Shown piece by piece: positions 1 to 32,407 of a DNA stretch of 32,407 bases. A model generated the notes under the pieces. That model was not told where the DNA came from, did not search any database, and saw only the letters and a program-made list of their open reading frames with translations. The number at the start of each line of letters is the position of its first letter. The stretch's first letter is position 1. The translations under genes were made by a program, and so were the position numbers. Origin of the DNA: Candidatus Kerfeldbacteria bacterium CG15_BIG_FIL_POST_REV_8_21_14_020_45_12 (lineage in GTDB: Bacteria > Patescibacteriota > Patescibacteriia > UBA9570 > XYC2-FULL-38-9); the NCBI GenBank assembly GCA_002781785.1, contig PFGC01000044.1, positions 1-32,407 on the forward strand, written 5' to 3'.

Positions 1-560
1 GCTTTTTTAGCTAACAACATTTTAGCCTGGAGGAATTGAACTCCACCGGCCAGCAGCGCTAGAACTATATTCTTGGTGGCTGCTAGATCAACAAACCCAA
101 ATAAGGTGTGGTTAATTACGGCGTGCTCCATGGTGGCGCGCAGCGGTCCGTAAAAGTGCTCAAGCTGACCTGCTATTAAAATGCCTGTCTGCGGGTCAGT
201 ATCCAAGCCGCCATAAAAAACTTTAAACAGAGCGTAGAGTACTGGCAATTGGATCAGCATGGGCAAACAGGAAGATAGTGGATTTACCTTATTTTGCTTG
301 TAAAACTGCATTATTTGCCTACCAAGCTCCTCTTTGTCTCCAGCATATTTCTTTTTAAGCTCTTCGATGTGGGGTTGAGCATCCTGAAGCGATTTTTGAG
401 ATCGTAGAGCTTTGAGAGATGGATAAAACAGGGCCAACTTGATGATTAGAGTCAACAAAATTATGGCAATACCTAGATCGTTGCCTGGAACAATTGTATA
501 AATGTAAAAAAGCAGGTTAAGCAGCGGCTCGTAGAGAAAGGTGTTAAACAGTTCGGACAT
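1..560 (-). CDS. yidC: YidC/Oxa1 family membrane protein insertase, partial (C-terminus runs off the window)
   Basis: Minus-strand translation from ATG at 558-560 reads MSELFNTFLYEPLLNLLFYIYTIVPGNDLGIAIILLTLIIKLALFYPSLKALRSQKSLQDAQPHIEELKKKYAGDKEELGRQIMQFYKQNKVNPLSSCLPMLIQLPVLYALFKVFY..., typical YidC; next to yidD/rnpA/rpmH. Confidence 0.93.
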   Translation of the reverse strand, partial: MSELFNTFLYEPLLNLLFYIYTIVPGNDLGIAIILLTLIIKLALFYPSLKALRSQKSLQDAQPHIEELKKKYAGDKEELGRQIMQFYKQNKVNPLSSCLPMLIQLPVLYALFKVFYGGLDTDPQTGILIAGQLEHFYGPLRATMEHAVINHTLFGFVDLAATKNIVLALLAGGVQFLQAKMLLAKK

Positions 561-575
561 AGGAAATGATAGTAA

Positions 576-854
576 TTAATATGACTCATCAACTCCACCT
601 GGAGTAAATGGGTTGCAGCGCAGAATTCGCCAAAATCCCTTTAAAAGACCCATTATGACACCACGCTTCTTTATCGAGCGTATCGTGTACTCAGAGCAAC
701 TTGGGTAATACCTGCAACCAACATAAGGATGTCTATTATACACCCTGTGATCCGGGGATAGTGTCTTTTGGTATAACCGAATTACTCCAATCAAAAATCG
801 CCCCGGCAATGACTTGATGGTGGTGATTTTTACACCCACAGCCTGATCACTCAT
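576..854 (-). CDS. yidD: Membrane protein insertion efficiency factor YidD
   Basis: IRLYQKTLSPDH...CRYYPSCSEYTIRSIKKRGVIMGLLKGFWRILRCNPFTPGGVDE is the YidD signature; synteny. Confidence 0.95.
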   Translation of the reverse strand: MSDQAVGVKITTIKSLPGRFLIGVIRLYQKTLSPDHRVYNRHPYVGCRYYPSCSEYTIRSIKKRGVIMGLLKGFWRILRCNPFTPGGVDESY

Positions 855-1200
855 GTGTTTTTTGAAGTAGGCGAATTTTAGAAAGAGCGGAAACTAAGTC
901 TTGCTTGATGGCGGCATGACTAGCCTCAGAGATGCCTGGTTGCGCTAAGGCGACAATATCATACCCCGATTGGAGTGAAAGGATCAACTCTTCAAAAACG
1001 TTCCTGATCTGCCTTTTTGTACGATTTCTTGCCACAGCTGACTTGATTATCTTGTTTGGCACAACTATACCAACTCTAGTCTGCAATAGTCCATTTGGCC
1101 TGGTTTTTAACCTAAAAAGAGCGGTCCTAAGAGTTTTTCCCTCTTTGTAGATCCGCTCAAAGTCGCGTGGGTGTCGTAATCGGTAATCTGCCGGCAACAT
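847..1200 (-). CDS. rnpA: Ribonuclease P protein component
   Basis: MLPADYRLRHPRDFERIYKEGK...RVGIVVPNKIIKSAVARNRTKRQIRNVFEE contains the RnpA RNR-like motif; synteny. Confidence 0.94.
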   Translation of the reverse strand: MLPADYRLRHPRDFERIYKEGKTLRTALFRLKTRPNGLLQTRVGIVVPNKIIKSAVARNRTKRQIRNVFEELILSLQSGYDIVALAQPGISEASHAAIKQDLVSALSKIRLLQKTHE

Positions 1201-1215
1201 ACGCCGGTAAACTAG

Positions 1216-1344
1216 TTAGGCCGATAACTTCTTTCGCCCTCTAGCGCGACGGCTTCTTAACACATGCTTGCCAATACGCTGACGTGCACGAAAACCATGC
1301 TTTTTCTGGCGTCGACGGCTATTTGGTTGGTAGGTTCTTTTCAT
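1216..1344 (-). CDS. rpmH: 50S ribosomal protein L34 (missing from the ORF track because it is short)
   Basis: Minus-strand translation [42 protein letters not shown]; 42 aa, classic L34. Confidence 0.96.
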
Positions 1345-1488
1345 AGGAGATTTTCAGTCAAGCGGGGTACAGCATATCAGACCGTCTTATATTGTCAATG
1401 ATTAGACGAGAAATGGATATCTTTTGCAAGAATGGACTCATCAACACTTCATACACAGCGTATACACACCTTGTTGACATCTTGTTCC

Positions 1489-1519
1489 ATATCCACAGGA
1501 TTTCATCAGGTGTGGATTG
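1489..1519. promoter_or_regulatory. Pair of DnaA-box-like sequences upstream of dnaA in inverted orientation
   Basis: ATATCCACA at 1489-1497 and TGTGGATTG at 1511-1519, close to consensus TTATCCACA/TGTGGATAA. Confidence 0.5.
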
Positions 1520-1593
1520 TGTTATTATTAGCCACACATTTGTTGAGGGTGGCGCTGCTTCACTCAACAGTCTGTATAATGCTTGTCTTCCGT

Positions 1594-3000
1594 ATGACTC
1601 CAGAACAATTGTGGGATGCTACTCTCGGTGAACTCGAGTTAGAGCTGTCGAAGGCTAATTTTACGACCTGGTTTGAAGATACTTTTATCTTACGTCAGGC
1701 TGGTGAACAGCTAACCGTTGGCGTACCGAATGCTTTTACTAAAACGTGGCTGGAAAATAAGTACCACGACTCTATTATTAGAGCGCTTAGACGAATTAGC
1801 GATGACGGAGTTCGCCTGGTTGCCTACGAGGTATCAACCCGTAAAGAAGTAGTCTCTCCTGTAGTAGCTGAAGAGGCGCCTGTACAAGAGGTTGTCGCTC
1901 GTCCAACTCAGCAACCTATAGAACCGCAACAGCGCCAAACCGCAGCACAAAATGCAACCGATAAGCAGCTGGCTAACCAAATTGGATTTAACCCAGACGC
2001 GACCTTTGTTAACTTTATTGTTGGTAAAAAGAACGAGCTGGCGCACGCTGCCTGTGTAGCGGTCGCCGAACGACCAGGTGAGGTCTATAATCCTCTATTT
2101 ATTTATGGAGGGGTTGGCCTTGGAAAAACTCATTTAATGCAGGCTGTTGGTCACTCTGTTTTAAAGCGTGACCCCAAAAAGAAAATTTTATATGTTACTT
2201 GCGAAACTTTTACCAACGAGTTTATTAAGTTGGTTGGAGAGGGCCGAGCTGATGAGTTTAAAGACAAGTATAGATCTGTAGATATTTTAATGGTTGATGA
2301 TATTCAATTCCTAGCTGGAAAAGAAGGTACCCAAGAGGCCTTCTTTCACACTTTTAATCATCTCCACCAAAGAAACAAACAGATTATTTTAACTTCCGAT
2401 CGGCCACCTAGAGCCATTCCAACGCTGGAAAATCGCTTAGTGTCTAGATTTGAGGGTGGTATGATTGTTGATGTCAGCCTACCTGACCTAGAAACCAGAA
2501 TAGCTATTGTGGAGTTAAAAAGTAGACAAAAGCAGTTTCCAATTTCATCTGAGATCGCTCAGTTCATTGCCTCTAATGTCCAAAATTCTGTACGGGAACT
2601 TGAAGGAGCTTTAAATCGGGTTATTGGTTTTCATCAACTAAATAATGAGCAACCAAACCTTGAGTCTGTAAAAACACTACTGTCCTCTTTCACACAAGCA
2701 CCAAAGCGAGGTGCTGTTACTACCAAGAAAATTTTAGCGACCGTGGCTCAATTCTATGAACTTGATCAAAAAGATCTAACTGGAAGCAGTCGCAAAAAAG
2801 AGTTGGTTGTTCCAAGGCAAATATCAATGTACTTAATGCGCGAAGAGGTTCATGCTTCCTATCCAAATATTGGACAGGAGCTTGGTGGTCGCGATCACAC
2901 CACCGCCATGCATGCATGCCAGAAGATTAAGGGCTTGGTTGATGATGATGAAAGAATCCAGAACGAGATTAATATGATAAAACAACGACTATACAATTAG
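1594..3000 (+). CDS. dnaA: Chromosomal replication initiator DnaA (start chosen inside the longer 1432 ORF)
   Basis: MTPEQLWDATLGELELELSKANFTTWFEDTF...FIYGGVGLGKTHLMQAVGH...ILMVDDIQFLAGKEGTQEAFFHTFNHLH...GGRDHTTAMHACQKI. TATAAT at 1575-1580 lies inside the longer ORF, supporting the downstream start. Confidence 0.96.
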   Translation: MTPEQLWDATLGELELELSKANFTTWFEDTFILRQAGEQLTVGVPNAFTKTWLENKYHDSIIRALRRISDDGVRLVAYEVSTRKEVVSPVVAEEAPVQEVVARPTQQPIEPQQRQTAAQNATDKQLANQIGFNPDATFVNFIVGKKNELAHAACVAVAERPGEVYNPLFIYGGVGLGKTHLMQAVGHSVLKRDPKKKILYVTCETFTNEFIKLVGEGRADEFKDKYRSVDILMVDDIQFLAGKEGTQEAFFHTFNHLHQRNKQIILTSDRPPRAIPTLENRLVSRFEGGMIVDVSLPDLETRIAIVELKSRQKQFPISSEIAQFIASNVQNSVRELEGALNRVIGFHQLNNEQPNLESVKTLLSSFTQAPKRGAVTTKKILATVAQFYELDQKDLTGSSRKKELVVPRQISMYLMREEVHASYPNIGQELGGRDHTTAMHACQKIKGLVDDDERIQNEINMIKQRLYN

Positions 3001-3349
3001 TTGTTGTCCACTGCTCTTTATAACTTGTGGATTAAGTCTCGAATGAGATTAATTATACACAGCACCTCTTCATTTCTTGTGGAAAGACCCGTGTACGGCG
3101 TGGAAAACTCCGTGGAAGAGTCTTTGCACAAGATGTGAATATCTAAAGTCGTCTTGTTGGGGCACTCATCATCCCCAGTCCATCCGGTGCCTATGCACAT
3201 AGGTTGCCAGGATGTTGTCCCAGTTGAGAGGTGGTGAAAGTATGCTAAATCCGGGGGTGATATGTGTTATCCCCTCTGTCCACACCCCTTATTATTATTG
3301 TTATTAGTTATATATCTAAATATTTGTTAAGAACTAACACGCAGCGGAT
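3001..3349. other. Putative origin of replication (oriC) between dnaA and dnaN
   Basis: Non-coding dnaA-dnaN gap with DnaA-box-like TGTGGATTA near 3026, three GTGGAA-type repeats (3079-3119), GTCCACA near 3280, then an AT-rich stretch (ttattattattgttattagttatatatctaaatatttgttaa, about 3290-3332). Confidence 0.65.
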
Positions 3350-4462
3350 ATGAAATTCTCATGCACACAAGAAAATCTGAACCGGGGGCTAGCACTGGTA
3401 ACGCACATCACAGGTAAAAATGTGAATCTTCCGATTTTACACAACGTATTAGTTGAGGCTAAAGATAACGCTATTACTTTGTCAGCTACTAACCTTGAAA
3501 TAGGAATTAGAGTTCGGCTACGTGGTAAGGTTGATGAGGCTGGTTCATTTACTGTGCCGGCTCAAGTCTTTGCTAGCTATGTTGGATTGGTGTCAGCCGA
3601 GAAGGTTGACGTGGAGAGAGCTGATGATGGTTTAAATATCCAGGCGGGTAATCAGAATACAAAAATTAAAGGTGAAGAAGCGACTGAGTTTCCGATGATT
3701 CCAGAGGTAGTTTTAGAGAATCCAATTTCAGTACCAGCTTCCGAGCTTAAAATGGCCTTAGCGCAAACTATTGTCGCAGTTTCGCATGATGACTCAAGAC
3801 CAGAGCTAACTGGTGTGTACACGCAAATTGAGGACCATAGAGTAGTGTTTGCAGCTACAGACAGCTATCGACTAGCTGAGCGAGCTTTGCCAATAGCGGG
3901 AACGCATACCGAAAGACAGATTATTGTTCCGGGTATGGCTATGCAAGAATTGGTTCGGGTTTTACCTGACGACGCTGGAGTTGATGTGAGAATGTACTTT
4001 TCTGACAGTCAGGCACTGTTCATGACGGACGAGGTTGAAATTACAACTCGTTTAATCGAGGGGAATTACCCGGATTACCGCCAAATAATACCAATGGAAG
4101 AAAAGACGAAGGCGGTGGTGGATAGGTATGATTTAGTAAAAGCGGTAAAAGCAGCAAGTTTATTTTCTAAGTCTGGAATTCACGATGTAAATCTTCAGTT
4201 CTCGCCTGATAAGCAGGGGGTTACTTTGACAACTGTTAATAATCAAGTTGGTGAGAATGTTTCAAAAGTGAATGCTGAGATAGTTGGTGATAGTAATTCG
4301 ATTATTTTTAATCATCGTTATTTACTGGATGGTGTACAACAAGTTTCAACCCCTCAAGTTGTTTTCTATGTGGTTGATGGTGTGAGTCCTGGTATTATTC
4401 GTCCACACGGTGGCGATACAGCCTCGCAGTACACGTATATCATCATGCCGATTAAACAATAG
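3350..4462 (+). CDS. dnaN: DNA polymerase III beta subunit (sliding clamp)
   Basis: MKFSCTQENLNRGLALVTHITGKNVNLPILHNVLVEA...GNYPDYRQIIP...YIIMPIKQ; synteny with dnaA. Confidence 0.97.
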   Translation: MKFSCTQENLNRGLALVTHITGKNVNLPILHNVLVEAKDNAITLSATNLEIGIRVRLRGKVDEAGSFTVPAQVFASYVGLVSAEKVDVERADDGLNIQAGNQNTKIKGEEATEFPMIPEVVLENPISVPASELKMALAQTIVAVSHDDSRPELTGVYTQIEDHRVVFAATDSYRLAERALPIAGTHTERQIIVPGMAMQELVRVLPDDAGVDVRMYFSDSQALFMTDEVEITTRLIEGNYPDYRQIIPMEEKTKAVVDRYDLVKAVKAASLFSKSGIHDVNLQFSPDKQGVTLTTVNNQVGENVSKVNAEIVGDSNSIIFNHRYLLDGVQQVSTPQVVFYVVDGVSPGIIRPHGGDTASQYTYIIMPIKQ

Positions 4463-4466
4463 ACTT

Positions 4467-4808
4467 ATGGCTGGAGGGGCGTTTCAAAAGGTTGGTAACA
4501 ACTTGTTTCATGACCGACTAAGTAAAATTGGAATAGGTAAACAAGTTCAAGCTGCGCAGTATGTTGAACTTGCTGTGACGGTGCTTAAAAGCTCTTTTGG
4601 TGAGGGAGCGTTGAAGCATGCGCGACCTCGAGCTATTAAGAATAGAGTTTTGCAAATTGAAATCGCTCACCCAGCTGTTGGTGAAGAGATTAGACGATTA
4701 GAAGAGACTATAATTTCGGAACTAAATAACAAGATTGGTCGACCAGAGATTGTTAGAATACAACTAGTGTTACCACAGGTTGGGCAAAACTTAAGAGAGG
4801 ATGGATAG
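4467..4808 (+). CDS. DciA-like/DUF721 protein (candidate replicative helicase loader/operator)
   Basis: MAGGAFQKVGNNLFHDRLSKIGIGKQVQAAQYVELAVTVLKSSFGEGALKHARPRAIKNRVLQIEIAHPAVGEEIRRLEETIISELNNKIG resembles DUF721/DciA; directly downstream of dnaN. Confidence 0.72.
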   Translation: MAGGAFQKVGNNLFHDRLSKIGIGKQVQAAQYVELAVTVLKSSFGEGALKHARPRAIKNRVLQIEIAHPAVGEEIRRLEETIISELNNKIGRPEIVRIQLVLPQVGQNLREDG

Positions 4809-4821
4809 ACTAATCCGTCTT

Positions 4822-7503
4822 TTATTTTTTACCTGTATAAGTGATACCCACTGAGTCTTGAGCGGTGTTTCCCTTGTCGTCTGCTATACGAACCGAGACT
4901 GTGTGACGTCCGGTGGTTAATGTGGTTGGGGAATAGTTCGAGACAGCACTGGTTTTTTCCGTAATACCAACAGCTTGAGAGTCTACAACCAACGTGTCTA
5001 TCAAGTACTCAATTTTTGTTACTGAGCGGCCGGGCCCGGGGGTGATGGTGGCGTGAATTGAGAAATCTTTTTTAGAATACTCTTGACCATCTTTTAAGGT
5101 AGATATGGCTATCGTTGGTTGTTGTGATTTATCGCGCAAACTGCACTCTACCTTTGGGGTATCGTCGCTGAGATATTCATTTTTTCTTTCTTCTGCCCTT
5201 GTCCAATTAACCACCGCAGTTTCCCATGGTTCATACATTGGATCATTGCGGGGATTTTCTGGCGCTCCACCAGTTGGATTTTCTTTGCTCAAATAATGCA
5301 GTATGGTATGAGCTTCCTTGTATTCACGTTTACCAACGTAGTCTGCCGGGTAAGAGTCGCGACACTCTTCGGGGATTAGCTCATTGGTTAAGGTGTCGAC
5401 TGGCAATTCTTTAGTTTCTTCTAGAGTGCCACCCAGTGCTGCGTTGGCCGCCGAGTATGACGGTGCGTTAAATGATTCGTCAGTTGTTCCATCTAGAATA
5501 CTAGACATGTAGGCGTTCCAAATTGGGGCAGCAATAACTAGCCCAGCAGCGCCACGGCTCATTTCAGAATTATCATTGTTACCAGCCCAGACCCCCGTGG
5601 CAAAGGAAGGGGTGTAACCTAAGGTCCAAGCGTCTCGATAGTCGTTGGTTGTGCCTGTTTTAGCCGCGGTTTGTCGACCAGAAATATTTAAGGCCCCGAA
5701 GCCACCACGAGCACCTTGATCAGAGAGTACTGAGTTAAGAGTTCTAACGGCGCTTTGGTCAACAACTTGCACTGCGCTGTCTTCCCACTCGTATAGTGTT
5801 TTACCAGCATGGTCTTCTACCTTCAGGATGCTGGCCGGGCGTCTGTATTCACCTTCGCGAGCAAAGGTGGCAAAGGTGTTGGTGTGTTCCAGTAGACTAA
5901 CTTCACCACCACCAAGCACAACGGCTAAGCCAAAGCGAGAGCGGTCGCCAAAGGAGCTGTAACCTAAGGATTGCGCAAGATCTAAAGCGTTTTCTACTCC
6001 AACTAAGTAGAGTAGTTTAACGGCTGGAATATTTAGTGATTGACCGAGTGAGGTTCTAAGGCTGACCGGACCACGTTGACCCAAGTCATAGTTTCTTGGG
6101 TGGTAGTTACCAGTCTCTGTGGGGAAGTCTGTTTCAACGTCGAAAAGTTTGGTATCTGGTGTGTAGCCTTTTACAAAAGCCGCCAGGTAGACTATAGGTT
6201 TAAATGATGAACCGGGTTGTCGTAGGCTGGTAGCAACATTGACATTACCATCGTAGGCCTCGTTAAAATAATCTCGTGAACCGACCATGGCGAGAATCTG
6301 ACCGGTGTGGGCGTCAAACGAAACTAGTGCCGCATTTGAACCACCGTATTGTTCAATCTTTGAGATACCATCAGTGACGGCTGTTTCTGCTTTTTGTTGT
6401 TTATCCCAGTCGAGAGTGGTGATGACTTTTAAGCCGCCTTGACGAATGGTTGCCTGGCCAAAGTCATTTTCAAGCTGCTGTCGAACGTAAAATACAAAGT
6501 GAGGAGCTTCGATTTCAGTAATGTTTTCTTGAATAGCTACCTCTTCTTGCTTAGCTGCATCAGCCTCATCTTGAGTTATGTATCCTTGCTCGGCCATCTG
6601 ATTAAGGGCGTAGTCACGCCTAGCTTTCAATCTTTCTGGATCATTTGGTAATGTCACTGGGCTCTGTGGAAGCGATGCGAGCGTTGCGGCTTCGGCCAAG
6701 GTAACATCGCTGGCATTTTTACCGAAATACTCTCGTGCGGCCACCTGGACACCTTCAATCACACCTCCGTAGTAGACCTCGTTCAAGTACATGTTCAATA
6801 TTTCCCCCTTAGAATATTTTCTTTCGATCCTAACGGCTAGAATAACCTCTTTAATTTTTCGATCATATGTGCGCTCAGGAGTTAAAATAGCGTTTTTAAC
6901 AAATTGCTGAGTTAGGGTTGAGGTGCCGCGGGCGCCGCCACCACCAAACACTCCTTTCACTGCAGCGCGGGCAAAGGATTGCCAGCGAAAGCCCTTGTGA
7001 TTATAAAATTCACGGTCTTCAAGAGCAATGGTTGCCCACTCGATTTTGTCATCAATTTGATCAAGATTGACGTCTTCTCGCTTATTGTCACCAAGTTCAT
7101 ACAAGAGAGTTTCACCATCTCTAGCATATATCCTAGTGCTTTGATCAACGGTGCGATTTTCTAAGTCTGTGATGTCAGCTAAATCTTTTGAAACCCAAAT
7201 GTATGCAGCGATGATAGTGATACATAAAAGAATTGCCCCAATGCTAGCTAGAATGAGTAGCCATTTCATCAACCTTTTCCACCTCGGCTTCAGTTTTTTC
7301 TGAGGCCTTTTATCAGTTTGAGGTGTTTTTTGATGCGAGTTGGTTGAGTGAGGAATGGAGGATTTTGAATGACTTTTGACTACCGAGTGAGTTGAGCTAT
7401 TTCCGCCCTGACGTTCTCTTGCTCTTTCTTTTCTAATGGTAGACGCATTGCGAGCGTGACCCTCGTTAGTAGCTCTCTTTTTTTCAAGTTGGGGAATTGG
7501 CAT
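4822..7503 (-). CDS. Penicillin-binding protein 1A family (transglycosylase/transpeptidase)
   Basis: EDREFYNHKGFRWQSFARAAVKG...RGTSTLTQQFVKN (GT51); RQPGSSFKPIVYLAAF, SLRTSLGQSLNIPAVKL and AAKTGTTNDYRDAWTLGYTPSFATGVWAGNND (SxxK, SxN and KTG motifs); one N-terminal TM segment. Confidence 0.95.
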   Translation of the reverse strand: MPIPQLEKKRATNEGHARNASTIRKERARERQGGNSSTHSVVKSHSKSSIPHSTNSHQKTPQTDKRPQKKLKPRWKRLMKWLLILASIGAILLCITIIAAYIWVSKDLADITDLENRTVDQSTRIYARDGETLLYELGDNKREDVNLDQIDDKIEWATIALEDREFYNHKGFRWQSFARAAVKGVFGGGGARGTSTLTQQFVKNAILTPERTYDRKIKEVILAVRIERKYSKGEILNMYLNEVYYGGVIEGVQVAAREYFGKNASDVTLAEAATLASLPQSPVTLPNDPERLKARRDYALNQMAEQGYITQDEADAAKQEEVAIQENITEIEAPHFVFYVRQQLENDFGQATIRQGGLKVITTLDWDKQQKAETAVTDGISKIEQYGGSNAALVSFDAHTGQILAMVGSRDYFNEAYDGNVNVATSLRQPGSSFKPIVYLAAFVKGYTPDTKLFDVETDFPTETGNYHPRNYDLGQRGPVSLRTSLGQSLNIPAVKLLYLVGVENALDLAQSLGYSSFGDRSRFGLAVVLGGGEVSLLEHTNTFATFAREGEYRRPASILKVEDHAGKTLYEWEDSAVQVVDQSAVRTLNSVLSDQGARGGFGALNISGRQTAAKTGTTNDYRDAWTLGYTPSFATGVWAGNNDNSEMSRGAAGLVIAAPIWNAYMSSILDGTTDESFNAPSYSAANAALGGTLEETKELPVDTLTNELIPEECRDSYPADYVGKREYKEAHTILHYLSKENPTGGAPENPRNDPMYEPWETAVVNWTRAEERKNEYLSDDTPKVECSLRDKSQQPTIAISTLKDGQEYSKKDFSIHATITPGPGRSVTKIEYLIDTLVVDSQAVGITEKTSAVSNYSPTTLTTGRHTVSVRIADDKGNTAQDSVGITYTGKK

Positions 7504-7506
7504 AAG

Positions 7507-8343
7507 TTATTTGGTTCCGCGAACAACCAGCATAGCACCAAGAATTGGCGAGGTGCGAAGCAACTGGCTTTTCACAATGGGTGTCTTTTTTAGATCAGGA
7601 TAGTAAAGTAATTCATGGGTTTTCTTTTTGGCTAAGGCAACCAACCCTGGCTCACGAGAAAGTCCCCCACCAATAACTAAAACATCAGGGTCGAGTGAGT
7701 AGAGAATGTTTGCAAAGCCCTCGGCAAGCAGTTCTGCGCCAACCTCAAAATCTTGTCGACGGTTAAAGGCTCCGCCGGCTGCCAGCTTTTCCCAAGATTT
7801 TTTCTGGCCGCGTGTGAGCATTTGACCAAACTCTCCGGCCAAATTATTTTTTCCGTGTTGGATAGTTTTATCTTGCACAATAGCGCCTCCAATGCCAGTG
7901 CCGAGAGTCACAGCAACGACACGACGATATCCTTTTCCAGCTCCGAAGATAGCTTCGCCAAGTCCGTAAACATTGGCGTCGTTTTCTAGAACAATTGGTA
8001 CAGAAAATTCCTTAAATAACTTTGGAACCAGATTCAGCCCTTTAAAGTCAGTGATAAAATTTGGCCCAGCAAAGGCTATGCGATTGTTGACGTGGTCAAC
8101 CTGTCCCGCCAGTCCAATGCCAACTCCGGCAATTTTGGTGTCAGATTTAAGGTCGTGTATCAGTCCCGCCACACTCTCCATAATGGCTTTATTTCCCTCT
8201 TTGGCACGACTAGGAATCTCTTTAGTTCGAATAATATCGCCTTTTTCAGTGATTAATCCGCCATAGGTTTTGGTGCCTCCAATATCGAGTCCGATATATG
8301 TTTTCATCTGATTTTGCTTGATGGCTTTAGTTTTTTCTGTCAT
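7507..8343 (-). CDS. ROK family sugar kinase
   Basis: YIGLDIGGTKTYGGLITEKG...IVLENDANVYGLGEAIFGAGKGYRRVVAVTLGTGIGGAIVQD...PDVLVIGGGLS; ROK signatures. Confidence 0.9.
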   Translation of the reverse strand: MTEKTKAIKQNQMKTYIGLDIGGTKTYGGLITEKGDIIRTKEIPSRAKEGNKAIMESVAGLIHDLKSDTKIAGVGIGLAGQVDHVNNRIAFAGPNFITDFKGLNLVPKLFKEFSVPIVLENDANVYGLGEAIFGAGKGYRRVVAVTLGTGIGGAIVQDKTIQHGKNNLAGEFGQMLTRGQKKSWEKLAAGGAFNRRQDFEVGAELLAEGFANILYSLDPDVLVIGGGLSREPGLVALAKKKTHELLYYPDLKKTPIVKSQLLRTSPILGAMLVVRGTK

Positions 8344-8358
8344 GATGATACTCGAATT

Positions 8359-9597
8359 ATGCCAAAAATAGCCAAAAAAGCAACCGCTACACCTGCGCAG
8401 TTTAAAGACCTCTCCGAATTACTAGTCGGGGTCGTTGATATTGTGCCCCAGGCTTTGTTTGAAAAAAAATTGCGAGCGGGAGAGCGTATGCGACTTTATT
8501 TGGGAGTTGACCCTACCGGGCCAGACATTCACATTGGGCACGCGGTGATTTTGAGAGCTATGCGTGTGCTACAAGATTTGGGCCACGAGGTGATTTTGCT
8601 GTTTGGCGATTTTACGGCACGTATTGGAGATCCGACCGGGAAAGATACGACCAGGCCTATTTTAACGCACGCCGAAATTCTGGAAAATGCGAAGGGTTAT
8701 AAGCAACAAGCGGGAAAGATTTTAGATTTTTCCAAAAAAGCTAAAATTCCAGCTCGGATTGATTTTAATGCTAAGTGGCTAGACAAGTTAAAATTTCAAG
8801 ACGTCATGGAGCTGTCTGCTCACTTTACGGTTCAGCAGATGTTGGAGAGAGACATGTTTGATCGTCGCTTGAAGGAAGGTCGTCCAATTTTTGTGCATGA
8901 ATTTTTTTACCCGATCATGCAGGGTTACGATTCTGTGGCGATGGATGTTGACCTGGAGGTCGGTGGAACTGATCAGTTATTTAACATGCTGGCTGGTCGC
9001 ACATTATTAAAGGCCATGAGCGATAAGGAAAAAGTTGTTATGACCTTTGACTTACTTGAAGGGACGGATGGTCGTAAAATGAGCAAGAGCTATGGCAATA
9101 TAATTGGGGTAATGGATTCGCCAGCGGAAATGTACGGAAAGGTGATGTCATTGAGTGATAACCTGATCGCGCGTTATTTTCATTTGTGTACAGACAAGGA
9201 CGTCGCTATGACACGAGCAATGGAAAAAAGACTGGCAACAGGGGAGCTTCATCCGCGTGATGCAAAAATGAAACTAGCAAAAGAAATTGTTACTTTGTAT
9301 CACTCGGAAAAAGATGCCACAGAGGCTGAGCTTGAATTCACGAAGATATTTCAACAAAAGGAACAACCTACTGAGATAGCTGAATACGCCACAACTGCAC
9401 GTAAGTTGTCATTGGTAGAAATTGTCGTTGAGGTTGGATTTGCAGCATCGAAATCAGATGCTCGTCGTAAAATTGAGCAAGGAGGCGTGCGTTTGAATGA
9501 TAACAGGGAGACAGATGCCGGCGCGATCATCACTATTGAAGACGGTATGGTTCTTCAGGTTGGAAAACGGAATTTCGTTACACTTCGATTTAAGTAA
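8359..9597 (+). CDS. tyrS: Tyrosyl-tRNA synthetase
   Basis: LYLGVDPTGPDIHIGHAVILRAMRVLQDLGHEVILLFGDFTARIGDPTGKD...LLEGTDGRKMSKSYGN (KMSKS) plus C-terminal S4 domain. Confidence 0.95.
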   Translation: MPKIAKKATATPAQFKDLSELLVGVVDIVPQALFEKKLRAGERMRLYLGVDPTGPDIHIGHAVILRAMRVLQDLGHEVILLFGDFTARIGDPTGKDTTRPILTHAEILENAKGYKQQAGKILDFSKKAKIPARIDFNAKWLDKLKFQDVMELSAHFTVQQMLERDMFDRRLKEGRPIFVHEFFYPIMQGYDSVAMDVDLEVGGTDQLFNMLAGRTLLKAMSDKEKVVMTFDLLEGTDGRKMSKSYGNIIGVMDSPAEMYGKVMSLSDNLIARYFHLCTDKDVAMTRAMEKRLATGELHPRDAKMKLAKEIVTLYHSEKDATEAELEFTKIFQQKEQPTEIAEYATTARKLSLVEIVVEVGFAASKSDARRKIEQGGVRLNDNRETDAGAIITIEDGMVLQVGKRNFVTLRFK

Positions 9598-9627
9598 CAA
9601 CCCGTCAAACAATCAGGTTGGAAAATA

Positions 9628-10620
9628 TTAACGAGGCATTACGCTCTGCTCTTTGATTAAAGCGACATAGCGACCGTCGCTGGTTTGCACTGGAGCAGGG
9701 TCACACACCGCGGTATTTTCAGGAACAGAAATAATTCTTTCCTGTTGAGCCCACGTCACTGTATCTTTGGTGGAGCTGATGACAATTCCTCCGTCACCAC
9801 ATCCATAGATTTGAAGTTCATTTTCTAGTATTAGTGTTCCTGGAATGCCCGAGACTGGGATTGTGGTAGTCTCACCAAAGAAGTGATCAGAATCGCTTGT
9901 GATCATTTGTATGCTTGGCATTAATTCTTTAGGCTCCGCAAAAAACAAATGCCATTTATTATTGAAGTATATAATATCTGGATCTGTAGCGATGCCATTG
10001 TGTTCATAAATTGGTCCGTCAACAGTAAATTTTAAACCATCTGTTGATGTTGCAGAATAGAATGTGGATTTTTTATCTATTGAGCTTAGGTCATTAGAAA
10101 AATCAAAGTAATACAATCTAAGAGAGCCGTCGTTAAGTTGAATTATAGAAGGGTCTACCGGTGTTGTATTGCCTGCTCCAGTAAATTCAACATCAACCAC
10201 TTGTGACCAAGTCGCGCCGTTGTTTGTGGAATAAATCATACCTATGCGCTCGTCGCCTGCTTGATGAAATGATTTTGCGTCTACAAAATATCCGACAAGG
10301 GTACCTATTGGAAGGTCGTTAACCGGCTGAGTTAAAACTGTAAGGTCTGGAACAGAGGCATGTTCAATTAGTGGTCGTCCCTCAAGTGTCCAGGTGACGC
10401 CGTTGTCACTTGTGGCTAGATGAATATTATGAGCCGCTGGGCCAAGAAGCGCTTCATTTGGCAGTACTTTGTTATCAGCTGCTGTCGGTGTTGTGGGTTG
10501 CGGAGGGCTTGCCAGTATAGCGTCAGCTTGCACCGCTGTTTGGTTGGGTGGTAGTGTTGTATTCTGACAACTGGTGCCAGCTAAGAAAAATATAATAGAA
10601 AGTAAGGCAATTTTTTTCAT
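9628..10620 (-). CDS. Predicted secreted beta-propeller lipoprotein (sialidase/GH43-like fold)
   Basis: Signal peptide MKKIALLSIIFFLAGTSCQN with a lipobox-like Cys; repeated Asp-box-like motifs SDNGVTWTLEGRP and STNNGATWSQV. N-terminal part of the ORF before 10620 judged spurious. Confidence 0.6.
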   Translation of the reverse strand: MKKIALLSIIFFLAGTSCQNTTLPPNQTAVQADAILASPPQPTTPTAADNKVLPNEALLGPAAHNIHLATSDNGVTWTLEGRPLIEHASVPDLTVLTQPVNDLPIGTLVGYFVDAKSFHQAGDERIGMIYSTNNGATWSQVVDVEFTGAGNTTPVDPSIIQLNDGSLRLYYFDFSNDLSSIDKKSTFYSATSTDGLKFTVDGPIYEHNGIATDPDIIYFNNKWHLFFAEPKELMPSIQMITSDSDHFFGETTTIPVSGIPGTLILENELQIYGCGDGGIVISSTKDTVTWAQQERIISVPENTAVCDPAPVQTSDGRYVALIKEQSVMPR

Positions 10621-10682
10621 AAACTTATTTAAAGCTCTTGTCTTCAAGATAAAGCAATTCTATAGATTCATCCACTTTTAAT

Positions 10683-12716
10683 ATGCCTTTTGAACTAGAA
10701 GCCCCATTTTCTCCAAGTGGCGATCAGCCTAGCGCTATCGCTGGTTTGGTGAAGGCTATTAAAAAAGGTCAGGAAGATATGACGCTGCTTGGGGTAACTG
10801 GAAGTGGCAAAACCTTTACGATTGCTAATGTCATACAGGAGTTGCAACGTCCAACCTTAGTAATATCCCACAATAAAACCTTAGCAGCTCAGCTAGCTTC
10901 TGAGTTTAGAGAGTTTTTCCCCAAGGCTGCTGTGCAATACTTTGTATCTTATTACGATTACTATCAGCCAGAGGCCTATATGGCTAGGTCCGATACCTAT
11001 ATTGAAAAAGAGACAGACATTAATGAAGAAATTGAACGCCTCAGGCATGCAGCAACGCAATCTTTGTTGTCTAGACGTGATGTCATCATTGTCGCCTCCG
11101 TGTCTTGTATTTATGGCTTAGGATCACCAAAGGAGTATAAAGCTGCCGCCATTAATGTGCGCTTAGGAGGCGAGATGTCTCGGAAGCAACTGTTGATCAA
11201 ACTAGTTGAAATGAACTTTAGTAGAAATGATCTAGATTTCCACCGGGGTACTTTTCGAGTCAGGGGTGATGTGGTGGAGGTTTTTCCAACAGCCCTAGAG
11301 CACACTGCCTATCGGTTTGATTTTTTTGGAGACGATCTTGAATCAATTAAAGAGGTGGACACGTTGACCGGTGAGATTATTAATGTCCCAGAGTCAGTTG
11401 ATATTTATCCGGCTACTTTGTATTTGGCTCAGACAGATTTTTATGAGCAGGCCTTACAGAAAATCAGATCGGATTTAGAATCCAGATTGAGTCAATTTAG
11501 AAAAGCTGGAAAGGTAGTTGAGGCTCAGCGTCTTGAGCAGAGGACAAAGTTTGATTTAGAAATGATTGAAAACGCCGGATATGTAAATGGGATTGAAAAT
11601 TATTCACGCTACTTTGATGGGCGTACTGAAGGCGAGCCGCCATTCACATTGATTGACTATTTTCCAGAAGATTTTTTGGTGGTAGTAGATGAGTCACATC
11701 AAACCATTCCCCAAATTGGTGCCATGTACGCTGGAGATCGAGCACGTAAGGAGTCGCTTGTAGAACACGGTTTTAGATTGCCAGCATCTTTTGATAACAG
11801 GCCGCTACAGTTTGCTGAATTTGAAAACAAGGTGAAACAAGTAGTTTATGTTTCAGCCACACCAGGTCCGTATGAGAAGAAAAATTCAACGGTAACAGTG
11901 GAGCAGTTGATACGACCAACTGGACTAACTGAGCCAAGCATCACCATTAGGCCAACTCAAGGTCAAATACCAGACTTGTTAAAAGAAGTTGAAAAATGTA
12001 CGACTCGAGGTGAGCGGGTATTGGTAACAACTTTAACTAAAAGAATGGCGGAGGAGCTGGCTGACTATTTAAACGAAAACGGCGTAAAAGTTCAATATTT
12101 GCACTCGGATGTCGATACAATGGAGCGCCTGGAAATCTTGCGCGATCTTCGTCTAGGGGTTTTTGATGTATTGGTTGGAATAAACTTATTACGTGAAGGT
12201 TTGGATTTGCCGGAGGTGTCGTTAGTTGCCATCTTGGATGCTGACAAAGAAGGGTTTTTGAGATCAGAGACAGCGCTGGTTCAAACTATGGGCAGGGCGG
12301 CACGTCATTTGCATGGTCGAGTCATTTTATATGCTGATTCTATTACGGGCTCAATGCAGCGAGCGATGGATGAGGTTAATCGACGCAGAAAAGCACAGGA
12401 GGAATATAATCTGAAAAATAATATTACGCCCCAGCAGATTTTAAAACGGATTCGTGATGACAGATTGTCCGGTCAAAAACAAGAAGAATCGGAAACTTCT
12501 TTGTTGGACATAAAGATGATTAAGGAGCTGGATGAGCTTGAGTTTGAACACCTGCTGGCTAGCACCCGTGGTCAAATGGACTTGGCTTCACAAAATTTAG
12601 AGTTTGAGTTAGCTGCAAAATTGCGTGATCAGCTGGTTGCACTGGAAGCGGCCAGGCCGAAGTCGGTCTTAGGTAAACAGCGTGCGCAAACCAAAACCAA
12701 GCGCGGACGGCGCTAA
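10683..12716 (+). CDS. uvrB: Excinuclease ABC subunit B
   Basis: PFSPSGDQPSAIAGLVKAIKKGQEDMTLLGVTGSGKTFTIANVI...FVSYYDYYQPEAYMARSDTYIEKE...HSDVDTMERLEILRDLRLGVFDVLVGINLLREGLDLPEVSLVAILDADKEGFLRS; C-terminal UVR motif. Confidence 0.98.
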   Translation: MPFELEAPFSPSGDQPSAIAGLVKAIKKGQEDMTLLGVTGSGKTFTIANVIQELQRPTLVISHNKTLAAQLASEFREFFPKAAVQYFVSYYDYYQPEAYMARSDTYIEKETDINEEIERLRHAATQSLLSRRDVIIVASVSCIYGLGSPKEYKAAAINVRLGGEMSRKQLLIKLVEMNFSRNDLDFHRGTFRVRGDVVEVFPTALEHTAYRFDFFGDDLESIKEVDTLTGEIINVPESVDIYPATLYLAQTDFYEQALQKIRSDLESRLSQFRKAGKVVEAQRLEQRTKFDLEMIENAGYVNGIENYSRYFDGRTEGEPPFTLIDYFPEDFLVVVDESHQTIPQIGAMYAGDRARKESLVEHGFRLPASFDNRPLQFAEFENKVKQVVYVSATPGPYEKKNSTVTVEQLIRPTGLTEPSITIRPTQGQIPDLLKEVEKCTTRGERVLVTTLTKRMAEELADYLNENGVKVQYLHSDVDTMERLEILRDLRLGVFDVLVGINLLREGLDLPEVSLVAILDADKEGFLRSETALVQTMGRAARHLHGRVILYADSITGSMQRAMDEVNRRRKAQEEYNLKNNITPQQILKRIRDDRLSGQKQEESETSLLDIKMIKELDELEFEHLLASTRGQMDLASQNLEFELAAKLRDQLVALEAARPKSVLGKQRAQTKTKRGRR

Positions 12717-12740
12717 AAAACCCCGCCGAGCGGGGTTTTT
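12717..12740. terminator. Bidirectional intrinsic terminator between convergent uvrB and the OmpA-like gene
   Basis: aaaa-CCCCG ccgag CGGGG-TTTTT. Confidence 0.85.
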
Positions 12741-12748
12741 ATGATCTG

Positions 12749-14098
12749 TTATCGACTGCCGTTGCGGCGACCTTTGGATTGTCCTCCAGAGCGTTTTGGG
12801 TTTTGAATATTTCTGCCAGTGGAGTGCTGATAGCCACCGCTGGTATGGTGAGCTCGTGGAATCGAATGTCCAGTGCTAGTACCAGTAGTGCGGATTGGCA
12901 TGCTAGGAAAGATGTCGCGTGTGACTTGTGGCATGATATTCTTTGGCGCCCTGACTGATGGTTTTGGGTAGGTGTATGGTGGCGGAGGTGGCGGTGGATC
13001 GGTGTCATCGGGTGGCAGGTCAGTGATTTGTGGAGGATCAACTGGTTCTTTGGCGGGATCATTCAGTGGAGCGTAGTGTTCAAGGGCATGAATAATTTCT
13101 TGGCCCCCCTTGGGAACTTTGTAGAGCACATCCGCCCGCTGGGTGGTGATAGTAATGGAGGCTCGTCGGTGACTTGTGATAGTCTCATGAAAAGCTTTCA
13201 GAACATCTGGCCGAGTCTCTGTACCATTGTTACAGGCTCGTATTACCGGGAGCATCTTGGCAATTTTGTCATTTAGAGTTCGGCCTGGAAAGCTAATGCC
13301 AATCGCGTCGAGCGCGTCGAGAAAGTCAAACAAACTTCCTTCTTCGCCTAAACCTTCTGTGTGCAAGGAAATTTTTCCAGCATCAATGCCGGCTCCTGTA
13401 AGAGTGGTGAGGGTCACCTCGCCAGTGTGGTCGGCACGTTTTTCTGAGGCTGTGAGATTATTTTTTGAGTCTCCCTCAGGGCTGGCATAACCTTCAACCT
13501 CAACGCTCATGCTAACGATTAGGTCATTGGGAGATAGTCCTAGAGCGGTAAAATCTTTCAAGGTTAGATCGACACCGGCTTGGATAGCAGTTTCGGTGGG
13601 AGTTGAGCCTCCAACGGCAGTTGGGTTTTCTTGGTAGTACCTACCGATCCATTCCATTGGCACCTCTAATCTATCTTTAGTGACGAGGCCAGGCACCATA
13701 ATTTCTTCAAATTCTACATCGCCACCCCGGATGCCAACTGCTTCAGGTTTTACTACAACCCTCACCTGTCCTGGATGGGCGGCGATGATATAGTCGGCCA
13801 TATTTCCGGATTTTACTAAATCACGCACTTCGCCAACGGATAGGCGATGAGCAGCAACAGCTTCGTCGACTCCATTCTCACGTTCGAAACCACGCGGAAC
13901 ATATAAAGACAATTGTCCGGCCAGCATCATGGCTAGAGCAGTCGGTGCTGCTAGGGGGTGATTGCGGATTTCTTGAAGTATACCAGGTCCTTCCGGTGTT
14001 TCCTGAGCGAGGTTTTCGCTTGGTTCCGTTGGTTGCTCTGGTGATAGAGGTGACTTTAAATCAGGTCTAGGCAGTGGTCGTCTTTCACGCATGTTCAT
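12749..14098 (-). CDS. OmpA-like domain protein with proline-rich C-terminal tail
   Basis: VSMSVEVEGYASPEGDSKNNLTASEKRADHT resembles the OmpA/MotB peptidoglycan-binding motif; hydrophobic segment near the N-terminus; DDTDPPPPPPPYTYP tail. Confidence 0.55.
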   Translation of the reverse strand: MNMRERRPLPRPDLKSPLSPEQPTEPSENLAQETPEGPGILQEIRNHPLAAPTALAMMLAGQLSLYVPRGFERENGVDEAVAAHRLSVGEVRDLVKSGNMADYIIAAHPGQVRVVVKPEAVGIRGGDVEFEEIMVPGLVTKDRLEVPMEWIGRYYQENPTAVGGSTPTETAIQAGVDLTLKDFTALGLSPNDLIVSMSVEVEGYASPEGDSKNNLTASEKRADHTGEVTLTTLTGAGIDAGKISLHTEGLGEEGSLFDFLDALDAIGISFPGRTLNDKIAKMLPVIRACNNGTETRPDVLKAFHETITSHRRASITITTQRADVLYKVPKGGQEIIHALEHYAPLNDPAKEPVDPPQITDLPPDDTDPPPPPPPYTYPKPSVRAPKNIMPQVTRDIFPSMPIRTTGTSTGHSIPRAHHTSGGYQHSTGRNIQNPKRSGGQSKGRRNGSR

Positions 14099-14202
14099 AT
14101 GCTATCTAGAATAGTGATAAATAATAACGTCAGAGAATACTCTGTTTTTTGCAAAAAGTCAAGCCCTCGACGAATCATGAAAGGTCAGATAAACTGGTGT
14201 CG

Positions 14203-14628
14203 ATGTCTAAAAACTACTCAACTGTACTGGCTTTTGGAACCTACGACTTACTTCATCCCGGTCATGAGTTTTTTTTGAAAGCCGCAAGTTCGTATGGCGA
14301 TAGACTGGTGGTGATTATAGCACGCGACGAAAATGTTGAAAAAATTAAAGGTAGACAACCACGCCAACTAGAGGAAGAGCGAAGGGTGGTCATAGCGGCG
14401 TTGCCCTATGTGGCTGAGGCGAGATTGGGGTATAAAGAGTGGGGTAAGCATTTGGAGGTTTTGGCAGATATTAAACCACAGGTGGTTTGCCTTGGGTATG
14501 ATCAGCGGGCGACCATTCCTGATGGCCCTTGGCAGATTGTTAGAATTGATTCGTTTCAACCTGATCGGTATAAAAGTTCGATTATTCGTTCACAGCAGGC
14601 AGGCCTTGCTAATTTAGAGGGCTCATGA
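14203..14628 (+). CDS. Cytidylyltransferase-like nucleotidyltransferase (FAD synthetase/TagD-like)
   Basis: VLAFGTYDLLHPGHEFFLKAASSYGDRLVVIIARDENVEKIKGRQPRQLEEERRVVIAALPYVAEARLGY: HxGH-type motif and core fold. Confidence 0.85.
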   Translation: MSKNYSTVLAFGTYDLLHPGHEFFLKAASSYGDRLVVIIARDENVEKIKGRQPRQLEEERRVVIAALPYVAEARLGYKEWGKHLEVLADIKPQVVCLGYDQRATIPDGPWQIVRIDSFQPDRYKSSIIRSQQAGLANLEGS

Positions 14629-14710
14629 TATCGTCTACCGGCTCTCACAAAAAGCCTGCTTCAATCTCAGAATATAAGTAGGTAAATTGAATAGACTGAT
14701 AATTTGAAAT

Positions 14711-14971
14711 ATGCCAAATACTTCTGCTGCTAGAAAAGATCTGCGCCAGACCGCTAAGCGTACCGTTCGAAACCTAGCTAAAAAAAGCAAAATTAGAGAA
14801 CTTACCAAAGATGCTCAGAAGGCCATTGCTGAAGGCAGCAATGACGTAAAGGAGTTGGTTATCAAAGCCCAAAAGGCTCTCGATAAAGCAGGTAAGGCGA
14901 ATGCTGTTCACCCAAACAAAGTAAGTCGACTAAAGAGTCGTTTACAGAAAGCAGCTGCTGCCAAAAAATAA
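14711..14971 (+). CDS. rpsT: 30S ribosomal protein S20
   Basis: MPNTSAARKDLRQTAKRTVRNLAKKSKIRELTKDAQ...DKAGKANAVHPNKVSRLKSRLQKAAAA. Confidence 0.93.
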   Translation: MPNTSAARKDLRQTAKRTVRNLAKKSKIRELTKDAQKAIAEGSNDVKELVIKAQKALDKAGKANAVHPNKVSRLKSRLQKAAAAKK

Positions 14972-14977
14972 AACACT

Positions 14978-14998
14978 ACGCCCCTCGGGGCGTTTTTG
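14978..14998. terminator. Intrinsic terminator after rpsT, abutting the holA stop
   Basis: ACGCCCC tc GGGGCGTTTTT. Confidence 0.85.
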
Positions 14999-15913
14999 TT
15001 ATTTCGTGCAAGCTTCGATGACGAATGAATTAAGTAGCGCGCGCGCGTCAACAGACTGCGTTTTTAATGTTTCGTCTAGCTCAAGCAGTCTCCAGTAAAG
15101 TTGTAAGAGCTGTCTCTCATCAAAGTGCTCTGATTGCTTAAGAGCTTTTTCGATAACGTAAGGGTGAAGCTTAAGGTCTTTGCCGCCGGTCTTTTTAACC
15201 TTTGCTAAAATTCCTAACTGACGAGCAATCATGGTTATTAAATACTGCTCATTAGCACCAATTTCGAATTGTTGTTCTAGTAGGGAGGTAGCGCGAGCAG
15301 CATCACGAGCAGCTAAGGCGTCTGTAAAGTGGAAGATGTTTTCGTCTAGGGCGGCGTCAACCATTTCTATTGTAAGGACTTCAGTGATGGCAGGTGCTTG
15401 ATGAGCAAGAATTTTTATTTCAGAAGCCAGTCGCCACAGGTCGTTACCAATGCAGGTAGCTAGGTATTTAGCAGCGGTTGGTTCAATAGTGGCTTGGTAT
15501 TTCTTTGCCTGCTCACCAATAAATTGAAGCAACTGAGAATCCGAGAGCTCGTTGTATTCTTCAACGGTATCACTTTTTAGTAGATGTTTAAAAAGAGCGT
15601 TGTCTTTGCGTGGTGGTTTATTACCTTCGATTACGAGGATGGTGTCGACGTCGATTCCAGGCAGCTCTGTTAACACAGCTTGCTGGTCATCAGCTTTTAG
15701 GTCCCATAGGTCACGAAGCACGATAAACCGTTTCGTGGAAAAGAGACCAAAGGATTTACTGTGACGACGAAACTCGTCAATGGAAAAATCAGCTGCCGTT
15801 ATCTTAGCAACGCTAAGACCAGCCGAGTCAAATTTTTTTTGAAAGGCTTGTTCAAGAGTATTTAATCTTTCGTGTTTGCGAAAGCTATCTGATCCGTGGA
15901 GAAAAATAACCAT
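14999..15913 (-). CDS. holA: DNA polymerase III delta subunit
   Basis: MVIFLHGSDSFRKHERLNTLEQAFQKKF...LWRLASEIKILAHQ...ITMIARQLGILAKVK; next to rpsT as is common. Confidence 0.85.
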   Translation of the reverse strand: MVIFLHGSDSFRKHERLNTLEQAFQKKFDSAGLSVAKITAADFSIDEFRRHSKSFGLFSTKRFIVLRDLWDLKADDQQAVLTELPGIDVDTILVIEGNKPPRKDNALFKHLLKSDTVEEYNELSDSQLLQFIGEQAKKYQATIEPTAAKYLATCIGNDLWRLASEIKILAHQAPAITEVLTIEMVDAALDENIFHFTDALAARDAARATSLLEQQFEIGANEQYLITMIARQLGILAKVKKTGGKDLKLHPYVIEKALKQSEHFDERQLLQLYWRLLELDETLKTQSVDARALLNSFVIEACTK

Positions 15914-15977
15914 AGGTCAGTATCTTTACATAGTCCGACGTGGGTTGCAACTATGGCGTATGCAGCACTACTATTTA

Positions 15978-17565
15978 CTAGTTTTTGGAGGCCTGCCAGG
16001 TTGCATCAAAGGAAGTGTTCATGGCGTCTCTGATTTCAGGGCGCTTGATTTCAATGGCGATAGTGCCACTTCCCTTTGCCCAATGGAAAAAGATAATTGA
16101 ATCTGGATAAATGTTAATCTGCATGGGTGACTCAACAGCGTTATCAAGGAACCGCACAGAGGTCATTGACAGGTCAGTGTCGCCGGCAGCTTTCATCTCA
16201 TGGAGTATTGAATCACGATCTGGTTCGTAACCGATGAGCTTCAAATGAACTCCGCGTTGCACGCGTTCAGTATTATATTTTTCAAACCAAGGAATCGTGT
16301 CATTGCGAACGTCTATTCCATATGCACCCCAAAGCACTCTGTATTCATCTCCTGCCTTCAACTCACGCATCTTTCTATAGAATAAATCTTGAGCATTTTT
16401 CAATCCCCGGGTGATGCGGGTGTCCTGATTCCAGAGATAGTCAAAGTACTTTTTGTAGTCGTTGAATATCTGTTTATTTTCTATAACGAAGGCGACTGGT
16501 TCTGGGTCAGCTTCCCAAGTAATGCTGGCAACAGTTTCGCCAAACATGAAGATTACAGTGGGAGAGCACACTTCTTCAGGTAGCCACTTAAATTCAAAAT
16601 ATTTGTCTTCATGTCTTTCTCCTTCTCTAACGTAATCTAAGCCAGTCAGTCTTGATTTTGCCTTGATGTCTACCAGGTCGTGCCACCACACTTTTCGTTC
16701 GAGTCTTAGCTTGTTGTACTCAAGCCACTGTACCGGCATCGCTCGTTCCATGCCAGCATTGCCACCAATGAACCAGTTTTCCTTATAGTCTAATGACTTA
16801 AGCATAAACTCGTAGACACTATCCACGCCTCGGTAGGTTCTGGCATCTTGTTGCCATAGCATATTAAAATACTCCTTAAACCCATCCGCGAAGGACTGCT
16901 TCTTGATTATCATGGTGGTGGCTGGGTCTACAAAGTCGGTTAGAGCGACTTTGTCACCGAAGACATTCAGAGTTAGCGGAGTAAAAAATTGCTTTGGAAG
17001 GTATTTTATTTCAGCTTGAGGATTTGGATTTTGTGATTTGTGCCCATCTTGAAAGAGGATTCGTTCTTCAATCGGAGAGTTTTTTACCTTTTTAAAATAC
17101 TCTTGCAGGGTGTCAGGAACAGTTTTTTTGAAACATATCTGTATTGGGGTAGATTCCGTAGACAGTTTCTCCACCAATTCCAGCTGCGAGCATTTCACTT
17201 AGTACGGCCTTGGGGCCGGCAGCACCTTCGTAGGTCACAACCTCTGGCTTTGCTGCTGTGTGTTTTGTTTGTAGAGTTTTAACAGCCTCTTCAAGAAGAG
17301 TGCGGCGCGAGTCAAACTGTTCAATGAGCCGTTTGGGGTCAGTTGCTTGAAAAACTGAAACATTATTTTTTTTCGAGGAGGAGGCGAGGTGCTTTCCTTC
17401 CAGGCTTTTTAGTGATTCGTACACAATGTGGCGATGAAGGCCCGTGGCCTTAATGAGTTTACCGGCTGTGTTTTGACCTGATTCAACTAGAGCTAGATAG
17501 ACTATTGATTCATTCTGTCCGAACCCAAGGTCATGGAGTAGTTCGGTTAGTTGAGAGTTTTTCAT
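15978..17565 (-). pseudogene. TrmB-family-like transcriptional regulator split by a frameshift (ORFs 17113-17565 and 15978-17198)
   Basis: N-terminal HTH (LGFGQNESIVYLALVESGQNTAGKLIKATGLHRHIVYESLKSLEGKHLA) breaks at an A7 run (plus strand T7, 17123-17129). The downstream frame carries the sensor-like repeats. Deleting one A gives ...YPNTDMFQKTVPDTLQEYFKKV.... Could be a sequencing error or functional slippage rather than a dead gene. Confidence 0.7.
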
Positions 17566-17688
17566 GAGTCAGTAAGGAAATGATAGTTTTTTTTGGCTTA
17601 TATTAGCGGATGATTGATACGATGAGAGGAAGAATAGTGAGTTTTCTAGGTGAAAAGGAGTCACTTTTCTTGTGTCATCATGATGTTG

Positions 17689-17716
17689 TTGACACGCCTT
17701 GTCAAGGTGTTACGAT
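17689..17716 (+). promoter_or_regulatory. Sigma70-type promoter of GC-rich unit A
   Basis: TTGACA (17689-17694), 16-nt spacer, TACGAT (17711-17716). Confidence 0.65.
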
Positions 17717-17757
17717 CGCTTGCCCCTCGCTGATGAGGGGTAAAACTGGAGGTAGTG

Positions 17758-18405
17758 ATGAAGAAGGTTCTGTTGCTGACGCTCGGTCTCGGATTGGGCT
17801 GGCCGGTCGTCGCTAGGGCTCAGGACAGCAGTGCGGACGACGGACTGATGTTGGAGAACATCCAGCTGCGCCTCGGGTTACACGGGGCCTACCAGCTGGG
17901 TGACGGCCAGCGCCGTCCGGTGCAGCTGACGACGCACTTGATCGTGCCGAATGCTGCTAGCTGGTCTTCGCCGTGGCTCTACGGTGGAGTGCGGTTCACG
18001 CTTACGGAGCGGTGGTCACAGGACTCGGAGCCGGCACTCTTGCAGCGCTGGTCCATGGAGGTTCTTGGTGGCGTTGGAACCGAGCCGGACTCCAACACCC
18101 CGGCCGTGTCGGTTCGGGTGCAGGGCAGCTCGTCGCGCTTCTACCTGTGGGGCGATCTGGAGTACTGGCCGCTTCTGGACAACACCGTGTACGGCTTCCT
18201 GGTGGCTCAGGCCAAGGTTGGGTCGGTGCAGCTTGGGGTGGAGAGCGAGAACAGGATGCCGCTGTCTGCGCTTGAAGATCGCTACGTGTCGGTTGGTCCG
18301 AGCGTGTGGGTTCCGGTCGGGGACCACGTGCTGCTGGCTACGACTACCTACTTCACGTGGGAAGGAGGCGTGTTTCAACGCTTCTATTTTCACCTGATGT
18401 TCTAA
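17758..18405 (+). CDS. Unit A: predicted secreted beta-barrel-like protein of unknown function
   Basis: SD GGAGG before ATG; signal peptide MKKVLLLTLGLGLGWPVVARA^QD; beta-rich body ending in FYFHLMF. GC-rich (hand count 40/60 in 18061-18120). Confidence 0.7.
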   Translation: MKKVLLLTLGLGLGWPVVARAQDSSADDGLMLENIQLRLGLHGAYQLGDGQRRPVQLTTHLIVPNAASWSSPWLYGGVRFTLTERWSQDSEPALLQRWSMEVLGGVGTEPDSNTPAVSVRVQGSSSRFYLWGDLEYWPLLDNTVYGFLVAQAKVGSVQLGVESENRMPLSALEDRYVSVGPSVWVPVGDHVLLATTTYFTWEGGVFQRFYFHLMF

Positions 18406-18409
18406 CTAT

Positions 18410-18449
18410 GAGTCGAACTGCCTTCCTGGCGGTCCGGCTCATCTTTTTT
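18410..18449 (+). terminator. Unit A terminator
   Basis: GAGTCGAACTGCC ttcc TGGCGGTCCGGCTC hairpin (with G-U pairs) followed by ATC-T6. Confidence 0.7.
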
Positions 18450-18479
18450 AAAAAAAGAGACCGCTTCCTCCATGCGGTC
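18449..18479 (-). terminator. Unit B terminator, sharing the T6A7 tract with unit A
   Basis: Minus strand GACCGC atggaggaa GCGGTC followed by TCTC and T7. Confidence 0.8.
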
Positions 18480-18491
18480 AAAATACTATCT

Positions 18492-18992
18492 TCAGGTGGG
18501 TGGTCGAGAAGTCTGACCGAGCACCAGACTGAGACCTTGGTTGCGGGCCAGGCTTGTCATGAAGACGCCAGCTTGCAGGTACCGCCAGAAGTCACCTGAG
18601 GCTGGATCGTTCCTGGGCTGGTGCGGAGTGTTGATGCCAGAGGGTGTGCCGATGGCTCCGGGTGTCATGATCCCAGGTCTCGCGTGAGCTGGTTGGACGG
18701 CGCTGCGCATCCCGCGAAGGTCTACTTCTGAGATGAGCTCAGCTTCGAGACAAAGCCGGCAGAGCTGCGCCATCATCTTGTACCAGATCTCTTCTTGGGG
18801 AGCGCCGCGTCCCATGTCGCCCCTCGTGAGGTCGTGGTAGCAGCGCTGTAGGAACAGCTCGAGGGCGCGCCTGCTGGGCAGCTCCCGGTAGTCTGATTCC
18901 ATGCGTGCGGAGATGGCTCCAGTGCGCACGGCGTCTCTGTACTCTTGCGACTGCAAGAGTCTTGGCATGATGCTCGAGATCGGGTCCCGCAT
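18492..18992 (-). CDS. Unit B: hypothetical protein, 166 aa
   Basis: Strong SD AGGAGGTG before ATG (agaaggaggtgaaccATG); MRDPISSIMPRLLQSQEYRDAVRTGAISARMESDYREL...; GC-rich. Confidence 0.65.
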   Translation of the reverse strand: MRDPISSIMPRLLQSQEYRDAVRTGAISARMESDYRELPSRRALELFLQRCYHDLTRGDMGRGAPQEEIWYKMMAQLCRLCLEAELISEVDLRGMRSAVQPAHARPGIMTPGAIGTPSGINTPHQPRNDPASGDFWRYLQAGVFMTSLARNQGLSLVLGQTSRPPT

Positions 18993-19026
18993 GGTTCACC
19001 TCCTTCTAGTGACAGGTGGTGTTGCC

Positions 19027-19055
19027 ACCGTAGCAGCCGTTTAATTTTTTGTAAA
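19027..19055 (-). promoter_or_regulatory. Sigma70-type promoter of unit B
   Basis: Minus strand TTTACA (19050-19055), 17-nt spacer, TACGGT (19027-19032). The -35 lies at most about 10 nt upstream of the polA 3' end at 19061. Confidence 0.55.
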
Positions 19056-19060
19056 CTAAA

Positions 19061-21793
19061 TTATTCAAGAGGCTTCATTTCTCCCCAGTTGGTTCCGGCA
19101 GCTAGATTAACTACCAAGGGAACGTCCAGCTTGTAAATTGATTCCATAATTTTTTTAATTTTTGCAGCCTCTTTTTCTATTGAGCTTTTGTTGACCTCTA
19201 AAACCAATTCATCGTGGACCTGGAGAAGGATAAGGGCGTCTATTTTTTTATCGTCGATAGCGTTTTGGACGTGGATCATGGCAAGCTTCATTAAGTCGGC
19301 GGCAGTGCCTTGGACAGGCATGTTGACAGCAGCGCGTTCGGCGGCGGCAGAGAGCATTCGGTTTGAAGAGGCCAAGTCTGGTATTTGCCGTTTACGGCCA
19401 AATAATGTTTCAGCGTAGAGATGTTTGTGCGCAAAGACCTTAACTTCCTCGATGTAGGCGGCAATGCCACTGTGGACTGAAAAATATTTATCTAAAAAGG
19501 CGCGGGCTTCATCTCTAGAAACACCACTGTCTCGCATAATTCCTTGGACCCCCATGCCGTAGAGGATGCCAAAGTTAATGGCTTTAGACTGGCTGCGCAT
19601 GGCTTTGGTGACTTGTTCTGGGGTGATGTCATTGAGTTCTGCTGCTGTCCGAATATGAATATCTTCACCTTCTTGAAAGGCTTTCATCATTAACTTATCT
19701 TTGGCTAGGTGAGCCACTACGCGAAGTTCAATTTGAGAATAGTCTAGAGACAGTAGTAGTTTTCCTTTTGGTGCCACAAAGGCGCGGCGAATTTTCCGGC
19801 CCAACTCTGTCCGGATAGGAATGTTTTGCAGGTTAGGATCAGAGGAAGCCAGGCGACCAGTAGCGGCCACGGTTTGACTATAGGTGGTGTGAACGCGTCC
19901 GGTTTTTGGATTTACTAGCAAAGGCAAGGTGTCAACATAGGTTGAGGTCAGTTTTGAAAGCTCACGATGCTCCTCGATTATTTCAATTAATGGATGGGTG
20001 CCGCGCAGTTTTTGTAATTCTGGCGCAGCAGTAGAGTAGCCAGTTTTAGTTTTTTTGATTTTATCAGTTGGTAGTTGCAGTTTTTCAAACAAAATTTCTT
20101 TGAGCTGAACACTGGAGGCTAGATTAAAATCAGTTCCAGCAGCTGTCCGCGCTTCGCTCTCTAGAGTTTTAATTCGGAGGTGTAATTCTTTCGACATGCT
20201 TGCTAAGAAATTTACATCAAGTTCGACGCCGGCTATTTCCATTTGCACCAAAATTTGAATGAGGGGGATTTCCATGTCTTGCAGAAGGTCGGTGAGCCCT
20301 TTTTCTTCTAAACGTTGTTTCATGGTTTGATAGAGCCGCCAGGAAAAATCAGCATCCTCACAGGCGTACCAGGAGGCCTTTTCGACGGGGACATCGGCCA
20401 TGGTTATTTGGTCTTTACCTTTACCGATTAGGTCTTCAATGGGCTGCATCTCATGGCCGTACTCAACAAAGGCCAGATTATCTAAGCCGTGCCCTCGTCC
20501 ACCCGCGTTGATTAAAAATGAGGCGATCATGGTGTCAAAAGCTACGCCCCGCACCTGAACCCCAGCTGTACTAAGAACCTTAATGTCGAACTTTAGATTG
20601 TGACCAGTTTTTTTTATTGAAGCGTCTTCTAGAATTATCTTGATAGACTCAGGCACGGATTTACCACAGGCTAAGTAGTAGCCCTCGGATTCTTTCCAGG
20701 AAAAAGAAATTCCGACTAAGTCATCTTGTAGTGGATTCAATCCCGTTGTCTCAGTGTCAAAAGCAAAGACCTTTTGTTTTTTTAGCTCTGCGGCAAGAGA
20801 TTTAATCTCAGCATCAGTTTGAATACAGGTGTAGGAAAAGCGCTTGTCATTGAGACGAGCTGCCTCCGCCTGTTCAGCCTGCTCAGCTGGAGCAAAGAGG
20901 CCTTCATTGATTTCAAAGCCAGGTAAAGAATTTAATTGAGGAAGCAGTGATTTGAATTCGTATTGTTGAAAAAGCTTGGTGATACGTGACCGATTGTAGG
21001 ATCCAATTTCCGCGTCTTCTAGAGTAAACTGAATAGGAGCATCTTTGGCTATGGTAGCGAGCTCTTTTGAAAGAACTGCCTCAGCTTGGTGTCCAGCTAA
21101 GGCTTTGTGATTTCGTCCAGTGATTTCATCGAGATGAGCATATACTCCATCGATATCACCGTATTTTTGTAGGAGATCGGTGGCGCCTTTTTCTCCAATG
21201 CCCTTAACTCCAGGAATGTTGTCTGAGCTATCGCCGCGCAAGCCTTTATAGTCGATGATTTGTTCAGGAGTTAAGCCATGTTTTGTTTTTACCATAACCG
21301 GGTCGTAGATCAGGGTTTCTTTCATTCCCTTAATGAGCTTCATGACTCTGGTGTCTTCATCGACAAGTTGTAGGATGTCATGATCTCCAGTCAGAATAAT
21401 TGTTTCGATATCTTTATTATCGAACTGAGCGCAAATTGTTCCAATAAGATCATCTGCTTCGTATTCTGGAACAGCATAAGTTGGAAAATCAAAGGCCTCC
21501 GTCATTTTTTTGACAATTGGAAATTGGCTGATCAACTCCTCTGGAGTAGGTGCCCGATTGGCCTTGTAAGCTGGGAAAATTTTATGACGGAAAGTTTTTC
21601 CTTTGCTGTCGTAGGCGATGGCAACGTGGGTTGGCTTGATATCTTTAAGAGCCTTGATCAGGATGAGTAAAAAGCCGTAGACGGCATTAAGAGGCTCACC
21701 CTTAGCATTGTTAAGTGGAGGGAGGGCGTGAAAAGCTCGGTGAATAAGAGCGTGCGCGTCGATGATTAGGAGTTTTTGCTTATATTTCTTCAT
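19061..21793 (-). CDS. polA: DNA polymerase I with 5'-3' and 3'-5' exonuclease domains
   Basis: LLIIDAHALIHRAFHALPPLNN...YDSKGKTFRHKIFPAYKANR...KVFAFDTETTGLNPL...LLLSLDYSQIELRVVAHLAKD...RSQSKAINFGILYGMG...LQVHDELVLEV. Confidence 0.97.
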   Translation of the reverse strand: MKKYKQKLLIIDAHALIHRAFHALPPLNNAKGEPLNAVYGFLLILIKALKDIKPTHVAIAYDSKGKTFRHKIFPAYKANRAPTPEELISQFPIVKKMTEAFDFPTYAVPEYEADDLIGTICAQFDNKDIETIILTGDHDILQLVDEDTRVMKLIKGMKETLIYDPVMVKTKHGLTPEQIIDYKGLRGDSSDNIPGVKGIGEKGATDLLQKYGDIDGVYAHLDEITGRNHKALAGHQAEAVLSKELATIAKDAPIQFTLEDAEIGSYNRSRITKLFQQYEFKSLLPQLNSLPGFEINEGLFAPAEQAEQAEAARLNDKRFSYTCIQTDAEIKSLAAELKKQKVFAFDTETTGLNPLQDDLVGISFSWKESEGYYLACGKSVPESIKIILEDASIKKTGHNLKFDIKVLSTAGVQVRGVAFDTMIASFLINAGGRGHGLDNLAFVEYGHEMQPIEDLIGKGKDQITMADVPVEKASWYACEDADFSWRLYQTMKQRLEEKGLTDLLQDMEIPLIQILVQMEIAGVELDVNFLASMSKELHLRIKTLESEARTAAGTDFNLASSVQLKEILFEKLQLPTDKIKKTKTGYSTAAPELQKLRGTHPLIEIIEEHRELSKLTSTYVDTLPLLVNPKTGRVHTTYSQTVAATGRLASSDPNLQNIPIRTELGRKIRRAFVAPKGKLLLSLDYSQIELRVVAHLAKDKLMMKAFQEGEDIHIRTAAELNDITPEQVTKAMRSQSKAINFGILYGMGVQGIMRDSGVSRDEARAFLDKYFSVHSGIAAYIEEVKVFAHKHLYAETLFGRKRQIPDLASSNRMLSAAAERAAVNMPVQGTAADLMKLAMIHVQNAIDDKKIDALILLQVHDELVLEVNKSSIEKEAAKIKKIMESIYKLDVPLVVNLAAGTNWGEMKPLE

Positions 21794-21840
21794 GTCGCTA
21801 TTGTAGCAAAGCTGTGGGTGAGACGATAGCGTAGGCTACA

Positions 21841-21849
21841 TGATATAAT
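21841..21849 (+). promoter_or_regulatory. Extended -10 promoter of unit C
   Basis: TGATATAAT: TGn extension plus perfect TATAAT at 21844-21849; -35 weak. Confidence 0.55.
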
Positions 21850-21895
21850 TCTATAGGCTGCTCAGAACCAAGGCGTCCTGCCTGAGGAGTTGACA

Positions 21896-22414
21896 GTGCT
21901 TCGCATCGAGCAAATTGCCAAACCAAATCAGCCTCACAACCGTCATCACATCGGAGCCAGATCTCGGTGGAAGGCCAAGGCACAGAGTCCCAAGGTGACT
22001 CTGCCTGAGTGCTACCATGAGGGGTGGCACGCGCTGTTCGGGAACATGACGCCCTACGAAGCTACCCTGTTCGTGGAGGTCGTCATGAACGAACGCACTC
22101 GCCTGGGTTGGGATAAGGAGCGCCTCCTGTCCGTGCGGTGTTCGATCATCCGCTGCACCGAGGACTTGCGTCAGCGCAGACGGATCGATCCGTTGGAGCA
22201 ACGGCCGGTCAAGCGCGACGCTCCGATTCGATTCGACCACGTTCCCGGTTGGTGGAGGGAGCTGCATGAATTTCTGTTCGGCGACCTGAGATCTGTCGCA
22301 GAAATTCAAGCCTTCATCACTGAGCTGATGTTGCCGAACGCCAAGTTCGACGTGGCGCGCATCGTGGCGTTGCAGGAGGAGGTCAAGAGGAGGCACGGCC
22401 TGAGGGTCGTCTAG
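21896..22414 (+). CDS. Unit C: hypothetical protein with HExWH motif and internal repeat; GTG start preferred
   Basis: SD TGAGGAG ends at 21889, six nt before GTG at 21896 (the tracked TTG at 21890 abuts the SD). MLRIEQIAKPNQPHNRHHIG...YHEGWHALFGNMTPYEATLFVEVVMNERT...; GC-rich. Confidence 0.65.
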   Translation: MLRIEQIAKPNQPHNRHHIGARSRWKAKAQSPKVTLPECYHEGWHALFGNMTPYEATLFVEVVMNERTRLGWDKERLLSVRCSIIRCTEDLRQRRRIDPLEQRPVKRDAPIRFDHVPGWWRELHEFLFGDLRSVAEIQAFITELMLPNAKFDVARIVALQEEVKRRHGLRVV

Positions 22415-22443
22415 GCTGTACCATATGGGCAGCTTCTTTTTTT
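22413..22443 (+). terminator. Unit C terminator
   Basis: GGCTGtaCC atat GGgCAGC stem followed by TTC and T7. Confidence 0.6.
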
Positions 22444-22476
22444 AGGGAGCGTGGCTATATTGACGGAGATTTTTTT

Positions 22477-22830
22477 ATGTGTGAAGATGGCTCCGCCTTC
22501 TTGGAGGATGGTATGAGTGAGAGTGTCGCGGCCGCAGCTGCCGCGCCTGCTCTTTGCAGGGAGCAGAGCTGTGTCCTGGAGACTTGCCACGAACAGAGCG
22601 CCTACTGCGCTGCGCACAACGAGTGGATCTCGGCGCAGGAACGGCTGAGCAAAGCAGCGTTTCTGTGGTGGATCGGTTGCGGGATCGTGGGCGTACTGAT
22701 CTCGCTGGTCAGCGGCTCTCTGGTCTGGGCGCTGATCCTGCCGTTTGTCGTGGCAGTTGCTGTGTTGGTGGTTGTGTACATTCGCCTGGAGCGGATGTTC
22801 CGTCGCCTCCCCGGCTCGCGGCGGGCGTGA
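22477..22830 (+). CDS. Unit D: small membrane protein with Cys-rich N-terminus
   Basis: Candidate -10 TATATT and SD-like cggaga before ATG; CREQSCVLETCHEQSAYCAAHNEW then two TM segments (FLWWIGCGIVGVLISLVSGSLVWALILPFVVAVAVLVVVYI); GC-rich. Confidence 0.65.
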   Translation: MCEDGSAFLEDGMSESVAAAAAAPALCREQSCVLETCHEQSAYCAAHNEWISAQERLSKAAFLWWIGCGIVGVLISLVSGSLVWALILPFVVAVAVLVVVYIRLERMFRRLPGSRRA

Positions 22831-24541
22831 ACAATTGAGTTCCCCCGCTGTCTTTTTTTAAATTAGAATTGGTGCGGTGCTGTTTGATAAATTGACCAAG
22901 GGTGATGGCGAATAGTCCAAGGATCACTAAAATCATCAGTCCGTACTGAGGGGGTTCTTTGGTGGTTTGTAGTCCGGTGCTGACAGTGGATCCACCACTG
23001 GCTTGAGCTGGGCTGATCCAGTTCTCTTCATTAACAGTTTGTATCAGGTCGCCATTTCCGCGTGGTAGAACACGATACTCGCCATTACTTTCAGAAACAA
23101 TACCCTGCACGCTCAGTCCGGTGCCTTCAGTGAGTATGGTGCTATCAATCTGAGCGCCCTCTTTAAACTGTAGTGCTGTAGAGTCGTTAATCATTCCACC
23201 TGTGCTATTTACAGTAGTAAGTGCACCTTCAAGGTGTATTAACATGCCTTCTAGGTCCTCAGTTATTTCGAAGACGTCTCGGCTAACCAGTTTTTCGTCG
23301 CTGGCAACCACTTGAATATCTTGTGCTGACTCAGTTTTAATTCTGGTTTCGCCTCGAGAGGTAGATTTGATTCCCGAGACGGTTAGGCGGTCTCCAGTTT
23401 TTAGTTCCGGAAAATCTTTTTTATAGGAATAAACCTGTATGCCGGCAGTATCATCCTGAATGTAAAAGTACTGAGAACCAAAAACGCTTGGCAAGACAGT
23501 TACAACCCCCTCAACAGTGGCTGTTGTATTGTCATCGAGCGCTCGAAAAAGATCGATGGATAAAAGATCGGTGTCTGCCTGCTGATCTGTGTTGGGGTCA
23601 GCTTGAGCGGTCTCGTTTTCAGTTGCGGTGAATATATTGACCTGTCCGGGGGTTGGCTCGAACGTCCATTGCCAGTCTGAGTTGGAGCGAGCCCAGGCCC
23701 AGCCACTCTCGGCCGATTCATAAGTGGTGCCGTGAACAATTGAGCCATATGGATCAATCAGATAAACGGTGTCCCCGGTATTGTTTAGGTTAATTTTACT
23801 GTCACCAATTTCAACTGTGAGTATTTCGTTGGCGACAAGAGTTGTATTTTCGAAGGTGTAGTAGGTGTTGGTATCTGTTAGCTGCCACCCGGCTAGGTTA
23901 AGTGACCCGCTACCCTCGTTAACAAGCTCGATCCATTCGTCGGTCGTATCTAGTCCTTCTGGGTCCGGTAGTAGCTCGTTGATGAAAATCTGGTCGCTAG
24001 TTTGGTAGGGTGTTTCGGTATCAGGTAATGTAGTGCTCGCATTTGTGGTGTCATCACTGATGCTGTTATTTTGGGAAATGTTTTTTTCTCGTGGTGTGAT
24101 TCGATCGGTCCACTGCCACTCATTTTCAATAAGAGCCCAAGAGCTTGCGCTGGAGGCTTCTTCGTAGGTCGTGTCGTCAACTAGTGTGCCGTTTGGCTGA
24201 GATAGAGTTACGCTATCGCCAGAATTGTTTAGGTATATCCGTGACGAGGTATGTGTGACTATAGTGTAAGCGCCTGGGCTAATGCTTGTTTCACCAATTG
24301 ATGATTCGATGGCGTACTGTTTGCCGGAAGAGTCACCAAGTATCCAGCCAGTTAGGTCAATGGTGTCATTGCCGGTATTGTGCAGTTCAATAAATTCTTC
24401 TTCTCCAGTAGGTGGAGCTGGGTATACCTCAGAGAGGACAATATCCGTTGAATAGATGGTGGTGTTAGTTTCGGTTTCGCAAGCGATGGTTGGTGAGGCA
24501 AGGAGGGCGATTAGGGCAACGATAGTTAGATAGTAACGCAT
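22709..24541 (-). CDS. Lamin-tail-domain protein (two LTD repeats plus OB-like region and C-terminal TM); C-terminus runs antisense into unit D
   Basis: IVLSEVYPAPPTGEEEFIELHNTGNDTIDLTGWILGD and IFINELLPDPEGLDTTDEWIELVNEGSGSLNLAGWQLTD; signal peptide; TM YGLMILVILGLFAITLGQFI. Confidence 0.8.
   Translation of the reverse strand: MRYYLTIVALIALLASPTIACETETNTTIYSTDIVLSEVYPAPPTGEEEFIELHNTGNDTIDLTGWILGDSSGKQYAIESSIGETSISPGAYTIVTHTSSRIYLNNSGDSVTLSQPNGTLVDDTTYEEASSASSWALIENEWQWTDRITPREKNISQNNSISDDTTNASTTLPDTETPYQTSDQIFINELLPDPEGLDTTDEWIELVNEGSGSLNLAGWQLTDTNTYYTFENTTLVANEILTVEIGDSKINLNNTGDTVYLIDPYGSIVHGTTYESAESGWAWARSNSDWQWTFEPTPGQVNIFTATENETAQADPNTDQQADTDLLSIDLFRALDDNTTATVEGVVTVLPSVFGSQYFYIQDDTAGIQVYSYKKDFPELKTGDRLTVSGIKSTSRGETRIKTESAQDIQVVASDEKLVSRDVFEITEDLEGMLIHLEGALTTVNSTGGMINDSTALQFKEGAQIDSTILTEGTGLSVQGIVSESNGEYRVLPRGNGDLIQTVNEENWISPAQASGGSTVSTGLQTTKEPPQYGLMILVILGLFAITLGQFIKQHRTNSNLKKDSGGTQLFTPAASRGGDGTSAPGECTQPPTQQLPRQTAGSAPRPESR
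22821..22859 (+). terminator. Unit D terminator with the stop codon inside the hairpin
   Basis: GCGGG cgt GAAC aattga GTTC c CCCGC tgtc T7; unit D stop TGA at 22828-22830. Confidence 0.8.
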
Positions 24542-24576
24542 GAATTTACTTGATTAGGCCCGCGCAAATAAAAACT

Positions 24577-24605
24577 CTCCGCCGAAAGGCGGAGAGAAGT
24601 GTCCA
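24577..24605. terminator. Intrinsic terminator downstream of the minus-strand zinc-ribbon gene
   Basis: CTCTCCGCC gaaa GGCGGAGAG perfect stem with flanking A/T tract (minus strand T5). Confidence 0.8.
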
Positions 24606-24642
24606 TTGATTTGATTATATCAGGAGCGTAAAGTGTGTCAAA

Positions 24643-26139
24643 CTACGCAGCTTTTCCGACGGGCGTGCCGGCTTTGGCTAGTTCATCGCGGAAGTGGAGT
24701 AGGCGTTCTTTGGCTTGATCAATGGCCATTTGGTTAGTCATCATGGCAGCTTGCCACTCGGCCTTGCTCATTTCGGATTCAGATGAGCGACTGAACCAGC
24801 CAGGTTTTTCCGCTTTTAACTTTGAACGTTTGGCTAGGTGCCTGGTGTGCTGACTTACCCAGTAGTGGTATTTTCCTTCGTCAGTAAATTCAGATATATC
24901 AACTTCAGTTTCTTGGTCTGCTGCTGCAAGACGGTCTGCGATTTTATTAAATTCCGCGGCCTGCATTTCTTGAGCGACGTCGGCTTTATGAGTAGCAACC
25001 ACTCGGCCCAAAAGTTCTGGTCTGTTAGCTCGAGCTGGCTGCTGCTTAATTGCAGTCTCTAAGCGACCGCGCTCCTCTTGTCGTCCGGCTGGTGTTTCAA
25101 GATTTCCTGGAACTAAGCTGACGGGGGCCTGTACAACTAAAGCGTGGTCTTTTTCGCGACGTTTTATTACTCCGCTCAAAATATCTATTTTTCTTTTAAG
25201 GTTAGATCGCTTAAAAAAGTTCCATGAGCTGGTGGCGTCATAGGAGTCCTGCAAGCCTCTGAGTTCCTGGAGTTGACGATGATGAGTCTCAGATAGTTTT
25301 AACTGGTCATTGGTTATAGCACCTGGATTGGCATCAGGTGTAGGGGGCAGTGGAGGTTCGGTTGGCCTGACCGCGGTCGCCGGAATAGTATTTGGCAGGG
25401 GTACTGGTGCAGGATCGGCCCGATTTACTTCAGTTTCAGGATCACCAAGAACAGGAGGTAGCGGTTCTAATTCAGCTCGAGAGTCCCCGGTGACTGGTTT
25501 AGCGCGCATGGTCTCAGTGCCAATGATTGGGACTGACGGAGCTTTAACGGTAAGTGATACGGTGTCAGGTGATTTTTTGCCAGCATATTCTGGTTCTACA
25601 ATTGTGTTGCCATTTTTGTCTACAGTGGTTAGAGGATTTCCTTCCGCAAAACAGAAATCAACGCCTAAGCCAAAGGTGTTTCCGCATTTACTACAAAGCT
25701 TATGATCAGGTTGGGGAGGCCCTTCATCAATATCTGTATCTGGAGCAAATGTCGGCTTAATTGACTCAACCACTCCTAGCTTGGGACCAGGTAGGGGTGT
25801 GGGTGTTCGCTCGGGCAGACTAGATGGAGCCGTTGGGTCGGCTGCTTCTGGAATCAGAATTACAGGGGGCCAATTTACAGTGGAGTCGCCGGATCCAGGT
25901 ACTAATTCGAAGGTGCCAAGATCTGGCTTAGAAAGCCGATAGTCAGCTACCCAAATTTCGTTAGAATTGTCAGTCTGCTCTATTTCTACGGAAATTAAAC
26001 CGTCCTTCATATGACTGAGGTGGTCTCTAATATCGTTAGCCACTTGCCAACTTTCGACTGATTGCTCAAGTTCTAGCGGCTGTGGCCGGGGTGGGTTTTC
26101 GTGCGGCGCTCGTCGCGCGGCAGCTGAGCGTGGTTCCAT
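24643..26139 (-). CDS. Hypothetical protein with zinc-ribbon-like motif and Pro-rich linkers
   Basis: Start reassigned to ATG MEPRSAAARR; LCSKCGNTFGLGVDFCFAEGN is ribbon-like; coiled/charged C-terminus. Confidence 0.5.
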   Translation of the reverse strand: MEPRSAAARRAPHENPPRPQPLELEQSVESWQVANDIRDHLSHMKDGLISVEIEQTDNSNEIWVADYRLSKPDLGTFELVPGSGDSTVNWPPVILIPEAADPTAPSSLPERTPTPLPGPKLGVVESIKPTFAPDTDIDEGPPQPDHKLCSKCGNTFGLGVDFCFAEGNPLTTVDKNGNTIVEPEYAGKKSPDTVSLTVKAPSVPIIGTETMRAKPVTGDSRAELEPLPPVLGDPETEVNRADPAPVPLPNTIPATAVRPTEPPLPPTPDANPGAITNDQLKLSETHHRQLQELRGLQDSYDATSSWNFFKRSNLKRKIDILSGVIKRREKDHALVVQAPVSLVPGNLETPAGRQEERGRLETAIKQQPARANRPELLGRVVATHKADVAQEMQAAEFNKIADRLAAADQETEVDISEFTDEGKYHYWVSQHTRHLAKRSKLKAEKPGWFSRSSESEMSKAEWQAAMMTNQMAIDQAKERLLHFRDELAKAGTPVGKAA

Positions 26140-26231
26140 AATGTTGTAATTGTACACTAAAAAGTGTTTTTTGTCAACCCTGTTTAGGTAAAATAAACAA
26201 CGCCATGTGTTAGGCGTTGTTTATTTTTTAT

Positions 26232-27725
26232 TTAGTACGCTCTGGCAAAAATAGCTCTTTGCTTGGCTGGTTGGTCACAAAGTATGCAATTTGTGGCCGG
26301 AGTGTTTTGTTCGAAAGGAATACAACGAATCGTGGCCTTGGTCTCATCTTTTATTTGGTCCTCACACTTAGCTTCCCCACACCAAGACAATGAGAAGAAT
26401 CCGCCCGCTTCAATTTTTTCTTTGAACTCGTTGTAATTTTCTAGTACGAATGTACGGGAGGTTAATCGCTCTTGGGCGTTGTTATAAAGCGTAGCTTGAA
26501 TGTCAACTAGAGCTTGGCTGATGCTATCAGCAATACTATCAATACTGACTTGTTGTTTGTCGTCGGCTGTGCGACTAACCAGAGTGACAGAATGGTTTTC
26601 TAAATCACGTGGGCCAATTTCAATTCGAACTGGCACGCCCTTCTTTTCCCATTCGTAACTTTTTTCTCCGAATGTAAAATGATCTCTGTCATCAATGTGG
26701 ACGCGAATACCATTCTGCGCACACTCAGATTTGATCAGGTCAACATGCGTGAAGACTTCGCTATTATCTTTACCTTCTTTGATAATCGGAATGATGACAA
26801 CTTGAGTTGGCGCTAGGGCTGGTGGAACAATCAAGCCACGATCATCTGAGTGGGACATGATTAGAGCTCCCATTAACCTGGTGCTAACTCCCCAGCTCGT
26901 GAGCCAGGCGTATTGTTCCTTACTCTCTTGATCAAGAAAAGTGATGTTAAAAGCCTTTGAAAACCCCTGGCCTAGTTCGTGAGAGGTTCCAGATTGTAGA
27001 GCTTTACCATCCTGCATCATGGCTTCAATCGTGAAGGTTTTGTTGGCCCCAGCAAATCTTTCTGAAGGTGATTTTTCGCCAGCGATGACTGGCATGGCCA
27101 TAACTTCTTCGGCAAAGACCCGGTATACTTCTAACATCTTAGCAGTTTCTTCGGCAGCCTCATCTTGAGTGGCGTGAGCTGTGTGACCTTCTTGCCAGAG
27201 GAACTCTGAAGTACGTAGAAAAATACGGGTACGCATTTCCCAACGCATAACATTAGCCCATTGGTTAATCAGCATCGGTAAGTCACGGTATGAACTAATC
27301 CAACGAGAGAAGGAGTCGTGAATAATTGTTTCAGAGGTTGGCCTGATGACATACTCTTCTTCAAGTTTGGCGTCTGGGTCGACAATGACACCACCTTCTG
27401 GACTAGCCTTTAGTCGATGATGGGTGACTACGGCACATTCTTTGGCAAAGCCTTCTACATGATCGGCTTCACGACTAAGAAAAGACTTGGGAATCAAGAG
27501 TGGAAAATAGGCATTTTGGTGTCCGGTCTCTTTAATTTTATCGTCAAGAATTCTTTGGATTCGCTCCCAGATTGAAAAACCGTATGGTTTAATTATCATA
27601 GCTCCGCGAACAGGGGAGTTTTCGGCCATGTCGGCGGCGCGGATAACATCTAGGTACCATTGCGAATAGTCTTCATCTCGCGTGGTGATCGCTTTGTCTT
27701 TGTGGGGGTTTTTGTTGTTGCTCAT
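26232..27725 (-). CDS. proS: Prolyl-tRNA synthetase, archaeal/eukaryal-like type
   Basis: MSNNKNPHKDKAITTRDEDYSQWYLDVIRAADMAENSPVRGAMIIKPYGFSIWERIQ...RPTSETIIHDSFSRWISSYRDLPMLINQWANVMRWEMRTRIFLRTSEFLWQEGHTAHAT; no INS domain; C-terminal Cys-containing domain ending in AY. Confidence 0.93.
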   Translation of the reverse strand: MSNNKNPHKDKAITTRDEDYSQWYLDVIRAADMAENSPVRGAMIIKPYGFSIWERIQRILDDKIKETGHQNAYFPLLIPKSFLSREADHVEGFAKECAVVTHHRLKASPEGGVIVDPDAKLEEEYVIRPTSETIIHDSFSRWISSYRDLPMLINQWANVMRWEMRTRIFLRTSEFLWQEGHTAHATQDEAAEETAKMLEVYRVFAEEVMAMPVIAGEKSPSERFAGANKTFTIEAMMQDGKALQSGTSHELGQGFSKAFNITFLDQESKEQYAWLTSWGVSTRLMGALIMSHSDDRGLIVPPALAPTQVVIIPIIKEGKDNSEVFTHVDLIKSECAQNGIRVHIDDRDHFTFGEKSYEWEKKGVPVRIEIGPRDLENHSVTLVSRTADDKQQVSIDSIADSISQALVDIQATLYNNAQERLTSRTFVLENYNEFKEKIEAGGFFSLSWCGEAKCEDQIKDETKATIRCIPFEQNTPATNCILCDQPAKQRAIFARAY

Positions 27726-27762
27726 GGTAGATAGACTACTGTGTTGTTTAGGAATGTGCAAA

Positions 27763-29016
27763 CTAAGGGCGGGGGGTATATTTTCCGGCGACGATCCACT
27801 TATACGTAGTCATCTCGGCTGGCCCCATTGGTCCCCTGGCATGTATTTTTTGTGTTGAGTTACCTATCTCAGAACCAAGGCCGAACATAGAGCCGTCAGA
27901 AAAACGTGTGGAGGCGTTGGTGTAGACTACCGCAGCATCTACGAGAGTCTGAAAAAGGTTGGTATTAGTTTTTGATTCTGTAAGGATAGCCTCAGAGTGT
28001 TTTGAGGAGTAGGTGTTGATGTGTTCGATCGCTTGTTCTATGTTGCCAACTATTTTTACAGACATGCTTTGACTTAAGAATTCGCGACCAAAGTCAGTTG
28101 TCTTGGCTTTTTTGAGCAACTTGCTTGGGTAGCATGTTTTTAGAATAGCGTAGCTGCCTGAGTCGGCATATATCTCCACATGTTTTGTTTGCAGTAGCTC
28201 AGCCACTTGAGGGAGGAATTTTTTAGCGATCTTTTTATGTATAAGGAGTGTGTCTAGCGCATTGCAAACACTTGGTCGCTGGGTTTTGGCGTTGAACACA
28301 ACGACGGCAGATTTTTTTAGATTGGCTGTGGCGTCTACGAAGGTATGGCAAACTCCGGCGCCGGTTTCAATCACAGGAACCGTTGCGGTTGTCCGAACGA
28401 AGTTAATGAGCCTCTGGCTGCCGCGTGGAATGACAAGGTCGAGATAGCCGTCTGCAGTAATGAGATCAGTAACGAGCGCGCGATTGGTTGGATCAACCAT
28501 CTGGACGGCGTCTTTGGTGATGCCGGCTTTTGTGAGCGCAGCGTGAATCACTTTCATTAGTGCGGTATAGCTATACTTGGCCTCTTTCCCTCCTTTTAAG
28601 ATGACAGCGTTGCCTGATTTCAAGCAAATGCCAGTCACATCTGTCGTGACATTTGGTCGTGATTCATAAACAATACCAATAACTCCAAGTGGCACACGTT
28701 GTCGATAGAGCTTTAATCCATGACGTGTGCGGTGGTTGTAGGTTTTTCCAATTGGATCTGGAAGATCTACAAGTCCTTCAATCTCTTGTGCCATGCCTTC
28801 AATACGCTCTACTGAGAGCAGCAGGCGGTCACGCATAGGATCATTGAGGTCGAGGGCAGCAGCATCTTTTGAATTTGCTCTTAAAATAGACGTTGCTTGT
28901 TCGCGAAGTTCAGTGGCAAGATACTTCAAGGCTCGCTGACGCGTGGCATGTGATAATACATTTACCGACTTGGCAGCGATCTTGGCACGTTTGAGTTGTG
29001 GAAGAAGTTTGTTCAT
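27763..29016 (-). CDS. proA: Glutamate-5-semialdehyde dehydrogenase (gamma-glutamyl phosphate reductase)
   Basis: LYRQRVPLGVIGIVYESRPNVTTDVTGICLKSGNAVILKGGKEA...FGLGSEIGNSTQKIHARGPMGPAEMTTYKW. Confidence 0.96.
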   Translation of the reverse strand: MNKLLPQLKRAKIAAKSVNVLSHATRQRALKYLATELREQATSILRANSKDAAALDLNDPMRDRLLLSVERIEGMAQEIEGLVDLPDPIGKTYNHRTRHGLKLYRQRVPLGVIGIVYESRPNVTTDVTGICLKSGNAVILKGGKEAKYSYTALMKVIHAALTKAGITKDAVQMVDPTNRALVTDLITADGYLDLVIPRGSQRLINFVRTTATVPVIETGAGVCHTFVDATANLKKSAVVVFNAKTQRPSVCNALDTLLIHKKIAKKFLPQVAELLQTKHVEIYADSGSYAILKTCYPSKLLKKAKTTDFGREFLSQSMSVKIVGNIEQAIEHINTYSSKHSEAILTESKTNTNLFQTLVDAAVVYTNASTRFSDGSMFGLGSEIGNSTQKIHARGPMGPAEMTTYKWIVAGKYTPRP

Positions 29017-29055
29017 AGGGAAATATGCTGATCACTATATCATGCGATTTTTTAT

Positions 29056-29113
29056 AAAAAAAGGGGCAGCGCAGATCTTCAACCGATGCGGATGTCGGCG
29101 AGCTCTACGCTGC
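29056..29113 (-). terminator. Unit E terminator overlapping the unit E stop codon
   Basis: Minus strand GCAGCGTAGA...TCTGCGCTGC arms with inner CCGA/TCGG stem, then CCC and T7; stop TAG (29105-29107) in the 5' arm. Confidence 0.65.
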
Positions 29114-29494
29114 GTCTGCGGTGATGAAGCTCACCTGCCGCAGATTATCCGCTCTCATTCTGCCAAGGCGCAGACGATGCAGACCTTCGCGCCAGTCATA
29201 GAGCACGTTGTCGCAGATGTGTCGCGGAGTCAGGGGCACGTAGAGGAGTGCCTCAGTCGTACGCACCTGGAGATTGATGCTGTCCACCCGCTCCGTCCAG
29301 GTGATCTCACACGGAATGAGCTTGGACAGCTCTCCGAGGGTGATGAGTCCAGCCTGGTCCTCGAAGAGAACGCAGCGGTCATCGCCTACCAGGAGCCGCT
29401 CGATGAGCGCCAGTGCCTGGTCGGGATCACGGGAAGGCGGGAATGTGATCTGAAGGGTCACGCGGTGCAGCGTGCCACCAGCCGGCGTTTTCAT
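29105..29494 (-). CDS. Unit E: hypothetical protein, 129 aa
   Basis: SD-like CGGAGCG before ATG; MKTPAGGTLHRVTLQITFPPSRDPDQALALIERLLVGDDRCVLFEDQAGLITLGELSKL...; GC-rich; own promoter. Confidence 0.6.
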   Translation of the reverse strand: MKTPAGGTLHRVTLQITFPPSRDPDQALALIERLLVGDDRCVLFEDQAGLITLGELSKLIPCEITWTERVDSINLQVRTTEALLYVPLTPRHICDNVLYDWREGLHRLRLGRMRADNLRQVSFITADAA

Positions 29495-29553
29495 GTTCGC
29501 TCCGATTCAGGTTGCTACTTTGAGGGGGATGAGACCCTAAAAATAGTGGCCTT

Positions 29554-29582
29554 GTTTTACCGCAGTCTTTATCATTCGTCAA
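29554..29582 (-). promoter_or_regulatory. Sigma70-type promoter of unit E
   Basis: Minus strand TTGACG (29577-29582), 17-nt spacer, TAAAAC (29554-29559). Confidence 0.5.
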
Positions 29583-29598
29583 TTCGTTTATACTTGAT

Positions 29599-29648
29599 AA
29601 AAAAAGACCCGCGCGGCTGCCTCTGGGGGAGAGGCAGTGTTGCGGGGT
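29599..29648 (-). terminator. Unit F (second proS) terminator
   Basis: Minus strand ACCCCGC aacact GCCTCT ccccc AGAGGC ... GCGGGTC followed by T7. Confidence 0.8.
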
Positions 29649-29681
29649 TGCGGTGAGCGTTGGTCCTAGAGGACCGCGTGC

Positions 29682-31268
29682 TCACCGTCGGTGAAGCTCC
29701 GGTCCGGGGCGAACCGGTCCAGGAAGACGAAGGCGCCTTCGCAGGGTTCCGGAAGCCGCACCGCAGGCCTGGTTGCTGTCCCCAGTGTTGATCGGGACGA
29801 TGTGCACGTGGAAGGGTGCGACGGAGGCGGGCCAGCAGATGCCGGCGTCGTCGCGGTTCTGATCCACGACGGCCTGCAGCAGCCGGGTGACCCCGATGCC
29901 GTAGCAGCCCATCCAGATGACCTGGTCTTTACCATTGGCGTCGGTGTAGGTCGCACCCATCGGCTCGGAGTAGATGGTTCCGAGCTGGAAGATGTGACCG
30001 ACCTCGACTCCATGGCTCTCGTGCAGGTGGCCCTTGTTGCAGTTCGGGCAGCCGTGTCCCTCGACCGCCGTGTGGAGATCTCGGAACTCGCTGGGCAGGG
30101 GCAGGTCCTCGGTGCCGAAGTTGACGTCGAGCGCGTGGTAGTCCGTGCGGTTGAGGCCGCAGAGGAAGTTGACCATGTCCTCGACAGACTTGTCGAACAG
30201 GATGCGACGGACATTCTCGAGCCCCAAGGGACCCGCGAAGCCGACCTCCGCACCCGTCGCGGCGATGACGACCGAAGCCGCCGCCGCTACGACGCTGTCG
30301 ACGTTCAGGGCGTTGCGCACCTTGACCAGGTTGATCTCCAGGTCTCCTCGGATGCAGACCGCCACCTCGAAGGGGTCGGTCTCGGCGTTGCAGGTGAGGA
30401 TGATGGTCTTGACCATGTGTCGTGCCGTGACGCCATCTTCACCGAACAGCGCTTCGAGCTCCTCCACGGTCTTGGTGCCGGGGGTGTGCTCGTTGCGCCG
30501 CGTGCGTCGATCCGCGTCGTACCCCTGCCGCGGCCACCGGCTGGTGGCGCGCTCGACGTTGGCGCCGTAGTCGCAGGAGTCGCAGGTGAGGAGGACATCC
30601 TCGCCTACGTCCGAGAGCGCCATGAACTCGGCGCTGCCGGAGCCGCCGATTGCGCCGCTGTCGGCCTGGACAGAGATGAGTCGGTGGAGGCCGACCTTGG
30701 CGAAGATCCGCCAGTACATCGCGCGGTACATGTCGAAGCTGCGACGCATGCCTTCTTCATCCACATCGAAGGAGTAGGCGTCGCTCATGTTGAACTCGCG
30801 GCCGCGCAGGAGCCCGCCGTGTGGGCGGGTCTCGTCGCGGTACTTCCAGCCGATCTGGTGGAAGTGCAGGCCGTCTTCGTCCAAGTCGCGCCAGGAGGAA
30901 GCCTCCGAAGCGGCGAGCCAGGTAACGACCTCCTCCGCCGTGGGGGCCAGCCCGTAGCGCTGACCGCTGCTGCTGGTGGTCTGGAACATCGTGCCGGAAC
31001 GCACGTACTTGTCCCAGCGACCCGTCTGCTCCCAGAGCTCAGCGGGCTGGATGATCGGCATCTGGATGTTGAGAACGTCGTCGTGCTCCATCTCGGCGAA
31101 GATGATCGCCTCGATCTTGCGGAGCACGCGCCAGCCCAGGTGGGTCAGCACGAAGACGCCGGCAGTCACCTGCCGGATGTAGCCAGCGCGCACCAGAAGG
31201 GCATGCGCGCCGGAGAGACCTTCTGCTACTTCACGCCGGGTCCTGGGGATGATCTTCTTCATCCGCAT
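29682..31268 (-). CDS. Unit F: bacterial-type prolyl-tRNA synthetase with INS editing domain; anticodon-binding domain truncated and possibly frameshifted
   Basis: SD AGGAGGT at 31274-31280 fixes the start at MRMKKIIPRTRREVAEG. TSEE-like region LAPTAEEVVTWLAASEASSWRDL; HQIGWKYRDETRPHGGLLRGREFNMSDAYSFD; CDSCDYGANVERA; INS-like VAVCIRGDLEINLVKVRNAL...GFAGPLGL; motif 3 MGCYGIGVTRLLQAVVDQNRDDAGICWP. Ends about 40 aa after VAPFHVHIVPIN. Confidence 0.88.
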   Translation of the reverse strand: MRMKKIIPRTRREVAEGLSGAHALLVRAGYIRQVTAGVFVLTHLGWRVLRKIEAIIFAEMEHDDVLNIQMPIIQPAELWEQTGRWDKYVRSGTMFQTTSSSGQRYGLAPTAEEVVTWLAASEASSWRDLDEDGLHFHQIGWKYRDETRPHGGLLRGREFNMSDAYSFDVDEEGMRRSFDMYRAMYWRIFAKVGLHRLISVQADSGAIGGSGSAEFMALSDVGEDVLLTCDSCDYGANVERATSRWPRQGYDADRRTRRNEHTPGTKTVEELEALFGEDGVTARHMVKTIILTCNAETDPFEVAVCIRGDLEINLVKVRNALNVDSVVAAAASVVIAATGAEVGFAGPLGLENVRRILFDKSVEDMVNFLCGLNRTDYHALDVNFGTEDLPLPSEFRDLHTAVEGHGCPNCNKGHLHESHGVEVGHIFQLGTIYSEPMGATYTDANGKDQVIWMGCYGIGVTRLLQAVVDQNRDDAGICWPASVAPFHVHIVPINTGDSNQACGAASGTLRRRLRLPGPVRPGPELHRR

Positions 31269-31410
31269 GGGACACCTCCTTTCATTGAATCGGCGGGTTA
31301 CGCCATGGGTTGTTGGGAACACACTTCTTGCAGATCCTGAAGGATACGAAAAAAGCGAGTAGCAGCACCTTATCTGATACTTTGAGTAATGTCTACCCCA
31401 GCTGTTTAGA

Positions 31411-32220
31411 CTAAAAAATTTGCGAAAGCTCTTTAGCCCGGAGGTAAGCAGCTTTAATCCCTTTGTACACTCGTAAGCCAATCCTTTCCGAGCGGAATAC
31501 TTTTAGCGCTGCGTCAGTGGTGCCTTTTTTTGAGGTGACTTTTTTACGAAGGGTGACGGCATCATCCTCGCTTTGGTCTAAAAGAAGAGCAGATCCACGA
31601 AGGGTTTGTTTTACCAGTAGGGTGGATTGTTCTTTGGTAAGGCCAAGCTTTTGGCCCGCGTCTATGAGGTATTCAGAGAAAGCAAAAACATAGGCCGGTC
31701 CAGATCCAGAAATGGCTGTGGCGACATTTATTAAATCTTCCTTTTTTACCTCAAGTTGTTTTCCAAAAGAGGCGAAGATTTTTCTGACGTCATTTTTTTG
31801 TTTTACTGATACTTGATTTGTGGCTATCCAGACAGTCATGCCCTCCTGTAGCTGGGCCGGTGTATTTGGCATGGACCTAACAGTGCGCGAATGTTTTGTG
31901 TGTTTCTTTAGAGTAGATAGAGATACCCCTGCCATTATTGAAATTAGGAGTGATTGTTTTGTGATTGATTTTCCCAGTAGCTCAAGAACGACTTGAGAGT
32001 CTTGTGGCTTAACAGCTACGATAATTGTATTAGCCTCGGCAACAATACTAATGTCGCTACTAACATTGATCTTTAAACGTCGGTGCAGGTCTTTTAGTCG
32101 AGGGAGGTGCAGGTCTACTATGGTTATTTCACTCGGCTTATAGGTTTGTGCGGAGATAAGTGACGACGTCATGGTTTCTCCCATAACTCCACCTCCAATA
32201 ATTACAATGTTATTGCTCAT
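31411..32220 (-). CDS. proC: Pyrroline-5-carboxylate reductase
   Basis: NIVIIGGGVMGETMTSSLI...VAVKPQDSQVVLELLG...VRSMPNTPAQLQEGMTVW...TAISGSGPAYVFAFSEYLIDAG. Confidence 0.95.
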   Translation of the reverse strand: MSNNIVIIGGGVMGETMTSSLISAQTYKPSEITIVDLHLPRLKDLHRRLKINVSSDISIVAEANTIIVAVKPQDSQVVLELLGKSITKQSLLISIMAGVSLSTLKKHTKHSRTVRSMPNTPAQLQEGMTVWIATNQVSVKQKNDVRKIFASFGKQLEVKKEDLINVATAISGSGPAYVFAFSEYLIDAGQKLGLTKEQSTLLVKQTLRGSALLLDQSEDDAVTLRKKVTSKKGTTDAALKVFRSERIGLRVYKGIKAAYLRAKELSQIF

Positions 32221-32407
32221 ATAAGGATAATATCATCAGCGTGGACGATTTCCACGCCATAAGGTTTTTCTATTGTGGTGGTTAATTCAAGCAACTGTTG
32301 ACTGTTTTGCTTGACGAGGCCAATGGCAATTGTTTCATTGGCGTGATCAATTATTTCGACAGAGTCACCTTCATCAAATGACCCATAGACTTTTTTTACT
32401 CCTACAG
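32217..32407 (-). CDS. proB: C-terminal PUA-like domain of glutamate 5-kinase, partial
   Basis: Minus-strand VGVKKVYGSFDEGDSVEIIDHANETIAIGLVKQNSQQLLELTTTIEKPYGVEIVHADDIILI*; stop overlaps the proC start (ATGA); fits the proline cluster. Confidence 0.75.
   Translation of the reverse strand, partial: VGVKKVYGSFDEGDSVEIIDHANETIAIGLVKQNSQQLLELTTTIEKPYGVEIVHADDIILI

Follow-up and report, generated by a model that had tools for sequence, protein, structure and literature searches.

A shortened second ProRS gene in a Kerfeldbacteria proline operon is probably the scar of a deletion

The stretch of DNA analysed here (the window, 32,407 nucleotides) is the whole of contig C41 of a Candidatus Kerfeldbacteria genome, which is assembled to 1.22 Mb in 64 contigs and is 94% complete. 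Among its proline genes lies an open reading frame, ProRS2, that encodes a bacterial-type ProRS and breaks off early in the anticodon-binding domain (ABD), with two frames open at its 3′ end and a terminator-like hairpin directly behind (Table 1). The locus therefore raises the question of whether ProRS2 is a specialised enzyme that has dispensed with its ABD or a gene in early decay, both of which had been offered in the original prediction. We consider it very probable that a deletion of about 1.5 kb left the short end of ProRS2 as its scar; the gene itself appears to be an accessory one in decay and not a new enzyme.

Table 1. Coordinates of the features discussed, numbered from the first base of the window.
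Feature	Position	Strand	Description
GC-rich islands	17650-19100, 21850-22900, 29050-31400		Positions in the window; also loci L148-L187
ProRS1	26232..27686	-	TIGR00408, 546 bits over the whole profile; PF09180 and HGTP_anticodon
proA, downstream neighbour	27763..29016	-	Translation; order as in G142; GC3 0.45
129-aa GC-rich ORF	29105..29494	-	Between the remnant and proA; GC3 0.73
Terminator-like hairpin with T-run	29599..29637	-	28 bases past the FADox stop; RNA fold z = -3.11 for 29580-29670
FADox remnant	29666..29761	-	Last 31 codons and TAG (VRLPEPCEGAFVFLDRFAPDRSFTDGEHAVL, then stop), in frame +1 relative to ProRS2; GC3 0.87
TGA closing the ProRS2 ORF in frame 0	29682..29684	-	Reached through the FADox remnant read out of frame
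Proposed deletion junction zone	29746..29766	-	Frame 0 signal stops and frame +1 starts; codon log-odds and homology boundaries
ProRS2 remnant	29763..31268	-	Bacterial-type core, INS and first ~18 ABD residues; about 502 codons; GC3 0.88
Shine-Dalgarno-like GGAGGTG	31269..31285	-	Upstream of the ATG at 31268; sequence
proC, upstream neighbour	31411..32220	-	Homologues in G142, G282 and others; GC3 0.39
proB (glutamate 5-kinase) 3′ end, cut by the contig end	32221..32407	-	Translation; resembles the G142 proB tail

From its best start, the ATG at 31268, the ProRS2 ORF runs for 528 residues on the minus strand. Pfam places tRNA-synt_2b (PF00587, E 4.9e-21) and tRNA_edit (PF04073, E 4.6e-18) on it; the class II core retains motifs 2 and 3, as judged from PF00587 and from alignment with 2j3l and 5ucm, and the INS editing domain matched by PF04073 sits between these two motifs, confirming the intact catalytic core and INS noted at the outset. 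Residues K287, D359 and H378 of the INS, which we take to correspond to the catalytic residues of the E. coli enzyme, are kept together with the class II motifs in ProRS2 and all aligned relatives. The 502 codons are free of internal stops, and no other lesion was seen in them. Three of the 59 strongly conserved positions are altered, at the high end of the distribution, and two changes, P130D (with a 3-residue insert) and E469D, are absent from close relatives, in which these residues are otherwise invariant. The branch leading to ProRS2 resembles that of G142 in length, and an AlphaFold model built from six sequences is mostly confident over the core, with pLDDT below 50 for residues 512-528 and no confident fold for the tail.

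ProRS2 shares its core, INS and key residues with bacterial-type ProRS that carry an INS (TIGR00409; PDB 2j3l, 5ucm, 8w8j), to full-length members of which it is about 40-57% identical; unlike these, it has no ABD beyond about 18 residues, and its C-terminus derives from another gene read out of frame. The Pfam scan did not find HGTP_anticodon in ProRS2, the TIGR00409 match stops at profile position 489 of 568, and the match to an HMM of the C-terminal region, built from 103 homologues, ends at position 48 of 131, with frame 0 fitting that model only as far as ...NTGDSNQA. The ORF closes with ...VAPFHVHIVPINTGDSNQAC, an unrelated tail and then the TGA. The early stop is real as sequence, but the ABD in which it was thought to lie is recognisable only for those first residues.

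The overlapping ORF (29666-30253, ending in TAG at 29666-29668) is present as originally described. Codon-position composition gives frame 0 a coding signature that ends at about 29763; frame +1 acquires one at about 29746 and keeps it to the TAG, scoring +13.7 bits over 27 codons with both other frames strongly negative. This second frame had been called more ProRS-like and attributed to a frameshift near 29745. One stretch of it, VFLD..FTDGE, does look ABD-like by eye, but HMM and shuffle tests gave no signal: the frame scored -3.2 bits against an HMM of 103 ABD regions, with 875 of 2000 shuffles as good, and 18.0 in Smith-Waterman comparison with the 103 ABDs, versus 19.2 for shuffles. As a positive control in the same Smith-Waterman test, a true ABD fragment of similar length gave 100 versus 22 for shuffles. 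The supposed likeness to ProRS is thus lost; the switch of frame stands, but it is the junction between two genes, and a "frameshift correction" would therefore yield a chimera rather than a ProRS.

Sequence comparison identifies the second frame as the C-terminus of a DAO-family FAD oxidoreductase (FADox). It ends ...FAPDRSFTDGEHAVL before its stop codon and aligns with the extreme C-termini of FADox from G142 (...FAPNRPINLDKKEHLVI), G231 (FAVDREFKHGEGLVL), G358 (YHVDRKFTSAEGMVI) and G282 (YAIGREFKPEHKVL), with a mean score against these four of 34.2, compared with 17.5±2.0 for shuffles, none of 2000 being as good. Three held-out FADox proteins that had played no part in forming the idea (G084, G062 and G009) gave 30.3, a score matched by none of 2000 shuffles and by none of 427 real C-termini taken from long ORFs of this genome; the leave-one-out scores of genuine FADox members in this test span 19-41, a range that includes the tail. 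Taken singly, the held-out G009 protein aligns poorly with it. In a blind search of the whole window with a FADox profile HMM the remnant came third in the list, at 2.4 bits (E 2.9), with an alignment that extends exactly to the final position of the model and the final residue of the ORF. This blind match is weak alone, which leaves position and the targeted tests to carry the identification. The remnant is close to ProRS2 in GC3 and unlike proC and proA.

The ancestral locus would have held, between proC and proA, an accessory unit of two genes, ProRS2 and then FADox. Deletion of some 1.5 kb would have removed the remainder of the ProRS2 ABD and all of FADox except its last 31 codons, joining the two pieces out of frame, such that ProRS2 would end in 26 nonsense residues read from the FADox remnant, and leaving the original FADox stop and terminator just past the junction. 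The equivalent two points in G142 lie 1534 nt apart, and neither the missing ABD nor the missing FADox was found on any other contig of the assembly. One deletion with its junction in the zone given in Table 1 would account at once for the loss of the ABD and of FADox, for the C-terminus in two frames and for the adjacent terminator. The original prediction was right that a hairpin with a T-run follows directly, but its view of the unit as deliberately short does not hold, because the terminator would end the downstream gene that was joined on; we infer that this hairpin once closed the two-gene unit at its 3′ end. The gene order in the window is proB-proC-ProRS2-(scar)-orf129-proA, where orf129 is an ORF that had no Pfam or NCBIfam match, is not part of the ProRS2-FADox pair of relatives and is missing at that place in G142.

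The closest relatives of ProRS2 belong to other families of the same class and reach at most 57% identity (G142, followed by G282, G231, G358 and G018, with G098 more distant). In a quick tree without bootstrap, ProRS2 groups with G142, G282, G358, G018 and G231 in a six-row clade (SH-aLRT 98; 99 for the pair with G142), which is class-specific and occurs in about 2% of the 381 class genomes. Every sampled relative is full length with an ABD, and the truncation is accordingly not conserved in homologues, as it might have been in a specialised enzyme. FADox lies directly downstream of the ProRS2 relative in four class members (G142, G282, G231 and G358), and in G142 the window-like order proB-proC-ProRS-FADox-proA is found. 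The G142 ProRS2 (594 aa; L039:8737-10521) occupies the same operon position as that of the window; unlike the latter it has a complete ABD and ordinary GC, and the FADox of G142 contains one TAA stop. An intact downstream FADox is absent from the window, where only the 31 C-terminal codons of this DAO-family gene are kept and the rest is gone. The pair is not universal, as G018 and G098 have a ProRS2 or ProRS2-like gene without FADox, and in G084 FADox stands alone after proC.

Two lesions were seen among these relatives. In the ProRS2 of G231 (L041:8795-8800) a TAG replaces the motif 2 tyrosine codon (KDA-stop-SF) in an otherwise complete gene, which could be a nonsense mutation or a sequence error, and in G142 (L039:8184-8189) an in-frame TAA, which could possibly be a sequence error, splits FADox downstream of a full-length ProRS2. 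Read together, they suggest that the module may be dispensable.

The genome holds apparent substitutes for both activities of ProRS2. ProRS1 is a complete archaeal-type ProRS, 58% identical to ProRS1 of G098, and is presumably the working enzyme, and contig C44 encodes a ProXp-ala-like protein of 162 aa (L209:1435-1923) that matches 5vxb with E 2.3e-28. ProXp-ala is a free-standing INS-like editing protein whose INS is related to that of ProRS2 but which, unlike ProRS2, consists of a single domain. Presumably ProRS1 charges tRNA-Pro and the ProXp-ala-like protein edits Ala-tRNA-Pro. Given a complete ProRS1 and this second protein, neither charging nor, probably, editing would therefore need the ProRS2 ORF. 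Early decay, one of the two fates first proposed, gains support from the full-length relatives, the FADox tail, the intact ProRS1, the ProXp-ala-like protein and the lesions in G231 and G142, and is favoured over a specialised enzyme. ProRS2, with a product that would have no ABD, is probably an early-stage pseudogene; it is likely to have been inactivated recently, with some residual function possible.

The junction might instead be an assembly error or a minority variant in an organism that has an intact ProRS2-FADox pair. The division of a 94% complete genome into 64 contigs, and the position of the locus in a GC-rich island that differs from its surroundings and where coverage may be uneven, would allow this, but we think it unlikely, as the contig runs unbroken through the junction without a stretch of N there, the lost ABD and FADox sequences appear on no other contig, and assemblers rarely drop 1.5 kb unless a repeat is present, of which none was seen there. 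Rather less probable is a working ABD-less ProRS that acts as a specialised Ala-tRNA-Pro editor or activates proline for a non-tRNA substrate. The long open frame, the retained class II motifs and INS residues, the branch length and the confident AlphaFold core all speak for such an enzyme. Against it stand full-length relatives throughout, a C-terminus that is another gene's piece out of frame, the P130D and E469D changes at otherwise invariant residues and a module that is broken in G142 and G231 too; the presence of a ProXp-ala-like protein elsewhere in the genome also weakens the editing-specialist reading.

A simple frameshift within a shortened ABD, the second frame then being the remaining ABD, draws on the fact that this frame carries the codon signature of the gene and on the visual resemblance of VFLD..FTDGE to an ABD motif; the lack of signal against 103 ABDs by HMM and Smith-Waterman, in a test that readily picked out a genuine ABD piece, makes it very improbable. 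Two open frames at a 3′ end could also arise from programmed frameshifting that generates two C-termini, but no slippery heptamer is evident in the sequence at the switch, the second frame is part of another gene and the arrangement is seen in no relative, leaving this the most improbable of the explanations. Decay after a deletion that fused ProRS2 to the end of FADox remains the reading that we prefer.

Somewhat tentatively, and a little short of an even chance, we regard the window as holding the damaged remains of an accessory module not yet described, in which an editing-competent second ProRS and a FAD-dependent imino-acid oxidoreductase recur in or beside the proline-biosynthesis operons of small-genome bacteria that mostly have another ProRS, with a GC content almost always above that of the host genes. 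In the window ProRS2 lies beside proA, proB and proC and coexists with another ProRS; the second ProRS of relatives is short and INS-less in G142, G282 and G358 and archaeal-type in G098, none was seen in G231 (77% complete), and G018 has only a contig-edge fragment. The pro genes on either side are usually poorer in GC than ProRS2 and FADox (GC3 0.24-0.26 versus 0.87 and 0.79 in G358; 0.32-0.34 versus 0.72 and 0.59 in G282), the difference being smallest in G142. The nearest solved structure to FADox is 1y56_B (E 9e-37), deposited as sarcosine oxidase and taken by us to be a proline dehydrogenase beta subunit, and FADox probably acts on proline or a related imino acid. An aldehyde dehydrogenase gene of G358 (L042:11587-13206; GC3 0.82), nearest to P5C dehydrogenase/PutA domains, adjoins proA, divergent from ProRS2-FADox, and is a possible third gene of the module. 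The resemblance of FADox to 1y56_B and this P5C-dehydrogenase-like gene together make a link between the module and proline or a proline analogue plausible, and the module might handle such an analogue or confer resistance to one. A literature search found no paper describing any pairing of ProRS with a proline oxidoreductase in Patescibacteria.

ProRS2 sits inside one of the GC-rich islands of this genome, and at the same operon position it is GC-rich in the window and not in G142. Across the 516 kb of the genome that were sampled as stretches, GC content shows two modes, the second near 0.65, and 36 islands add up to 37 kb (about 7%). These islands (GC 0.55-0.67) contain genes with GC3 up to 0.97, often preceded by strong Shine-Dalgarno sites. 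One of them (L165:15484-17733) carries three ORFs that resemble lipoproteins; two of these contain repeated DGDG/CDG.DNDC motifs, which, we presume, recall MopE-like proteins of Myxococcota. Elsewhere in the window, the C-terminal part of a 610-aa ORF (22709-24541) runs antisense to a GC-rich ORF (22477-22830), as though inserted sequence had taken the place of the 3′ end that the 610-aa ORF once had. proC is present in this genome but was not found in four further genomes from its family that were searched (G001-G004), so that the whole proline operon may be a gain here or a widespread loss elsewhere. Gene transfer in Patescibacteria has been described in general terms (PMC12455944). Recent transfer from a named donor was considered and set aside: single-protein scans of genome and viral contig collections found nothing, plasmid and phage matches to ProRS2 were ordinary ProRS of at most 43% identity, and the tree shows no outside donor.

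Naming the event that most likely made ProRS2 removes a candidate "new enzyme" from consideration. The comparison with relatives also brings to light a ProRS-oxidoreductase pair that occurs sporadically in proline operons, and whose role, whether analogue handling, self-resistance or plain redundancy, is testable in full-length copies such as those of G282 or G358.
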